A stretch of 64,000 nucleotides of DNA. It comes from Conexibacter sp. SYSU D00693 (GTDB taxonomy: Bacteria > Actinomycetota > Thermoleophilia > Solirubrobacterales > Solirubrobacteraceae). The DNA is taken from the NCBI RefSeq assembly GCF_017084525.1, contig NZ_CP070950.1:1488001-1552000 (forward strand), in the 5' to 3' direction. Within the stretch, counting starts at the first letter, position 1. Each line of letters opens with the position of its first letter. The notes under the pieces are model-generated. The model had not been told where the DNA came from, did not search any database, and saw nothing but the letters and a program-made list of their open reading frames with translations. Below are positions 1 through 64,000 of this stretch, piece after piece. A program made the translations under genes and the position numbers.

Positions 1-240
1 CTCCTCGACGACCATGACGTAGGTCGTGAGGTCGAGGCCCAGGCCGCCGTACTCCTCCGGGATCGTGATGCCGAAGAGGCCGAGCTCCTTGAGCTGCTCG
101 ACGATCGGCTCCGGGTACTCGTCCGCCTGGTCGTAGTGCTCCGCGTTGGGGATGATCTGCTCGTCCGCGAACTGGCGCACCATCTCGGTGATCGCGCGCT
201 GCTCCTCGGTCTTGTCCAGGGGGTCGATTGCGACGGCCAT
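1..240 (-). CDS. Acyl-CoA dehydrogenase, N-terminal fragment (runs off window)
   Basis: The minus strand from the ATG at 240-238 reads into the left edge without a stop, giving 80 residues. The start (MAVAIDPLDKTEEQ) and the stretch PEPIVEQLKELGLFGITIPE followed by EYGGLGLD are the hallmark N-terminal helical domain of acyl-CoA dehydrogenases, which oxidise acyl-CoA thioesters with FAD in the cytoplasm. The FAD and catalytic-base regions lie outside the window, so substrate class cannot be told. A -10 element TATCCT ends seven bases before the ATG. The divergent neighbour is an acyl-CoA ligase, which would feed it substrate. Confidence 0.9.
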   Translation of the reverse strand, partial: MAVAIDPLDKTEEQRAITEMVRQFADEQIIPNAEHYDQADEYPEPIVEQLKELGLFGITIPEEYGGLGLDLTTYVMVVEE

Positions 241-247
241 GTCCGGG

Positions 248-253
248 AGGATA
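248..253 (-). promoter_or_regulatory. -10 element of the acyl-CoA dehydrogenase gene
   Basis: TATCCT on the minus strand, seven bases from the ATG at 240. The spacing puts the transcription start at or next to the start codon, so the message is probably leaderless. Confidence 0.6.
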
Positions 254-261
254 GGGCTCGG

Positions 262-267
262 TAGCCT
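262..267 (+). promoter_or_regulatory. -10 element of the acyl-CoA ligase gene
   Basis: TAGCCT, eight bases before the GTG at 276. It lies back to back with the opposing -10 at 253-248, so the whole divergent promoter fits in 35 bases between two start codons. Confidence 0.6.
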
Positions 268-275
268 GCTTCGGC

Positions 276-1739
276 GTGCCCAACTTCGCCGTGGACGTGG
301 TGGATGCGGCGGACCCGGCGCGGCAGGCGCTCGTCGAGCTCGCGCGCGACGGATCCCGGCGCGTCTGGAGCTTCGGCGAGGTGGCCGACCGGGCGGCGCG
401 GCTGGCCGGCACGCTGGCCGCCCGCGGAGTGGCGCGCGGCGACGTCGTCCTGACGCTGGTCGGCAACCGGCCCGAGTGGGTCCTGGCCATGACGGCGTGC
501 TTCCGCCTGGGCGCCGTGGTGCTCCCGTGCACCGAGCAGCTGCGGGCCAAGGACCTGCGGCTGCGCCTCGAGGCCACGCGCCCGGCGCTCGTCGTCTGCG
601 ACGTGCGCAACCGGGCCGTGCTGGACGAGGCGCTCGCGGAACTGCCCTTCGCGGTCGACGTGCTCGACGTGCCCGACGAGGACGTCTACCGCGCGGCGCC
701 GGCGCCGGCGGTCGACCTCGCCCCCGGCGACCCGGCGCTGCTGACGTTCACGAGCGGGACCTCCGGCGAGCCCAAGGCGGTCCTGCACGGCCAGCGCTAC
801 CTGGGCGGCCAGGCGCTGCAGGCCGAGCACTGGCTCGACGCGCGGCCGGGCGACCTCGTCTGGTGCACGGCCGCCAGCGGCTGGTCCAAAAGCGCGCGCA
901 ACGTCTTCCTGGCGCCGTGGCTGCGCGGCGCGAGCGCGCTGCTGCACGACGCCCGCTTCGACCCCGACGAGCGCCTCGAGGTCCTCGACCGCGAGGACGT
1001 GGCGGTCCTCTGCATGGCGCCGACGGAGTACCGCGTGGTCGCCAAGCGCGCCCGGCCGCGCCACGTGCCGGGGCTGCGGGGGCTCGTCGCGGCGGGCGAG
1101 GCGCTCAACCCCGAGGTCCTGCGCGCGTGGGAGGAGGCCACCCGGCTCCAGGTTCGCGACGGCTACGGGCAGACCGAGACCGGCCAGGTCACCGGCAACC
1201 TCGCGGGCGAGCGCGCGCGGCCCGGGTCCATGGGCCGCCCGCTGCCTGGCGTGCGCGCGTGGGTGGCCGACGGCGAGCTCGTGGTCGACCCGCAGACGGT
1301 CCCGACGTTCTTCCTCGGCTACCTCGGCGACGACCCGTGGCCCCGCGACCGCCCGTGGCACACGGGCGACCGCGTCGTGCAGGACGACGACGGCTTCCTG
1401 CACTTCGAGGGCCGCACGGACGACGTGATCATCAGCGCCGGCTACCGGATCGGCCCGTTCGAGGTCGAGTCCGCCCTGGTCTCCCACCCGGCGGTCGCCG
1501 AGGCCGCCGTCGTCGCCGCGCCCGACGAGGAGCGCGGCGCCGTCGTGCGCGCGGTCGTCGTCCTGCGCGAGGGCCACGAGGGCGGCGACGCCCTGGCCCG
1601 CGAGCTCCAGGACCACGTCAAGGACCAGACCGCGCCGTACAAGTACCCCCGGCGCGTGGACTTCGCCGCCGAGCTGCCCAAGACGTCCAGCGGCAAGGTG
1701 CGCCGGGCGCTGCTGCGCGAGCAGGGGTCGGGCGCCTAG
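276..1739 (+). CDS. AMP-dependent acyl-CoA synthetase
   Basis: 487 residues of the ANL adenylating superfamily. It activates a carboxylic acid with ATP to an acyl-adenylate and then transfers it to CoA. Visible core motifs are the phosphate loop FTSGTSGEPKAV near residue 157, the adenine-binding GYGQTETGQ near 296, the hinge GRTDDVIISAGYRIG near 379 and the catalytic lysine in PKTSSGK near 468. Length and the WCTAASGWSKSARN stretch resemble medium-chain acyl-CoA ligases, but the substrate is not certain. Starts at GTG 276 because a -10 sits just upstream. It shares the stop tetranucleotide CTAG with the converging threonine ammonia-lyase gene. Confidence 0.88.
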   Translation: MPNFAVDVVDAADPARQALVELARDGSRRVWSFGEVADRAARLAGTLAARGVARGDVVLTLVGNRPEWVLAMTACFRLGAVVLPCTEQLRAKDLRLRLEATRPALVVCDVRNRAVLDEALAELPFAVDVLDVPDEDVYRAAPAPAVDLAPGDPALLTFTSGTSGEPKAVLHGQRYLGGQALQAEHWLDARPGDLVWCTAASGWSKSARNVFLAPWLRGASALLHDARFDPDERLEVLDREDVAVLCMAPTEYRVVAKRARPRHVPGLRGLVAAGEALNPEVLRAWEEATRLQVRDGYGQTETGQVTGNLAGERARPGSMGRPLPGVRAWVADGELVVDPQTVPTFFLGYLGDDPWPRDRPWHTGDRVVQDDDGFLHFEGRTDDVIISAGYRIGPFEVESALVSHPAVAEAAVVAAPDEERGAVVRAVVVLREGHEGGDALARELQDHVKDQTAPYKYPRRVDFAAELPKTSSGKVRRALLREQGSGA

Positions 1740-2959
1740 GCCATCAGCCGCGGCGTCCACCCCGCCGCGGCCACGGCCTGCAGGACCGCCTCGGCGTGGT
1801 CGCGGCCGCGGGTCTCGAGGACGAGCTGGACCGCGGTCTCGCGGACGTGGAGGTCGAGGCCCTCGCGCAGGTGCTGGACGTCGACGAGGTTCGCGCCCTG
1901 CTGGGCGACGCAGTCGAGGAGCCCGACGAGGCCGCCGGGGCGGTCCGGGACCCGGACGAGGACGACGAGGCGGCGGCCGGCCTCGGTCTCGTGGCGGCGG
2001 GCGACGGTGGCCAGCAGGCCGGCGTCGACGTTGCCGCCGCTGAGGACGACGCAGGTCATGCCGGCGTCGGCGGCCTGGACACGGCCGGCCAGCAGCGCGG
2101 CGACGCCGACCGCGCCGGCGCCCTCGACGACGAGCTTGTCGCGCTCGAGGAGGTGCACCATCGCCTCGGCGACCTCCTCCTCCCCCACGACCACCACGTC
2201 GTCGACCCACTCGCGGACGAGCTCGAGCGTGAGGCCGCCGGGGCGCTTGACGGCGATGCCGTCGGCGATCGTCATGCCGCCCGCGACCTCCACGGGCGCA
2301 CCCGCGCGCAGCGAGGCGGGGAACGGCGCGTTGGCGTCGACCTGGACGCCGACGACCTCGACCTCCGGCCGCGCGGACTTCACCGCGATCGCCACGCCCG
2401 AGGCCAGCCCACCCCCACCGACCGGGACGAGGACGCGCGCCAGCGACGGCACGTCCTCGAGCAGCTCGAGGCCGAGGGTGCCCTGACCGGCGACGACCTC
2501 CGGGTCGTCGAACGGGTGGACGAAGGCCATGCCGGTCGCCGCGGCGCGCTCCTGCGCGCGGGCGACGCACTCCTCCACCGTCTCGCCGTCGACGACGACC
2601 TCGGCGCCCAGCGCGACGGTCGCCTCGACCTTGGCCAGCGGCGCCTCGGCGGGCATGTGGACCTCGCAGCGCACCCCGCGGGCACGGGCCGCCGCGGCGA
2701 CCCCCTGCGCGTGGTTGCCCGCGCTGCCGCAGACGACGCCCGCCGCGCACGCGTCGCCCAGCGCATGGAGCTTGGCCAGCGCGCCCCGCAGCTTGAAGGC
2801 GCCGGTGCGCTGGAGCGTCTCGGCCTTCAGGACCACGGGCGCGCCGCAGCGCTCCGAGAGCGACGGCGACGGGAGCACCGGCGTGTGGCGCACGACGTCC
2901 GCGATCGCCTGCCGGGCGGCCACGACGTCCTGCGCGGTGACGGTCCCCTGCGCGCGCAC
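1736..2959 (-). CDS. ilvA: Threonine ammonia-lyase with C-terminal ACT domain
   Basis: 407 residues. A PLP-dependent lyase that converts threonine to 2-oxobutanoate and ammonia, the entry to isoleucine synthesis or threonine catabolism. The PLP lysine lies in TGAFKLRGA near residue 56, the phosphate-binding glycine loop is GGGGLASG near 183, and GSAGNHAQG near 80 binds substrate. The last 80 residues (LVVLVRVPDRPGGLVGLL) are an ACT-like regulatory domain, as in the roughly 400-residue TdcB/IlvA class. GTG start at 2959. It begins three bases after the ridA stop, so the two are cotranscribed. RidA hydrolyses the reactive enamine/imine this enzyme releases. Confidence 0.9.
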   Translation of the reverse strand: MRAQGTVTAQDVVAARQAIADVVRHTPVLPSPSLSERCGAPVVLKAETLQRTGAFKLRGALAKLHALGDACAAGVVCGSAGNHAQGVAAAARARGVRCEVHMPAEAPLAKVEATVALGAEVVVDGETVEECVARAQERAAATGMAFVHPFDDPEVVAGQGTLGLELLEDVPSLARVLVPVGGGGLASGVAIAVKSARPEVEVVGVQVDANAPFPASLRAGAPVEVAGGMTIADGIAVKRPGGLTLELVREWVDDVVVVGEEEVAEAMVHLLERDKLVVEGAGAVGVAALLAGRVQAADAGMTCVVLSGGNVDAGLLATVARRHETEAGRRLVVLVRVPDRPGGLVGLLDCVAQQGANLVDVQHLREGLDLHVRETAVQLVLETRGRDHAEAVLQAVAAAGWTPRLMA

Positions 2960-2962
2960 GCG

Positions 2963-3355
2963 CTAGGGCAGCGCGACGACGGCGTCGAGCTCGACCTGGG
3001 CGCCCTTGGGCAGCGCCGCGACCCCGATGGCCACGCGCGCGGGCGGCTCGTCGCCGGCGAAGAACGCGCCGTAGGCCTCGTTGACCTCGGCGAAGGCGCC
3101 CATGTCGGTGAGGTACACGGTCACGCGGACCGCGTCGGCGAGCCGGGCGCCCGCAGCGGCGCACACCGCCTTGAGGTTCTGCAGGCAGCGACGCGCCTGC
3201 TCGGCCGGCGTGTCGCCCACGAGCTCGCCGGAGGCCGGGTCGAGCGGGATCTGGCCCGAGCAGAAGAGCAGGCCGGCGGCCCGCACGGCGTGGCTGTAGG
3301 GGCCGATGGCGGCGGGGGCGCCCTCGGCGCTGATGGCGTGGCGGTCCTGGGACAT
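2963..3355 (-). CDS. ridA: RidA family reactive enamine/imine deaminase
   Basis: 130 residues, the usual RidA (YjgF/UK114) length. RidA proteins form trimers in the cytoplasm and hydrolyse 2-aminoacrylate and related enamines made by PLP lyases. The [19 protein letters not shown] region and the signature [19 protein letters not shown] near the C-terminus, including the conserved arginine and glutamate, are visible. The ATG at 3355 gives the standard N-terminus. It is the first gene of a two-gene unit with the threonine ammonia-lyase whose by-product it clears, a textbook functional pairing. Confidence 0.93.
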
Positions 3356-3368
3356 GGCGGGTCCCGCC

Positions 3369-3389
3369 AGGCTACTCGCGCAGTAGCGT
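3369..3389. promoter_or_regulatory. Divergent -10 elements between ridA and secreted hydrolase
   Basis: TAGCCT on the minus strand (3374-3369) is 13 bases from the ridA ATG. TAGCGT on the plus strand (3384-3389) is eight bases before the GTG at 3398. A small palindrome GGCGGG-T-CCCGCC (3356-3368) fills the gap in front of ridA and could be an operator. Confidence 0.5.
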
Positions 3390-3397
3390 GGCTCTCC

Positions 3398-5299
3398 GTG
3401 CCCCGCTCCGGCCGCCTGGCCGCCGCCCTGCTCGCGGTCGGCTCCACCCTCCTGGCCGTGCCCGCAGCGGCGCCCGCGGCCGCGACGTTCGCGCCGTGCG
3501 AGCCCCAGGGCTTCGAGTGCGCGACGGTCCCCGTGCCACTGGACCGCAGCGGTGCCGTGCCGGGCACGATCCGCCTCAACGCGACCCGGGCTCGCGCGGC
3601 CAGCAACCCGCGCAACGTCGCCCTCGTCGCGCTGGCGGGCGGCCCGGGCCAGGCGGCGACGCCGATCGCCGAGGAGTTCGCGCGCGAGCTCGGCGCCGGG
3701 CTGCGCGACCGCGACCTGCTCGTCTTCGACCAGCGCGGCACCGGGGGCTCGGGCTCGCTGACCTGCCCCGCGCTGCGCCAGGAGCGCAGCGCCGTGAGCG
3801 CCGCCCGCCGCTGCGCCGAGCAGCTCGGCGCGCCGCGCGGCTTCTTCCGCACGCCCGACTCGGTCGCCGACCTCGAGGCGCTGCGCCAGGAGGCCGGCTA
3901 CGACAAGCTCGCGCTCTACGGCGTCTCGTACGGGACGAAGGTCGCGCTGCAGTACGCCGCCGCGCACCCCGACCGCGTCGAGCTCCTCGTCCTCGACTCG
4001 ACGGTCCTGCCCGACGGCCCGGACCCGCTGCGCGTCAGCGCCCTGGGCGCGGTCCCGCGCGTGCTGCGCGAGCTCTGCGCCGGCACCGAGTGCCGCGGGG
4101 CCACCGACGACGTGGCGCGCGACGTGCGGTCGCTGGCGACGAGGTTGCGCATGCGCGCGCTGCGCGGGCGGGTGGTCGGCGGCGACGGGCGCCGGCGCAG
4201 CCTGGCGCTCACGCAGGCCGGCCTCTTCGGCGTCCTGCTCGCCGGCGACCTCAACCCGACGCTGCGCGCCGAGCTGCCGGGCGCGATGCGCGCCGCGCTG
4301 CGCGGCGACGCCCAGCCGGTCCTGCGCCTGCGCGCCCGCGCCGCCGGGCTCGAGCTCGGCGCCGGCTTCCAGGCGGCCGCGGCGCAGTCCGACGCCGTGT
4401 ACCTCGCGACGCTGTGCGAGGAGGCCCCGTTCCGCTGGACGCGCACCGCCGGCGTCGACCAGCGCGCCCGCGAGGTCGAGGCGGTCGCCCGGTCGATCCC
4501 ACGCGCCGCGCTCGGGCCGTTCAGCTCGAGCGTGACGCTCGAGAGCGGGCTGGCGCCGCTGTGCCTCGGCTGGCCGAACGCCACGCCGGCTCCCGCGCCG
4601 ACCGGCTCCCTGCCCGACGTGCCGACGCTGCTGCTCGAGGGCCGCGGCGACCTGCGCACGCCGCTCGAGGACGCCGCGCAGGTCACCCGCGCCATCCCCG
4701 GCGCGCAGCTCGTGACCGTCCCGTTCGTCGGCCACTCCGTGCTGGGCACCGACCTCTCGGACTGCACGGAGACCGTCCTCGGGCGCTTCTTCGCCGGCCA
4801 GCCTGCGGGCACGTGCCCGGCGTCGGAGAACCCGTTCTCCCCCACGCCGCGCCCGCCCGCGTCGCTCGACGTCGTGCGCGCCGCGCGCGGCCTGCGCGGC
4901 AAGGTCGGCCGGACGGTGAGCGCCCTGCAGGCGACGATCGTCGACGCCAACCGCCAGGTCATCGGCGCGTCGCTCGCGCTCGACCGCCGGCCGAGCGCCG
5001 TGGGCGGTCTGCGCGCGGGACGTGCGCTGGTCTCCTCGGCGGGCATCGACCTGCGCGGCTACCAGTACGTGCGCAACGTCTCGATCACCGGCCGCCTGCG
5101 CCAGGACGGCTCGGGGACGTTCCGCGTGCGCGGCAGCGCCGCGGCCCGCGGCTCGATCACCATCACGAGCGCGGGGCGCGTGTCCGGCACGCTCGGCGGC
5201 CGGCGCATCAGCGGCTCCTTCGCCAGCGCCGCCGCCGCCCCCGCCCGCGACGGCCTCCCGCGCCTCGATCGGGTCCTCGCGCTGCCGGGCATCAGGTAG
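3398..5299 (+). CDS. Secreted alpha/beta hydrolase (TAP-like)
   Basis: 633 residues beginning at GTG 3398 with a signal peptide ending near APAAAT. The hydrolase core shows the nucleophile elbow YGVSYGTK near residue 173, an oxyanion region ALAGGPGQ near 80, an [10 protein letters not shown] motif typical of the tripeptidyl aminopeptidase/proline iminopeptidase group, and the catalytic histidine in FVGHSVLG. After the hydrolase fold (about residue 490) comes a beta-rich tail of about 140 residues with no recognised domain. It is likely exported and acts on peptides or esters outside the membrane. The preceding -10 element supports the start. Confidence 0.82.
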
Positions 5300-5304
5300 C
5301 GCAC

Positions 5305-7293
<1,989 letters not shown>

Positions 7294-7309
7294 CCGACCG
7301 TCCGATCCG

Positions 7310-7315
7310 TAGGGT
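7310..7315 (+). promoter_or_regulatory. -10 element before the MMPL transporter
   Basis: TAGGGT, 11 bases before the ATG at 7327, so a leader of only a few bases is expected. Confidence 0.5.
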
Positions 7316-7326
7316 GGGCAACTGCC

Positions 7327-9444
7327 ATGCTCGAACGGTTCCTCGCCCTGCCCGCCGGACGCCGCTCGAAGTGGGCCGTCCTCGGCTTCTGGCTCGTCGC
7401 GGTCATCGCGATCATGGCCACCGACCTGCCGTCGAAGTACGCCGACGCGGAGAAGAACGAGTCGACGTCGTTCCTCCCGGGCGACGCCGAGTCGACGAAG
7501 GCGCTCGAGGTCACCAAGCGCCTGCAGGGCGGCGAGCTGGCGCCGACGGTCGTCGTCTTCCAGCGCGACGGCGGCCTGCGGCCCGCCGACCGCGAGGCCA
7601 TCGCCCGCGACACCGCGCAGCTCAACGCGCGCGCCTTCCGCGGCACCACGAGGTTCGGCGAGCCGACGCTGAGCCGGGACGGCAGCACCGCGCTCATCTC
7701 GAACACGATCCGCAGCGACGGCGAGTCCGACACCCTCCTGGACCCCGTCGACCACTACCGCGAGGTCCTGCGCACCGAGGACCGCGACGACGGCCTGCAG
7801 GTGAAGGTCACCGGCCCGTCGGGCGTCTCGGCGGACGCCATCAAGGTCTTCGAGGACATCAACGGCACGCTGATCCTCGCCGCGGGCCTGCTCGTCTTCG
7901 TGCTGCTGATCCTCATCTACCGCAGCCCGATCTTCTGGTTCTTCCCGCTGTTCAGCGTCATCGTGGCCGAGCTCGTCTCGCGCGGCGGCGGCTACGGGCT
8001 CACCGAGCTCGGCGTGACCGTCAACGGCCAGACGTCGTCGATCGCGTCGATCCTCGTGCTGGGCGCCGGGACGGACTACGCGCTGCTGCTCGTGGCCCGC
8101 TACCGCGAGGAGCTGCGACGCCACGAGGACAAGCACGAGGCGATGGCGCTCGCGCTGCGCACCGCCGGACCGGCGGTCATCGCGAGCGCCCTGACCGTCG
8201 CCATCGCGCTGCTCGCGCTCGTCCTGGCCAAGGTCAACGGGACCGCCGGCATGGGCCCCGTCGGCGCGTTCTCCATCGTCGTCGCGCTGCTCGTGCAGCT
8301 CACCTTCCTGCCCGCGCTCCTCGTCGCGGTCGGGCGCCGGCCGTTCTGGCCGTTCGTGCCGCGGCTGGGCGACGAGGGCGTCGACGAGACCCATGGCGTG
8401 TGGCGGCGCGTCGGCGAGCGCGTCGCGGCGCGCCCGCGGCGCGTCTGGCTCGGGACCGTGGCGCTGCTGGCGCTGTGCGCCGTCGGCCTGCTCAACTTCT
8501 CCAGCGGCCTCACGCAGGGCAACTCGTTCCGCGACTCGGTCGAGTCCATCGAGGGCCAGGAGCTGGTCGCGGCGGCGTTCCCGGCGGGCCAGAGCGCGCC
8601 GCTGGACGTCGTGGTGCGCGACCCGGGGCGGGCGCAGGCGGTCGGTGCGGCGGTCGCGCAGGTCGACGGCGTCGCCGACGTGCGGCCCACCGGCCAGCAG
8701 GGCGCCGAGGGCGTGCTGCTCGCCGCGGCACTCGACGTCGACCCCTACTCGACCGAGGCCTTCGACCTCGTGCCGAAGGTGCGCGAGGCGGCCGCCGCCG
8801 CGGCGCCGGGGACGCTGGTGGGCGGCTCGTCGGCGGTCGAGGCCGACGTGCGCGACGCGAGCGAGCGCGACACGCTCCTGCTCATCCCGATCACGCTCGT
8901 CGTCGTGTTCCTGATCCTGCTCGTGCTGCTGCGGGCGGTGACGGCGACGCTGCTGCTGATGGGCACGGTCGTCCTGAGCTTCGCCGCCGCGCTCGGCATC
9001 GGCTCGATCGTCTTCGACGTCGTCTTCGGCTTCCCGGGGGCCGACCCGTCGATCCCGCTGTTCGCCTTCATCTTCCTCGTGGCGCTGGGGGTCGACTACA
9101 ACATCTTCCTCATGGCGCGCGTGCGTGAGGAGACCGCCAAGCACGGCACGCGCGACGGGATGCTGCGCGGCCTGGCGGTCACCGGCGGTGTCATCACCTC
9201 CGCGGGCATCGTCCTGGCGGGCACGTTCAGCGTCCTGGCGGCGCTGCCCCTCGTCTTCCTCACGGAGATCGGCTTCGTCATCGCGTTCGGCGTGCTGCTG
9301 GACACCTTCCTGGTGCGCTCCGTGCTGGTGCCGGCGCTCGTGCTCGACGTCGGACCGAAGGTCTGGTGGCCGTCGCGGCTGGCCCGTGAGGAAGCTGTGA
9401 GAGGTCCGGCAACCGACCCTCCTCATGGGACCGTCGCCGGATAG
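7327..9444 (+). CDS. MMPL/RND family membrane transporter
   Basis: 705 residues. Layout is that of MMPL proteins: TM1 near residues 15-35, a periplasmic-side domain, five hydrophobic segments (about 178-345), a second extracellular domain, then five more segments in the last 200 residues. Internal duplication shows in GAGTDYALLLVARYREE and LGVDYNIFLMARVREE, each holding the Asp-Tyr pair that relays protons. These proteins export lipids or drugs using the proton gradient. The substrate is unknown. The TAG stop is itself part of the -10 of the following gene. Confidence 0.88.
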   Translation: MLERFLALPAGRRSKWAVLGFWLVAVIAIMATDLPSKYADAEKNESTSFLPGDAESTKALEVTKRLQGGELAPTVVVFQRDGGLRPADREAIARDTAQLNARAFRGTTRFGEPTLSRDGSTALISNTIRSDGESDTLLDPVDHYREVLRTEDRDDGLQVKVTGPSGVSADAIKVFEDINGTLILAAGLLVFVLLILIYRSPIFWFFPLFSVIVAELVSRGGGYGLTELGVTVNGQTSSIASILVLGAGTDYALLLVARYREELRRHEDKHEAMALALRTAGPAVIASALTVAIALLALVLAKVNGTAGMGPVGAFSIVVALLVQLTFLPALLVAVGRRPFWPFVPRLGDEGVDETHGVWRRVGERVAARPRRVWLGTVALLALCAVGLLNFSSGLTQGNSFRDSVESIEGQELVAAAFPAGQSAPLDVVVRDPGRAQAVGAAVAQVDGVADVRPTGQQGAEGVLLAAALDVDPYSTEAFDLVPKVREAAAAAAPGTLVGGSSAVEADVRDASERDTLLLIPITLVVVFLILLVLLRAVTATLLLMGTVVLSFAAALGIGSIVFDVVFGFPGADPSIPLFAFIFLVALGVDYNIFLMARVREETAKHGTRDGMLRGLAVTGGVITSAGIVLAGTFSVLAALPLVFLTEIGFVIAFGVLLDTFLVRSVLVPALVLDVGPKVWWPSRLAREEAVRGPATDPPHGTVAG

Positions 9445-9447
9445 GGT
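9442..9447 (+). promoter_or_regulatory. -10 element overlapping the MMPL stop codon
   Basis: TAGGGT: the first three bases are the TAG stop of the transporter, and the hexamer ends seven bases before the GTG at 9455. Confidence 0.55.
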
Positions 9448-9454
9448 CGCGGCC

Positions 9455-10114
9455 GTGACCGCCCGACACGTCCTGCCCGCCACCCTCCTGCTCGCCGGTG
9501 CCGGCGCCGCCGCCCTCCCCGCGGCCGCCAGCGCCCAGGCGACCGTCGCCACGGACCGCCCCTGCTACGTCGAGCAGCAGCCGATGGCGATCAGCGGCAC
9601 CGGCTTCACGCCGGGCGCCCGCCTGTCCGTCGAGACCGAGCAGCTGTTCTCCGCCGGCAACGCCGACGCGGGCGGCGGCTTCGTGACGACGACCGAGACC
9701 GCCCCGATCGTCCCGACGATCACGCCCGACAAGAAGACCTTCACCCTCGTGGCCAAGCAGGACGGCGTCCCGGTCGCCCAGACGCAGTTCCAGGTGGCGA
9801 ACTTCGCCTACTCGGTGACGCCGTCGCGCGCGCGGCCGACGTCGAAGGTGCGCTACCGCTTCTCCGGGTGGCCGACCGGCCGCAACGTCTACGTCCACGT
9901 CCGCCGCAACGGCAGGACGCTGGGCACGACGAAGCTCGGCAAGACGCAGGGCGCCTGCGGCGAGCTGTCCAAGCGCGCGCGGTTCATGCCGGTGCGCCGG
10001 GGCCGGGTGCCCTTCGGGACCTACCGCTACCAGTTCGACCTCACGCCGAAGTACTCGAGCAAGACCGTGCCGCGCATGACCGGCCAGGTCTCGATCGTGC
10101 GCACCTTCCGCTAG
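9455..10114 (+). CDS. Secreted protein of unknown function
   Basis: 219 residues from GTG 9455. A signal peptide (about 29 residues, ending ASAQA) precedes a beta-rich region with Ig-like character ([19 protein letters not shown]). A second block runs from [20 protein letters not shown] to the end, and two cysteines (in RPCYVE and GACGEL) could pair. No catalytic motif is visible. The longer reading from 9425 is unlikely because a -10 lies between. It converges on the aldo/keto reductase gene and shares its CTAG stop tetranucleotide. Function not recognised. Confidence 0.7.
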
Positions 10115-10968
10115 TCGCCCGCGGCGTCGAGCTGACGGACCTCGTCGTCGCCGAGCTGGAGCTCGGCGGCGGCGACGTTCTCCTCGAGGTGCTCGACCGA
10201 CCCGGTCCCCGGGATCGGCAGCATCACCGAGCTCTTGGCCAGCAGCCACGCGAGGGCGACCTGCCCGGTCGTCGCGCCGTGGCGCTCGGCCACCTCGGCC
10301 ACGGGGCCGCCGGGCTCGGCGAGCTTGCCGGCGGCGAGCGGGAACCACGGGATGAAGCCGATGTCGTGCTCCTCGCAGTGGTGCAGCACGTCCTCGGACT
10401 GGCGGTTGGAGAGGTTGTAGAGGTTCTGGACCGTGGCGATCGGGACGACCTTCCGCGCGGCCTCGACCTCCTCGACGCTCACCTCGGAGAGCCCGACGTG
10501 GCGGACCTTGCCCTCGTCGCGCAGCTCCTTGAGCACGCCGAACTGCTCCTCGCGCGGGACCTGCGAGTCGATGCGGTGCAGCTGCCAGAGGTCGAGCTGG
10601 TCGACGCCGAGCCGGCGCAGCGACATCTCGCAGCACTGGCGCAGGTACTCGGGACGGCCGACCGGGTGCCACTGCTGCGGGCCGGTGCGGGTGAGGCCGG
10701 CCTTCGTGGCGACCGTGACGCCGTCGTAGGGCCTGAGCGCCTCGGCGATCAGGTCCTCGGAGACGAAGGGGCCGTAGGAGTCGGCGGTGTCGACGAAGTC
10801 GACGCCGAGCTCGGGCAGGCGCTTGAGCACGGCGACGGCGCGATCGTGGTCGGCGGGCGGGCCCCAGATGCCCTCGCCGGTGATGCGCATCGCCCCGTAG
10901 CCCAGGCGGTGGACCGTGAGGTCCCCGCCGATGTCGAAGGTCCCGGAGGCGGCGGCGGTGGCGCTCAT
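10111..10968 (-). CDS. Aldo/keto reductase
   Basis: 285 residues, a TIM-barrel NADPH-dependent oxidoreductase. The catalytic tetrad is visible: Asp and Tyr in [15 protein letters not shown], Lys in VATKAGLTR and His in LWQLHRID. The C-terminal NADP-binding part has [18 protein letters not shown]. Related family members reduce aldehydes, ketones or sugar carbonyls in the cytoplasm, but the substrate cannot be read from sequence. The ATG at 10968 is followed by a glycine-poor 10-residue extension before [19 protein letters not shown]. Confidence 0.88.
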
Positions 10969-10993
10969 GCCGACCGCCTACCCACTCGGCGCC

Positions 10994-12331
10994 CTAGAGG
11001 ACCGGCAGGTAGCGCTCGAGCTCCCACGACGTGACCTGCACGCGGTAGTCCTCCCACTCCTGGCGCTTGATCTCGACGTAGCGGTTGAACATGTGCTCGC
11101 CGAGCGTGCGCAGGACCAGCTCGGACTCCGCGGTGAGCTCGATGGCCTCGCCGAGGGTCTCGGGCAGCTGCTCGATCCCCAGCCGGCGCCGGTCGTCCGG
11201 GGCCAGGTGGTAGAGGTTCTTCTCCATCGGCTCGGGCAGCTCGTAGCCCTTCTCGATGCCCTCCAGGCCGGCCTGCAGGAGCGCCGCGAACGTGAGGTAC
11301 GGGTTGCACGCCGGGTCCGGGCAGCGCAGCTCCATCCGCGTCGCCTGCTCCTTGCCGGGGTGGTAGAGCGGCACGCGCACGAGCGCCGAGCGGTTGCGCC
11401 GCGACCACGCGACGTACACCGGCGCCTCGTAGCCCGGCACGAGGCGCTTGTAGGAGTTCACCCACTGGGCGAAGATCGACGAGATCTCGCGGGCGTGCTT
11501 GAGCTGGCCGGCGATGAACGCCTTGCCGATGGGGCTCAGGAAGTACGGGTCGTCGGCGTCGAAGAAGGCGTTGCGGCCGTCCTTGAACAGCGACATGTGC
11601 GTGTGCATGCCGGAGCCGTTCTCGCCGAAGAGCGGCTTGGGCATGAACGTCGCGTGCCAGCCGTACTTCATCGCGTACTCCTTGACCGTGATGCGGTACG
11701 TCATGCAGTCGTCGGCCATCTTCAGGGCGGGCGCGTAGCGCATGTCGACCTCGTGCTGCGAGGGACCGACCTCGTGGTGGGAGTACTCGACGTGGATGCC
11801 GAGCTGCTCGAGCGCGATGACGGTCTCGCGGCGCACGTCGGAGCCGGCGTCGAGCGTCGTGAGGTCGAAGTAGCCGCCCTCGTCGAGCACCTCGGTGCCC
11901 TTGTTGTCCTTGAAGAGGAAGTACTCGAGCTCGGGGCCGACGTTGAACGTGTCGAACCCCATCGCCTCGGCGCGCTGCAGCGCGCGACGCAGGACGTGGC
12001 GCGGGTCGCCCTCGTAGGGCGTGCGCTCCGGGGTCTGGACGTCGCAGAACATGCGCCCGACGCCCTGGTCCTCCGGGCGCCAGGGGATCACCGCGAACGT
12101 CGACGGGTCCGGCATGGCGACCATGTCGGACTCCTCGATGGCGTTGAAGCCGGTGATCGAGGAGCCGTCGAAGCCCATGCCGCCCTCGAACGCGTCGTCG
12201 AGCTCCGACGCGTTGATCGAGAAGGACTTGAGCTGGCCGAGGATGTCGGTGAACCACAGGCGGATGAACCGGATCCCGGACTCCTCCACCATCGCCTTGA
12301 CGTCCTGCGGCGTGCGCGGCTGCTCGCTCAT
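10994..12331 (-). CDS. glnA: Glutamine synthetase, type I
   Basis: 445 residues. It makes glutamine from glutamate, ammonia and ATP as a dodecamer in the cytoplasm. The start of the catalytic barrel shows MGFDGSSITGF, metal ligands in VGPELEYFLF and SQHEVDMRYA, and the ammonia-site loop NRSALVRVP. Size and the EKNLYHLAPDDRR stretch fit the GSI-alpha group, which is regulated by feedback and protein partners; I do not see the classic adenylylation segment of the longer GSI-beta enzymes. A TAGGGT -10 ends eight bases before the ATG, so the mRNA is likely leaderless. Confidence 0.93.
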   Translation of the reverse strand: MSEQPRTPQDVKAMVEESGIRFIRLWFTDILGQLKSFSINASELDDAFEGGMGFDGSSITGFNAIEESDMVAMPDPSTFAVIPWRPEDQGVGRMFCDVQTPERTPYEGDPRHVLRRALQRAEAMGFDTFNVGPELEYFLFKDNKGTEVLDEGGYFDLTTLDAGSDVRRETVIALEQLGIHVEYSHHEVGPSQHEVDMRYAPALKMADDCMTYRITVKEYAMKYGWHATFMPKPLFGENGSGMHTHMSLFKDGRNAFFDADDPYFLSPIGKAFIAGQLKHAREISSIFAQWVNSYKRLVPGYEAPVYVAWSRRNRSALVRVPLYHPGKEQATRMELRCPDPACNPYLTFAALLQAGLEGIEKGYELPEPMEKNLYHLAPDDRRRLGIEQLPETLGEAIELTAESELVLRTLGEHMFNRYVEIKRQEWEDYRVQVTSWELERYLPVL

Positions 12332-12339
12332 GGGCGCGG

Positions 12340-12401
12340 ACCCTAGCTGACGGTCGCTGGACGATCGGTCGGGTGTCCTGCGACCGCGCGTCGGCTACGG
12401 T
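12340..12401. promoter_or_regulatory. Divergent promoter, glnA and GH5 fragment
   Basis: Minus-strand TAGGGT (12345-12340) is eight bases from the glnA ATG. Plus-strand TACGGT (12396-12401) is six bases before the start at 12408. The two start codons are 76 bases apart. Confidence 0.55.
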
Positions 12402-12407
12402 CGCGCC

Positions 12408-12806
12408 GTGCGTCTCCGCCTCGCCACGCTCGTCGCGTGCCTGCTCGCGGCTGCGCTGGTGCAGTCGGCGAGCGCGTCGGCGACGTGGCCGCCCGCGACC
12501 GTCGGGACCGCCGGCCCGTGGATCGTCGACGGCGAGGGACGCGCGGTCGTGGTCCGCGGGCTCAACCTCGTCGACAAGCGCCCGCCCTACCTGCCCAGCG
12601 CGCGCGGGTGGCGCCCCGAGGTCGCGCGGTGGCTGCGCCGGCAGGGCTTCACCGTGGTGCGGTTGGGGTGGATCCACAAGGGCCTCGAGGCGGTGCGGGG
12701 CCGGTACGACCTCTCCTACCTCCAGCGGTTCGTCGACGACGTGCGGGTCGCGACCGACGCCGGGCTGCTCGTCCTCGTCGACCTCCACCAGGAAGCCCCA
12801 CGCTGA
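12408..12806 (+). pseudogene. Truncated GH5 glycosidase (endoglycoceramidase-like), N-terminal remnant
   Basis: 132 residues: a signal peptide, then GPWIVDGEGRAVVVRGLNLV, DKRPPYLPS, a strand VVRLGWI and VLVDLHQEAP. This is the beginning of a GH5 barrel of the endoglycoceramidase kind, where the family normally continues after HQ(D/E) for another 300 or more residues with two catalytic glutamates. Here a stop follows at once and the next bases begin another gene. No catalytic residue remains, so it cannot be an active glycosidase. The promoter and signal peptide look intact. It is either a remnant or a secreted short protein reusing the front end. Confidence 0.65.
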
Positions 12807-12841
12807 ACGCAACTCGCCGCCCCCAAGGGCGTTCACGCAGC

Positions 12842-13801
12842 ATGAGGCGCTTGGTCATGGCCGCCTGCTTGGTCCTCTGCGCATGCACCGGACCGAGCGC
12901 CGCGGCAGCGACGCTGCCCGCAGAGTTCCTCGCGAGCTCCCCTGCCGCTGCCTCGCCGGAGACGGCCACCTACGCGGTGTCGGACGCCTTCGGCCGGTTG
13001 AAGCTCCTGACCCCGGGCCGCCCCGACCAGGTGCCCGACCTGCTCAACAGCCCTTGCGCACCCCAGGCCATCGCGCGTGGCGTCGTCTACGGCTGCGCCC
13101 AGGCCGACGGCACCTTCGTGGCGGTCCCCTTCCCCTCAGGGCTGCCGAGCGTCGTGCGCCCGTCGCGGATCTCGCCGGCCTCGAGCACCGAGCGGTTCGT
13201 GCCTGGCACGCGGGCGGGCACCGCGTGGCTCGGGGGCACCGTCGTGCTGCGCAGCGACCTCGGCGGCACGGAGCTGCGGGTGCCCGCGGTCGTCCGGCGC
13301 CGCGACGGCATGACCGTCGACGCCCGCGGTCTGCTGGCCGGGGACGTGCGGTCCTGGGGTCCGCGGGCCTTCCTCGACCTCTCGGCCGACGGCCTCCATG
13401 GGCGTCTGTGCTCACCGCTGCGGCGCGAGCCGCTGGTCACGGGCCCCGCGGGCGCCTACGACGACCTCGTCCGGGTCGGCCGGTGGACCATGCGCGCCGC
13501 CGGGAGCGGCACGGGCGCGGCGCGCTGGGTCGTCCAGCGCTGCGGCGCCCGCCGCCGGGCCCTGACGCTCGCTGCCGGCGCGACGCCCGTCCTCGGCGAC
13601 GGCTGGGTCGCGTGGATCGATCGCCGGCAGGTGCGTCTGCGCCGGCTCTCGACCGGGCGGACCACCAGCTGCAGGTGGTCGGGAAGCCGTCCGCGCATCG
13701 CGTTGAGCGCGAACCGGCTCATCGTCTCGCAGCCGGTGCCGGGCGGCTGGCGCGTCCGCGTCCTGCGGCTGCGCCAGGGGGCGCCCGCCGCCGGGGGCTA
13801 G
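12842..13801 (+). CDS. Secreted or lipid-anchored protein of unknown function
   Basis: 319 residues from ATG 12842 (ATG 12857 is possible). The N-terminus MRRLVMAACLVLCACTG is a signal peptide with a plausible lipobox cysteine. The body is beta-rich with repeated short strands such as YAVSDAFGRLKLLTPG, GVVYGCAQADGTFVAVPF and GDGWVAWIDRRQVRLRRLS, which is suggestive of a beta-propeller, and it has paired cysteines. No enzyme motif is seen. It follows directly after the GH5 remnant and overlaps the opposing gene by the CTAG stop tetranucleotide. Confidence 0.7.
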   Translation: MRRLVMAACLVLCACTGPSAAAATLPAEFLASSPAAASPETATYAVSDAFGRLKLLTPGRPDQVPDLLNSPCAPQAIARGVVYGCAQADGTFVAVPFPSGLPSVVRPSRISPASSTERFVPGTRAGTAWLGGTVVLRSDLGGTELRVPAVVRRRDGMTVDARGLLAGDVRSWGPRAFLDLSADGLHGRLCSPLRREPLVTGPAGAYDDLVRVGRWTMRAAGSGTGAARWVVQRCGARRRALTLAAGATPVLGDGWVAWIDRRQVRLRRLSTGRTTSCRWSGSRPRIALSANRLIVSQPVPGGWRVRVLRLRQGAPAAGG

Positions 13802-14415
13802 CTCGTCACGAAGGCGAGCAGGAGGAGCAGGACGCTCAGCGACACCATCCAGAGCATCACCCGGTCGGGCGCGCTCTCGACGCGGTCGCGGGCCGACATC
13901 GGCGCGCGGCGCGGCTCGCGGGCGGTGGCGGCCGCGGCGCGGCGCTCCTCCGGGCGGCCGGTGATGCGGATGACGCCGCCGTCGGCGCCGGGCGGCGGCG
14001 CCATGGTGTCGTCCTGCTCGAGCACGATGCGCCGCGGCGCGGGCGCCGGCTCGTCGTCGACGAAGGCCTCGGCGTCCTCGAGCGCCGTGGCGCCCGTCGG
14101 CTCGTGGTGGGTGCGCACGAAGCGGTGGCCGCGGGTGGGCGGCTCGTCCTCGTCCAGGCCGAAGTCGTCCCAGACGTCGGCGTCCTGCGCGGTGCGGCGG
14201 CGCGGCTCGGCCAGGTCCTGCTGCGCACGACGGGCGGCGCGGCGGGAGGCGAGCTCGTCAGACACCGGCGGGCGGCCGATGACGTGCGCGGGCACGAGGT
14301 CGAAGTCGTCGTCGGCCCACACGGCGACGCGGCGACGGCCGCGCGCCCCCGTGTCGAGGTCGTCGCGGTCCGACTGGACGTCAGCCCACCAGTCGTGGGC
14401 CTCCTGGAATGCCAT
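13798..14415 (-). CDS. Tail-anchored membrane protein of unknown function under a c-di-AMP riboswitch
   Basis: 205 residues, mostly hydrophilic and acidic with low complexity (WADDDFDLVPAHVIGRPPV near the start, WDDFGLDEDEPP in the middle). One hydrophobic segment lies at the extreme C-terminus (VMLWMVSLSVLLLLLAFVTS), so most of the chain should face the cytoplasm and be held by its tail. No enzyme or wall-hydrolase domain is visible. The 5' leader (14416 to about 14585) contains a strong c-di-AMP riboswitch, so expression should respond to that second messenger, which in related bacteria governs osmotic and cell-wall physiology. I do not recognise the family. Confidence 0.8.
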   Translation of the reverse strand: MAFQEAHDWWADVQSDRDDLDTGARGRRRVAVWADDDFDLVPAHVIGRPPVSDELASRRAARRAQQDLAEPRRRTAQDADVWDDFGLDEDEPPTRGHRFVRTHHEPTGATALEDAEAFVDDEPAPAPRRIVLEQDDTMAPPPGADGGVIRITGRPEERRAAAATAREPRRAPMSARDRVESAPDRVMLWMVSLSVLLLLLAFVTS

Positions 14416-14435
14416 CGTGTCTAACGGTCTCTCTG

Positions 14436-14576
14436 GTCGGCCTACGGGGTTAGCTGACGGGTTCGCGCCTGAGACTCGGCGCTACGCGGCAAGGCGATTC
14501 ACCCCAACTGGGAACGGGTCCCCCGCTCCCTGACCGACCGTCGCAGACGCCTCGGACAGGGACTCAGCGGTGATGT
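14436..14576 (-). ncRNA. c-di-AMP riboswitch (ydaO/yuaA class)
   Basis: On the minus strand the conserved blocks occur in the correct order: GCTGAGTCC (14568-14560), GGAGCGGGGGACCC (centred near 14524), TTGGGGTGAATCG (near 14506-14494), and a 3' block (14465-14440) containing CGAACCCGTCAGCTAACC then CCGTAGGCC. These match the ydaO aptamer blocks known from Thermoanaerobacter and Streptomyces. The aptamer ends about 21 bases before the ATG of the tail-anchored protein, so control of translation start or readthrough is possible. I see no U-rich terminator, which favours another expression platform. Confidence 0.92.
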
Positions 14577-14585
14577 GCGCGCAGC

Positions 14586-14613
14586 ATCGTAGCACCATGC
14601 GAAGTCCCTGCAA
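14586..14613 (-). promoter_or_regulatory. Promoter of the c-di-AMP riboswitch transcript
   Basis: TACGAT (-10, 14591-14586) and TTGCAG (-35, 14613-14608) are 16 bases apart on the minus strand. Transcription would start just ahead of the aptamer. Confidence 0.6.
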
Positions 14614-14766
14614 ATGCGCGCAGTTACGTCGCCTTGCACCTGACCGTGCGGTCACCCCACGAGCCTCGCAGGCCGATGCACGTCCTTGTGGAGCGGCGAT
14701 GTGCGGCGGGTTCTGCGCGACGGGCGGCAGGCGGCCACGTCGCGGGAGGCGCCGTTCGGGGGTGGT

Positions 14767-15258
14767 CTAGTTCGTGCGGCCCGCGACGGCGGCGACGTAG
14801 CTCGCGACGGCCTCGGCGTCCTCGCCGCTGACCAGCCCGCCGGGCATCTGGCCCTGCCCCCGCGCGCGGCCCTTCTCGATCGCGTCGAGGATGAGGGCCT
14901 TCGGCGGGCGCATCTGGTCGAGGTTCGGCCCGACCTTGCCGACGGCGTTGGAGGCCCCGAGCGTGTGGCACTGGGCGCAGCGGATCTTGAAGTCCTGCCG
15001 GCCCTCGGCCTGGGCCTTGGTGAGCTCGAGGCCGCCGGGCGCGTCCTCGGCCTTGGACTCCGAGTTGTCGACGAGGACGAGGGCGGGGACGGCGAGGCCC
15101 AGGACGAGCGTCAGGACCGTCACGCCGATCGCCGTGACCCGCCGCTCGGCGCGCGTCGGGCCGGCCGGCTTGCGGCGGCGACCGCTGCGCATCGCGACGC
15201 CCACGACGCTGAGGCCGAGGAGCACGAAGACGAGGACGAACACGATCGTCTGGAGCAC
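14767..15258 (-). CDS. Membrane-anchored c-type cytochrome
   Basis: 163 residues from GTG 15258. Two hydrophobic segments (about residues 3-22 and 42-62) precede a class I cytochrome domain with the haem-binding motif CAQCH and a likely axial methionine in GQGQMPGG. The haem faces outside the membrane and shuttles electrons in a respiratory chain. A TAGGCT hexamer (15271-15266) ends seven bases before the start. It is the obvious client of the cytochrome c maturation genes elsewhere in the window. Confidence 0.87.
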   Translation of the reverse strand: MLQTIVFVLVFVLLGLSVVGVAMRSGRRRKPAGPTRAERRVTAIGVTVLTLVLGLAVPALVLVDNSESKAEDAPGGLELTKAQAEGRQDFKIRCAQCHTLGASNAVGKVGPNLDQMRPPKALILDAIEKGRARGQGQMPGGLVSGEDAEAVASYVAAVAGRTN

Positions 15259-15332
15259 GGCGGCGAGCCTACCCTCAACCGGGGACGCGCGACACGGGTC
15301 GCAACCGCGACGTCACGCCGTGGCCGTGGCGC

Positions 15333-18300
15333 TCAGCGCTTGCGCCCGCCGGCGAAGGACTGCACGGGCGGCGCGACGGCCCGGAAGTCGTCGGTCCCGG
15401 TCGCGGCGAGCTCCTCGGCCGGCGCGGCCCTGGCGGCCGCCTCGCCGCGCCGGCGGTCGAGCTCCAGCGCGTCGAGGATCGAGAACGGCCGGACCTCCGG
15501 CGCGGGCCTGCCGGCGAAGGCGCCCGGCAGCGCGGTGACCGAGCCCATCCCCTCCCCGCGCGCCCCGCCGACGATGGCGAAGTTCTTCTCGGTCTCGGTC
15601 GGGCGGGCGGCGATGGTCCCCGACGCGTCGAGGCGCTCGAGCCGGCGCACGACGACGTTGATCGCCCCGCCCGCGGAGGCGTGGCGCTCGAGGACGCCGA
15701 CGGCGACGACGAGCGGCTCGGCGCGGACGACGACGCGGTCGCGCTCGTAGACCGGCGGCGGGACGACGACGTTCACCGTCCCGGTCTCGTCCTCCACGAG
15801 CAGGAAGCAGACGCCCTTGGCGGTGCCCGGCCGCTGGCGGGCGACGACGAGGCCGGGCAGCCGGACCGGCGTGCCGTGGGGCAGGCGCTCCAGGTCGCCC
15901 GCCGCGACCATGCCGCGGCTGCGCAGCTCGTCGCGCAGCAGGCCCAGCGGGTGGGCGCCGGTCGTCAGCCCGGTCGTCGCGTAGTCGGCGACCATCGCCT
16001 CCCAGCCGGCCACGGCCGGCAGGTCGGGAGCCGAGCCGGTGTCGAGCCCGAGCGCGAGCTGCGTCCCGGCCTCCTCGCGCATCCGCATCCCCGAGGTCCC
16101 CTGCCCCGCCACGAGCACCTTGCGCCCGGGGGCCGCGACGCCGAGCTCCCACAGCGCGCGCCGGCGGTCGCCGCCCACCAGGCCGTCGCAGGCGCCCGAC
16201 CACGCGAGCTGCTCGAGCGCCGCCCGGCCGGCGCCCGCGCGTGAAGCGAGCTCGGCCGGGGAGGTGAACGGGCCCGAGGCGTCGCGCTCGGCCACCAGCG
16301 CGCGGACGTCGTCCTCGCGCACCCCCAGCACGTAGCCCAGCCCGACCCGCACCGCCCCCTCCGGCGTGACCGTGCACCCGACGGCGCTCGCGTTCACGTC
16401 GGGCGGGAGGACCTCGATGCCGCGGCGCTGGGCCTCGTGGACCAGCGCGTCGGAGGGGTAGAAGCCCATCGGCTGCTCGTCGAGGAGCGCGGCCAGGAAC
16501 TCGGGCGCGTAGTGGACCCGCAGCCACGTCGACTGGTAGGCCAGCAGGCCGAACGCCGCGCCGTGGGCCTTGGGGAAGCCGAAGCCCGAGAAGCCCTTGA
16601 CCATCGTCCACACGCGCTCGGCCAGCGCCTCGTCGACGTCGTCGAAGCGCGCGCACGCCCGCTCGACGAAGCGCTGGTGGTAGGCCTCGAGCGCCTCGAT
16701 CGAGCGCTTGCGGCTCATCGCCCGGCGCAGCCCCTCCGCCTCCCCGGGCGAGAAGCCGGCGAAGGCCATCGCGGTCTCGATGACCTGGTCCTGGAAGATG
16801 ATCGTCCCGAGCGTGTCGCGCAGGACCGGCTCGAGCGACGGGTGGTCGAAGGGGACCACGTAGTCGGGGTCCTCGCGCATCCGCTGGCGGCGCTCGATGT
16901 ACGGGTTGACCGCGCCGCCGACGATCGGGCCGGGCCGGACGATCGCCACCTGGATCGTGAGGTCGTCGAGCGTCTCGGGCCGGGTGCGCCGCAGCGAGCC
17001 CATCTGCGCGCGCGACTCGATCTGGAAGACGCCGGTCGTCTCGGCGCGCTGGATCATCCCGAACGTCTCGGGGTCGTCGAAGGGGATGCGCGAGAGGTCG
17101 ATCGTCTCCTGCCGGCGTGCCGCGACCATGTCGACGCAGCGCTCGACCGCCGAGAGCATCCCGAGGCCGAGCAGGTCGATCTTCAGGAAGCCCGCGTCGG
17201 CGCAGGAGTCCTTGTCCCACATGACCATCTGCCGGCCCTCCATCGCGGCCGGCACCACGGGGCAGCAGTCGACGAGCGGGCGGGTCGCGACGATCATCCC
17301 GCCCGAGTGCTGGGAGAGGTGGCGCGGCAGGCCGTGGGCCTCATGGGCCAGGCGGTGCAGCCACGCCCAGCGGCCGTCGTCGACGCGGTCCTCGCCCAGC
17401 GCGTGGGCGATGTCCTGGTCGACGGTCTTGGCCGAGAAGGCCTCGGAGGAGCGCGCCACGCGCTCGATCTCCCCGGGCGGCAGGCCGAGCGCCTTGCCCA
17501 GCTCGCGGATCGCGCCGCGCGCGCGGAAGGTCGGGAACGCCGCGACGAGCGCCGAGCGCTCGCGCCCGTAGCGCTCGTGGACGCGTGGGATGAGGACCTC
17601 GCGCACGTCGCGCGGGAAGTCGAGGTCGATGTCCGGCAGCGCCGTGATCTCGTCGTTGAGGAAGCGCCCGAGGAAGAGGTCGTTGGCCAGCGGGTCGATG
17701 TGCGAGAGGCCGGTGAGGTAGCAGACGATCGACGAGACGCTCGAGCCGCGGCCGCGCCCCGGCGGCAGCACCGCGCGCGCCGCCGAGGGCCCGCGCACCT
17801 CGGCCGCCACCTCGCGCGCGAGCTCGAGCAGGTCGTGGTGCAGGAGGAAGAAGCCCGACAGGCCGAGGCCGCGGATGAGCGCGAGCTCCTCGTCCAGGCG
17901 CTGGACCGCGTCGGCGCGCAGCCGGTGGCCCTCGGGGTAGCGCAGGTCGAAGCGCGCGGCGCACACCTCGGAGAGCTGGCGGTCGGCCGTCGGGTCCTCG
18001 GCGCCCGGGTAGCGGTAGCCGAGGTCCTGGGTGAGGTCGAAGGAGATCTGCTCGGCGATCCGGCCCGTCTCGGCGACCGCGTCGGGGTGGTCGGCGAAGC
18101 GCGCCGCCATCGCCGCGGGCGACGCGAGCACGTGGCTGTGGTTGCCGCGGCGCAGCGGCTCGGACGCGTCGAGCGTCGTGTGCTCGCGGATGGCGACGAA
18201 CGCGTCCTGCAGCTGCGCCCGCTCGCGCGTGTGGGCGTGGACGTCGCCCGTCGCGACGCACGGCACGCCGAGCCGCTCGGCCAGCGACGCCAGCCCGCGG

Positions 18301-18917
18301 TTGAGCGCGCGGTCGCGGCGCAGGTAGGGCCGCTGGAGCTCGACCCGGAAGCCGTCGCGCCCGAACGCCCGCAGCAGCCGGCGCATCATCGGCTCGTCGC
18401 GCACGCCGCGCCTCGCGCAGCCCGAGAGGCAGATGAGCCCCTCGGCGTGCGCCTCGAGGTCGGCGAGCGTCAGCACCGGGTCGAGCACCCGCCGCGGCGG
18501 CCGGCCACGCTGGCGCGACCCGCCCGGCCGGAACCCGCCGCCGTGGCGGCGCACGATGGCCTCGACCTCCGGCGACGCGCCGTCGGGCAGGTCCCCGCGC
18601 GTGTGCGCGTGGGCGCGCGTGAGCAGCAGGCAGAGGTTGCGCCACCCCCGCGCGTCGCGCACCAGCAGCGTGAGGTGCCGCGTCGCGTCGCCTCCACCCG
18701 CCGGGTCGACGACGTCGACCTCCGCCCCGTGGATCGCCTTGAGCCCCAGCGCGCCGGCCGACTGCGCGAACTCCATCGAGCCCGAGACCGTGTTGTGGTC
18801 GACGAGCCCGAGCGCCCGGTGTCCCCGCTCGAGCGCCGCCGCCACGAGCTCCTCGGGCAGCGACGCGCCGTCCAGGAAGGAGAAGGCGGAGTGCGCGTGG
18901 AGCTCGACGTACGACAC
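15333..18917 (-). CDS. dnaE2: Error-prone DNA polymerase III alpha subunit DnaE2
   Basis: 1194 residues from GTG 18917. The PHP domain opens with ELHAHSAFSFLDGAS. The polymerase palm shows PDIDLDFP with catalytic aspartates, and helix-hairpin-helix and OB-fold regions follow (PVRLPGLVVARQRPGTAKG). DnaE2 copies past DNA lesions and causes induced mutation together with ImuB. A LexA box, CGAACATGCGTTCG, ends exactly on the first base of the GTG, so transcription is surely SOS-controlled. The open frame extends further upstream to 19118, but that would place the LexA box inside the coding sequence and adds proline-rich sequence unlike the family. The C-terminus ends near FAGGRKR. Confidence 0.92.
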   Translation of the reverse strand: MSYVELHAHSAFSFLDGASLPEELVAAALERGHRALGLVDHNTVSGSMEFAQSAGALGLKAIHGAEVDVVDPAGGGDATRHLTLLVRDARGWRNLCLLLTRAHAHTRGDLPDGASPEVEAIVRRHGGGFRPGGSRQRGRPPRRVLDPVLTLADLEAHAEGLICLSGCARRGVRDEPMMRRLLRAFGRDGFRVELQRPYLRRDRALNRGLASLAERLGVPCVATGDVHAHTRERAQLQDAFVAIREHTTLDASEPLRRGNHSHVLASPAAMAARFADHPDAVAETGRIAEQISFDLTQDLGYRYPGAEDPTADRQLSEVCAARFDLRYPEGHRLRADAVQRLDEELALIRGLGLSGFFLLHHDLLELAREVAAEVRGPSAARAVLPPGRGRGSSVSSIVCYLTGLSHIDPLANDLFLGRFLNDEITALPDIDLDFPRDVREVLIPRVHERYGRERSALVAAFPTFRARGAIRELGKALGLPPGEIERVARSSEAFSAKTVDQDIAHALGEDRVDDGRWAWLHRLAHEAHGLPRHLSQHSGGMIVATRPLVDCCPVVPAAMEGRQMVMWDKDSCADAGFLKIDLLGLGMLSAVERCVDMVAARRQETIDLSRIPFDDPETFGMIQRAETTGVFQIESRAQMGSLRRTRPETLDDLTIQVAIVRPGPIVGGAVNPYIERRQRMREDPDYVVPFDHPSLEPVLRDTLGTIIFQDQVIETAMAFAGFSPGEAEGLRRAMSRKRSIEALEAYHQRFVERACARFDDVDEALAERVWTMVKGFSGFGFPKAHGAAFGLLAYQSTWLRVHYAPEFLAALLDEQPMGFYPSDALVHEAQRRGIEVLPPDVNASAVGCTVTPEGAVRVGLGYVLGVREDDVRALVAERDASGPFTSPAELASRAGAGRAALEQLAWSGACDGLVGGDRRRALWELGVAAPGRKVLVAGQGTSGMRMREEAGTQLALGLDTGSAPDLPAVAGWEAMVADYATTGLTTGAHPLGLLRDELRSRGMVAAGDLERLPHGTPVRLPGLVVARQRPGTAKGVCFLLVEDETGTVNVVVPPPVYERDRVVVRAEPLVVAVGVLERHASAGGAINVVVRRLERLDASGTIAARPTETEKNFAIVGGARGEGMGSVTALPGAFAGRPAPEVRPFSILDALELDRRRGEAAARAAPAEELAATGTDDFRAVAPPVQSFAGGRKR

Positions 18918-18930
18918 GAACGCATGTTCG
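18917..18930 (-). promoter_or_regulatory. LexA box of dnaE2
   Basis: CGAAC-ATGC-GTTCG read on the minus strand, the Gram-positive SOS operator pattern. Its last base is the first base of the dnaE2 start codon, so bound LexA would cover both the initiation region and the first codon. Confidence 0.88.
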
Positions 18931-19151
18931 CATCCGGGGCGGACGGCTTCAGCCCGGCGCCCCAGAGGCGGTTCGGGACCGAAGGACGTTGGCGGATGGG
19001 TCGGACGGAAACGGTTCGGGGGTTGGTCCTGCGGTCGAAGCGGCAACTGCTCGGCCCTGGCCCGTGCACGTGCCGCCGCGTCGTCGAGCGGGGACTTGGA
19101 GTCGCCAGGCGAGCTCAAGTCGCCGGTCGACGCAGCGAGCAGAGCTCGTCC
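18931..19151. other. Intergenic stretch between dnaE2 and the pilin-like gene
   Basis: 221 bases with no supported gene. Around 19006-19023 it holds the motif GGACGGAAACGGTTCGGGGG, which recurs with one base fewer near 22166 in front of imuB. Confidence 0.5.
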
Positions 19152-20441
19152 CTACACCGCCGCCAGGCAGTCCGCCCGCGCCTCCCACACCCCGTCCAAC
19201 CCGCGCGTCGCCGCCCCGAGCAGCCGCGCCTGCGAGGTCGCGTGGGACCCCTCGACACCGAGGCCGACGCCCACCGACGCCCCGACCTCGCCGCCGCGCT
19301 CGGCATCGTCGACGGCGTAGGTGCGGGCGTGGACGACGGCCGCCTCGTCGAGCCGGCGGCGCAGTGCCGCGCCGATCGCGGCGGGGTCGCGGAGCGCGAG
19401 CCCGGGACCCTGCACGGCGCGCAGCGCCTCGCGGGCGGCGGCGAGGTTCACGCCCACGGTGAGGTCGAGGTGGCGCTCGACGACGTAGCGCCGGTCGCCC
19501 TCGCCCAGCGCGAGCCGGGCGCCGGCGGCGCGGGCGACCGCCGGGAGGTCCTCGCCGCGGCGCAGCTCGCCGACGTCGAGGACCATGAGGTCGCGCGGGC
19601 GCCCCTGGGCGTCGAGCTCGAGCGCGATCGTCGTGTCGGTCGCGGCCGCGCCGTCGTGCTCGCCGAGCAGGTCGAGGTCGACCGCCGCATCGAGGGCGGC
19701 GGTGCGCCGGAGGTAGAGGACGCGGCGGCCGTCGGCCTCCTGGCGCCGGCCCCAGACGGCGCCGGCCGCGAGGTCGAAGGAGCCCGAGCCGGCATCGCCG
19801 GCGGTGCCGCCGCCCGACACCGACACCGCGACGCCGTCCTGGTCGAACGTCGCCTCCGGACGGGGCAGGTCGCTGTGGCCGTCGACGATCGAGCGCAGGA
19901 TCCCGCTGCCCGAGACCGACGCGACGCGGTCACCGCGTAGCGCGCGCAGGAGCGACCGCGCCTCGCCCTCGGTCCCGACGGTCCACGACCGTCCGTCGCC
20001 CAGGCGCGCCAGCACGCTCGCGCTCGCCTCGCCGCCCAGCCCGAGCGCCTCGCGGCCGAGCCTGAGCTTCGCCTTGCCGCCGACCTCGAGCCCCGCCCCG
20101 AGCCGGTCCTCGCGCACGCGCGTCACGACGAACGTGCCGTCGGAGCGGCGCTCGACCAGCCCGGTCCACCCCGCGCCGAGCCGCACCACGGCGATCCGGA
20201 CGCCCCAGCGGTCGGTGGTCCCCTCCGACGACACCACGCACGGCGCGTCCTCACGCGTGCAGTCCCCGCCGGTGACGACGCACAGTCCCTTGCGCACACC
20301 GTGGACGACGGCCTGGCCGACGTCGGCCAGGCGCCCCGACGCGGCGCCGGCGGCGAGCAGGACCGCCGCGACCACCGCCACGACGACGACGTACTCGAGC
20401 GCCGCCTGGCCGGCGCAGGCGCGGGGATCGCGGGACGACAC
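19152..20441 (-). CDS. Long pilin-like secreted protein with class III (Flp/TadE-type) prepilin signal
   Basis: 429 residues from GTG 20441. Near the start, CAGQAALEYVVVVAVVAAVL is a prepilin-peptidase signal of the Flp/TadE kind: cleavage after glycine, a glutamate at position +5, then one hydrophobic helix. True Flp pilins are about 60 residues, whereas this one carries about 390 further residues. They are glycine- and alanine-rich and beta-prone (GKAKLRLGREALGLGGEASAS), with one CVVTGGDC pair near residue 54. No tad genes are nearby. It lies between imuB and dnaE2 on the same strand without an obvious LexA box. Function not recognised. Confidence 0.72.
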   Translation of the reverse strand: MSSRDPRACAGQAALEYVVVVAVVAAVLLAAGAASGRLADVGQAVVHGVRKGLCVVTGGDCTREDAPCVVSSEGTTDRWGVRIAVVRLGAGWTGLVERRSDGTFVVTRVREDRLGAGLEVGGKAKLRLGREALGLGGEASASVLARLGDGRSWTVGTEGEARSLLRALRGDRVASVSGSGILRSIVDGHSDLPRPEATFDQDGVAVSVSGGGTAGDAGSGSFDLAAGAVWGRRQEADGRRVLYLRRTAALDAAVDLDLLGEHDGAAATDTTIALELDAQGRPRDLMVLDVGELRRGEDLPAVARAAGARLALGEGDRRYVVERHLDLTVGVNLAAAREALRAVQGPGLALRDPAAIGAALRRRLDEAAVVHARTYAVDDAERGGEVGASVGVGLGVEGSHATSQARLLGAATRGLDGVWEARADCLAAV

Positions 20442-20517
20442 GCGCAGACGGTCGCGCGGCGCGCGTCACGGAACAGCACGCGGCCGTCACGACGCTGCGC
20501 GGCGGCGGTGACGACGC

Positions 20518-20784
20518 TCAGCGCTGGCGGTACCAACCCGCGCGCCGGCCGAGCCGCCCGTCCTCGAGCTCGCGGAAGACGACGACGCACTGGCCCGAGG
20601 TCGTGACGACCTCCCAGTAGCGACGGCGCAACGGCTCGGGCGTCCACCAGCGGTCCTCGACGAGCCAGGTCTCGCGGACGGCGTCGACCGCCCGGCCGTC
20701 GACCGACAGCGGCGTCCCGCGGGCGTCGGCGCGGACGACCGCGGGCAGCGGGAGGCCCAGGCGCTTCGGGCCGCTCGTCGTCAT
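20518..20784 (-). CDS. Small ImuB-associated protein (DUF6504-like)
   Basis: 88 residues. The ATG overlaps the imuB stop (ATGA), so it is translationally coupled to imuB. The sequence ETWLVEDRWWTPEPLRRRYWEVVT then VVVFRELEDGRLGRRAGWYRQ resembles the short proteins (DUF6504 type) that sit next to Y-family polymerases in actinobacteria. Their role is unknown; coupling suggests a part in damage-induced synthesis. The family assignment is from memory of the pattern and should be treated as tentative. Confidence 0.65.
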   Translation of the reverse strand: MTTSGPKRLGLPLPAVVRADARGTPLSVDGRAVDAVRETWLVEDRWWTPEPLRRRYWEVVTTSGQCVVVFRELEDGRLGRRAGWYRQR

Positions 20785-22010
20785 TCGAACGGCGTGAGGA
20801 CGGCGCGGCGCTCGGGCACGCGCGAGTCCGGGTCGACCTCGAGGACCCGCAGCGCCGCGTCCGGCCCCGCCGCCGCGCGGGCCTGGCGGACGGCCTCCTG
20901 CAGGCGCGCGCGGCGCTGGGCGGTCCCGTCGTCGAACAGCGCGCGGGCACCCGCGTGCGGCGGGCCGAAGCGCTCGACGGCGAGGCGCAGCGCCTCGGCG
21001 GGCGCCGGGAGGTGGATGAGCCGCTGGCCGAGGGCCAAGCGCATCCGGCCCGCGTCGGCCAGCGCCTCGCGGAAGACGACGCGCTCGCGCCACGTCCCGC
21101 CCTCGACGAGCCGCGCCGACAGGACGACGGCGCGCAGCGTCCGGCCGTCGCGCTCGCGCCGCGCGAGCAGCTTGTCGACGAGCAGGCCCAGCGCGCGACC
21201 GAGCTGCTCGCCCGAGGCGGACTCCGGCAGCTCGAGCGTCTCCTCGAGCGTCTCGCCGGGCTTGCGCGGACGCAGCGGCGCGTCCTTGCCGCGCGCGAGG
21301 TCGTGCGCGAGCAGCCCGAGCGCGCCGAAGCGGTCGGCGACCTTGCCGCGCGGGAGCTTCGCCAGCGCGCCGAGCGTCGGGATGCCCAGGCGCTCGAGCG
21401 GCTCGACGAGCGACGCGGTGTCCTCGCGCCGGCGCAGCAGCGCGACCGGCTCGGCCGCCAGGGCCGCGGCGCCGTCCACGACCTCCGCGCGCCGCGTGCG
21501 CGCGCGGGAGGCACCCGCGAGCGCGCAGAAGCGCGACGGCCCCGCGCCGATGCGCGACGGGACCTCGAGGGCGCGACGGGTGACGGTGACCAGCGGGTCC
21601 AGCCACGGCGGCGGCGCGCCGTGACGGGCCCGCAGCGCGGCGGCCGGGTCGTCCCCGCGCGCACCCCCGTGCAGCCGGCGCAGCGCGTGGCCGTCGAAGA
21701 ACGCGAGGCCGGCGCGTGGCGCCTCGACCTCCGCGCCGATCGACTCGAGGCGCTGCAGGACCTGCTCCCACGCGTCGGCGACGCCCACCGGGTCGGGCGG
21801 GACGAGGGCGAGCGTGGGGCAGCGCGCGAGCGCCTCGCCGAGCCGCAGCCCCGGGTGCACGCCGCACGCCTCGGCGGCCTGCGAGACCTCGCCGATGAGC
21901 TGATCGCGCCCCGGCTCGGGCGCCAGGGCCATGGGTCCGCGCGCCAGCGCCTCGCGACCGCCGGCGGCGACGGCGAGCTCGAAGCGGGGAAGCAGGACGC
22001 AGAGGATCAC
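20781..22010 (-). CDS. imuB: ImuB, Y-family DNA polymerase-like mutasome subunit
   Basis: 409 residues from GTG 22010. The N-terminus (VILCVLLPRFELAVAA) is the Y-family opening strand but lacks the catalytic aspartate seen in active DinB enzymes, as is typical of ImuB. GIPTLGALAKLPRGKVADRFG is the helix-hairpin-helix of the palm/thumb boundary, and the little-finger domain follows. ImuB serves as a hub joining DnaE2 to the beta clamp. A LexA box lies about 50 bases upstream. The usual partner ImuA is not present next to it. The frame extends upstream to 22403, but through the operator, so the GTG is preferred. Confidence 0.87.
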   Translation of the reverse strand: MILCVLLPRFELAVAAGGREALARGPMALAPEPGRDQLIGEVSQAAEACGVHPGLRLGEALARCPTLALVPPDPVGVADAWEQVLQRLESIGAEVEAPRAGLAFFDGHALRRLHGGARGDDPAAALRARHGAPPPWLDPLVTVTRRALEVPSRIGAGPSRFCALAGASRARTRRAEVVDGAAALAAEPVALLRRREDTASLVEPLERLGIPTLGALAKLPRGKVADRFGALGLLAHDLARGKDAPLRPRKPGETLEETLELPESASGEQLGRALGLLVDKLLARRERDGRTLRAVVLSARLVEGGTWRERVVFREALADAGRMRLALGQRLIHLPAPAEALRLAVERFGPPHAGARALFDDGTAQRRARLQEAVRQARAAAGPDAALRVLEVDPDSRVPERRAVLTPFE

Positions 22011-22060
22011 GGCGGTGGTGCGGCGACGACGAGGGCGTGGTTCCCGAGCGTCTGACGATG

Positions 22061-22074
22061 CGAACGTGTGTTCG
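22061..22074 (-). promoter_or_regulatory. LexA box of imuB
   Basis: CGAACGTGTGTTCG: perfect CGAAC-N4-GTTCG, 50 bases upstream of the imuB GTG, in the divergent region shared with the penicillin-acylase gene. Confidence 0.87.
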
Positions 22075-22236
22075 TCTCGTGGCAGACGATGGTGCCATGC
22101 GACCCGGCGGACGCGCAAGACCGCCGACACGCCTGCCACCACATCGCCCACGGTGGCGCACCCACCGGACGGAACCGTTCGGGGATTGACTGAACGGCGC
22201 CGTGCAGGAACGGCGCGGTGGTCCGCCCGCTGGCGG

Positions 22237-22242
22237 TAGCGT
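22237..22242 (+). promoter_or_regulatory. -10 element of the penicillin-acylase family gene
   Basis: TAGCGT, six bases before GTG 22249. Confidence 0.55.
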
Positions 22243-22248
22243 CCGACC

Positions 22249-24624
22249 GTGATCTGGAGGAGGGTCGTTGGGGTCGCCGCGCTGGTCGCGGCAGGGACTG
22301 GGCTGGCGGCCCCGGGGGCGCAGGCGGGCGTCACGCGCGCCGAAGGCGTCCTGCCGCCGGGCCAGAGCGGCTTCGTCTCGGTGCCCGGGATCCTGCAGGG
22401 CACCGGCTCGCCGCACCTCTACGACCAGTCACCGCTCTTCTCGAGCTTCAAGCGCAAGCCGCTGACCTTCACGACCGCCGACCGCGTCGCCGGCGAGCGC
22501 GAGCGCCCGATCCCCGGCGTGCAGATCGTCCGCGACGCCTACGGCGTCCCGTCGGTGACCGGCCAGAGCGACTACGACCTGTGGTGGGGCGCCGGCTACG
22601 CGGTCGCGCAGGACCGCCTCTTCCAGCTCGAGGCGTTCCGTCGTGCGACGCAGGGCCGGTTGGCGACGATCCAGGGCAAGAGCGTCCTCGAGGACGACCT
22701 CGTCGCCCGCCGCGACTACTACACGGGGCCGGAGCTCGACGCCATGGCCGCGCGGCTGCCGGTCGAGCTCCAGCGCCGCGCCGAGGCCTACCGCGACGGC
22801 ATCAACGCCTGGCTGGCCCGCGCGCGGCTGGACCTCACCCGGCTGCCGGGCGAGTTCGCGGTCCTGGCGGCGCTGCCGATCCCGGACTGGACGCTGCGCG
22901 ACACGTGGGCCGTCGGCGTCTTCCTCGCCCGCACCGTCCCCAGCGGCGACGGCAACGAGCTCAACAACCTCCGTGCGGTGCAGCAGGGTGGCCGCAAGGT
23001 CCTCGAGGAGCTCCTGCCGCTGCACATCAAGGGCCAGCGCTCGACGATCCCCGCCGGCGAGGGCCGCTTCCCGCAGGGCAAGGCGCCCACCGCGCGCCAG
23101 GAGCGCCGGGCGCTCAACCGCTCGCTCGAGTTCGTCAAGACGCTCCCGACGCCGTCCTCCGGCCAGGCCGCCGCGGCGCGCCGCAAGGCCGACCTCGCCC
23201 CCGGGCGCCTGGGGCGCGTCGGTGGCTCGTCGATGTTCGCCGTCGGCGATCGCAAGAAGAAGCGCGCGTGGCTGTTCAACGGCCCGCAGCTCGGCTTCTC
23301 GTCCCCCGAGCTGTTCGTCGAGCTCGAGCTCCACGGCCCCGGCACGGACGTCCGCGGCGTCACCGCCCCCGGCGTGCCGATCCTCGCCATCGGCCACAAC
23401 GAGCACGTCGCCTGGGGCTACACGAGCGGCCTGAGCGACGAGGACGACCTCTACGCCGAGAAGCTCGTGCCGGGCCAGCCCGAGAAGTACGTCTTCCAGG
23501 GCCAGGAGCGCCAGATGGAGTGCCGCAACGAGACGTTCCAGTACACGACCACGCCGGCCGCCCTCCTGCTCGACGGCGCGGCGCCGGAGTTCGGCTCGAA
23601 GACCGAGCGCATCTGCCGCACCGTCCACGGCCCGGTCCAGGTCCGCGACGGCGGCGTCGCCTACGCGCGGCGCTACGCGATCTGGGGCCGCGAGCTCGAC
23701 ACCTTCCCCGGCCTCTCCGCGCTGGCGACCGCGCGCAGCGTGCAGGACGTCGACAAGGCGATGCGCACCGTGACCTGGAACGAGAACCTCATGGCCGCCG
23801 ACGACCAGGGCAACATCGGCTACTGGCATCCCGGCCTCTTCCAGCAGCGCCCGCCGGGCTGGGACCAGCGCCTGCCGATGCCCGGCACCGGCGAGGCCGA
23901 GTGGCCCGGGTTCGTCGACCGGTCCAAGCTCCCCGCGGTGATCAACCCGCGCCAGGGCTGGCTCGCGAACTGGAACAACATCCCGTCGCAGGGCTGGACG
24001 ACCGGCGACGGCGAGGCGACCGAGCGCGTCACCGGTCCGCTGCATCGCGTCGGGATCCTGCAGAAGACGGTGGCGCGGATGGCGAAGAACCCGTCGTTCG
24101 AGGCGGCCGAGGCGGTCATCCGCCGCGCCGGCGCCAGCGCCCAGCAGCGCACGCTGCTCGGGCCGCAGCTGCGGCGCATCGCGAAGAAGGCCCGCGGCGG
24201 CGCGGCGACCGTCCTGGGGACGATCCTCGCCTGGGACGGCGACTACCACCGCACCGACGAGGCCGGGAAGGTCGACGCGGGCGTCGCCGCCTGGAAGGCG
24301 TTCCGCGACGCCGCGATGGACGCGGCGCTCGCGCCCTTCGGCCCGGCCGGCCGGAAGTTCGGGACGACGACGAGCTCGTCGCACGTCTACGACTTCTCCA
24401 ACGGCATGGCCTACGCGTTCCGGACGCTGGACGACCGCCAGCTCCGGCTCGCCGCAGCCGCCGCGCTCGGCCGTCTCGAGGACAAGTTTGGGACGACCGA
24501 CCCGGCCGGCTGGCGCGAGCCGCGGACGATGTACGACGTGGGCACGCAGGGCGCCGCGCAGCCGGACGACCTGCCGTTCTTCGACCGCGGGACGTGGGAG
24601 CAGATCGTGGAGCTGGGCGGGTAG
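22249..24624 (+). CDS. Secreted penicillin acylase family Ntn-hydrolase
   Basis: 791 residues from GTG 22249 with a signal peptide ending APGAQA. This family folds as a single chain that cuts itself into alpha and beta subunits, freeing an N-terminal serine nucleophile. Here the cleavage region is RVGGSSMFAVG near residue 327. The alpha part shows IPGVQIVRDAYGVP, then GAGYAVAQDRLFQLEAFRR. The beta part shows GVPILAIGHNEHVAWGYT and TWNENLMAADDQGNIGYW. It hydrolyses amide bonds of acylated amines, for example acyl-homoserine lactones or beta-lactams; the real substrate is unknown. Divergent from the SOS-regulated imuB. Confidence 0.87.
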   Translation: MIWRRVVGVAALVAAGTGLAAPGAQAGVTRAEGVLPPGQSGFVSVPGILQGTGSPHLYDQSPLFSSFKRKPLTFTTADRVAGERERPIPGVQIVRDAYGVPSVTGQSDYDLWWGAGYAVAQDRLFQLEAFRRATQGRLATIQGKSVLEDDLVARRDYYTGPELDAMAARLPVELQRRAEAYRDGINAWLARARLDLTRLPGEFAVLAALPIPDWTLRDTWAVGVFLARTVPSGDGNELNNLRAVQQGGRKVLEELLPLHIKGQRSTIPAGEGRFPQGKAPTARQERRALNRSLEFVKTLPTPSSGQAAAARRKADLAPGRLGRVGGSSMFAVGDRKKKRAWLFNGPQLGFSSPELFVELELHGPGTDVRGVTAPGVPILAIGHNEHVAWGYTSGLSDEDDLYAEKLVPGQPEKYVFQGQERQMECRNETFQYTTTPAALLLDGAAPEFGSKTERICRTVHGPVQVRDGGVAYARRYAIWGRELDTFPGLSALATARSVQDVDKAMRTVTWNENLMAADDQGNIGYWHPGLFQQRPPGWDQRLPMPGTGEAEWPGFVDRSKLPAVINPRQGWLANWNNIPSQGWTTGDGEATERVTGPLHRVGILQKTVARMAKNPSFEAAEAVIRRAGASAQQRTLLGPQLRRIAKKARGGAATVLGTILAWDGDYHRTDEAGKVDAGVAAWKAFRDAAMDAALAPFGPAGRKFGTTTSSSHVYDFSNGMAYAFRTLDDRQLRLAAAAALGRLEDKFGTTDPAGWREPRTMYDVGTQGAAQPDDLPFFDRGTWEQIVELGG

Positions 24625-25040
24625 GGACGCCGGGGCCGGGGCGGAGCGCTGCTCGAGCGCTCGGGGTGTGCAGGGCGGTCGTTGACCGGCACTGAGGGAA
24701 GGGCCTTCGCCGCCGCCGGGCTCGCGAGACGCGGCCGAGTGCTACGCGCCGGTGACCCTGGACCTCGCCGCCACATGGGCGGTCAACTCAGGCTCACGGT
24801 CGCTGACCGGACGAAGCACCCGCCTCGCGTCGCTGACCCTGTCGATTCCGGTCTGGGAGACCGGAATCGACAGGGTCACGGCTCGCGCGGCCGGAGGCCC
24901 ACCCCGCCCCGCCCCGCGCAGGACCGCGCACGCCGGCCGGTCCCTCTCCCTCGGTGCCGATCGGCGGCCGCCGCGCATGACGTGGACGCTGGAGCGGGCC
25001 GCCACCCACGCTCCATGCACCACCCCGCCCACACACATAG
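24625..25040. other. Intergenic stretch before rnpB
   Basis: About 415 bases between the penicillin-acylase gene and the rnpB terminator with no supported gene. Its only clear structure is the long perfect hairpin at 24834-24878. Confidence 0.5.
24834..24878. repeat. Perfect 21-bp inverted repeat with three-base loop
   Basis: Arms 24834-24854 and 24858-24878 are exact reverse complements around GGG. The inner part reads GATTCCGGTCT-GGG-AGACCGGAATC. It lies between two transcription units that converge and could act as a bidirectional terminator, though neither side has a T tract. Confidence 0.85.
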
Positions 25041-25066
25041 CGAGGGCCCTCCGAAGAGGGCCCTCG
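25041..25066 (-). terminator. rnpB terminator hairpin
   Basis: Eleven-base perfect stem CGAGGGCCCTC with a TTCG tetraloop on the minus strand, five bases after the RNase P RNA 3' end. No strong U run follows. Confidence 0.75.
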
Positions 25067-25070
25067 CCGT

Positions 25071-25402
25071 AGCACGCCTGTAAGCCGGATCCTGTCGTGG
25101 ACGACCATCCATCTGCGCGACCTACCTGGACCTCGGCGGGCAGCCTGCGAACGGTCCTGCTCGGTCTTGCACCGGGTGGGGTTTGCCTGGCCGCCATGTC
25201 GCCATGACGCCGGTGCGCTCTTACCGCACCGTTTCACCCTTGCCTGTGCGGGACTCACGTGTGGCCCCGCCATCGGCGGTCTGCTCTCTGTGGCACTTTC
25301 CCGCGGCTTTCACCGGGTCGGCTTGCGCCGACCACCCTGCCCTGCGGTGTCCGGACTTTCCTCGACGGGTTGTCTCTCCCGCCGCGGCCGTCCAGCGTGC
25401 GG
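25071..25402 (-). ncRNA. rnpB: RNase P RNA (bacterial type A)
   Basis: The minus strand carries the 5' core GAGGAAAGTCCGG, the middle signatures ACAGAGAGCAGACC and AGGGTGAAACGGTGCGGTAA, and the 3' end ATCCGGCTTACAGGCGTGC. GCACGC near the 5' end pairs with GCGTGC at the 3' end to close helix P1. Length is about 330 bases. As the catalytic RNA of RNase P it trims pre-tRNA 5' ends. The ends are accurate to a few bases. Confidence 0.95.
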
Positions 25403-25407
25403 TGCCG

Positions 25408-25413
25408 AGGGTA
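25408..25413 (-). promoter_or_regulatory. -10 element of rnpB
   Basis: TACCCT on the minus strand, six to seven bases before the inferred rnpB 5' end. This is the same spacing as between -10 elements and start codons elsewhere in the window. Confidence 0.65.
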
Positions 25414-25472
25414 GCGCCGCCGCGCCGCGCTCGCACGTCGTGCAGGGGCGGCGCCGGACCGGCGCGCGTGCG

Positions 25473-25856
25473 CTATGACAGCGTGGTGCGGCAGGCCGTG
25501 CAGCGGCCGCCGAGCGCCTCCGCCCCGGCGCCGTAGCGCGGCGTCATCGCCGCGCCACAGGCCGGGCAGGAGGTCGTGCGGTGGGCGGTCAGGTCCTCCC
25601 AGGCCCCGACGAGCAGCTCGTCGAGGGTCGACCCGCCGCCCACGGTGTGGGCGTGGCCCTGCGGCTCGGTGGCCGAGGGTGCGATGCCAGCGCGCGAGAC
25701 GGCGGTGCTGCCCGCCTCGCGCTCGCCCAGCAGGCGGTGGAACAGCGAGGCGTCCTCGCCGCGGGCGCGCGGGGCGCGCGCCGGCGCGGGACGGCGCGTG
25801 CGCCCGTCGCGCGCGGTGGTGGCCTCGAGGCCCGGGATGGTCATGCTCGGCGTCAT
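25473..25856 (-). CDS. Zinc-ribbon protein cotranscribed with lexA
   Basis: 127 residues from ATG 25856. The first 75 residues are low-complexity and basic (ARDGRTRRPAPARAPRARGE). A helix follows (TLDELLVGAWEDLTAHRTT), then a C-terminal zinc ribbon with CPAC and CTAC pairs about 18 residues apart. It begins 13 bases after the lexA stop with a purine-rich ribosome site (GAGGACGAG), so it belongs to the lexA message and should rise with DNA damage. No function is known to me. It could bind DNA or a polymerase subunit. Confidence 0.75.
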   Translation of the reverse strand: MTPSMTIPGLEATTARDGRTRRPAPARAPRARGEDASLFHRLLGEREAGSTAVSRAGIAPSATEPQGHAHTVGGGSTLDELLVGAWEDLTAHRTTSCPACGAAMTPRYGAGAEALGGRCTACRTTLS

Positions 25857-25869
25857 CTCACTCGTCCTC

Positions 25870-26508
25870 TCATCGCACGCTGCGGAAGAGCCCGACCACG
25901 CGCCCCAGGACGCGCACGTCCTTCGAGCGGATCGGCTCCATCGCCGCGTTCTCGGGCTGCAGGCGCACGTGGTCGCTCTCGCGGAAGAACCGCTTGACCG
26001 TCGCCTCCTCCCCCACCAGCGCGACGACGATCTCGCCATCGCGCGCGGTCTCCTGCGGGCGGACCACCACGTAGTCGCCCTCCAGGATCCCGACGTCCTT
26101 CATCGACTCGCCGCGCACGCGCAGCACGTACTCGCCGTCGGCGCCGCCCGCGGCCGCGGGGACCTCGACGTACTCCTCGATGTTCTCCTCGGCGAGGATC
26201 GGCGAGCCCGCCGCGACCTGGCCGACGACCGGCAGGCCGGGCCCGCGCACGAGCGACCGGACGTCGCCGGCGACCTTGCCCGCGACGCGGTCGAGCAGCT
26301 CGATCGCCCGCGGCTTGGACGGGTCGCGCCGCAGCAGCCCGAGCTTCTCGAGGTTCGCCAGGTGCGCGTGCACCGTCGACGACGACGCGAGGCCGACGGC
26401 CTTGCCGATGTCGCGGACCGTGGGCGGGTAGCCGTGGTCCGACGAGTACCGCTTGATGTAGTCGAAGATCTCCTGCTGGCGCTTCGTGAGCTCCTTGCCT
26501 AGGTCCAC
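25870..26508 (-). CDS. lexA: LexA repressor
   Basis: 212 residues from GTG 26508. The N-terminal winged helix (TKRQQEIFDYIKRYSSDHGY, PPTVRDIGKAVGL, SSSTVHAHLANLE) binds SOS boxes. The self-cleavage site is Ala-Gly in GQVAAGSPILAEENIEEY, the nucleophile is Ser in RGESMKDVGI and the general base is Lys in EEATVKRFFRE. RecA filaments trigger cleavage. A purine-rich site (GAGGAG) and a LexA box lie upstream, so the gene represses itself. The longer open frame to 26625 runs through that operator and is rejected. Confidence 0.96.
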   Translation of the reverse strand: MDLGKELTKRQQEIFDYIKRYSSDHGYPPTVRDIGKAVGLASSSTVHAHLANLEKLGLLRRDPSKPRAIELLDRVAGKVAGDVRSLVRGPGLPVVGQVAAGSPILAEENIEEYVEVPAAAGGADGEYVLRVRGESMKDVGILEGDYVVVRPQETARDGEIVVALVGEEATVKRFFRESDHVRLQPENAAMEPIRSKDVRVLGRVVGLFRSVR

Positions 26509-26533
26509 GGCGCGGCTCCTCGGTGCGGGCGGT

Positions 26534-26547
26534 CGAACATGTGTTCG
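26534..26547 (-). promoter_or_regulatory. LexA box of lexA
   Basis: CGAACACATGTTCG on the minus strand (CGAACATGTGTTCG on plus), 26 bases upstream of the GTG. A -10-like TACCTT (26555-26550) sits just before it, so bound LexA would block start of transcription. Confidence 0.92.
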
Positions 26548-26643
26548 TGAAGGTAGCGGGGGGTGCGGACGGATGCAAGACGCGCACGGGGCCGCCCCGT
26601 CGCCACCCCCTCCACGACGCGGCAACGTGCCCCGTCCGGTCGC

Positions 26644-26649
26644 TACACT
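26644..26649 (+). promoter_or_regulatory. -10 element of tRNA-Leu
   Basis: TACACT, 12 bases before the mature tRNA 5' end, leaving a precursor leader of about five bases. Confidence 0.55.
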
Positions 26650-26661
26650 CGCCGTCCCCGA

Positions 26662-26748
26662 GCGCCGGTGGCGGAATTGGTAGACGCGCTAGGTTGAGGG
26701 CCTAGTGGGCTGTTGAAGCCCGTGGAGGTTCGAGTCCTCTTCGGCGCA
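26662..26748 (+). tRNA. tRNA-Leu (GAG)
   Basis: 87 bases with a long variable arm. Acceptor GCGCCGG pairs with TCGGCGC (one G-U), D-arm GCGGAATTGGTAGACGC, anticodon loop GTTGAGG with GAG, T-arm GGTTCGAGTCC, discriminator A. CCA is not encoded. Confidence 0.95.
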
Positions 26749-26757
26749 CTCGGACGT

Positions 26758-26790
26758 GACGAAGCCCCGCTCCCCGAGCGGGGCTTCGTC
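26758..26790 (+). terminator. Terminator after tRNA-Leu
   Basis: Perfect 15-bp stem (GACGAAGCCCCGCTC and its complement) with a CCC loop, starting ten bases after the tRNA. Confidence 0.8.
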
Positions 26791-26888
26791 GTTCCCGGCC
26801 CCTTCCCACGAGCCGGCGCCGCAGCGCAACGCACGACGGCCCCGCTCGTCGAACAGGGCCGTCGGGGAGGTGGGTGCAGCGTCGAGGG

Positions 26889-27335
26889 CTAGGCCGGAAG
26901 CCGGCCCACGTGGGCGCGCGCGGCGCCCGCGGTCCCGTGGACCGTGACCTCGGAGACGAGGCCGTCGCGCAGGTGGAAGGTCCACGAGGCGGCGTGGTCG
27001 AAGACGCGGCCCTGGCCCCAGGCGTAGAGCGTGCCGGTGGCGATCACGGTGTCGCCCATGACGGTGAAGTGCCGCGGCTCGGGCCGCAGCTCCTCCCACA
27101 CCGCGCGCGCGTCACGCACGTACTCGAAGACGCCCTCGCGCCCTTCGTACGGCCGCCCGCCGCGGGCGAGCTTCGCCGTGACGGGGCGGAAGACCACGTC
27201 GTCCGTGCAGTGCGCGGCCATCCCGGGCGCGTCGTACCGGCAGAACGCAGCGAAGACCGCGCGGACGGTCGCGACGGCCTCGCGGGCTGACGCGTCCTCG
27301 CCCGACGAGGGTCCGCCTTCGACGGCGACGCTCAC
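26889..27335 (-). CDS. SnoaL/NTF2-like protein
   Basis: 148 residues from GTG 27335. The pattern AFCRYDAPGMAAHCTDDVVF, then YEGREGVFEYVRD, VIATGTLYAWGQGR and FHLRDGLVSEVTVH is the cone-shaped NTF2 fold used by SnoaL-like isomerases, hydratases and many small-molecule binders. Which activity applies is unclear. The GTG shares one base with the stop of the preceding membrane protein gene (TAGTG), so the two are coupled. Confidence 0.8.
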   Translation of the reverse strand: MSVAVEGGPSSGEDASAREAVATVRAVFAAFCRYDAPGMAAHCTDDVVFRPVTAKLARGGRPYEGREGVFEYVRDARAVWEELRPEPRHFTVMGDTVIATGTLYAWGQGRVFDHAASWTFHLRDGLVSEVTVHGTAGAARAHVGRLPA

Positions 27336-27574
27336 TACTGGCCCGTCGGGTCCGGCGTGCGGACCGGGTCGTAGGACGCCTCGCGGGTCGTCGGCACGCC
27401 CGAGGGGCTGGCGCCGGTGGCCACCCTCGAGCTCCTGAGGAACCCGCCCAGGCCGCCCATGGCCGCGACCACCGCGACGAGCGCGATCAGGACGACGGCG
27501 ACGATCGGGTTGATGACCAGCCCGACCACCAGGACCACCGCGAGGAGCAGGACGCCGTAGACCGCACCGTGCAT
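27335..27574 (-). CDS. Small membrane protein of unknown function
   Basis: 79 residues. Residues 5-42 are strongly hydrophobic (VYGVLLLAVVLVVGLVINPI then VAVVLIALVAVVAAMGGL) and form two short or one long membrane span. A polar, proline- and threonine-rich tail of 35 residues follows. Its stop overlaps the start of the SnoaL-like gene by one base. No family recognised. Confidence 0.7.
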   Translation of the reverse strand: MHGAVYGVLLLAVVLVVGLVINPIVAVVLIALVAVVAAMGGLGGFLRSSRVATGASPSGVPTTREASYDPVRTPDPTGQ

Positions 27575-27639
27575 GGTCGATGATGTGCCCGCGCGCGCCG
27601 GGTCCCAATCGCCCGGGCGGCCGCTGGGGCGCCCCCGGG

Positions 27640-28575
27640 TCAGACCGCCAGCGCGAGCGTCGCCGGGCGCGTCTCGAACTCCGCGGCGACGTCGCACAGG
27701 ACCTCGAGCATCGCCGCTTTGGCCGGCGAGCGGAACGAGCCCTCGAGCATCGCCACGGAGATGCGCCGGAACGGCGCGCGGCCCGTCAGCGGGCGCACGA
27801 CGATGTCGTCGCGCACGGCCACCAGCGCGAGCTCGGGCATGAACGAGACGCCCATCCCGGCGGCGACGAAGCCCTGGATGGCGAGGTAGTCGTCGAGCTG
27901 GAAGGCGATGTTCGGCTCGAAGCCGGCGCCCTCGCATGCCCGCGTGAAGATCCGCGAGTCGGGACAGCGCGCCGTCGACCCGATCATCCACTGCTCGTCG
28001 GCGAGGTCGGCGAGGCGGACCCGCTCGCGGTCGGCCAGCGGGTGGTCGGCGGGCAGCGCGACGTGGAAGGGGTCGTCGAGGAGCGTCGTGCGCTCGAAGC
28101 CGTCGTCGGGCGCCCCGTCGTGCGTGGACTCGATGAGCAGCGCCAGGTCCACCTCGCCGGCGCGCAGGGCGACCATGGCCTCCGGCGGCTCGTGGGGCTC
28201 GAGGCTCAGCTCGACGCCGGGGTGGGCGGCGCGGAAGCGCGCGATCGCGACGGGCATGAGCGTCGCGCACGAGGACGGGAACGCGGCGAGGCGCAGGCGA
28301 CCCGCGCGGATCCCGGCGATGGCCTGCAGCTCCTCCTCGGCGTCGGCGAGGCGGGCGAGGATCGTCTCGGCGTGGGAGACGAGCGCGCGGCCGGCGTCGG
28401 TGAGGCGGACGCCGCGGGCGCTGCGCTCGACGAGCTTCGAGCCCGCCTCGCGCTCCAGCGCGGCCACCTGCTGGGATATCGCGGACTGCGTGTAGGACAG
28501 CGCCTCGGCCGCAGCGGAGAACGACCCGCGACGTGCGACCTCGTGCAGCACCCTGAGCCGGCGGACGTCGAGCAT
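27640..28575 (-). CDS. LysR family transcriptional regulator
   Basis: 311 residues. An N-terminal winged helix (LRVLHEVARRGSFSAAAEAL, SYTQSAISQQVAALE) is followed by a periplasmic-binding-protein-like effector domain from about residue 90. LysR proteins bind a small coinducer and control a nearby, often divergent, gene. The divergent neighbour here is a short protein rather than an enzyme, so the target may be elsewhere. TAAGCT (28587-28582) ends six bases before the ATG. Confidence 0.92.
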   Translation of the reverse strand: MLDVRRLRVLHEVARRGSFSAAAEALSYTQSAISQQVAALEREAGSKLVERSARGVRLTDAGRALVSHAETILARLADAEEELQAIAGIRAGRLRLAAFPSSCATLMPVAIARFRAAHPGVELSLEPHEPPEAMVALRAGEVDLALLIESTHDGAPDDGFERTTLLDDPFHVALPADHPLADRERVRLADLADEQWMIGSTARCPDSRIFTRACEGAGFEPNIAFQLDDYLAIQGFVAAGMGVSFMPELALVAVRDDIVVRPLTGRAPFRRISVAMLEGSFRSPAKAAMLEVLCDVAAEFETRPATLALAV

Positions 28576-28646
28576 GAGCGCAGCTTATGGCTACGACCAT
28601 CAAATGTCATTCGACCTTCTGTCACGTCTGGCCCATCATCAACGTC

Positions 28647-28979
28647 ATGTCCAGCGTGCTCCTCTCCTCCTCCGAGGCCGTCGACGCTCTCGTCATCCGG
28701 CCCGCCACGCCCGCGGACGCCCACGCCCTCGCCCGTCTCGCCGCCCTGGACAGCGCTCGCCCGCTGACCGGCGACGTGCTCCTGGCCGAGCGCGGCGGGC
28801 GCCTGCTCGCCGCCCGTTCGCTGCGCGACGGCCGCAGCGTCGCCGACCCCTTCCAGCCCACCGCAGACGTCGTCGAGGTCCTGGCGCTCCGTGCCACCGC
28901 GCTCCTCGACGCCCCGCGACCGACCTCCTCCGCCCGCCTGCGCAGCCTGTTCGCGCGGCGTCGCGCGGTCGCGGCCTAG
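28647..28979 (+). CDS. Small GNAT-like N-terminal-domain protein
   Basis: 110 residues from ATG 28647 (ATG 28587 would add 20 residues). VIRPATPADAHALARLAALD resembles the first strand and helix of GNAT acetyltransferases. LLAERGGRLLAARSLRDGRS matches their central strands, but the acetyl-CoA-binding loop and the second half are absent. Short proteins of this kind seem common in related actinobacteria. A 13-bp hairpin follows the stop. An independent catalytic role is doubtful. Confidence 0.65.
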   Translation: MSSVLLSSSEAVDALVIRPATPADAHALARLAALDSARPLTGDVLLAERGGRLLAARSLRDGRSVADPFQPTADVVEVLALRATALLDAPRPTSSARLRSLFARRRAVAA

Positions 28980-28984
28980 GGACC

Positions 28985-29014
28985 TCGGCGCCGGCGGTCG
29001 TCCGCCGGCGCCGA
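28985..29014 (+). terminator. Terminator hairpin after the GNAT-like gene
   Basis: TCGGCGCCGGCGG and its exact complement around TCGT, a 13-bp stem beginning six bases after the stop, followed by TCCCCTCT. Confidence 0.7.
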
Positions 29015-29022
29015 TCCCCTCT

Positions 29023-29039
29023 AGTTGCGTTTCGCAACT
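29023..29039. promoter_or_regulatory. Operator-like palindrome before the thioesterase gene
   Basis: AGTTGCG-TTT-CGCAACT, a perfect seven-base inverted repeat with a three-base centre. It lies eight bases upstream of the -10 TAGCGT (29048-29053), in the -35 position, where a bound repressor would block RNA polymerase. The regulator is unknown. Confidence 0.65.
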
Positions 29040-29060
29040 TCGTGCCGTAGCGTGCCGGCC

Positions 29061-29582
29061 ATGGCCGAGCAGCTCGCGCACGACCCCGAGGCGACCGACC
29101 GCTCCCTCACGATCACCTGGGAGGACCCGATGGGCATCGCCGCCGCCGCGGCGGGCCGCTCCGGGCTCGAGTTCCTCCAGGCGATGGTCAGCGGCGAGGT
29201 CCCCAAGCCGCCCATCAGCGAGCTGCTGGGCGCCACGGCCGTCGAGGTCGAGGAGGGTCGCGTCGTCTTCCGCATCGTCCCCCACGAGTCGCACTACAAC
29301 CCGATCGGCGCGGTCCACGGCGGCATCCACGCCACCGTCCTCGACGCCGCGATGGGCTGCGCGGTGCACTCGACGCTCCCCGCGGGCACCGGCTACACGA
29401 CCCTCGAGATCAAGGTGAACTACGTGCGCGCGTTCCGGGTGGACACCGGCCCGGCGATCGCCACCGGCACGGTCATCCACCGCGGCGGGCGCATCGCCAC
29501 CGCCGAGGGCCGGCTCGAGCGCGAGAGCGACGGCCAGCTCATCGCGCACGCGACGACGACGTGCATCGTCTTCGCGCCGTGA
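29061..29582 (+). CDS. PaaI-type hotdog-fold thioesterase
   Basis: 173 residues. The hotdog core shows NPIGAVHGGIHATVLDAAMG with the catalytic aspartate in the helix, then TTLEIKVNYVRAFR and GRIATAEGRLERESDGQLIA. These enzymes release free acids from acyl- or aryl-CoA thioesters in the cytoplasm. About 40 N-terminal residues precede the core. The ATG at 29061 is seven bases after TAGCGT, giving a leaderless transcript governed by the palindrome just upstream. Confidence 0.88.
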   Translation: MAEQLAHDPEATDRSLTITWEDPMGIAAAAAGRSGLEFLQAMVSGEVPKPPISELLGATAVEVEEGRVVFRIVPHESHYNPIGAVHGGIHATVLDAAMGCAVHSTLPAGTGYTTLEIKVNYVRAFRVDTGPAIATGTVIHRGGRIATAEGRLERESDGQLIAHATTTCIVFAP

Positions 29583-29623
29583 GCTGACCGGGCGCTCGCA
29601 CCCCCGCTGGGTAGGGTCGCCCG

Positions 29624-30601
29624 ATGGCCTGGACCTGGCAGGACGGCGAGCGGACGATCCGCTTCGGCCGTGGGACCGTCGCGACCCTCCCTGAGCTGCG
29701 CGACGACGGCTACGTCCTGCTGAGCACCGAGCGCGCCCTGGCCGGCCTGCCGCAGGTGGCCGAGCGCGCCGGGACCGTGCTGCACGTGCCACCCGGCCGG
29801 GTCGACGAGATCGCCGAGGAGCTGCTCGGCCAGCTGCCGACCGAGCCAGAGCTCGTCGCGCTCGGCGGCGGGCGGGTCATCGACACGGCCAAGGCGCTCG
29901 GTGCGGTCACCGGCGCCCGCGTCGCGGCGATCCCCACGACGCTCAGCGCCGCCGAGATGACGGCGATCCACCGGCTGCCGACCTCGGCCACGCCGGGCAC
30001 CGCGCTCGTGCGCCCCGCGCTCGTCGTCAACGACCCGGACCTCTGCGCCTCCCAGCCGCCGGAGGGCCTTGCCGCCTCGGCCGCCAACGCCCTGGGGCAC
30101 GCCGTCGAGGGGCCGACGACGACCCTCGCCTCCCCCGTGCCTTCCCTGGCCGGCGAGGAGGCCGCCAGGCTGATCGACGCGGCGTACCTCGTCGACGGCG
30201 AGGACCCGACGCACCGTGGCCGCGAGCAGCTCGCCCTCGCCGCGCTGCTGTCCGGCTACACGATCGACGCGACGAAGTACGGCCTGCACCACGTGCTGTC
30301 CCAGACGCTCGTGCGCCTCGGCGGCGCCGGCCACGGCCCGGCCAACGCGGCGATGCTCCCGCACACGATCGCCGCCCTCGAGCGCCGCGCTCCCGGCCAC
30401 GTCGACCCCGACGGCAGCCTGCAGGCGCTGGCGCGCGACCTCGCCGCTCGCGCCGGCGCCACGCGCCTGCGCGACCTCGGCGTCGAGCAGGACGCCCTCG
30501 CGCGCTGCGCCGCCGCGGCCAAGGACCGCCCCGAGCTGCACCTCACCCCGCCACCGGCCGACGAGGCCGAGCTCCTCGCGCTCTACGAGGCCGCCTGGTG
30601 A
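29624..30601 (+). CDS. Iron-containing alcohol dehydrogenase-like protein (maleylacetate reductase type)
   Basis: 325 residues, a little short for the family. The N-terminal nucleotide-binding part has ELVALGGGRVIDTAKALGAV and AAIPTTLSAAEMT. The metal site residues appear in NALGHAVEGPT, YGLHHVLSQTL and GAGHGPANAAMLPH. Relatives reduce maleylacetate or aldehydes with NAD(P)H. The start is supported by TAGGGT (29612-29617). The TGA stop overlaps the GTG of tldD (GTGA), so the three genes to 33419 form one coupled unit. Confidence 0.78.
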   Translation: MAWTWQDGERTIRFGRGTVATLPELRDDGYVLLSTERALAGLPQVAERAGTVLHVPPGRVDEIAEELLGQLPTEPELVALGGGRVIDTAKALGAVTGARVAAIPTTLSAAEMTAIHRLPTSATPGTALVRPALVVNDPDLCASQPPEGLAASAANALGHAVEGPTTTLASPVPSLAGEEAARLIDAAYLVDGEDPTHRGREQLALAALLSGYTIDATKYGLHHVLSQTLVRLGGAGHGPANAAMLPHTIAALERRAPGHVDPDGSLQALARDLAARAGATRLRDLGVEQDALARCAAAAKDRPELHLTPPPADEAELLALYEAAW

Positions 30602-32052
30602 GCGCGCCGCTCGACCTGCTGACGGAGTTGGTCGCCACCGCGGAGGGGCGCTGCGCGTACGCCGAGGCGCGCTTCGTCCACACCCGCGAGGAAGGGCTGG
30701 CCGTCCGCAACGGGCTCGTCGACGACGTCGAGGCCCAGGAGACCGCGGGCGTCGGCATCCGCGTGCGCGTCGGCGGCAGCTGGGGCTTCGCCGCCACCAA
30801 CGACGTCACGCCCTCGGGGCTCGAGCGCGCGCTGGCCGAGGCGCTCGCGCTCGCCGAGGCCCAGCCGCGGGTGCCCGAGGCGCCGCTCGCGCCGGTGGCG
30901 CCCGCGACCGGCCACTGGGTTGCGCCGCACGAGCGCGACGCGCTGGAGGTCCCGCTGGAGGAGCGCCTCGCCCTGCTGCTCGCGGCCGACGAGGCGATGC
31001 GCGGCGACCAACGGATCGCCCGCACGGAGGCGACGCTCATGGCCGCCCGCATCGAGAAGGCCTTCGCGTCCACCGAGGGCGCCGCGTGCACGCAGCTGCA
31101 CGTCGAGTGCGGGGCCGGCATCGCCGCGACCGCCGTCGGCGGCGACGAGCTGCAGACGCGCTCGTACCCGATGGCCCACGGCGGCCTGCTGGCCCAGGCG
31201 GGCTGGGAGCACGTCGCGGCGATGGAGCTCGCCGCCCACGCGCCGCGGGTCGCCGCCGAGGCGGTCGAGCTCCTCACCGCCCCCGAGCTCCCCGAGGGCC
31301 GGCGCACCGTCGTCCTGGGCGGCGAGCAGCTCGCGCTCCAGGTCCACGAGTCCGTCGGCCACGCGCTCGAGCTCGACCGCATCCAGCTGGGCGAGGCCAG
31401 CTACGCGGGAACGAGCTGGGTCGGCGCGCAGGACGTCCGCGAGGGCGCCCTGCGCTACGGGTCCGAGCAGGTCTCCATCACCGCCGACGCGACGCTCCCG
31501 CTCGGGCTCGGGACCTTCGGCTGGGACGACGAGGGCGTGGCCGGCCACCGGACGCCGCTCGTGGTCGACGGCGTCCTGCGAGCCGCCCTGAGCGACCGCA
31601 CCTCCGCCGCCGCGCTGGGCCTCGACGCGAGCGCCGGCTGCGCCCGCGCCGACGGCTTCGCCCGCCAGCCCATCGTGCGCATGACGAACGTCTCGATCGA
31701 GCCCGGCGCGGCCGGCTCACTCGACGACCTCCTCGCCGACACCGAGGACGGCGCGCTGTTCCTGGAGACGAACCGGTCCTGGTCGATCGACGACCGCCGC
31801 TGGCACTTCCAGTTCGGCACCGAGGTCGCGCGCGAGGTGCGCGGCGGTGAGCTGGGGCGGCTCTACCGCAACGGCTCCTACGCCGGGATCACCCCGCAGT
31901 TCTGGGGCTCGTGCGACGCGGTCTGCGGGCCCCAGGCGTGGCGGCCATGGGGCATCGGCAACTGCGGCAAGGGCGAGCCCGGGCAGGTCATGCGCGTCTC
32001 GCACGGCACCGCGCCCGCGCGCTTCCGCGACGTCCAGGTCGGTGTCGCGTGA
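30598..32052 (+). CDS. tldD: TldD-type metalloprotease subunit
   Basis: 484 residues from GTG 30598. The zinc motif HESVGH with a following glutamate (HALELDR) lies near residue 250, matching the HExxxH of TldD. Other family features are GVGIRVRVGGSWGFAATND and the C-terminal NGSYAGITPQFWGSCDAVCG. TldD pairs with TldE to form a heterodimeric protease that cuts unfolded peptides, for example maturing some ribosomally made peptide antibiotics. Overlaps the next gene by GTGA. Confidence 0.88.
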   Translation: MSAPLDLLTELVATAEGRCAYAEARFVHTREEGLAVRNGLVDDVEAQETAGVGIRVRVGGSWGFAATNDVTPSGLERALAEALALAEAQPRVPEAPLAPVAPATGHWVAPHERDALEVPLEERLALLLAADEAMRGDQRIARTEATLMAARIEKAFASTEGAACTQLHVECGAGIAATAVGGDELQTRSYPMAHGGLLAQAGWEHVAAMELAAHAPRVAAEAVELLTAPELPEGRRTVVLGGEQLALQVHESVGHALELDRIQLGEASYAGTSWVGAQDVREGALRYGSEQVSITADATLPLGLGTFGWDDEGVAGHRTPLVVDGVLRAALSDRTSAAALGLDASAGCARADGFARQPIVRMTNVSIEPGAAGSLDDLLADTEDGALFLETNRSWSIDDRRWHFQFGTEVAREVRGGELGRLYRNGSYAGITPQFWGSCDAVCGPQAWRPWGIGNCGKGEPGQVMRVSHGTAPARFRDVQVGVA

Positions 32053-33419
32053 GCGAGACGCCGCTCGAGCTCGCCGACCGCGCGCTGGGCCACCTCGGCG
32101 ACGAGGACGGCCAGGCCACGGTCACCCGCGAGCGCTCCCTGCTCGCGCGCTTCGCCCGCTCGCGCCCGACGCAGGCCACGCAGGTCGAGGACCTCACCGT
32201 CCACGTCCTGGTCCTCCACGACGGCCATCCCGGGACGGCGACGACCAACCGCACCGACGACGAGGCCCTGCGCGACGCCGCCGCCCGCGCGAAGGCCGCC
32301 GCGGCCGCGGCCCGCCGGGCCGCCGGCGCCCCCGGCGACCACCCCGGCCTCCCCGCGCCGCCGGCCACGGACGCCCCGGAGCACGCCGGCTTCGACGCCG
32401 CCACCGCGCAGCTCGACGCCGCGAGCGCGGGCGCCGCCCTCGGCCTGGCCTTCGAGCGCTGCGCTGAGCACGGCGTCGAGGCCTTCGGCGCCTGGACCGC
32501 CGGCGACGTCGCCACCGCGCTGGCCTCGAGCCGTGGCGTGCGCGCGAGCGACCGCGTGACCGACGCGCACATGAAGGTCATCGCCCGCGACGCCGAGGGG
32601 CGCTCGGGCTGGGGCGCGCAGACCGCGGTCGCCGCGGCGGACGTCGACCCCGACTGGGTCGCCCGCCGCGCCCTGGAGAAGCTGCCGCGCGAGGCGCCCA
32701 TCGAGCTCGGCCCCGGCAGCTACGACGTCGTCCTGGACCGCGACGCCGTCGGCGGCCTGCTCGAGTTCCTCGGCTGGCTGGCCTTCGACGGCCTCGCCCA
32801 CATCGAGGGCCGCGGCGCCTTCGACGGCAAGCTCGGCAGCGCCGTCGCCGCCCCGTCGATCACCATCACCGACGACCCGTTCGCCCGCGGCACGCTCCCG
32901 CGCGCGTTCGACCTCGAGGGCACGCCGAAGGCGCCGCTCGCGCTCGTCGACGGCGGCGTCGCCAGGGCCGTCGTGCACGACTCGCGCAGCGCCGCCCGCG
33001 CGGGTGACGGCGCGCGGTCGACCGGCCACGCCCTGGCGCCGGGCGGCGCGCCCGGCGGACCCATGCCGACGAACCTCGCGCTCGCGCCCGGCGACGCCGC
33101 CGACGAGCACGTCCTGGCGGCGCCGATCGAGCGCGGCCTCTACGTGAACCGGCTCTGGTACCTCAACGTGGTGCACCCCAAGCAGGTCCTGCTCACCGGC
33201 ACCACGCGCGACGGCACCTTCCTCATCGAGGACGGCCGCATCACCCGCCCGGTCCGCGACGTGCGCTTCACCGACTCCGTCCTGCGCCTGCTCAGCGAGA
33301 CCGAGCAGCTCGGCGCGGCGCCCGCCCTCACCACCGAGGGCGACTTCTACGGGCGGCGCTTTGCGATGGGGACGCTGGCGGTGCCGCTGCGGGCCCGCGG
33401 CCTGCGCGTGACCGGCTAG
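32049..33419 (+). CDS. TldE/PmbA-type partner subunit
   Basis: 456 residues from GTG 32049. The same fold as TldD but without the HExxxH motif, as expected for the TldE/PmbA subunit. GPGSYDVVLDRDAVGGLLEF, then the MPTNLALAPG loop and the C-terminal IEDGRITRPVRDVRFTDS are typical. A stretch rich in alanine and proline (about residues 78-115) is a local insertion. Translationally coupled to tldD, consistent with a one-to-one complex. Confidence 0.85.
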   Translation: MSETPLELADRALGHLGDEDGQATVTRERSLLARFARSRPTQATQVEDLTVHVLVLHDGHPGTATTNRTDDEALRDAAARAKAAAAAARRAAGAPGDHPGLPAPPATDAPEHAGFDAATAQLDAASAGAALGLAFERCAEHGVEAFGAWTAGDVATALASSRGVRASDRVTDAHMKVIARDAEGRSGWGAQTAVAAADVDPDWVARRALEKLPREAPIELGPGSYDVVLDRDAVGGLLEFLGWLAFDGLAHIEGRGAFDGKLGSAVAAPSITITDDPFARGTLPRAFDLEGTPKAPLALVDGGVARAVVHDSRSAARAGDGARSTGHALAPGGAPGGPMPTNLALAPGDAADEHVLAAPIERGLYVNRLWYLNVVHPKQVLLTGTTRDGTFLIEDGRITRPVRDVRFTDSVLRLLSETEQLGAAPALTTEGDFYGRRFAMGTLAVPLRARGLRVTG

Positions 33420-33493
33420 TCGCGCCGGAGGACCGTCGGGCCGGCAGAGGAGCGCTGCGACAGCCGCCCGATCCGCCGGCCCCAACGACTGCG

Positions 33494-34045
33494 TCAGCCT
33501 CCGAAGCTCACCCGATGACCGTCGGTCGCCACCAGGCGGAACCCCGAGATCCGCTTCGGCAGCCGGGCCTCGAACGCGTTGTCGTCGATGCTGACCGTCG
33601 TGACCGTCCCGTCGACCTGGACGAGTTCGGCCTTGTAGAACCGGTCGGAAGCGGCGCCGGCGACCCTCGCGGAGCCGTCCGCAGCGACGGTCATCGCCAC
33701 CGGCGGCTCGCGGTCGGCGGTCGACTCGACCGAGCAAGCCTCGCCTCCGGGCGTCTGGGCCGTGGCGGTCGTGACCACGCAGAGCTGCCCTCCGCGGCGG
33801 ATCAGGTACTGGCCCTCACCGACGCGGCGCGCATCATCGGCCGTTGCAGCGTGGCGCGGGCGATCGCCCGCCCTCTCCGCCCGAGCGAAGACCCCGAAGG
33901 CCTCGGAACCCGTGCGCCCGTCGTTGTCTTGGTCGTCACTCTGCGCCGTCGAAAGACCGAACGCTCCTCCTACAGCGATGAGACCGAGGCCCAACGTCGT
34001 GGCAGCAGTGCGCTTGAACATGCTCCGAGGATCCCGCATGGACAT
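33494..34045 (-). CDS. Secreted protein of unknown function (low-GC patch)
   Basis: 183 residues from ATG 34045, or 175 from ATG 34021 which opens straight into a signal peptide (MFKRTAATTLGLGLIAVGGA). The mature part has an acidic linker (SDDQDNDGRTGSE), then GQYLIRRGGQLCVVTTATAQ and GFRLVATDGHRVSFGG. Two cysteines (QLCVV, GEACSV) may bond. An AGGAG site precedes the start. Base composition is clearly less GC-rich than in most neighbours, as in the next gene. No domain recognised. Confidence 0.68.
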   Translation of the reverse strand: MSMRDPRSMFKRTAATTLGLGLIAVGGAFGLSTAQSDDQDNDGRTGSEAFGVFARAERAGDRPRHAATADDARRVGEGQYLIRRGGQLCVVTTATAQTPGGEACSVESTADREPPVAMTVAADGSARVAGAASDRFYKAELVQVDGTVTTVSIDDNAFEARLPKRISGFRLVATDGHRVSFGG

Positions 34046-34054
34046 GACTCCTGA

Positions 34055-34429
34055 CTAAAGGCAGTTGGTGTGATTGGGTGAATCGTCGACCCGCCCGTAG
34101 ATCGTGTGATTCGCGCCTCCGTCGTACTGGCGCAACGTTCCGCGGCTGATCGCGCCGTTCGAGTAGCAGATGCTCACGAAGGTCGTGTTGAAGCCGACCT
34201 GGACGTTCCCGCGGAGACCGACAGTCAACTCCTGGATGTTCCCACCGCCTGTGTACTGCGCACGGTTGTACGTCAGGTTCGTCTGCGGTGAGTAGCACGC
34301 CCAACTCGAGGTCATGCTCGGAATCAGCAGCCCGCAGTAGTCCGCCGTATAGGCCTGCGCCGTTCCACCACAGCAGAGCACGGCACCTGCGACGGCTAGG
34401 ACCGCCATGGAGTACTTCCCCTTCGACAT
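34055..34429 (-). CDS. Small secreted cysteine-containing protein (low-GC patch)
   Basis: 124 residues with a clear signal peptide ending GGTAQA and an AGGAGA ribosome site. The mature chain of about 98 residues is rich in Tyr, Asn, Thr and Gly with four cysteines (ADYCGLL, SWACYS, SICYSN and the C-terminal NHTNCL), so it should be disulfide-bonded outside the cell. The codon use and composition differ from most of the window, which suggests recent transfer or relaxed selection. I recall similar short secreted proteins as lineage-specific families in Solirubrobacterales, but no function. Confidence 0.7.
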   Translation of the reverse strand: MSKGKYSMAVLAVAGAVLCCGGTAQAYTADYCGLLIPSMTSSWACYSPQTNLTYNRAQYTGGGNIQELTVGLRGNVQVGFNTTFVSICYSNGAISRGTLRQYDGGANHTIYGRVDDSPNHTNCL

Positions 34430-35019
34430 CCCGCTCTCCTAGATTCGATGAGCCCCACCGCGGTGCGGTGGCGCAAGGTGCAGAGCGCTTCCTACATTTG
34501 CCAGCAGGACGCTGCGCATCACCGGTTCGATCACAGACACCGTTTGATCACGAAACCTGGATCTTCTTCTAGCTGTCGGATTCGCGGCGGCCAGGCCGTC
34601 CGGCAGGCGATCCCGGTCACGTCGCTAGAGGCGCAGCACCGGTGGGGCCAGCGCGAGCACTGGTCGCGCCGCGTCCGGCAACGGAACTATCTCGCCGCGG
34701 CACGGACTCGACTGGTGACGCCTAGCGCCCCTCCAGACGCACCCTAGGGGCCGCACGGGCCCGTCAGGCTGCGCCACGCACGTACGCGCTGCTTGATCGA
34801 GGCGAAACCGCCCATCCGAAGACCCGGTGTCCAGCGGACCTCAACTCAGTCAGGCTGCAGGGAGGCGCTTCGGCCCTGTCACATCGGAGACCGTTCACCC
34901 ACCGGCGAGGCGCGCAGTGTCTCGGATCCCCGATCGCCGACGACGACGCCGGAGCGAAGCTCCCGACGCCCCTGCTGGTATCGAGCCTGCCAGCCGGAGG
35001 CTGACCCCGCGGACGACCG
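34430..35019. other. Low-GC intergenic region
   Basis: About 590 bases without a convincing gene. G+C is visibly lower than in most of the window (the 60 bases from 34501 count 35 G or C). The open frames here lack family resemblance and codon bias. A short hairpin CCACCGC-GGT-GCGGTGG lies near 34452. This reads as the flank of a transferred or degenerating segment. No integrase, tRNA or transposase is seen. Confidence 0.5.
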
Positions 35020-35247
35020 CTAGGTCGTCTTCAGCATGAGGATCGTGTTCGCGGTCCAGAGGAGCGCGAACGCGATCGTCCAGCGGTTCAGGTTGCGCTC
35101 GACCATCGAGCCGCCGCCGAACTTGCCCTGGCCGGTGCCCACGCCGAAGGCCCCGGAGAGCCCGGCGTCCTTGCCCGAGTGCATGAGCACCAGGAAGATG
35201 AGGACGACGCTGAACGCGACCTGGATGACGGCGAGGACGTTCTCCAT
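35020..35247 (-). CDS. secG: Protein translocase subunit SecG
   Basis: 75 residues, the normal SecG size. Two membrane spans (LAVIQVAFSVVLIFLVLMHS and the C-terminal WTIAFALLWTANTILML) flank the conserved glycine-rich loop GLSGAFGVGTGQGKFGG. SecG assists the SecYE channel. It starts four bases after the ccmI-like gene and ends the ccmE-ccmF-ccmI-secG unit. Confidence 0.95.
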   Translation of the reverse strand: MENVLAVIQVAFSVVLIFLVLMHSGKDAGLSGAFGVGTGQGKFGGGSMVERNLNRWTIAFALLWTANTILMLKTT

Positions 35248-35251
35248 GGCG

Positions 35252-35533
35252 CTAGCGATGGTACTCGTCGAGCGCGCGCAGGAGCTCCACCGCCTCCGCG
35301 CGCAGCTCGCGGTCCAGCGCCTTCCAGTCGCCCTCGTCGAGCTTGCCCGTGCGGAAGTCGAGCTCCGCCTCGCGGATCTCGCGGTACTTGGCCTCCTTGG
35401 CCGCCTCGAGGTCGGCGATGCGCGAGGCGTCGCGCTCCTCGGCCGTCGCGGCGCCGCCGCGCAGGGGCGCGCTGACCCACCAGACCACGAGCGCCAGGGC
35501 CACGAGGGCGAGCAGGATCGCGGCGACGTCCAC
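35252..35533 (-). CDS. CcmI-like small membrane protein
   Basis: 93 residues. An N-terminal span (AAILLALVALALVVWWVSAP) is followed by a charged coiled-coil segment: KEAKYREIREAELDFRTGKL, then DEGDWKALDRELRAEAVELL. The pattern of a regular E-L-D-x-x-T-G-K-L block is that of CcmI/CycH N-terminal regions, which help deliver apocytochrome c to the haem lyase. The TPR part is missing. The position directly after ccmF supports the role. Confidence 0.7.
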   Translation of the reverse strand: MDVAAILLALVALALVVWWVSAPLRGGAATAEERDASRIADLEAAKEAKYREIREAELDFRTGKLDEGDWKALDRELRAEAVELLRALDEYHR

Positions 35534-35545
35534 GGGGTCCGCGAG

Positions 35546-37732
<2,187 letters not shown>

Positions 37733-37741
37733 GCGCCCGGC

Positions 37742-38152
37742 CTAGGTGGTCTGGTTCTTCTCGGTGAACTTCGACGGGCACTTGGTCACGAGGGTGTCCT
37801 TGACCCCCGTGAAGCCGCCGCCCGCGGACGTGCGCTGGACGTCGATGATGATCTCCCGACCATCGCGGAACGGGTCCGGGATCGCCCCGCGGTAGGTCAC
37901 GGCGACCTGCTGGCCGCTGCCGTCGCGGTCCATCACGCGGAAGCTCTTGCCGCCGTCGACGTCCTTGATGGACCCCGGCACGACCTTGCCGGTGAGCTGG
38001 TAGGTCTGGCCGACGGTGGCCGTGGCGAGCTCGCTCGGGGTGCGCGCCTCGCTGGAGGCGCTGAAGCTCGTGTAGATGAGCGCGGAGGCCAGCACCACGG
38101 CGGCCGACAGCGCGACGACCAGGCGGATGGTGCGCTTGCGGGAGGGGTCCAT
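37742..38152 (-). CDS. ccmE: Haem chaperone CcmE, cysteine variant
   Basis: 136 residues. One N-terminal span (IRLVVALSAAVVLASALIY) and an OB-fold domain: YQLTGKVVPGSIKDVDGG, VTYRGAIPDPFRDGREIII. Most CcmE proteins bind haem through histidine in a HxxxY motif. Here the equivalent position reads VTKCPSKF, that is CxxxF. Cysteine-type CcmE (CxxxY) is known from some anaerobes and archaea, so this is a variant of that class lacking the tyrosine. First gene of the ccmE-ccmF-ccmI-secG unit. Confidence 0.87.
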   Translation of the reverse strand: MDPSRKRTIRLVVALSAAVVLASALIYTSFSASSEARTPSELATATVGQTYQLTGKVVPGSIKDVDGGKSFRVMDRDGSGQQVAVTYRGAIPDPFRDGREIIIDVQRTSAGGGFTGVKDTLVTKCPSKFTEKNQTT

Positions 38153-38295
38153 CGAGGTCCCATCATGGCACGCGCGCTGACCGAGGTCGCGGTGGACCAC
38201 CTGTCGACCGGGCAGGGACTTGCTCAACGACGTCGTAGGACGTCCGACCACAGGAGGGAAACCATCCGGCCCTTCCTGCGTTGTTGAGAGAGAGC

Positions 38296-38586
38296 ATGCG
38301 CGTTCGACCCTCCGAGCTCCTGACCCGCACCCGGCGCGACCAGCGCACGGGCCCCGTCCGCCGCGGCGAGCTGCGTCCTGGCGCTCCGGCACCCGACCGC
38401 CCGGCCTCCTCGCCTGCGCGGGAGCCCCAGCCCAGCACGCCCGAGCTGCGCGAGGAGCGCCGCATGCGCGAGGCCGGCGGTCCGGAGGACAAGGCCTTCT
38501 ACACGTGCTCGTGCGGCTTCGCGTTCGAGGCTGCGGTGACCACCTCGGTCGCCTGCCCGCACTGCGGGACCGGCCAGGCCTGGTAG
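38296..38586 (+). CDS. Small zinc-ribbon protein
   Basis: 96 residues from ATG 38296 with a GAGAGAG purine stretch upstream. A basic, proline-rich front (about 60 residues) leads to a C-terminal ribbon with CSC and CPHC pairs (FYTCSCGFAFEAAVTTSVAC then PHCGTGQAW). Such ribbons bind a structural zinc and often contact nucleic acid or protein. No closer identification is possible. Confidence 0.7.
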   Translation: MRVRPSELLTRTRRDQRTGPVRRGELRPGAPAPDRPASSPAREPQPSTPELREERRMREAGGPEDKAFYTCSCGFAFEAAVTTSVACPHCGTGQAW

Positions 38587-38622
38587 CGCGGCACCGCCGC
38601 GTGTGACCAACCGCACAGAGGC

Positions 38623-38641
38623 TCCTACGACGGCGTAGGAT
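38623..38641. promoter_or_regulatory. Promoter with operator-like palindrome
   Basis: TCCTACG-ACGG-CGTAGGA (38623-38640) is a perfect seven-base inverted repeat that overlaps the -10 TAGGAT (38636-38641). The hexamer ends seven bases before the ATG at 38649. Confidence 0.55.
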
Positions 38642-38648
38642 GCCGCCC

Positions 38649-39071
38649 ATGGGAACGGGTGCGGGCACGCGCGTCCTCGCCGTCGGCCTCATCGCCCTCA
38701 TGGCGCTGGGCAGCGTCTTCCTCTGGCTGGGGATCCCCTTCCTGTGGATCTACGGCGCCTCGCAGATGGTCGAGAGCTCGCAGCCGTCGCTCGGCCCCTA
38801 CGTCCTCGTGCTCTTCGGGATCCCGATCTCGATGGTGCTCGTGGGCAAGGCGCTGTCGCGCCTCAACCGGGTCTACGGCGACGTGACGGGCACGACGCCG
38901 ACCGTGAAGGTCCGCACGCCGTGGCTGCGCTCGATGCGCGGCGAGCGCGACACCGACCGGCCGCGGACGATCCTCGACGTCGTCATGGTCATCAGCGTCT
39001 CCGTGGCCCTCGCGCTCTTCGGCCTGTGGTTCCTGTTCTTCGCCGAGGGCGGCGGGCTCCCCGGCCAGTAG
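38649..39071 (+). CDS. Membrane protein of unknown function, three spans
   Basis: 140 residues from ATG 38649; the alternative ATG at 38640 lies inside the -10 element. Hydrophobic segments at about residues 7-35, 45-68 and 112-130 (VVMVISVSVALALFGLWFLF). The loop has NRVYGDVTGTTPTVKVRTPW. No family recognised. It ends 33 bases before the GntR regulator gene. Confidence 0.72.
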   Translation: MGTGAGTRVLAVGLIALMALGSVFLWLGIPFLWIYGASQMVESSQPSLGPYVLVLFGIPISMVLVGKALSRLNRVYGDVTGTTPTVKVRTPWLRSMRGERDTDRPRTILDVVMVISVSVALALFGLWFLFFAEGGGLPGQ

Positions 39072-39075
39072 ACGC

Positions 39076-39097
39076 AACTGGTCCAACCAGTTACGCT
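39076..39097 (+). promoter_or_regulatory. FadR-type operator overlapping the -10 of the GntR gene
   Basis: AACTGGT-CCA-ACCAGTT (39076-39092) is a perfect seven-base palindrome that contains TGGT-N3-ACCA, matching the FadR-subfamily consensus TNGTNNNACNA. It runs into the -10 TACGCT (39092-39097), which ends seven bases before the regulator's ATG. Autorepression is the simplest reading. Confidence 0.8.
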
Positions 39098-39104
39098 GCC
39101 CTCC

Positions 39105-39833
39105 ATGCAGGAGGGTCTCCTCTCCCCCGTCGCGCGCCAGTCCGTCGCCGACGGGGTCCACGAGCAGCTGCGCCGCGCCATCCTCGACGGCCTCCTGGCG
39201 CCGGGGTCGGCGCTGCCGGGCGAGCGCGAGCTCAGCACGCGCTTCGAGGTCAACCGCCACGCCGTGCGCCAGGCGGTGGGCCGCCTCGCCCAGGCGGGTC
39301 TGGTGACCGTGAGCCACGGCGGCGCGACGCGCGTCAACGACTGGCGGCGCACCGCGGGGCTCGACGTCCTGGCCGACCTCGCGTTCGGCGAGGGCGGGCG
39401 GCTGCCAGACGGCGACGTGCTGCGCAGCGCGCTCGAGATGCGCTTCGGCATCGGCGTCGACGTGGCCCGGCGCGCCGCTGGCCGGGCGACCCCGGAGGTC
39501 GTCGGCGCCCTGCGCGCGCACGTCGAGGCCGGCCGCGCCGCCGCCGAGCTCGACGAGGCCGAACGCCACTACGCGGCGCTGTGGCAGGAGCTGGTCGAGG
39601 GCAGCCGCAACGTGGCCTACCGCCTGGCGCTCAACAGCCTGGTGCGGGCGCTCGACCAGTCGCGCGAGCTGACGCTCGAGCTCTCGGCCCTCGAGGTGCG
39701 CGACCACGCCGCGCAGCACGCGCTGGTCGACGCGGTCGAGGCCGGCGACGGGGACCGCGCCGCCGCGCTCGCCGCCGACCTCCTGGGCCGGATGCCGGCG
39801 GCCGCCGAGCGCCTGCTGGAGGCGGCGGCGTGA
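39105..39833 (+). CDS. GntR family regulator, FadR (FCD) subfamily
   Basis: 242 residues. The winged helix spans residues 10-80 (GVHEQLRRAILDGLLAPGSA, ELSTRFEVNRHAVRQAVGRL). A helical FCD effector domain follows, with likely metal-site histidines and aspartate (EMRFGIGVDVARRA, LEVRDHAAQHALVDAVEAGD). FCD regulators sense acyl-CoA or small organic acids. The stop overlaps the GTG of the hydroxylase-type gene (GTGA), so regulator and enzyme share a message and probably an effector in lipid metabolism. Confidence 0.92.
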   Translation: MQEGLLSPVARQSVADGVHEQLRRAILDGLLAPGSALPGERELSTRFEVNRHAVRQAVGRLAQAGLVTVSHGGATRVNDWRRTAGLDVLADLAFGEGGRLPDGDVLRSALEMRFGIGVDVARRAAGRATPEVVGALRAHVEAGRAAAELDEAERHYAALWQELVEGSRNVAYRLALNSLVRALDQSRELTLELSALEVRDHAAQHALVDAVEAGDGDRAAALAADLLGRMPAAAERLLEAAA

Positions 39834-40750
39834 TCAACCTCGTCCTGTACGCCATCCCGGCGTTCCTGCTGCTGCTCGCCGTCGAGTTCGCCGCCTACCG
39901 CCACCTGGCCGACGACTTCGACGGCCCGGGCTACGAGCCGCGCGACACCGCGACGTCCCTGACCATGGGCATCGGCTCGCTCGTCGTCAACGCGGGCTGG
40001 AAGCTCGTCGTCGTCCTCGTCTACGCGGGGCTGCACGAGCTGGCGCCGGTCGACCTGCCCGACGGCGCCTGGTGGGCGTGGGTCCTGCTGTTCTTCGCCG
40101 ACGACCTGGCCTACTACTGGTACCACCGCCTGCACCACGAGGTGCGCGTCTTCTGGGCCAGCCACGTCGTCCACCACTCCAGCGAGCACTACAACCTCTC
40201 GACGGCGCTGCGCCAGACCTGGACGCCGATGACGGGGCTGCCCTTCTGGGCGCCGCTGGCGCTCATGGGCTTCGAGCCGTGGCAGATCCTCCTCGCCCAG
40301 AGCTGGAGCCTGCTCTACCAGTTCTGGCTGCACACCGAGCGGATCTCGCGGCTGCCGCGCTGGGCCGAGTTCGTGCTGAACACGCCGTCGCACCACCGGG
40401 TCCACCACGGCTCGCAGGAGCAGTACCTGGACCGCAACCACGGCGGGATCCTCATCATCTGGGACCGTCTCTTCGGGACGTTCCACCCCGAGGGCGAGCG
40501 GGTCCGCTACGGCCTGACGACGAACATCGGGACGTTCAACCCGGTCGACGTCGCCTTCGGCGAGTACCGGTCGCTGTGGCGCGACGTCCGCACGGCGCGC
40601 TCCTGGCGCGACCGCGTGGGCTTCCTGCTGCGCGGGCCCGGCTGGCAGCCCGGCGCACCGGCGCCCGAGGAGCCGCTCCTCGCGCGCGCGGGCGCGAGCG
40701 CGCCCGAGGACGGACAGGGCGCTCAGGTCGCCGGTCTCGCGGGCCGATGA
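39830..40750 (+). CDS. Sterol desaturase/fatty acid hydroxylase family membrane enzyme
   Basis: 306 residues from GTG 39830. Three or four spans and the diiron histidine clusters of this superfamily: YHRLHHEV, HVVHHSSEHYN and PSHHRVHHG. Such enzymes use O2 to hydroxylate or desaturate lipid chains at the membrane. Translational coupling to the FadR-like regulator suggests control by fatty-acid supply. The last 35 residues are a polar, alanine-rich tail. Confidence 0.9.
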   Translation: MINLVLYAIPAFLLLLAVEFAAYRHLADDFDGPGYEPRDTATSLTMGIGSLVVNAGWKLVVVLVYAGLHELAPVDLPDGAWWAWVLLFFADDLAYYWYHRLHHEVRVFWASHVVHHSSEHYNLSTALRQTWTPMTGLPFWAPLALMGFEPWQILLAQSWSLLYQFWLHTERISRLPRWAEFVLNTPSHHRVHHGSQEQYLDRNHGGILIIWDRLFGTFHPEGERVRYGLTTNIGTFNPVDVAFGEYRSLWRDVRTARSWRDRVGFLLRGPGWQPGAPAPEEPLLARAGASAPEDGQGAQVAGLAGR

Positions 40751-40789
40751 CGACGCGTAGGGGTTCTGCCCGCCCCCTACGCTCCGCCC

Positions 40790-41533
40790 GTGAACGCCCC
40801 TCGCCCGTCTCGCCTTCGCTCGCTGCTGGCCGGTGCCTGCGCCGCCGCGGCGTTCGGCGCGCTCGGGCTCGGGCCGGCGGCCTCGACCGCGTCGGCCGCG
40901 ATCTCCTGCCGGATGAACGTCGCGACGCAGCTCTCCAGCGCGTACGCCGCGTCGTTCACCTCGACGATGGACGTGCGGGTGCGCAGCCGCGAGGGCCGGC
41001 CGCTGCGCGGCGTCCGCGTCCAGCTCTACACCTTCGGCGGCGAGCGCCTCGGCGTCGGCGTCGTCAAGCGCACGGTCCGGCGCTTCGGCGCGGTCGACGT
41101 CCGCCTGCGCCTGAGCGCCCCGATGCAGGCGGGCGGGCTCACGCTCGTCGTCAGCGAGGAGCGCCGCGCGCCGTGCGGGACGCCCAAGAAGACGCGCGTG
41201 GTCCGGCTGCGCGGGTGCGCGACGACCCTGCCGGTGCGGGCCGTGACGCTGCCCGGCGGTCGCGCGGCCGACTACGAGCAGTGGCTGACCGTCCCGATGG
41301 AGCCGACCGGCGCCAGGACGCTCACCAACGTGCTCTCGCAGGTCTTCACCTTCGACGGCACGCTCGTCGGGACCGCCCAGCTGGCACGGCTCTTCGGTCG
41401 CGCCGACCTCGACCACGCGCTCGGGCGCCCGCTGGCGCCGGGCGGCTACTCGCTCGTGGTCACCGCCCAGGTCGCCGGCCAGCCCGGGTCCTGCGGGCGG
41501 GTGTCGCGGTCGTTCCCGCTGACCTTCGCCTAG
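40790..41533 (+). CDS. Secreted protein of unknown function
   Basis: 247 residues from GTG 40790 with a signal peptide ending TASAA. The mature part is beta-rich and looks like two related halves: VRVRSREGRPLRGVRVQLYT with LRLSAPMQAGGLTLVVS, and YEQWLTVPMEPTGARTLTNV with RPLAPGGYSLVVTAQ. Four cysteines are present. TACGCT (40778-40783) ends six bases before the start. It is followed two bases later by a second secreted gene, so the pair is likely exported and used together. No known domain. Confidence 0.72.
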   Translation: MNAPRPSRLRSLLAGACAAAAFGALGLGPAASTASAAISCRMNVATQLSSAYAASFTSTMDVRVRSREGRPLRGVRVQLYTFGGERLGVGVVKRTVRRFGAVDVRLRLSAPMQAGGLTLVVSEERRAPCGTPKKTRVVRLRGCATTLPVRAVTLPGGRAADYEQWLTVPMEPTGARTLTNVLSQVFTFDGTLVGTAQLARLFGRADLDHALGRPLAPGGYSLVVTAQVAGQPGSCGRVSRSFPLTFA

Positions 41534-41535
41534 CC

Positions 41536-43224
41536 GTGCGGCGCGCGCCGGCCATCGCCCTCGGCCTCGCCGCGCTCGCGGGTGCGCTCGCCCCGTCCTC
41601 CGCGGCCGCGCAGGCCGCCCGCTGCTCGGCCTCCGCCCTGCCCGTGGCCGTCGTCGCCCCGACGCCGGCCGCCGCGGCCTACGGCAAGGAGCTGCCGCTG
41701 CTGGCCCGCAGCACGGGACGCCGGGTGACGGGCCTGACGCTCCGGCTCACCCGGCGGGGCCGGACCGTCGCCCGCGGCGCCCTCGGCCGCGCGCTGACGA
41801 CGAGCGGTGGCCGCGTGCGCCTCACCGTGGAGGGCGCGCTGCGCGCCGGGGCCCACCGCCTGGCCGTCAGCGGCCGGGCCAGCGGGTGCGCCCGGACCGT
41901 CACGACCACCCGGAGCCTGCGGTTCTCCGCGGCGCGCCGCCTCGCCGTGACCGGCGTCGACGAGGGCGACCGGACGCCGGGCGCGCCGCGCCAGGTCACC
42001 GTCCGCGTCCGCCCGCGGGCCGGCGTGCCGCTGCGGCTGGTGCGGGCGACGCTCCTGGACGCCGCCGGCCGGACCGTCGGCACCGGCAGGCGCGACGCGG
42101 CGATCACCCGCGCCACGCCGCTGACGCTCGCGCTGTCGCGCGACGCCGGCGCGGGGACCTACGAGCTCGTGCTCAGCGCGCGGTCGGGGAAGGAGCGCGC
42201 GTCGCGCGTCCTGCGCCGGGCCCTCGTGCTGGCGGCCGCCCCGCCGGCCCCGCTGCCGACGCCCGCCACGTCGCTGGCCCCCACGACGCCTGTCGAGACC
42301 CCGACCGGCGTCACGCCGGGCGTGTTCGCGCAGGGCATCTCGCTGCGCTGGAGCGCCGGGACGGGCGCCGGCAGCGAGCAGCGCGGCTTCGCCGTCCCCG
42401 GCATCGGCAGCGGCGAGGTGGTCTGCAGCCCGCGGGCGCAGTACCTGCGCGTCGTGCCGAGCGACGGCAGCCACGAGACGTCGATGGTCCTGTGGACCCA
42501 CCGCGACTGGACGGACTGGCGCGAGTCGGCCCTGCGGGAGTCGACGACGACGCTGGGCTCCTCGCCCGAGTTCCTCGAGGGCCTCAACAAGTTCTCCGCG
42601 CCGGCCTGGGACGGGTCGAGCAACGGGTCCGAGAAGCGCTCGCACGGCTACATGGTCGGCGTGGTCTCCGACCGCGGGCCGTTCGGCGGCCCGGGCGAGG
42701 CACGCACGCCCACGACGATCCGGATCTCCTGGGACTGGGACTTCACGACGGGCGGTGCCGAGCGCTGCAGCGTCGACCTCGACGTCCACACCGAGGGCGC
42801 CGGCGGCGACGGTCCCGGCACCCTGCAGGCCCGCTCGCTGCCGGTGACCTGGCGCGGGTCGGCGACGGCCGCCGGGCGCGACGCGGTGGTCCGCGACGTC
42901 CCCGGCTTCGGCCGCGTGGCGGTGGAGTGCCGCCCGGGCCCGAGCGGCTCCCGGCGCCTCACCGTCGTCGATCCGGCGCCGGGCCTGCGGGTCGACGCCT
43001 GGACCTTCCAGGGCTCGGACACCACCGGCGTCTCGCTGGTCGCCGCGCCCTACGTCCTCGAGCTGCCCACGAACGGCCTGGTGCAGGGGGAGCTGTGGAT
43101 CGACGACGGCACGGGGCGCAAGGGCGACCTCCACGAGCTGCTCGTCGCCTCGCGCTGGAAGGTCAACGACCCCGACCCGGCCCAGAACGCCTGCGGCCTG
43201 GCGGGGCAGGTCCTGCGCCGCTGA
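41536..43224 (+). CDS. Large secreted protein of unknown function
   Basis: 562 residues from GTG 41536, signal peptide ending SSAAAQA. The first 240 residues are beta-sandwich-like with repeats such as RTVARGALGRALTTSGGRVR and DAAGRTVGTGRRDA, resembling the upstream protein. A Pro/Thr linker (PPAPLPTPATSLAPTTPVET) leads to a 300-residue C-terminal domain with many tryptophans and aspartates (LWTHRDWTDWRESALRE, TTIRISWDWDFTTGGAERCS). The domain may bind carbohydrate or another surface ligand. No catalytic motif recognised. Confidence 0.72.
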   Translation: MRRAPAIALGLAALAGALAPSSAAAQAARCSASALPVAVVAPTPAAAAYGKELPLLARSTGRRVTGLTLRLTRRGRTVARGALGRALTTSGGRVRLTVEGALRAGAHRLAVSGRASGCARTVTTTRSLRFSAARRLAVTGVDEGDRTPGAPRQVTVRVRPRAGVPLRLVRATLLDAAGRTVGTGRRDAAITRATPLTLALSRDAGAGTYELVLSARSGKERASRVLRRALVLAAAPPAPLPTPATSLAPTTPVETPTGVTPGVFAQGISLRWSAGTGAGSEQRGFAVPGIGSGEVVCSPRAQYLRVVPSDGSHETSMVLWTHRDWTDWRESALRESTTTLGSSPEFLEGLNKFSAPAWDGSSNGSEKRSHGYMVGVVSDRGPFGGPGEARTPTTIRISWDWDFTTGGAERCSVDLDVHTEGAGGDGPGTLQARSLPVTWRGSATAAGRDAVVRDVPGFGRVAVECRPGPSGSRRLTVVDPAPGLRVDAWTFQGSDTTGVSLVAAPYVLELPTNGLVQGELWIDDGTGRKGDLHELLVASRWKVNDPDPAQNACGLAGQVLRR

Positions 43225-43232
43225 TCGGTGCC

Positions 43233-43273
43233 GGATCAGGGTGGTCGCGCGTGGGATCAGGGTGCTCCCTGAT
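43233..43273 (+). repeat. Paired direct repeats with hairpin upstream of a DUF3592-like gene
   Basis: GGATCAGGGTG occurs twice (43233-43243 and 43254-43264), offset by 21 bases or two helix turns. The second copy also pairs with CCCTGAT (43267-43273). Two helix turns is the spacing of cooperative operator sites. Confidence 0.6.
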
Positions 43274-43342
43274 GGCGCGCCTCCCGCGCCCTGGGACCTT
43301 CTCCTCACCGCAGGTCACCACCACCGCACAGAGGACAGGGAC

Positions 43343-43747
43343 ATGGGCTTCTTCAAGGACATCAAGCAGCTGAAGCAGACGGCCGACGCGATGACGCCGC
43401 AGGAGTACAAGGGCTTCGGCGGCGGGCTGCGCCACATGCGCGACGGCGTCGCGCAGGCCAACCAGATGCTGGGCGGCATGGCCGCCGAGGCGCAGAAGGC
43501 GCAGACGCTCATGGCCACGGGCCGCGTCGGCAGCGCCACGGTCACCGCGCTGCGCGACACGGGCGCGTCGATCAACGACAACCCGGTGGTGGAGCTCGAC
43601 CTGCAGGTCTCGCTCGACGGCCAGGAGCCCTACGCGGTCACCCACCGCCAGACGATCGCGCGTCTCGCGGTCCCCGGCTTCCAGCCCGGCAGCACGGTCC
43701 CGGTCCGCGTGGACCCGTCCGACAAGCACTCGCTCATCGTCGCCTGA
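43343..43747 (+). CDS. DUF3592-like protein
   Basis: 134 residues from ATG 43343 with a purine-rich site (GAGGACAGGG) upstream. An N-terminal helical part (FFKDIKQLKQTADAMTPQEY, EAQKAQTLMATGRVG) leads to a small beta barrel: GSATVTALRDTGASINDNPV, PVVELDLQVSLDGQEPYAVT and GSTVPVRVDPSDKHSLIV. The second half matches the domain found in DUF3592-type proteins, but membrane spans are absent. Probably a cytoplasmic or surface-associated structural protein of unknown role. Confidence 0.7.
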   Translation: MGFFKDIKQLKQTADAMTPQEYKGFGGGLRHMRDGVAQANQMLGGMAAEAQKAQTLMATGRVGSATVTALRDTGASINDNPVVELDLQVSLDGQEPYAVTHRQTIARLAVPGFQPGSTVPVRVDPSDKHSLIVA

Positions 43748-43784
43748 CCCAGGGCAGTCAGGAACGGCCTTCTCAGGGGGCCAC

Positions 43785-43820
43785 GGGCCGGACGCGCCAC
43801 CCCCTTGGCGCGTTCGGCCC
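43785..43820. terminator. Bidirectional terminator hairpin
   Basis: GGGCCGGACGCGCCA and TGGCGCGTTCGGCCC form a 15-bp stem with one G-T pair and a six-base loop, between two converging genes. Confidence 0.7.
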
Positions 43821-43840
43821 TTCGGCGTCGCCGGGCCGGC

Positions 43841-44514
43841 TCACACCGCGACGACGCGGAACGACGGCGCGGCGGTGCGCGCGACGACCCGGGCACGGTG
43901 CGCGTCGATGCGCTGCAGGGCCGCCTCGTGCAGGGCGAGGGCCGCGCACAGCCGGTCGTGGTGCGCCTCGGTCGCCGCCGACCAGCCGTCGTCGGGCAGC
44001 GCCTCCAGGCGGTCGAGGCGGCCGCGGACCTGCTCGACGCGGCCCTGGATGCGGTCAGCCGTCTCGCGCAGGCGGCCGAGCCGGTCGCCCTCCGCCGGCG
44101 GGTCCGCCGGGGCGCAGGGCTGCCACACCGCCGGCAGGCAGGCGGCCTCGAGCACGAGCCGCACGCGCGACCCGCGAGCTCCGGGCTGCGACCGACGTCC
44201 ATCTCGCGCGCGAGGCGGCGCATGACGCCCACCCCGAGCCCGCCCGCCGGAGACGCGACGAGCCCGCGGCCGTCGTCCTCCACCACCGCCACGACGGCGT
44301 CGCCGTCGGTCAGGACGGTGAGCCGGACGCGTCCCACACGCCGTCCCGGCGCTCCGGCGTGGCGCACGACGTCGCTCGCGGCCTCGCTCACCCCGAGGAC
44401 CGCGGCCTCGACGATGCGGTGACCCTGCCCCCGCAGCGCCTCACGCGTGACGCGGCGCAGCGTCGCGACGGCGTGGGGCGTCGCCACGAGGTCGACCACG
44501 GTCCGGCGGTGCAT
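43841..44514 (-). pseudogene. Anti-sigma-type ATPase (HATPase_c) gene with a frameshift
   Basis: From ATG 44514 the frame reads an RsbW/SpoIIAB-like GHKL domain: N-box SEAASDVVRHAG, G1 VEDDGRGL, G2 GGLGVGVMRRLA. Near 44174 the family's last strand (SRVRLVLEAA) continues in a different frame, which then runs on to a stop at 43841 with a 100-residue helical tail (RLRETADRIQGRVEQVRGRL). The total span, 674 bases, is one short of a whole number of codons. One missing base near GCGGGT explains it, whether as a real mutation or a sequencing error. The usual N-box asparagine, a magnesium ligand, is aspartate here. Confidence 0.72.
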
Positions 44515-44545
44515 CGGCCCGGGGCTACCCGGAGGACGCGGCAGG

Positions 44546-44782
44546 ATGCCCGAGGTGCGCGTCGAACCTGCGGGCGAGATGGACGCGCTGCTCGGCTTCC
44601 TGCTGGTCTGGGCCCTGCTGCTGATCGGCGGGCTCCTGGTTGCGCTGTGGGTCCACGACGACCGCGAGCGCGCGCAGCGGGTCGCGCAGCGCGCGCGGGC
44701 GCTCGCCGCGACCGGCCTGCGCCACGTCACCGACCGGGTGCACGAGGTGCGCACCGGCCGGCGCCGCGACGCGGCTGTGTGA
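44546..44782 (+). CDS. Small single-span membrane protein
   Basis: 78 residues from ATG 44546, or 67 from ATG 44579. One span (LLGFLLVWALLLIGGLLVAL) is followed by a basic, arginine-rich cytoplasmic tail (DDRERAQRVAQRARALAATG). Divergent from the frameshifted ATPase gene and 90 bases ahead of the subunit c gene. No family recognised. Confidence 0.6.
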   Translation: MPEVRVEPAGEMDALLGFLLVWALLLIGGLLVALWVHDDRERAQRVAQRARALAATGLRHVTDRVHEVRTGRRRDAAV

Positions 44783-44872
44783 CGTCGCGCCACCTACCTG
44801 CGAGGTCATGGACGGGGTGCGGGGCGCGTGGCACCGTGGACGGGCGACCCCACCCACCAGCTAGGAGGCAGC

Positions 44873-45154
44873 GTGGACCTCTCCGTCATCACCACCATCG
44901 CCCAGGCGGGCGCTGAGCTCGAGGCCGCCGGCGGCGACGCGGGCAAGGCGATCGCGCTGGGTCTGGGCGGCGGCCTGGGCGCCGCGGGCGCCGGCGTCGG
45001 CATCGGCTACATCTTCGGCAAGGTCATCGAGTCGGTGACCCGCCAGCCGGAGATGCGCGACGAGATCACCGGCATCCAGTGGCTGGGCTTCGCGCTCACC
45101 GAGGCGTGCGTGTTCTACGGCCTCGTGGCCGGCCTGCTCGCCTTCTTCCTCTAG
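44873..45154 (+). CDS. atpE: ATP synthase F0 subunit c, orphan
   Basis: 93 residues from GTG 44873, with a strong AGGAGG ribosome site four bases upstream. Two long helices with the glycine-rich first helix (LGLGGGLGAAGAGVGIGYIF), the polar loop VTRQPEMRDEI and the second helix FALTEACVFYGLVAGLLAFF holding the essential glutamate. This is the rotor subunit c of the proton-driven F-type ATP synthase. None of the other F0F1 genes (atpB, F, H, A, G, D, C) is near, which is unusual because atpE normally lies inside the atp operon. An N-terminal extension of about 20 residues precedes helix 1. Confidence 0.9.
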   Translation: MDLSVITTIAQAGAELEAAGGDAGKAIALGLGGGLGAAGAGVGIGYIFGKVIESVTRQPEMRDEITGIQWLGFALTEACVFYGLVAGLLAFFL

Positions 45155-45193
45155 CCCTGCGGGGCGTGCCGCGGGCCGGGTACGGTCCGCGGC

Positions 45194-46444
45194 GTGCCTC
45201 CCGCCAAGCGCCAGTCCCAGCCCGAGCACGAGCACGACGTCGTCGTCTTCGGCGCGACCGGGTTCGTGGGCAGGCTCACGGCCACGTACCTCGTCGAGCA
45301 CGCGCCGGAGGGCACGCGGATCGCGCTGGGCGGCCGGTCGCGGTCCAAGCTCGAGCGGGTGCGCGAGGAGCTCGGTCCTGCCGCCGCCCAGCTCCCGCTC
45401 GTCGAGGCCGACAGCCAGGACGACGAGGCACTGGCGCGGATGGTGGCGTCGACGCGCGCGGTGGCGACGACCGTCGGCCCGTACCACGCGTACGGCATGC
45501 CGCTGCTGCAGGCGTGCGCGGCGGCGGGGACGCACTACGCGGACCTCACCGGCGAGGTGCTGTTCATGCGCCGCGCGATCGACACCGCACACGACAAGGC
45601 GATGGCCAGCGGCGCGCGCATCGTGCACACCTGCGGGTTCGACTCGATCCCGTCGGACCTCGGGGTCCTGCTCCTGCACGAGGCGGCGCGCGACCGCGGG
45701 CTGGGCGAGCTCGGCGAGACGACGTTCGTCCTGCGGCGCACGCGCGGGGGCTTCAGCGGCGGGACCATCGCGTCGATGAAGGGCCAGGTCGACGAGGCCC
45801 GTCGCGACCAGGCGGCCCGGCGGCTGATGCTCGATCCCCACGGCCTCTCCCCCGACCGGTCCGCCGAGCCCGACAACGGCGAGCGCGACCCGATGGGCGT
45901 CGTGCGCGACGACGAGCTCGGCGGGTGGCTGGCGCCGTTCGTCATGGGCTCGGTCAACTCGCGCGTCGTGCGGCGCTCGAACGCGCTGCAGGGCCATGCC
46001 TACGGGCGCGGGCTGCGCTACCGGGAGCTCATGCTCGGGGGCGCCGGGCCGGTCGGGGCGGCGCGGGCCGGCGCGATCGCGGCGGCGATCCCGGCGATGT
46101 TCGGCGGCCTGGCGATCCCGCCGACGCGCATGCTGCTGGACCGGCTGCTGCCCGACCCGGGTGAAGGCCCGAGCGAGCGCAGCCGCGAGCGCGGGTTCTT
46201 CGAGATCGACGTCCACACGCGCACGACGGGCGGCGAGCACCTGCGCTGCCGCGTCGCCGCGCAGGGCGATCCCGGCTACAAGGCGACCGCCGTGATGCTC
46301 GGCGAGAGCGCGCTGGCCCTGGCGCTCGACGAGGCGTCGCTCCCCGACGCCGCAGGCGTGCTCACGCCGGCGACGGCGATGGGCGACGTGCTCGTCGACC
46401 GGCTGCGAGCGGCCGGCCACACGTACGTCGTGGCGACGGGCTGA
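45194..46444 (+). CDS. Saccharopine dehydrogenase-like / trans-acting enoyl reductase family oxidoreductase
   Basis: 416 residues from GTG 45194. The N-terminal Rossmann motif VVVFGATGFVGRLTATYL binds NAD(P). AVATTVGPYHAYGMPLLQAC, THYADLTGEVLFMRRAI and VHTCGFDSIPSDLGVLLLHE are characteristic of the mycobacterial Rv2449c/Rv2953 group, some members of which reduce enoyl groups in lipid synthesis. Substrate unknown. TACGGT (45181-45186) ends seven bases before the start. Confidence 0.85.
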   Translation: MPPAKRQSQPEHEHDVVVFGATGFVGRLTATYLVEHAPEGTRIALGGRSRSKLERVREELGPAAAQLPLVEADSQDDEALARMVASTRAVATTVGPYHAYGMPLLQACAAAGTHYADLTGEVLFMRRAIDTAHDKAMASGARIVHTCGFDSIPSDLGVLLLHEAARDRGLGELGETTFVLRRTRGGFSGGTIASMKGQVDEARRDQAARRLMLDPHGLSPDRSAEPDNGERDPMGVVRDDELGGWLAPFVMGSVNSRVVRRSNALQGHAYGRGLRYRELMLGGAGPVGAARAGAIAAAIPAMFGGLAIPPTRMLLDRLLPDPGEGPSERSRERGFFEIDVHTRTTGGEHLRCRVAAQGDPGYKATAVMLGESALALALDEASLPDAAGVLTPATAMGDVLVDRLRAAGHTYVVATG

Positions 46445-46672
46445 GCGGGCTCGAACGGGTTCGAACCCACGACCCGCGGGGCGGCGGACGGTTGCACCGT
46501 GCGCCGTCCTCCCCTACCGTCGTCGGTCCTGATGGTCGTCCACCTGCGCATGGAGCTGGTCGCGTCCACCGCCCCGAAGACGGGCGCGGTCGCGGCTGCG
46601 TGCACGGGTCGACCGTCGGCGCGTCAGCGGATCAGCGACCCCTCCTCGGGCGTCTAGCGGGAGCGCCGGTCC
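46445..46672 (+). other. Intergenic region with a possible 41-codon leaderless ORF
   Basis: 228 bases without an assured gene. TACCGT (46515-46520) is 11 bases before an ATG at 46532 that opens a 41-codon frame ending at 46657 (MVVHLRMELVASTAPKTGAV and on). There is no homology I can name, so coding is uncertain. The palindrome GGGTTCGAACCC near 46458 looks like a tRNA T-arm but has no tRNA around it. Confidence 0.35.
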
Positions 46673-47818
46673 ATGGCTCCCGCGACGTTCGCGGGAGCCG
46701 CTTCGGCCACGGCCCGGAAGGGGCGTGGCGGGTGGGACCGCGACGCAGTCATCTCAGCGATCCAGGAGTGGGTCGCCACCTACGGCGAGCCGCCGCGTGC
46801 GGCCGACTGGAACCCGTCCTCGGCCAAGTGGTCCGGGCAGCTGTGGCGTGTCGAGCGCTACCGCGCCGGCCGGGCCGACGGGTCGTCCTGGCCTGCCCTG
46901 AACTCCGCCAAGCGGCCCTTCGGCGGGTCACTCGGGGCGGCGATCCGGGCGGCCGGGTTCGAGCCGGCCAGGCCGGGGCCGCGCCGGCGCACCGACGTCG
47001 ACGTCGCGCAGGCCGACCGGGCCCAGATGGACCCGGAGGCGCGCGCCATGCTGCGGGCGGCGCTCGCGAGCGCGCGGGAGGCCGAGGGCCGCGTCGCGCG
47101 GCTCGAGGCGGCCCTGGAGCGCGAGCGCGAGCGGGCCGCGTCGGCGCCGCCGAAGGTCGTCCGCGAGCGCGTGGTCGACCAGGCGGCGGTGACGCGGGCC
47201 CAGCGCCGGGCGGCGAAGGCCGACGAGCGTGCCGCGGCGGCCGTCCGCGACGCCCGCGAGCAGGTCGCGGGCGCGCGGATGGACGCGGCGGAGGCCCGCG
47301 CGGCGGCCGGCCGGCTGGCGGCGCGGCTCGAGCGGGCCGAGGCGACGATCGGGACGCTGCGCGGCGAGCGCCGGGAGCTGGCCGCCGAGGCCGCGCGCCT
47401 CGGCGACCGGCTCGTGGCGGCGCAGCGGCTGCTCGACGCCGCCCGCGAGGCGGCGCGGTCGCAGACCGCGCGCGTCGAGGTGGTGACGGTCCGCGAGGAG
47501 GCGCCGGAGGCGGCGGAGCTGCGCGACGCCCTCGCGGAGGCCGCGCGCTGCCGGCGCGTGGCCGAGGCGGCCGAGCTGCGAGCGGCCCGCGCCGAGCGCG
47601 AGCTGCGCGAGACGGTCGCGCTCGTCCGCGGCGAGGCCCGCCGGCTCACCCCCGCGGAGCTCGCCGACCTCCGCGCCTCCGGCCCCGCCGGCCCGGCCGT
47701 CCTCGCCCGCGCCCTCAAGGCCCTGGCGAGCGTCCGCGCCTCCGGCGGCACCGCCGACCTCCGCGCCGCCCTCCGTGCCGTCGCGGAGGCCGCGGTCACC
47801 TGGCAGGAGCGCCTGTGA
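46673..47818 (+). CDS. HNH-associated repeat protein with long coiled coil
   Basis: 381 residues. Residues 18-100 hold a tryptophan-marked module: GGWDRDAVISAIQEWVATYG, EPPRAADWNPSSAKWSG, WPALNSAKRPFGGSLGAAIR, AAGFEPARPG. This is the homing-endonuclease-associated repeat type thought to bind DNA. From about residue 115 to 330 the sequence is a nearly unbroken coiled coil rich in Ala, Arg and Glu (REAEGRVARLEAALERERER). No nuclease residues are present. A DNA-binding head with a dimerising rod suggests a chromosome-organising or scaffold protein, but that is inference. Confidence 0.72.
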   Translation: MAPATFAGAASATARKGRGGWDRDAVISAIQEWVATYGEPPRAADWNPSSAKWSGQLWRVERYRAGRADGSSWPALNSAKRPFGGSLGAAIRAAGFEPARPGPRRRTDVDVAQADRAQMDPEARAMLRAALASAREAEGRVARLEAALERERERAASAPPKVVRERVVDQAAVTRAQRRAAKADERAAAAVRDAREQVAGARMDAAEARAAAGRLAARLERAEATIGTLRGERRELAAEAARLGDRLVAAQRLLDAAREAARSQTARVEVVTVREEAPEAAELRDALAEAARCRRVAEAAELRAARAERELRETVALVRGEARRLTPAELADLRASGPAGPAVLARALKALASVRASGGTADLRAALRAVAEAAVTWQERL

Positions 47819-47820
47819 GC

Positions 47821-47853
47821 GTGCGAAGAAGGGGACAGTCCCCTTCTTCGCAC
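47821..47853. repeat. REP-like hairpin, copy 1
   Basis: GTGCGAAGAAGGGGA and its exact complement around CAG: a 15-bp stem just after the coiled-coil gene. Its core GAAGAAGGGG is shared with the second hairpin 66 bases later. Confidence 0.75.
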
Positions 47854-47918
47854 GCCACGCGATCCCCGCGCTGTGCAGGCACTTCGTGAGCGGCGGTCGA
47901 CGACCGCGGGGAGGGTTG

Positions 47919-47951
47919 GTGAGAAGAAGGGGTCAGGCCCCTGCTTCTCAC
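47919..47951. repeat. REP-like hairpin, copy 2
   Basis: GTGAGAAGAAGGGG and CCCCTGCTTCTCAC around TCAGG, 14 pairs with one mismatch. It ends immediately before the rtcB stop codon, so this or copy 1 could terminate either converging gene. Confidence 0.72.
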
Positions 47952-47953
47952 GG

Positions 47954-49150
47954 TCAGTCCTTGTAGGGGTCGCGGACGTCGGGGCCGGCCATGGCGACGC
48001 CGATGGGCGTGAGGCGGTGGAGGACCTCGATGGTCGGGCCGTGGGCGGCGAGGACGGCGTCCAGGCGCTTGTAGGCGTCGGGGGCCTCGTCGGCGTCGCC
48101 GCCGCGCAGCTCGACGCCCTGCCCGGCGAGGTCGCGGCGGACGGCGGGGAAGTCGATGAGGCCGCCGATCCGGCCGCCGCCCTTGACGCGCCTGCCCGCC
48201 GCCTGGCGGCGCGACATCACGCGCCCGGCGCCGTGGACCGTGGAGTGCAGGAGCTCGGCGCCCGCCGGGTCGTCGGTGCCGCGCAGGACCACCGACGGCT
48301 CGCCCATCGTGGCGCCGACGAAGCCCTCCTGGCCCGGGAACGCCGGCGTGCAGCCCTTGCGGACGACCCACACGTCAGTGCCGTGGTGGCGCTCGCGCCA
48401 GGCGAAGTTGTGGTGGTTGTGGACCTCGTAGGTCGCGCGCGCTCCGAGCACGTCGAGGACCCGGTCGACGACGACGTCGCGGCCGGCGTACGCGTAGGCG
48501 CCCGCGAGCTCCATCGCCCCGACGTAGGCCTGGCCCAGCTCGGAGTCGACGTGCAGGAGGACCGGCGGCGCGTCCATCGCGCCGTCCGGCGCGCGGTCGT
48601 CGAAGCGCCGCCCCGCGGCCAGCGCGAGGAAGCCCGACGCCGTCCGGTGGCCGAAGCCGCGCGAGCCGAAGTGCACGCCGACCCACACGAGGCCGTCGTC
48701 GCCCGCGAACAGGTCGACGTAGTGGTTGCCGGCGCCGACGGTGCCGAGCTGCTTGCGCGCCAGGCCGGCGAGCTTGCGCTGCGGCGCGAAGTCCGTCTGC
48801 GCGATGCGGTCGAGGACCGGGTGGTCGACGGGCTCGTCGTTGTGCCGGCCCACGCCGAACGACACGCGCTCGACGATCGTGTCCATGATCCGCGGGAGCT
48901 CCGCCCGGACCTCGTCGACGCGCAGCTCGGTGCGCACCGCCTTGTTGCCGCACCCGATGTCGTAGCCCACCCCGGACGGCGAGATGTGGTCCGGGTAGGC
49001 GACCGCCCCGCCGATCGGCTGCGAGTAGCCGACATGGCCGTCGGCGCACAGGACGCCCGCCACCGCGCCGCCCGCCTCGGCGCAGCGGCGCAGCTGGGCG
49101 ACCGCGCGCTCGTCGACGTCGCCGCGGACGGTGATCGGCGTCTGGGCCAT
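47954..49150 (-). CDS. rtcB: RtcB family RNA ligase
   Basis: 398 residues from ATG 49150. RtcB joins RNA 2',3'-cyclic phosphate ends to 5'-OH ends using GTP and Mn2+. Metal ligands appear in YDIGCGNKAV, GTVGAGNHYVD, HFGSRGFGH and the HNHHNFAW block. The guanylated histidine lies in LLHSTVHGAGRVMSR. No archease or RtcR is adjacent, so it is a stand-alone copy for RNA repair or tRNA healing. Divergent from the serine protease gene by about 110 bases. Confidence 0.93.
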   Translation of the reverse strand: MAQTPITVRGDVDERAVAQLRRCAEAGGAVAGVLCADGHVGYSQPIGGAVAYPDHISPSGVGYDIGCGNKAVRTELRVDEVRAELPRIMDTIVERVSFGVGRHNDEPVDHPVLDRIAQTDFAPQRKLAGLARKQLGTVGAGNHYVDLFAGDDGLVWVGVHFGSRGFGHRTASGFLALAAGRRFDDRAPDGAMDAPPVLLHVDSELGQAYVGAMELAGAYAYAGRDVVVDRVLDVLGARATYEVHNHHNFAWRERHHGTDVWVVRKGCTPAFPGQEGFVGATMGEPSVVLRGTDDPAGAELLHSTVHGAGRVMSRRQAAGRRVKGGGRIGGLIDFPAVRRDLAGQGVELRGGDADEAPDAYKRLDAVLAAHGPTIEVLHRLTPIGVAMAGPDVRDPYKD

Positions 49151-49259
49151 CACCGCGGATGGTGCCCGACGTGCAGCGTCAAGGACCCGCCGCGTCGAGG
49201 GCGAAGGGAGCGCGGTGCCCGCCGGTTCGACCCTGCCCCGCGCCGGGCACGTCCGTCGC

Positions 49260-50279
49260 GTGATCCGACGGCTGCCGGCGCTCGCCGCCCTGATGAGCGC
49301 CACGCTGGCGACCGCCGCCCCGCCGGCCGGCGCGCAGTCGTCGTTCAGCCGCTGCCCGGACGTCGATGGCCTGCAGCTCGTCGAGGCCGCCCGCGCGTCC
49401 TGCGACGACGTCCGGGCGGTCGCGGCTGCCGTGGGCGCCGCCCCGGTCTCGCGAGCCACCGCAACGCTGACCGCCGCGGGCTGGACGCCGCTGCGGGCCC
49501 GGACCGTCCCGCGCAGCCGGCCCACAGTCCACGACCTCCTCGCCCTCCGCGGCCGCGCCGTCCTGCGCGTTCGCCGCACCGGCCACGCACCGGACGTCGA
49601 CAGCTGGGAGGCGGGCCGTGAGCTCATCTTCGCGCGCGGGACGATCGTCGGCGGCCGCCCGATCCCCCGCGACGCCGCGGCCTGCACGTCGGCCTTCCTC
49701 ATCCGCCTCGGCGGCCGGCTTGCGGGCCTCAGCGCCGCCCACTGCGGGGGCCTGCGCCGCGACGGCACGGTGCAGCGCCGCAACGCCGCGATGCGCCGGC
49801 CGCCCGCTGCCGGGATCGTCCTCGGCCGCGTGCTGCGCATCCTCACCCGGCGCGCGCCCGTCGACGCGCTGGTCCTCCCCGTCCCCCGCGGCACCGGCCG
49901 CGGCGCCGCGCCCGTCGTGGACCGCGGCCTCTCACGTCCGCCGTGGGTCGTCACCGGCAGCGCCCGGGCCCTCCCCGGCCGCGCCGTGTGCTTCACCGGG
50001 CGCACCAGCGGCATCGACCAGTGCGGGCGCCTGCGCGGCCCCGGCGCCAGCGGCGCCGAGACGCTGCTCTCGGTCCAGGCGGGCCTCGTCGTGCGGTGCA
50101 CCACCATCCGCGCCCGCCAGGGCGACAGCGGCGGCCCCGTCTACACCCGCCCCGCCGCGGACGGGACCGTCAGGGCGGTGGGCATCGTGACGCTCGTCGT
50201 CGGCGAGCGCTCGCGGATGTGCTTCACGCCCGTCGGTCCGGCGCTGCGCCGGCTCGACGCGACGGTCGCGACGGGCTAG
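49260..50279 (+). CDS. Secreted trypsin-like serine protease (S1 fold)
   Basis: 339 residues from GTG 49260, which places a signal peptide (IRRLPALAALMSATLATAAP) at the front; the frame is open further upstream. A 130-residue pro-like region (CPDVDGLQLVEAARASCDDV and on) precedes the protease. The triad is His in GLSAAHCGG, Asp in APVDALVLP and Ser in RQGDSGGPVY. Cysteine pairs are present as in exported S1 enzymes. The N-terminal region may act as an inhibitory propeptide, like those of actinobacterial alpha-lytic-type proteases. Confidence 0.82.
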   Translation: MIRRLPALAALMSATLATAAPPAGAQSSFSRCPDVDGLQLVEAARASCDDVRAVAAAVGAAPVSRATATLTAAGWTPLRARTVPRSRPTVHDLLALRGRAVLRVRRTGHAPDVDSWEAGRELIFARGTIVGGRPIPRDAAACTSAFLIRLGGRLAGLSAAHCGGLRRDGTVQRRNAAMRRPPAAGIVLGRVLRILTRRAPVDALVLPVPRGTGRGAAPVVDRGLSRPPWVVTGSARALPGRAVCFTGRTSGIDQCGRLRGPGASGAETLLSVQAGLVVRCTTIRARQGDSGGPVYTRPAADGTVRAVGIVTLVVGERSRMCFTPVGPALRRLDATVATG

Positions 50280-50306
50280 CGCGCGCCGCGTACGATCCGC
50301 GCCGGC

Positions 50307-51098
50307 GTGCGCCAGACGACCCCCTTGCACCGCGGCGGCGCCGGTGAGCCGCTCGTCCTCCTGCACGGCTTCACCGCCTCGTGGCGGACGTGGGAGCTCG
50401 TCCTCCCCGCCCTCGAGCGCCGCCACGACGTCCTCGCCCCCACGCTGCTCGGCCACGCCGGCGGCCCGCCCCTGCCCGAGGACCCCACCGCCACCTCCGT
50501 GGTGGACGCGGCGGAGCGCGCGATGGACGAGGCGGGGCTCGAGACCGCGCACCTCGTCGGCAACTCGCTCGGCGGCTTCGTCGCCCTCGCGCTCGCCGCC
50601 CGCGGCCGGGCGCGCACCGTCGTCGCCCTCGCCCCCGCCGGTGGCTGGGCGCCCGGCGACCCGGACTACGCCGAGATGCTGCAGTACTTCGCGACGATGC
50701 ACGAGCAGACGGTCGCCGCCGCCCCGCACGCCGACCAGCTCATGGCCACGCGAGAAGGGCGAAGGCTGGCGACCGCGTCGATCACCGTGCAGTTCGAGCA
50801 CCTGCCGGCAGAGCTCCTCGCCGACCAGCTGCGCGCCGCCGCGCAGGCCGCCGCGCCCGAGATGCTCGCCACGGTCGCCGGCGGCTACCCCGAGCTCGAC
50901 GCCGCCGCCATCACCTGCCCCGTGCGCATCGTCTGGGGCACCGACGACCAGCTCCTGCGCTGGCCGACGGCCGCCGTGCGCTTCCGCGAGGACTGGCTGC
51001 CGCACGCCGACTGGGTCGTGCTCGACGGCGTCGGCCACTGCCCGCAGCTCGACGTCCCGCTCGAGACGGCCCAGCTCGTCCTCGGCTTCACGACCTGA
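50307..51098 (+). CDS. Alpha/beta hydrolase
   Basis: 263 residues from GTG 50307. LVLLHGFTASWRTWELVLP gives the oxyanion loop, LVGNSLGGFVALALA the nucleophile elbow (GNSLGG), RIVWGTDDQLLRW the acid region and LDGVGHCPQLDVP the histidine. Family members hydrolyse esters, C-C bonds or epoxides; nothing here fixes the substrate. TACGAT (50291-50296) lies ten bases upstream. Confidence 0.88.
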   Translation: MRQTTPLHRGGAGEPLVLLHGFTASWRTWELVLPALERRHDVLAPTLLGHAGGPPLPEDPTATSVVDAAERAMDEAGLETAHLVGNSLGGFVALALAARGRARTVVALAPAGGWAPGDPDYAEMLQYFATMHEQTVAAAPHADQLMATREGRRLATASITVQFEHLPAELLADQLRAAAQAAAPEMLATVAGGYPELDAAAITCPVRIVWGTDDQLLRWPTAAVRFREDWLPHADWVVLDGVGHCPQLDVPLETAQLVLGFTT

Positions 51099-51142
51099 TC
51101 GCCGGTCGGGAGGCGCGCGCGAGCGCCGGTAGGGTCGCGGCC

Positions 51143-51790
51143 ATGCGCCACCTCCGCGCCGCGCTGCTCGCGTCCGTCGTCGTGCTGGCCACCGGCTGCG
51201 GCGACGACGGTGGCGACGCCGCGAGCACCACGCCGACGGTCGCGGGACCGACGCAGTCGACCCCCGTCACCCCGCCGCCGGCCACCACGACGGTGACCCC
51301 CGGCACCGAGACGGGCGACGCGCCCGCTCCGGTCCCCGAGGCCCGTCGCGCCTTCGTCGCCCAGGTCGACGCGTTCTGCCGCGACGCCAACCGCGAGGCC
51401 GTGGCGCTCAACCGCCGCATCGCGCAGGCGCAGCGGGGCGTCACCGACCAGGTCGCGTTCCTGGGGCGGATCGCCCCGATCCTGGACGAGGCGGCGCGGA
51501 TCGAGCGCCGCCACCTGCGCAGCTTCGAGCGCTTCGAGCCGCCGTCCGCCGACGCCGCCGGATGGCGCTCCATCCTCGCCGACGCCCGCCGGCAGGTCCG
51601 CCTCATGGGCGACCTCGCCGCCGAGGCCGCCGATCGCGACGTCGCGCGGTTCGTCGCGGTGAACACCGAGCTCCAGCAGCTCGCCGGCCGCCGCCGGGCG
51701 CAGGCCCGCGCGTTCGGGCTGCGTGCGTGCGGCGGCGTCGCCGCGACCGAGCGCCCGCAGTCCGGCGGCGAGCGCCAGGAGATGGGCTAG
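51143..51790 (+). CDS. Lipoprotein of unknown function
   Basis: 215 residues. Lipobox LATGC gives a lipid-modified cysteine at residue 19. A Thr/Pro-rich linker (about residues 28-60) carries a helical domain: FVAQVDAFCRDANREAVALN, DQVAFLGRIAPILDEAARIE and ASSAADAAG-type loops. One cysteine pair (AFCRD, RACGG). TAGGGT (51130-51135) ends seven bases before the ATG. It shares the CTAG stop tetranucleotide with the GDPD gene. Confidence 0.75.
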   Translation: MRHLRAALLASVVVLATGCGDDGGDAASTTPTVAGPTQSTPVTPPPATTTVTPGTETGDAPAPVPEARRAFVAQVDAFCRDANREAVALNRRIAQAQRGVTDQVAFLGRIAPILDEAARIERRHLRSFERFEPPSADAAGWRSILADARRQVRLMGDLAAEAADRDVARFVAVNTELQQLAGRRRAQARAFGLRACGGVAATERPQSGGERQEMG

Positions 51791-53097
51791 CGCCGCAGCG
51801 TGACCCGCCGGACGCGGTCGCGGCGCTGGCCGTCGACCCGCGCGGCCGCGGTCGCCGCGAGCTTGCCGCCGCGACGCACGCGCCGCGCCGCCGCCTTCGG
51901 GACGCGCAGCTCGACGCGCGTCTCGCGCACGCCGTAGGGGAAGAGGAACGGCGCGGAGCCGTAGCGCGCCTTCGAGCGTCCCGGCCCGCGCAGCGCCGCG
52001 CGCCCGCCGCACGCGACCCGGACGTCGGGCTCGGCGCGTGCGATCGTGAGCGTCACCCGGCCGCCGGCGACCGGGCTGATCTGGCGGACCCGGGCGACGC
52101 ACGTGGCCGCCGCGTGCCGCGCTCCGCCGCCGCAGTGGTTCGGGTTGCCGGCGGGCCGCGGCGTCCCGCGCCGGCACAGGACCGCCTCGAGCGCCCGTGG
52201 CTTGGCGGGCATGAGCCCGTCGACGCCCATGTCGAGCATCCGCTCGTACACGCGCTCGGACTCCTCCTGGCCGCTGAACCACACGTGCACCCCGAAGCCC
52301 TGGGCGTGGGCGCGGCGCACGAAGTCCGGGGTCATGATCGGGATGCCGCTGTAGACCGGCGGCACCTGCAGCGCCTGCGTCCCGGCCGGCGCGAGGCCCG
52401 CGGCGACGAAGGTGACCATGCCGACGATGCCCGGGGCGACGTCGATCTGCGGCAGGGCCGCGTGGAAGCGGTCGACCGCGTCCTGGTTGAACGAGACGAC
52501 CACCAGCGGCGGATGCGGCACGCGCTTGAGCAGCGCCACGAGCAGGTCGGCGTTGCGCAGGAACGAGTCGGTGTCCGCGTCGCTGCGGCCCTTGATCTCG
52601 ATGTTCGTCGGGATGTCGGGGAACGCGCGGAGGACCTCCTCCAGCGTCGGGATCCGGAAGTCGTCGGGCGTGTAGCCCGGCGGCGGCGCCTTGTCGCCCG
52701 TGCGCACGCCGCGCAGCGGGTAGTCGCCCGCGGGCCGGTCGGCGGCGGTGCCCTTGCCCGGCACGAAGTTGAAGGCGGCGTCGAGCCGCTGCACCTCGGC
52801 GAGCGTCATGTCGTAGACCGACCGCGCCACGCCGGTGGTGCGCGCCACGCTCTGGTCGTGCAGGACCACGAGGTGGCCGTCCTTGGTCGGCTGCACGTCG
52901 AGCTCGAGCATGTCGGCGCCCAGCGCGAGCGACTCGCGGAACGCGTACATCGTCCCCGACGGGTGCTCGGCCTCGCCGCCCTGGTGGGTCATGTTCAGCA
53001 CGCGCCGCTCGGTCCACTGGCCGGCGTGCGCCGCGGGCACGGCACCGGCCAGGACGCAGAGCAGGGCGAGGCTGAGGACGAGGCGTGCGCGACCCAT
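51787..53097 (-). CDS. Secreted glycerophosphodiester phosphodiesterase
   Basis: 436 residues with a signal peptide ending AVPAAHA. The GDPD TIM barrel shows MTHQGGEAEHPSGTMYAFRE, the metal and catalytic site DMLELDVQPTKDGHLVVLHD, and TNIEIKGRSD. It hydrolyses glycerophosphodiesters to glycerol-3-phosphate outside the cell, recovering phosphate and carbon. About 115 C-terminal residues after the barrel form an extra beta-rich domain (VARVRQISPVAGGRVTLTIA) of unknown role. Confidence 0.88.
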   Translation of the reverse strand: MGRARLVLSLALLCVLAGAVPAAHAGQWTERRVLNMTHQGGEAEHPSGTMYAFRESLALGADMLELDVQPTKDGHLVVLHDQSVARTTGVARSVYDMTLAEVQRLDAAFNFVPGKGTAADRPAGDYPLRGVRTGDKAPPPGYTPDDFRIPTLEEVLRAFPDIPTNIEIKGRSDADTDSFLRNADLLVALLKRVPHPPLVVVSFNQDAVDRFHAALPQIDVAPGIVGMVTFVAAGLAPAGTQALQVPPVYSGIPIMTPDFVRRAHAQGFGVHVWFSGQEESERVYERMLDMGVDGLMPAKPRALEAVLCRRGTPRPAGNPNHCGGGARHAAATCVARVRQISPVAGGRVTLTIARAEPDVRVACGGRAALRGPGRSKARYGSAPFLFPYGVRETRVELRVPKAAARRVRRGGKLAATAAARVDGQRRDRVRRVTLRR

Positions 53098-53146
53098 GGG
53101 GCCCGGCAGGATGGCTGAAGCGGCCGGACGGTGCGACGATCCCGCC

Positions 53147-54679
53147 GTGGCGTCGCCGCGCCGCCGTCCGGGGATCTTCGACGCGCTGCCGCGCAGCGTG
53201 CACCGTCGCTGGCCCTCGCGCTACCTGGACGCCGTCGCGGCGGCCTGCGTGCTCAACGGCGCCGCCGTCGCGGCCTTCGGCGCGCTGGCGCTCGTGCTCT
53301 ACGTCGACGTCGACGGCGGCGAGCTGGCGGCCTTCGCCGGCGTGTCCGCGCTGGCGTTCCTCGTCGAGGCAGCGGTCGCCGGCCTCCGTGTGCGGCGCAG
53401 CACCCCGGCGCTGCGCCAGGCGTTGCGCGGCGGCGACGCCGACCTCGCGGCTGCCTGGGCGCAGGCCGCGAGGCTGCCGCTCGTGCTGGCGCGCCGGCCG
53501 GAGCTCGTCGCGCTCGGCGTCGCCGGCGCCGCGGGGGCGTGCGCGGTCCTCGCCGCGCTCCTGGACCTGCCCGCCCGCGAGGCCGCGCTCCTGCTGCCGG
53601 CCGCGGTGCTGCTCTACGCGTCGGCGGTGGTCCTACGCTTCGTCGGCGTCGACCTGCTCATGCGCCCGGTGCTCGAGGAGCTCGGGGGCCGTCTGACGGG
53701 CGTCGCGCCACCCGACGGTGCCCGGGTGTCGCTGCTGCAGCGCCTCGTGGTCACCATCCCGATGGTCACCTGGGGCACCGCGCTCATGGCCGCAGGACTG
53801 CTCACGGACGACACGCGGGACCTCGACACGATCGGGCTGGCCAGCGTGGTGGCGTTCGGGGTGAGCGCCGTCGTCTCGACCTGGCTCGGGCTCGTGCTGG
53901 CCGACGCGGTGTCCGGGCCGCTGGTCGACCTTCGAGACGCCAACCGCCGCGTCGGCGACGGCGACCTCTCGGTGCGCGTCCCGGTCGTGTCCACCGACGA
54001 GACCGGCGAGCTCTCGGCGACCTTCAACGCCATGGTCGCCGGGCTCCAGGAGCGCGAGCGCCTGCACGAGGCGTTCGGCGCGTTCGTCGACCCGTCCCTC
54101 ACCTCGCGCGTGCTCGCCGAGGGCACCGACCTGCGCGGCGAGGAGCTCGAGGCGTCCGTGCTGTTCGTCGACGTGCGGGGCTTCACGTCGTTCGCCGAGG
54201 CGGCCGCGCCGCCCGACGTGGTCGCGGCGCTCAACGTGCTCTTCGAGGCCGTCGTCCCCGTGGTGCAGCGCCACGGCGGGCACGCCAACAAGTTCGTGGG
54301 CGATGGCCTGCTCGCGGTCTTCGGCGCACCCGAACGCCGCGAGGACCACGCCGCGCGCGCCGTCGCGGCGGCCCGCGAGGTCGCGGCCGTCGTGGGCCGC
54401 GGCGAGGCCGGTCCGCTGCGCGTCGGCGTCGGGGTGCACTCCGGCCGGGTCGTCGCGGGGACGGTCGGCGGCGGCGGGCGCCGCGACTTCACGGTCATCG
54501 GCGACGCGGTGAACACCGCAGCGCGCGTGGAGGCGGCCACCCGCGAGACCGGCGACGACGTCCTCGTCACCGCCACGACGCTCGACCTGCTGGGCGATGG
54601 CGACGGCGCTTGGGTCGAACGCGCGCCGCTGGCGCTGCGGGGCAAGCGCTCGCCGGTCCGCCTGTTCGCGCCGCGCTAG
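53147..54679 (+). CDS. Class III adenylate/guanylate cyclase with membrane and HAMP domains
   Basis: 510 residues from GTG 53147. About six membrane spans occupy residues 30-250, a HAMP linker follows (VSGPLVDLRDANRRVGDGDL), then the cyclase domain from about residue 330. Metal aspartates lie in LFVDVRGFTSFAE and NKFVGDGLLAVFG; the transition-state pair is Asn and Arg in GDAVNTAARVEAAT. The lysine of NKF is the usual adenine-selecting residue, so cAMP is the likely product. Shares a CTAG stop with the opposing glycosidase gene. Confidence 0.92.
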   Translation: MASPRRRPGIFDALPRSVHRRWPSRYLDAVAAACVLNGAAVAAFGALALVLYVDVDGGELAAFAGVSALAFLVEAAVAGLRVRRSTPALRQALRGGDADLAAAWAQAARLPLVLARRPELVALGVAGAAGACAVLAALLDLPAREAALLLPAAVLLYASAVVLRFVGVDLLMRPVLEELGGRLTGVAPPDGARVSLLQRLVVTIPMVTWGTALMAAGLLTDDTRDLDTIGLASVVAFGVSAVVSTWLGLVLADAVSGPLVDLRDANRRVGDGDLSVRVPVVSTDETGELSATFNAMVAGLQERERLHEAFGAFVDPSLTSRVLAEGTDLRGEELEASVLFVDVRGFTSFAEAAAPPDVVAALNVLFEAVVPVVQRHGGHANKFVGDGLLAVFGAPERREDHAARAVAAAREVAAVVGRGEAGPLRVGVGVHSGRVVAGTVGGGGRRDFTVIGDAVNTAARVEAATRETGDDVLVTATTLDLLGDGDGAWVERAPLALRGKRSPVRLFAPR

Positions 54680-55743
54680 GCGGTCTCGCGCGCGAAGCGC
54701 CCGGCGGCGCGCCGGTTGGCCTCGGCGACCCGCTCGACCATCTCGCCGTACGGCTCGTCCCACGGGTCCTTCAGGCCGAAGCCGCGGTGCGGGTTCTCCA
54801 GCCAGCTGCACCAGTGCCATCCGAGGATCCAGGGGCGGTCCAGGAACGCCTCGGCCAGCATGGCGTAGCCGCGCCCGCGCTCGGCCTGGTCGCGCGCCGA
54901 GCCCGTGCGGTCCGGGCTCATCCGCGTCGGGCACCAGTTGCCCGTGTCACAGACGAGCACCGGCAGGCCGGTGCGTTCGTGCCAGCGCTCGACGGTCGCG
55001 AGCATCGCCTCCGCCCGGCCGCGGTCGACGCCGGGGAAGAGCTGCACGGACAGCACGTCGGTGTGCCGTGCCGCCGCCTCGAGGACCACGTCGGGCACGC
55101 CGACTCGCGTCCCGAAGCGGTCGCCGAGGACGAGCGCATGCGGGTCGTGGCGCCGGATCGCCTCGGCCGCGGTGCGGTAGTAGGCCTCGGCGACCTCCTC
55201 GAGCTCGCGCGCGGCGAAGCCGCCGCCGGCCGCGTGCGCACGCCAGACCGGCACGTCGACGAGGAAGTAGCCGAGCAGCAGCGGGTCGTCGGGCCGGCAC
55301 GTCGTGCGCGCGAGGTGGTCGCACCACTGAGCGAAGGCCGCCGAGCGCGGGTCGCGGTAGGCCGGGTGGCCGTTCCAGTGCTCGACCTCTGCGACGCGCA
55401 GGGACCGCGTGAACGGCATCCCGGCCGCCGCGAGCTCCTCGGCGGGCAGCTCGTCGCTGTGGCCGAGGTCGACGACCCCCTCGTGCACCGCGAGGCCACT
55501 GCCGCTGACGTACTCCGACGTCCAGCCGATCGTCGTGAAGCCCCAGGCGCGCAGCTCGCCCACGAGCCCTTCGGCGATCCACCGCCGCCGCGAGCCGCCG
55601 TAGCGGTCGCGGAAGACCGCGAGGTTGTGCGGGTAGCGCAGGTTCGTGTCGTGCGCGTGGGTGATGCCGATCGACAGGAACGGCGCGCCGTCGGGATCGA
55701 CGAGCCGCCATCGCCCGTCACGCGCCAGACCGAAGCCGCTCAC
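54676..55743 (-). CDS. Agarase-like TIM-barrel glycoside hydrolase
   Basis: 355 residues from GTG 55743. The opening GRWRLVDPDGAPFLSIGITH and RDRYGGSRRRWIAEGLVGEL, then LGYFLVDVPVWR and ILGWHWCSWLENPHRGFGLK are those of a small group of agarase-like (GH50/GH86-type) barrels. The acid/base region expected as N-E is FLVD here, so activity on agar is doubtful. No signal peptide is seen, which suggests a cytoplasmic role. TAGGGT (55755-55750) ends six bases before the start. Confidence 0.62.
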   Translation of the reverse strand: MSGFGLARDGRWRLVDPDGAPFLSIGITHAHDTNLRYPHNLAVFRDRYGGSRRRWIAEGLVGELRAWGFTTIGWTSEYVSGSGLAVHEGVVDLGHSDELPAEELAAAGMPFTRSLRVAEVEHWNGHPAYRDPRSAAFAQWCDHLARTTCRPDDPLLLGYFLVDVPVWRAHAAGGGFAARELEEVAEAYYRTAAEAIRRHDPHALVLGDRFGTRVGVPDVVLEAAARHTDVLSVQLFPGVDRGRAEAMLATVERWHERTGLPVLVCDTGNWCPTRMSPDRTGSARDQAERGRGYAMLAEAFLDRPWILGWHWCSWLENPHRGFGLKDPWDEPYGEMVERVAEANRRAAGRFARETA

Positions 55744-55786
55744 GCGGCCACCCTACGAAGGCGGCGCCCCTCCTTCGCGGTCCGCA

Positions 55787-55859
55787 AGCGGGCGACGGGG
55801 GTCGAACCCGCGACCTTCGGCTTGGGAAGCCGACGCTCTGCCAACTGAGCTACACCCGC
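55787..55859 (-). tRNA. tRNA-Gly (CCC)
   Basis: 73 bases on the minus strand. Acceptor GCGGGTG/CGCCCGC, D-arm GCTCAGTTGGCAGAGC, anticodon loop TTCCCAA with CCC, T-arm GCGGGTTCGACCCCCGT, discriminator T. CCA is not encoded. Confidence 0.95.
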
Positions 55860-55870
55860 GTGAGGGCGGG

Positions 55871-55876
55871 AGTCTA
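55871..55876 (-). promoter_or_regulatory. -10 element of tRNA-Gly
   Basis: TAGACT on the minus strand, 11 bases before the mature tRNA 5' end. Confidence 0.55.
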
Positions 55877-55929
55877 CCGGCGCCGGGCAGCGGCGGGTGG
55901 GCGGCGGCGGAGGACTACCCTCTGGCGCG

Positions 55930-56520
55930 GTGTCCCGCCGCCGTCCTGTCGTGCCCGCCGTCGTCGCCGTCCTCGCCCTGGGCCTCCTGGCCCTGCTGCT
56001 CTACGGCGTGCTCGGGACGGGCAACGACACGTCGCTGGACGACGCGGTCAAGCGCGGCGAGCGGCCCGGCGCCCCGGGGCGGACGCTCGAGCGGCCGAAC
56101 CTCCAGGGCGGCGGTGAGCGGCGGCTGGCCGACCTCAGGGGCAAGGTCGTGGTCCTGAACTTCTGGGCGTCCTGGTGCGAGCCCTGCCGGGCCGAGGCGC
56201 CGGTCCTGCAGCGGGCCCACGAGCGCCTCGCGAAGGCCGGCACGGGCACGGTCCTCGGCGCGACCTACAACGACACCGACCGCGACTCGCTGGAGTTCGA
56301 GCGCGAGTTCGGCATCAGCTACCCCTCCGTGCGCGACCTCGACACGACCCTCGCCGAGGAGTTCGGCACGGGCGTGCTGCCCGAGACGTTCGTGCTGGAC
56401 CGCCAGGGCCGCGTCGTCGCGATCTCGCGGGGCCAGATCGACGCCGCGTTCCTCGACCGCGCGCTGGCCGAGGCGGCCAAGCCGGGGCCGCCCGCGTCGT
56501 CGGACTCCGGGGCGTCGTAG
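55930..56520 (+). CDS. Membrane-anchored thioredoxin, ResA/CcmG type
   Basis: 196 residues from GTG 55930, eight bases after TACCCT. An N-terminal anchor ([20 protein letters not shown]) precedes a TlpA-like fold with the redox pair in [15 protein letters not shown] and the cis-proline region [10 protein letters not shown]. It reduces the CxxCH cysteines of apocytochrome c on the outer face so that haem can attach. The next two genes (ccmH, ccdA) complete the electron route. Confidence 0.9.
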
Positions 56521-57000
56521 GTGCGCCGCCCGCTCCTCGCCCTGCTGGCGCTCCTCGCCCTGCTGGGCCCCGCGACGGCGCTCGGCGCCACGCCCAGGAC
56601 CTCCTACGACGACGTCGAGGACGAGGTCATGTGCATCTCGTGCAACGTCCCGCTGAACGTCGCCGAGAGCTCCCCGCAGGCGGAGCGCACGCGGGAGCTC
56701 ATCCGCGACCTCGTCGCCGAGGGCCTCACGAAGGAGCAGGTGAAGGACCGGCTCGTCGCCCAGTACGGGCGCAACGTGCTCGCCGAGCCCGACGACGACG
56801 GCTTCGGCCTGGCCGCGTACCTCGTCCCGCTCGTCGTCGCGGCGGTCCTGCTGGGCCTCGCCGTCGTGCTGCTGCCCCGCTGGCGGCGCCGGACGCCGCA
56901 GGCCGGCATGACCGCGACGGCCGCCGCCACGCCGCCGACGACCACCTCCGCCGAGGAGGAGCGCCGCCTCGAGGAGGACATGGCGCGCTACGAGCGATGA
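56521..57000 (+). CDS. ccmH: Cytochrome c maturation protein CcmH
   Basis: 159 residues starting with GTG immediately after the ResA stop. Signal segment LLALLALLALLGPATALG, the redox motif MCISCNVPLNVAES, helical TRELIRDLVAEGLTKEQVKD, the conserved QYGRNVLAEP, and one C-terminal span. CcmH presents reduced apocytochrome to CcmF. Its stop overlaps the ccdA start (ATGA). Confidence 0.92.
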   Translation: MRRPLLALLALLALLGPATALGATPRTSYDDVEDEVMCISCNVPLNVAESSPQAERTRELIRDLVAEGLTKEQVKDRLVAQYGRNVLAEPDDDGFGLAAYLVPLVVAAVLLGLAVVLLPRWRRRTPQAGMTATAAATPPTTTSAEEERRLEEDMARYER

Positions 57001-57746
57001 GCGAGGGCGTCGACACCACGGTCTTCGCGGCCTTCGCCGTGGGCTTCGTCTCGTTCATCTCGCCGTGCGTGCTGCCGCTCGTGCCCGGCTACCTGAGCGC
57101 GATCTCCGGCGTCTCGCTCGACGAGATCCGCGGCGAGGAGGACCGGCGCCTCGCGCGCATCCTGCTCCCGGCGGTCGTCTTCTGCCTGAGCTTCACCGTG
57201 ATGTTCGTCGCACTCGGGATGAGCGCCACCGGGCTGGGCTCGACGCTGCGCGAGAACCAGGACCTGCTCAACAAGCTGGCCGGCTGGATGATCGTCGCGC
57301 TCGGCCTGCTGTTCGTGCTCACGCCGCTCGTGCCCCGGCTCAACCGCGAGTGGCGCCCCGAGTCGCTCACGAGGCGCGCCGGCTCCGGCGGCCCGGTCGT
57401 CGCGGGCCTCGCGTTCGCCGTCGCGTGGACGCCGTGCGCGGGCCCGACGCTCGCCGCGATCCTCACCGCCGCCTCGACCTCCGACACCGTCGGCAAGGGC
57501 GGCGTGCTGCTGGCGGCCTACTCCGCTGGCCTGGCGATCCCGTTCATGCTCAGCGCCGTCGCCTTCGACCGGGCGACGAGCGCCTTCCGCTGGCTGCGCG
57601 ACCGCTACCTCGTCGTCACGGCCGTGAGCGGCGCGGTGCTCGTCCTGATGGGCGTGCTGTTCCTGACGGGCGAGATGCGCCAGCTCAACGTCGAGGCCCA
57701 GCGCGTGCTCGGCGAGCTGGGCCTCGACTTCTTCTACAACCTCTAG
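56997..57746 (+). CDS. ccdA: Thiol-disulfide electron carrier CcdA
   Basis: 249 residues with six spans. The two redox cysteines sit in VSFISPCVLPLVPGYLS and VAWTPCAGPTLAAIL. CcdA moves electrons from cytoplasmic thioredoxin across the membrane to the ResA-type protein. Translationally coupled to ccmH by ATGA. Confidence 0.93.
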   Translation: MSEGVDTTVFAAFAVGFVSFISPCVLPLVPGYLSAISGVSLDEIRGEEDRRLARILLPAVVFCLSFTVMFVALGMSATGLGSTLRENQDLLNKLAGWMIVALGLLFVLTPLVPRLNREWRPESLTRRAGSGGPVVAGLAFAVAWTPCAGPTLAAILTAASTSDTVGKGGVLLAAYSAGLAIPFMLSAVAFDRATSAFRWLRDRYLVVTAVSGAVLVLMGVLFLTGEMRQLNVEAQRVLGELGLDFFYNL

Positions 57747-57749
57747 GAC

Positions 57750-57775
57750 GGCGACCCACCGCGCGGCGGGTCGCC
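57750..57775. terminator. Terminator hairpin after ccdA
   Basis: GGCGACCCACCGC and GCGGCGGGTCGCC are complementary except for one base and lie between two converging genes. Confidence 0.6.
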
Positions 57776-57782
57776 GGGGCCG

Positions 57783-58085
57783 CTACTCGTGCGGCTCCAT
57801 GCCCTTCGTCTGGATGTCGCCCTTCGCGCCGTGCTCGCCCATCGCGTCGGGCGCGTCCTCGGCGGCCTTCGGGCCACCGACCTCGCGCGCGGAGCGCGGG
57901 CCGTCGCCGGCCGGGTGGCCCTCGTCGGTCCCGGTGTGGGCGCGGCCGCCGGCGTCGGCGTCGATCGGGCCGCCGCTGGAGTCGCGCGAGAAGCGGCTGT
58001 CCGCCTCGCCCGGACCCTCGGTGATGCCCCCGACGTCCGGGTTGTCGCCGGTGCCCTTCGGTGCCTCGGTCTTCTGCTCAGCCAT
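57783..58085 (-). CDS. Small disordered hydrophilic protein
   Basis: 100 residues with almost no hydrophobic amino acids, rich in Gly, Asp, Glu, Pro and Lys (TGDNPDVGGITEGPGEADSR). It must be intrinsically disordered, similar in character to stress or desiccation-related hydrophilins, though no named family is recognised. It starts ten bases after the argS stop on the same strand. Confidence 0.65.
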   Translation of the reverse strand: MAEQKTEAPKGTGDNPDVGGITEGPGEADSRFSRDSSGGPIDADAGGRAHTGTDEGHPAGDGPRSAREVGGPKAAEDAPDAMGEHGAKGDIQTKGMEPHE

Positions 58086-58095
58086 GGCCTAGGCG

Positions 58096-59733
58096 CTACC
58101 CGTCAGCGTCCGCGTCAAGCGCGTCCATGCGCTCGGGCGCGCAGACGCCCAGGAGCTCGAGCGCCTGGGCGACGGTGCGACGGGTCGCCTGCACGACCGC
58201 CAGGCGCCAGGCCTCCTCGGGCGCGCCGACGACCAGGCAGTCGCGGTAGAACGCGCTGAAGTCCTGCGCCAGCTCGAGGACGTAGGTCGCGATCCGGTGG
58301 GGCGCGCGGCGGTCGGCCGCCTCGCGGACCTCCTCGGGCCAGGTGAGCAGCCGGCGCACCAGCACCCGCTCGCTCTCGTGCAGCTCGCCCGCCGCCTGCG
58401 CCGACGGCGTCGCGGTCGCCCGCGCCTCGATCGAGCACATGCGCGCGTGGGCGTACTGCACGTAGAAGACCGGGTTCTCGCGGTGGGCGCGCACGGCGAG
58501 GTCGAGGTCGAACTCGATCGTCGTGTCGTGCGAGCGGTTGAGCAGGAACCACCGCGCCGCGTCGACGCCGACGGCGCGCACGAGGTCGTCCAGCGTCTCG
58601 AAGGAGCCGGCGCGCTTGGACATCGAGAGCCGCTCGCCGCCCGAGACGAGGTGGACGAACTGCATGATCAGCAGCTCGAGGCGCTCGGGATCGCCGCCCA
58701 GCGCCCGGAAGGCGGCCTGCATGCGCCCGATGTAGCCGTGGTGGTCGGCCCCCAGCACGTAGATCAGCCGGTCGTAGCCGCGCTCGCGCTTGTGCTGGAG
58801 GTAGCCGATGTCCGACGCGAAGTACGTGTGCTCGCCCGAGGAGCGGCGCAGGACGCGGTCCTTGTCGTCCCCGAACTCCGTCGTGCGCAGCCACAGCGCG
58901 CCCTCGGACTCGTAGGTGCGGCCCTGGTCGGCGAGGACCTCGAAGCCGTGGTCGACCGCCGACGGCTCGGGCGGGGACTCGTGCAGCGAGCGCTCGCTGA
59001 ACCAGCGGTCGAAGTGCACGCGGAAGGCGTCCAGCGACGCGCGGATGCGCTCGAGCTGCGCCTCGACCCCGGCCTGCGCGACGTCGGCGACCTCGCCGGT
59101 CGCGCGGTCGCCCAGCTCGGCGGCGAGCTCCTTGACGTACGCGCCGACGTAGCCGTCCTCGGGGACCTCCTCGCCCTGGGCCCGGGCGATGATCGAGCGG
59201 CCGAGGTTGGCGACCTGGGAGCCGAAGTCGTTGACGTAGTACTCGCGGTCGACCCGGTGGCCGTGGAAGGCGAGGACCCGGGCGAGCGCGTCGCCGTAGG
59301 CGGCGTTGCGGGCGTGGCCGACGTGCAGCGGCCCGGTGGGGTTCGCGCTGACGAACTCGACGTTGACCTGCTCGGGCGCCGCCGCGCCGCCGGCGCCGAA
59401 GCGCTCGTCGGCCAGGACGCCGCCCAGGGCGTCGGCGTACCAGGCGTCGGCGAGGCGCAGGTTGAGGAAGCCGGGACCCGCGACCTCCGCCCCGGCCAGG
59501 CGCTCCCCGAGGTCGTCGGCCAGCGCGGCGGCCAGCCGCTCGGCGACCTCGCGCGGCGGCGCCTTCGCGGCGCCCGCCAGGAGCATCGCCGCGTTCGTGG
59601 CGTAGTCGCCGTGGGCGGCCTGACGGGGACGCTCGAGGCTGAAGCGCGACGCCTTCTCCGGCAGCCCGTCGCCCGTCACCGAGCGCATGGCCGCCTCGAC
59701 GGCCCCGCGCAGCTGCCCGATCGGATCGCTCAT
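58096..59733 (-). CDS. argS: Arginyl-tRNA synthetase
   Basis: 545 residues, class I. The N-terminal Arg-tRNA domain is followed by the HIGH-type motif VSANPTGPLHVGHARNAAYG, the catalytic Rossmann fold with YVLGADHHGYIGRMQAAFRA, the KMSKS-equivalent RLSMSKRAGSF and the DALR anticodon domain (ENPVFYVQYAHARMCSIEAR). The ATG is preceded by both GGAGGG and a TAGTCT hexamer (59748-59743). It follows rlmH by 29 bases. Confidence 0.95.
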   Translation of the reverse strand: MSDPIGQLRGAVEAAMRSVTGDGLPEKASRFSLERPRQAAHGDYATNAAMLLAGAAKAPPREVAERLAAALADDLGERLAGAEVAGPGFLNLRLADAWYADALGGVLADERFGAGGAAAPEQVNVEFVSANPTGPLHVGHARNAAYGDALARVLAFHGHRVDREYYVNDFGSQVANLGRSIIARAQGEEVPEDGYVGAYVKELAAELGDRATGEVADVAQAGVEAQLERIRASLDAFRVHFDRWFSERSLHESPPEPSAVDHGFEVLADQGRTYESEGALWLRTTEFGDDKDRVLRRSSGEHTYFASDIGYLQHKRERGYDRLIYVLGADHHGYIGRMQAAFRALGGDPERLELLIMQFVHLVSGGERLSMSKRAGSFETLDDLVRAVGVDAARWFLLNRSHDTTIEFDLDLAVRAHRENPVFYVQYAHARMCSIEARATATPSAQAAGELHESERVLVRRLLTWPEEVREAADRRAPHRIATYVLELAQDFSAFYRDCLVVGAPEEAWRLAVVQATRRTVAQALELLGVCAPERMDALDADADG

Positions 59734-59762
59734 CGGCCCTCCAGACTAGGAGCCGCGCGGCC

Positions 59763-60170
59763 CTAGTGGTGGTACGGCTCGCCCGCCAGGATCTTGTGCG
59801 CGCGGAAGAGCTGCTCGAGCAGGACGACCCGCGCCAGCTGGTGGGGCAGCGTCATCGGCCCGAACGACAGCCGGTGGTCGACCTGGTCGAGCGCGACGCC
59901 GTAGGGCCCGCCCACGACGAAGACCACGTCGCGCCCCGCCTGACGGCGGTCCTCCACCCAGCGCGAGAAGCGCACCGAGTCCATCTGCTCGCCACCCGCG
60001 TCGAGGAGCGACACGAAGGCCCGGTCGGGGATCCGCTTGGCGATCCGGTCGCCCTCGCGGACCTCGACGACCTCGACGCGCGCCAGGCCGGCCAGCAGCT
60101 TCGCGTAGTGCTGGACGTCGTCCTGGAACGGCGGCCGCAGCCGGCCGACGCACATCACCACGATCCGCAT
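59763..60170 (-). CDS. rlmH: 23S rRNA (pseudouridine1915-N3)-methyltransferase RlmH
   Basis: 135 residues from ATG 60170. SPOUT-fold methyltransferase with the SAM-binding knot VVFVVGGPYGVALD and the C-terminal LARVVLLEQLFRAHKILAGE then PYHH typical of RlmH. It methylates pseudouridine 1915 in helix 69 of 23S rRNA. The family's normal length supports this start over the ATG at 60191. Confidence 0.94.
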   Translation of the reverse strand: MRIVVMCVGRLRPPFQDDVQHYAKLLAGLARVEVVEVREGDRIAKRIPDRAFVSLLDAGGEQMDSVRFSRWVEDRRQAGRDVVFVVGGPYGVALDQVDHRLSFGPMTLPHQLARVVLLEQLFRAHKILAGEPYHH

Positions 60171-60193
60171 GCCCGGCTGCGATGCTGCCACCT

Positions 60194-60544
60194 ATGGCCG
60201 GAGAGCACCACGGACGCCACATCAACATCCACTTCGGGCCCGAGCAGATGGCCGGCCACTACGCGAACTTCGCGAACGTCAGCCACTCCGACTACGAGTT
60301 CACGGTCACGTTCGCGCGGGTGGACCACGAGGTCGAGGACGCGGAGGTGCCGGGCGTCGTCGTGACCCGGGTGAACCTCGCACCGCGCTTCATGCGCGAG
60401 CTCATCGACGCGATGGAGGACAACTACGCGAAGTGGCAGACGCGCGAGGGGATCCGCGCGCTGCCCGAATCCGGCCCGCCCCGTCCCGACGGCCCGCCCG
60501 AGGACCCGGGCGGGTCGTCGGACACCGCCGGCGGCCAGGGCTAG
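60194..60544 (+). CDS. DUF3467 family protein
   Basis: 116 residues from ATG 60194 (ATG 60182 possible). NIHFGPEQMAGHYANFANVS, SDYEFTVTFARVDHE and RVNLAPRFMRELIDAMEDNY are the DUF3467 signature, a small widely conserved protein of unknown function. A Pro/Gly-rich tail of about 35 residues follows. Its stop shares CTAG with the M48 protease gene. Confidence 0.82.
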   Translation: MAGEHHGRHINIHFGPEQMAGHYANFANVSHSDYEFTVTFARVDHEVEDAEVPGVVVTRVNLAPRFMRELIDAMEDNYAKWQTREGIRALPESGPPRPDGPPEDPGGSSDTAGGQG

Positions 60545-61773
60545 GGGCGCGCCGGGTCCGGGTCCCGGCGGTAGGCCTCGCCGATGCCGATGCGCTCGAG
60601 CGTCGGCGGGTGGGTCCCGAAGAGGAAGCTGCGCCACGCGGGCGGGTCGGGGTCCGCGACGTTCTTGCGGGCGATGCCGCGCTCGAAGCGGATGAACGTC
60701 TCGGGCTCGTCGGTGAGCCGCAGGGAGAAGCTGTCGGCGCGGGCCTCGACGTCGCGCGAGAGCTGGTTGGAGGCCCACGTCACCGGGGTCACCACGAGGG
60801 CCAGGGCCAGGGCGAGCGCCGGGACGGTCTGCGGGCCGGGGGCGTCGCCGCGGTCCAAGCGCCGCGTCAGCACGGACACCGCGAACATCCCGGGCAGGGC
60901 GATGAGCGCCACGAACAGGAGCCCGTGGGGCACGTCGCGGAAGTGGACGTGGGCGAGCTCGTGGGCGACGACGAGCCGGACCTCGTCGGGCGGGAAGTCG
61001 TCGAGCAGCGTGTCGTAGAGCACGACGCGCTTGGTGTGGCCGAGACCGGTGACGTAGGCGTTGGCCGCCGTCGTCCGGCGGCTGGCGTCCATCACCAGCA
61101 CCCTGTCGACGTCGACGCCCGCCTCGCGGGCGAGCTCGAGCACGTCGCTGCGCACCCGGCCGTCCGGGAGCTCCTCGAAGTCGTTGAAGAGCGGGTCCAG
61201 CACGACGGGCGACGCGTAGGTCGTCGCGGCCCCGAAGGCGACGACGACCGCCGCTCCCGGGACCCACCAGGTCCGGGGCAGCCGGCGCACGAGGCCGACG
61301 CCCGCCGCGGCGCCGGCGCCGGCCACGACGGCCCCGATGGCCGCGCCGCGCACCAGGTCCGCCGCCCACCCGTCCCAGCCCTGCGTCACCAGGCCGACGT
61401 CCTTGGCCCGCTCCCGCGCCACGGCCTGGAGCGGCAGCGGCGCCAGCGTCAGCGCGAGCGAGACCCCGGCGCCGGCCGCGGCGGCGGCCACCAGCGGCCG
61501 GCGCCGCGGCGCCAGGAGCGCCCGCGGGGGCCGCGCGACGAGCCACACGAGCGCCGCGGCCTCGACGCCGAGGATCCCCAGGCCCAGCCAGCCCTGCGGG
61601 CCGCGGAAGTCGCGCGCACGCGCCAGCTCGGCCGCGCTGAAGTACGATCCGGCGTCCACCGGGGCGGGCTCGACGAGGTCCGCCGCGGGCGGCCGGAGCA
61701 GGAACACCGCGGCCTGCGCGGCGACCACGGCGCCGGCTACCGCCAAGGGGATGGCCAGCCGTCCGCGCGCCAC
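60541..61773 (-). CDS. M48 family membrane metalloprotease
   Basis: 410 residues from GTG 61773. Seven or so hydrophobic segments and the zinc site LVVAHELAHVHF, with the third ligand in DVEARADSFSLRLT. RTTAANAYVTGLGHTKRVVL is the conserved stretch of the CAAX prenyl protease/Ste24 type. In bacteria such enzymes clear misfolded membrane proteins. The divergent phosphoesterase gene begins 17 bases away. Confidence 0.9.
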   Translation of the reverse strand: MARGRLAIPLAVAGAVVAAQAAVFLLRPPAADLVEPAPVDAGSYFSAAELARARDFRGPQGWLGLGILGVEAAALVWLVARPPRALLAPRRRPLVAAAAAGAGVSLALTLAPLPLQAVARERAKDVGLVTQGWDGWAADLVRGAAIGAVVAGAGAAAGVGLVRRLPRTWWVPGAAVVVAFGAATTYASPVVLDPLFNDFEELPDGRVRSDVLELAREAGVDVDRVLVMDASRRTTAANAYVTGLGHTKRVVLYDTLLDDFPPDEVRLVVAHELAHVHFRDVPHGLLFVALIALPGMFAVSVLTRRLDRGDAPGPQTVPALALALALVVTPVTWASNQLSRDVEARADSFSLRLTDEPETFIRFERGIARKNVADPDPPAWRSFLFGTHPPTLERIGIGEAYRRDPDPARP

Positions 61774-61790
61774 GCCCCGAGTGTCCCACC

Positions 61791-62522
61791 ATGCGCGTAG
61801 CGGTCCTGTCAGACGTCCACGGCAACAGGCACGCCTTCGAGGCGGTGCTCGAGGACGTCGCGTCCGCGGACGTCGCGGAGACCTGGTGCCTGGGCGACGT
61901 GGTCGGCTACGGCGCCGACCCGGGCGACTGCGTCGACCTCGCCCGCGAGCACTGCGCCGTCACGCTGGCCGGCAACCACGACCTCGCGGTCACCGGCGAG
62001 CTGTCCCTCGACGACTTCTCGCGCGGCGCGGCGCTCGCGGCCCGCTGGACGGCCGACGTCCTCAGCCAGCTTCACCTCTCGTGGCTCGAGGGCCTCTCCC
62101 CCGCCGGCGAGCGTGCCGGCGCCGGCCTGTACCACGGCAGCCCGCGCGACCCGGTCTGGGAGTACGTCGTCTCCGCGCTCCTGGCCGAGCTGTGCTTCGA
62201 CGCCGCGCCCGAACGTGTCCTGCTCGTCGGCCACAGCCACGTCGCGCTGTCGTTCACCCGGCGCGAGGGCGACGCCGCGACCGGCGAGCGCCGCTACGGC
62301 GGCGACGAGGCCGACCTCTCCCAGGGCCGCTGGCTCGTGAACCCCGGCAGCGTCGGCCAGCCGCGCGACGGCGACCCGCGCGCCGCCTGGCTCCTGCTCG
62401 ACCTCGAGACCCGGCGCGCCACGTGGCGGCGGGTGCGCTACGACGTCGACGGCGCGGCCAAGGCGATCCGGGCGGCCCGCCTCCCGGACTCGCTCGCGGA
62501 GCGCCTGGAGTACGGTCAGTGA
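61791..62522 (+). CDS. Calcineurin-like metallophosphoesterase
   Basis: 243 residues, YfcE/MJ0936-like. Dimetal ligands are seen in LSDVHGNRHAFEAVL, CLGDVVGYGADPGD, LAGNHDLAVTG and VLLVGHSHVALSF, with NPGSVGQPRDGDPRAAW near the end. It cleaves phosphodiesters; the substrate is unknown. The TGA stop overlaps a possible GTG start of the lipoprotein gene (GTGA), so the genes to the end of the window form one unit. Confidence 0.92.
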   Translation: MRVAVLSDVHGNRHAFEAVLEDVASADVAETWCLGDVVGYGADPGDCVDLAREHCAVTLAGNHDLAVTGELSLDDFSRGAALAARWTADVLSQLHLSWLEGLSPAGERAGAGLYHGSPRDPVWEYVVSALLAELCFDAAPERVLLVGHSHVALSFTRREGDAATGERRYGGDEADLSQGRWLVNPGSVGQPRDGDPRAAWLLLDLETRRATWRRVRYDVDGAAKAIRAARLPDSLAERLEYGQ

Positions 62523-62524
62523 GC

Positions 62525-63057
<533 letters not shown>

Positions 63058-63061
<4 letters not shown>

Positions 63062-64000
63062 ACCCGGGCACGATCGTCAGCGGCCGCTACGAGCTGGGCG
63101 AGCGCCTGGGCCTGGGCGGCATGTCCACCGTCCACCTGGCCTTCGACCGGCGCCTGGAGCGCTACGTCGCGGTGAAGCTCCTGGCCGAGCACCTGGCCGA
63201 CGACGCGCAGTTCGTCGCGCGCTTCCGCCGCGAGGCGCTGGCCGCCGCCCGCCTCGTGCACCCCAACGTCGTCCAGGTCTACGACTTCGGCCTCGACGAC
63301 GCCACGGGGCGCCACTACCTCGTGATGGAGCGGATCGTCGGCCCGTCGATGGCCGACGTCCTGCGCGACCGCGGCTACCTGCCGGTGCCCGAGGCGCTGG
63401 ACGTCGTCCAGCAGGCCTGCCGCGGCCTGGAGTACGCGCACCGCAACGGCGTCGTGCACCGCGACGTCAAGCCCGGCAACCTCCTGCTCTCCGAGGCCGA
63501 CGGCACCGTGAAGCTCGCCGACTTCGGCATCGCCAAGGCGGTCAGCGAGGAGTCGTCGATCACCCAGGTCGGCTCGGTCCTCGGCACCGCCGCCTACCTC
63601 GCGCCCGAGCAGGCCGCCGGCGAGGAGGTCGGGCCGCCCGCCGACCTCTACGCGCTGGGCGTCGTGACCTACCAGCTCATCTCGGGCCGCCTGCCCTACG
63701 AGGCCGCGTCGCTCACCGAGCTCGCGCTCAAGCAGCAGCGCGAGACGCCGGCGCTGCTCAGCGACGTCGTCGCCGGGGTCTCCGTCCCGCTGGCCCGCGC
63801 GGTGGACCGCGCGCTGGCCCTCGACACGCGCCACCGCTGGCCGTCGGCCGGCGCCATGCGCGAGGGCCTCGAGGAGGCCGCGCGGGGCATCGCGCCGGCC
63901 ACGAGCGCCACGTCCATCGCCGCCATCGACGAGACCGACCGCACGCAGGTGGTCCCCCGCGGCGGGACCGAGGAGTGGGACGCCCCCGCGACCGCCGGCC
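63058..64000 (+). CDS. Serine/threonine protein kinase, PknB-like (runs off window)
   Basis: 314 residues from GTG 63058 to the right edge with no stop. The kinase domain is complete: glycine loop LGLGGMSTVHLA, ATP lysine in VAVKLLAEHL, catalytic HRDVKPGNLLLSE, DFGIAKAV, an activation loop with several Ser/Thr, then GTAAYLAPEQAAG and DLYALGVVTYQLISGRLPYE. A linker with DRTQVVP follows, where PknB-type kinases carry a juxtamembrane region, so a span and sensor domain probably lie beyond the edge. It is coupled by GTGA to the lipoprotein and phosphoesterase genes. Confidence 0.93.

What the first reader, a model, noticed from the sequence alone, without database searches (positions are those of the whole stretch)
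13798..14613. c-di-AMP riboswitch controlling an unrecognised tail-anchored protein
All conserved blocks of the ydaO aptamer are present with a good promoter, but the downstream gene is not a potassium transporter, osmolyte carrier, or Rpf/NlpC-type wall enzyme, the usual targets. It encodes an acidic low-complexity protein held by a C-terminal span. This may be a new effector of c-di-AMP physiology, for instance a scaffold or transporter regulator.
Basis: partly seen in the sequence, partly recalled or inferred. Interest (0 to 1): 0.75.

Follow-up and report, generated by a model that had tools for sequence, protein, structure and literature searches.

The report
Riboswitch-controlled tail-anchored cell-wall partner protein
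A real c-di-AMP sensor RNA controls a small membrane-tethered protein that is conserved across one order of soil actinobacteria, sits in a set of genes otherwise made up of cell-wall-cutting enzymes, and is itself joined to such an enzyme in some relatives, so it is probably a wall-remodelling helper.

Summary
A c-di-AMP (ydaO, RF00379) aptamer lies at 14579-14424 on the minus strand (72.3 bits, cut-off 38). Eight bases downstream starts a 205-aa ORF ending in a membrane span. Linkage is conserved: a profile of the ORF's C-terminal part finds it in 87 of 151 genomes of the order (Solirubrobacterales), nearly always once, and 67 of 88 places have an aptamer directly upstream. Gene order cytochrome c - aptamer - ORF - glnA is conserved, and dN/dS is mostly 0.1-0.4, so it is a real, selected protein without a Pfam or NCBIfam family. 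All six other aptamers of this genome precede secreted wall enzymes (NlpC/P60 types, M23, Rpf-type, RlpA), and orthologues in several lineages carry peptidoglycan-binding plus RlpA domains after the same span. So it is the enzyme-less member of a wall-hydrolase regulon rather than an effector outside wall biology. 'Acidic' is peculiar to a few copies; most relatives are basic. Control is probably translational: the aptamer's loop-tail pseudoknot pairs with the ribosome-binding site, with covariation (0 of 2000 shuffles). The biochemical role is inferred: a membrane-tethered partner or anchor of wall hydrolases.

The parts
14586..14613 (-). promoter-like site: TTGCAG (14613-14608), 16-nt spacer, extended -10 TGCTACGAT (TACGAT at 14591-14586)
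   Evidence: Sequence; a GNTANNNT element near this distance from the aptamer is found in 78 of 95 loci against 7.8 in shuffles. TTG-(16..19)-TAnnnT as a whole is not conserved (5 of 95).
14424..14579 (-). c-di-AMP (ydaO) riboswitch aptamer, RF00379
   Evidence: cmscan 72.3 bits, E 7.9e-15, full length.
14424..14482 (-). expression platform: last aptamer hairpin (GCGCC GAGUCUCA GGCGC) and the 3' tail AGAGAGAC, which holds the ribosome-binding site; loop GUCUC pairs with tail GAGAC
   Evidence: Loop-tail pairing covaries among 24 variant loops: mean Watson-Crick run 5.29 against 3.91 when partners are shuffled, 0 of 2000 as high. The same loop-tail complement is present in the crystallised ydaO RNA whose sequence is printed in PMC5393176.
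13798..14415 (-). tail-anchored protein ORF, 205 aa (short N-terminal helix with WWADVQ; mostly disordered middle; IRITGRP motif; PDRVMLW + membrane span at the C-terminus)
   Evidence: family alignments A1 and A3; AlphaFold helices 2-21 and 183-204, rest mostly low confidence; dN/dS of relatives.
14767..15258 (-). upstream neighbour, cytochrome c (conserved synteny)
   Evidence: Cytochrome_CBB3; found upstream of the aptamer in 48 of 68 loci.
10994..12331 (-). downstream neighbour, glutamine synthetase glnA (conserved synteny)
   Evidence: Gln-synt_C; found downstream in 51 of 68 loci although flanks were short.
12842..13801 (+). convergent lipoprotein-like ORF between the gene and glnA, its stop overlapping the gene's stop by 4 bases (CTAG); not part of the conserved locus
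   Evidence: No tblastn match in any other family locus.

Best explanation
The locus is a c-di-AMP-controlled gene of the cell-wall-hydrolase regulon of Solirubrobacterales. Its product is a single-span, C-terminally anchored membrane protein with a mostly disordered cytoplasmic part and no enzyme domain. Steps supported by sequence: aptamer; start codon next to the aptamer; loop-tail pseudoknot that covers the ribosome-binding site; orthology across the order by synteny; purifying selection; orthologues fused to PGB-RlpA or Rpf-like ectodomains. Inferred: at high c-di-AMP the pseudoknot hides the ribosome-binding site and translation stops; at low c-di-AMP the protein is made together with the wall hydrolases. 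It then acts at the membrane as the anchor or docking partner of those hydrolases (RlpA type most likely), in trans where it stands alone and in cis where it is fused.
For: Aptamer 72.3 bits. ORF family in 87 of 151 genomes of the order, almost always single copy; of 299 genomes of the class, all 56 matches lie in this order. RF00379 at or above the curated score directly upstream in 67 of 88 places, start codon -5 to +15 nt from the aptamer end in 55 of 56 automatically parsed loci. Synteny cytochrome c - aptamer - gene - glnA. Own regulon: PGBx2 + NlpC-like, NlpC-like, M23, PGB + Transglycosylas (Rpf type), PGB + NLPC_P60, DPBB. Fused orthologues: PG_binding_1 + DPBB_1. The fused RlpA domains fall in more than one place of the RlpA tree (4 label changes, at least 2 forced), so the join arose more than once, and G003's domain groups with other riboswitch-controlled RlpAs: repeated fusion suggests a functional link. 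dN/dS mostly 0.1-0.4 in enzyme-less pairs, and mostly 0.04-0.23 in the last 60 columns of pairs outside the window's genus. Pseudoknot covariation. Translational control and wall targets of c-di-AMP riboswitches are known in Corynebacterium and Streptomyces (PMC9960051; PMC10117811).
Against: No biochemical or localisation data. The partner is inferred only from fusion and co-regulation. Most of the cytoplasmic part is poorly conserved, and its charge flips between relatives. About a quarter of the matched places lack an aptamer, most even with a permissive search, although several of those are chance or contig-end hits. The window's loop-tail pairing is only 5 bp, and the ribosome-binding site lies about 13 nt from the ATG. 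The membrane segment of the window copy is more diverged than in siblings (PDRVMLWMVSLSV against PDRIALWAVALGA).
Confidence: 0.55

Rival explanations
1. The gene is a decayed wall enzyme: the n-region and signal/anchor sequence of an RlpA protein left behind after loss of its ectodomain, with little or no function of its own.
For: Orthologues in g13, f3 and G003 carry PGB + RlpA right after the same span; many enzyme-less copies end close to an A-x-A-like signal-peptidase site (e.g. ...AAGTAHA...ATASA); in the window an unrelated convergent ORF abuts the stop codon.
Against: Enzyme-less copies prevail in the order and keep the RRTVxIxGR and RPDRxAxWA motifs; dN/dS is mostly well below 1; the RlpA tree puts G003's domain among separate riboswitch-controlled RlpAs, so that fusion looks gained and not ancestral; anchor length is uniform (22-31 residues from PDR to the end in 37 of 46).
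Confidence: 0.2
2. The protein modulates secretion or processing: the C-terminal segment is an uncleaved or just-cleaved signal sequence that titrates Sec or signal peptidase when the hydrolases are being exported.
For: The span is homologous to the signal/anchor of exported RlpA fusions and often ends at or near A-x-A; it is co-regulated with exported enzymes.
Against: No direct evidence; Ala-rich termini are common in such high-GC genomes; some copies end in TGS, TGT or IAH; siblings of the window carry about 30 extra residues after the span.
Confidence: 0.1
3. New c-di-AMP effector outside wall biology (scaffold, transporter regulator).
For: No known domain; disordered cytoplasmic part and tail anchor.
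Against: Every other aptamer-controlled gene of the genome is a wall enzyme; fusion partners are wall enzymes; neighbours glnA and cytochrome c are not transporters.
Confidence: 0.12

Closest known systems
c-di-AMP (ydaO/yuaA) riboswitch, RF00379
   Same: Full-length aptamer, all conserved blocks, loop-tail pseudoknot as in the crystallised ydaO RNA.
   Different: No terminator found; the start codon adjoins the aptamer, so control is probably at translation, as proposed for C. glutamicum nlpC (PMC9960051).
Actinobacterial c-di-AMP wall-hydrolase regulon (Streptomyces rpfA and other hydrolases; C. glutamicum nlpC and rpf1)
   Same: All six other aptamers of this genome precede secreted wall enzymes.
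   Different: The window gene has no enzyme domain; it is a conserved tail-anchored protein.
RlpA / DPBB_1 lytic transglycosylases with PG_binding_1
   Same: Orthologues of the window gene in several lineages carry PGB + DPBB after the same span.
   Different: The window protein has neither domain; the fused domain seems to have been joined more than once.
Membrane co-factors of wall hydrolases (SweC/SweD of FtsEX-CwlO in Bacillus, named in PMC6705773)
   Same: Works-like comparison only: non-enzymatic membrane proteins needed by a hydrolase.
   Different: No relationship was tested; a lead from the title and abstract.

Membership tests
RF00379 c-di-AMP riboswitch | Covariance-model score at or above gathering (38 bits) | tested here: met
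   72.3 bits, full length
RF00379 c-di-AMP riboswitch | Loop-tail pseudoknot | tested here: met
   GUCUC/GAGAC in the window; covariation in relatives; weaker here (5 bp) than in most (7-8 bp)
RF00379 c-di-AMP riboswitch | Binds c-di-AMP | not testable with these tools
   Needs in-line probing; the genome encodes one diadenylate cyclase
c-di-AMP wall-hydrolase regulon | Aptamer-controlled gene encodes a wall enzyme | tested here: not met
   Window protein: no Pfam or NCBIfam domain; met by the six other genes and by fused orthologues
RlpA / DPBB_1 | DPBB domain | tested here: not met
   Absent in the window protein; the only DPBB protein of the genome is at C1:836138-836383, itself behind an aptamer (34.5 bits, below the cut-off)
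Tail-anchored membrane protein | Single C-terminal span with a very short exterior tail and no signal peptide before it | tested here: met
   Span at residues 183-204 of 205; uniform 22-31 residues from PDR to the end in most relatives
Tail-anchored membrane protein | Inserted in the membrane with the N-terminus inside | not testable with these tools
   Positive residues before the span suggest N-in; needs localisation

The most novel reading that the evidence does not exclude
A new, order-wide protein family: a tail-anchored, mostly disordered adaptor, translated only when c-di-AMP is low, that holds or licenses wall hydrolases at the membrane and has been fused to RlpA- or Rpf-type enzymes several times in evolution. 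It would link the turgor signal to where wall cutting happens, not only to how much enzyme is made.
Probability: 0.35. Interest if true: 0.72.

Novelty: new variant of a known kind. Interest (0 to 1): 0.52.

Why it matters
In Actinobacteria c-di-AMP riboswitches are known to act on wall hydrolases, but targets other than the enzymes themselves are hardly known. A conserved, non-enzymatic membrane protein in this regulon, with natural fusions to RlpA, gives a concrete candidate for the missing spatial control of wall hydrolases. It comes from an order in which I found no c-di-AMP study (searched by the name Solirubrobacter). It also adds comparative support for translational control by ydaO aptamers, so far reported for one gene (PMC9960051).

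Tried and rejected
Relatives through genome contigs with the single protein: none by tblastn; a closer alignment gave one named locus, JACRMD010000124.1, Solirubrobacterales MAG. First pass on downstream genes without strand correction gave false ORFs, repeated correctly. A split gene (enzyme in a separate ORF just downstream) was looked for with wall-enzyme motifs in all frames and not found at the enzyme-less loci. A first covariation test that allowed G-U and stem bases was weak for variant loops (48 of 1000 shuffles); the restricted loop test was clear. Weak aptamers at 20 aptamer-less loci: none up to E 0.5. Terminator: none found. RNA energy folding gave no excess stability (z -0.98), not informative for a pseudoknotted, GC-rich RNA. 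PDB sequence search: no meaningful relative. Plasmids: no match. A few profile hits (e.g. L138, an MFS transporter, and L141) were judged chance.

Full report
Observation. cmscan finds a c-di-AMP (ydaO/yuaA) aptamer at 14579-14424 on the minus strand with 72.3 bits against a gathering score of 38. The ORF 14415-13798 (-) starts 8 nt after the aptamer model ends. It encodes 205 aa, with codon-position GC 0.81/0.53/0.97, and one hydrophobic span at the very C-terminus. No Pfam or NCBIfam family matches. The genome has seven RF00379 matches, six above the cut-off, and one diadenylate cyclase. An extended -10 (TGCTACGAT, TACGAT at 14591-14586) precedes the aptamer; an element of that type lies 10-16 nt upstream in most of 95 aptamers of the order (78 of 95 have one, shuffles 7.8).

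Linkage in relatives. The ORF alone finds weak matches in the genus, each just behind an aptamer. A profile of the conserved C-terminal part (RRTVxIxGRP ... RPDRIAxWAVxLGxxLIL) matches 87 of 151 genomes of the order, nearly always once per genome. In 299 genomes of the class all 56 matches lie in the same order, which is Solirubrobacterales by the one named record. RF00379 is at or above the curated score directly upstream in 67 of 88 matched places. In 55 of the 56 loci parsed automatically the start codon lies -5 to +15 nt from the aptamer end. The neighbourhood is the same throughout: a cytochrome c gene upstream (48 of 68 loci) and glnA downstream (51 of 68, limited by short flanks). In the window both are present, but two plus-strand ORFs (a GH5-like fragment 12408-12806 and a lipoprotein-like ORF 12842-13801) sit between the gene and glnA; the second has no match in the other loci, and its stop codon overlaps that of the gene. 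Siblings G001, G002 and G006 have about 30 residues beyond the span; the window copy ends at the span.

Selection. Pairwise dN/dS of enzyme-less members is mostly 0.1-0.4. It is lower still, mostly 0.04-0.23, in the last 60 alignment columns of pairs outside the window's genus (0.43-0.64 within the genus, where those columns include the variable tail). So these are maintained proteins. The low-complexity part is not conserved in charge: pI 4.9 here, above 10 in 37 of 46 relatives. AlphaFold on a two-sequence alignment gives helix 2-21 (the WWADVQ region, pLDDT 80-85), a mostly low-confidence middle and helix 183-204 at pLDDT 94-96. With so shallow an alignment this supports only the anchor and, loosely, disorder.

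What the regulon is. With strands set right, the six other aptamers of the genome precede a PGBx2 + NlpC-like protein, an NlpC-like protein (Pfam score below the cut-off, but with YDCSG and NPGHAY motifs), an M23 peptidase, PGB + Rpf-type transglycosylase, PGB + NlpC/P60, and an RlpA/DPBB protein. The last is the only DPBB protein of the genome. Most DPBB genes among the relatives also lie behind an aptamer-like motif. The window gene is thus the one non-enzyme of a wall-hydrolase regulon.

Fused orthologues. At the same syntenic locus, G003 (same genus), g13 genomes of the same family and several f3 genomes encode the same membrane part, with longer or shorter N-terminal parts, followed by PG_binding_1 and DPBB; one (L136) carries an Rpf-like domain with a sub-threshold Transglycosylas match. 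G018 has all elements in one chain: WW motif, RRTVRIEGR, span, PGB, RlpA. On the RlpA-domain tree the fused domains do not form one group: four label changes, at least two forced by well-supported branches, and G003's domain lies with separate riboswitch-controlled RlpAs of other genera at 99/83. So the join arose more than once, and in G003 it looks like a gain. Fusion by exchange between riboswitch loci is plausible but not shown. MAG misassembly could explain G003 alone, not the g13 and f3 sets.

Control mechanism. The loop of the last aptamer hairpin (CUCUUUC in most) is complementary to the 3' tail (GAAAGAG) that serves as ribosome-binding site. Variants change together: CUCGUUC/GAACGAG, CUCCUU/AAGGAG, CUCUUUUG/CAAAAGAG, and GUCUC/GAGAC in the window. 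Among 24 variant loops the mean Watson-Crick run is 5.29 against 3.91 for shuffled partners, 0 of 2000 as high. The ydaO RNA printed in PMC5393176 has the same loop-tail complement and is described with a pseudoknot, so the pseudoknot is not new; its use to cover the ribosome-binding site is the inference. It agrees with the translational control and the CTCC-GGAG pseudoknot proposed for C. glutamicum nlpC (PMC9960051). No terminator was found, and little room exists between aptamer and start codon. Rho-dependent or other transcriptional effects, as reported for Streptomyces rpfA (PMC10117811), are not excluded.

Function. The best-supported reading is a membrane-tethered, non-enzymatic partner of wall hydrolases, made when c-di-AMP is low. 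Aptamer, linkage, selection, fusion and regulon content are shown; ligand binding, direction of control, topology and the partner role are inferred.

Novelty. The riboswitch and the wall regulon are known kinds. The order-wide enzyme-less tail-anchored family, with repeated enzyme fusion, I did not find described in the searched libraries or open literature; most subscription papers were not searchable.

Noticed in passing
window 12408-12806 (+): 132-aa ORF resembling the N-terminal part of a GH5 cellulase-like enzyme, ending abruptly (PF00150 E 2e-4, below the cut-off); probably a truncated gene.
   Followed up: partly
window 15333-19118 (-) and 20781-22403 (-): ORFs that read like an error-prone DNA polymerase III alpha subunit (DnaE2 type) and an ImuB-like Y-family protein: a likely mutasome cassette close to the locus. 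Read by eye, not tested.
   Followed up: no
G000:C1:836854-837057 (-), locus L007: Aptamer of 34.5 bits, below the Rfam cut-off, directly before the genome's only DPBB/RlpA gene; the Rfam threshold misses a likely real member.
   Followed up: partly
L080, L100, L118, L127, L130, L134-L136, L139: In families f2 and f3 the RNase P RNA gene lies within about 1 kb of this riboswitch locus, while in the window rnpB is about 10 kb away (25068-25400).
   Followed up: partly
L091, L095, L097 (family f4): c-di-AMP aptamers 215-263 nt long, so with a large insertion compared with the usual 130-160 nt.
   Followed up: no
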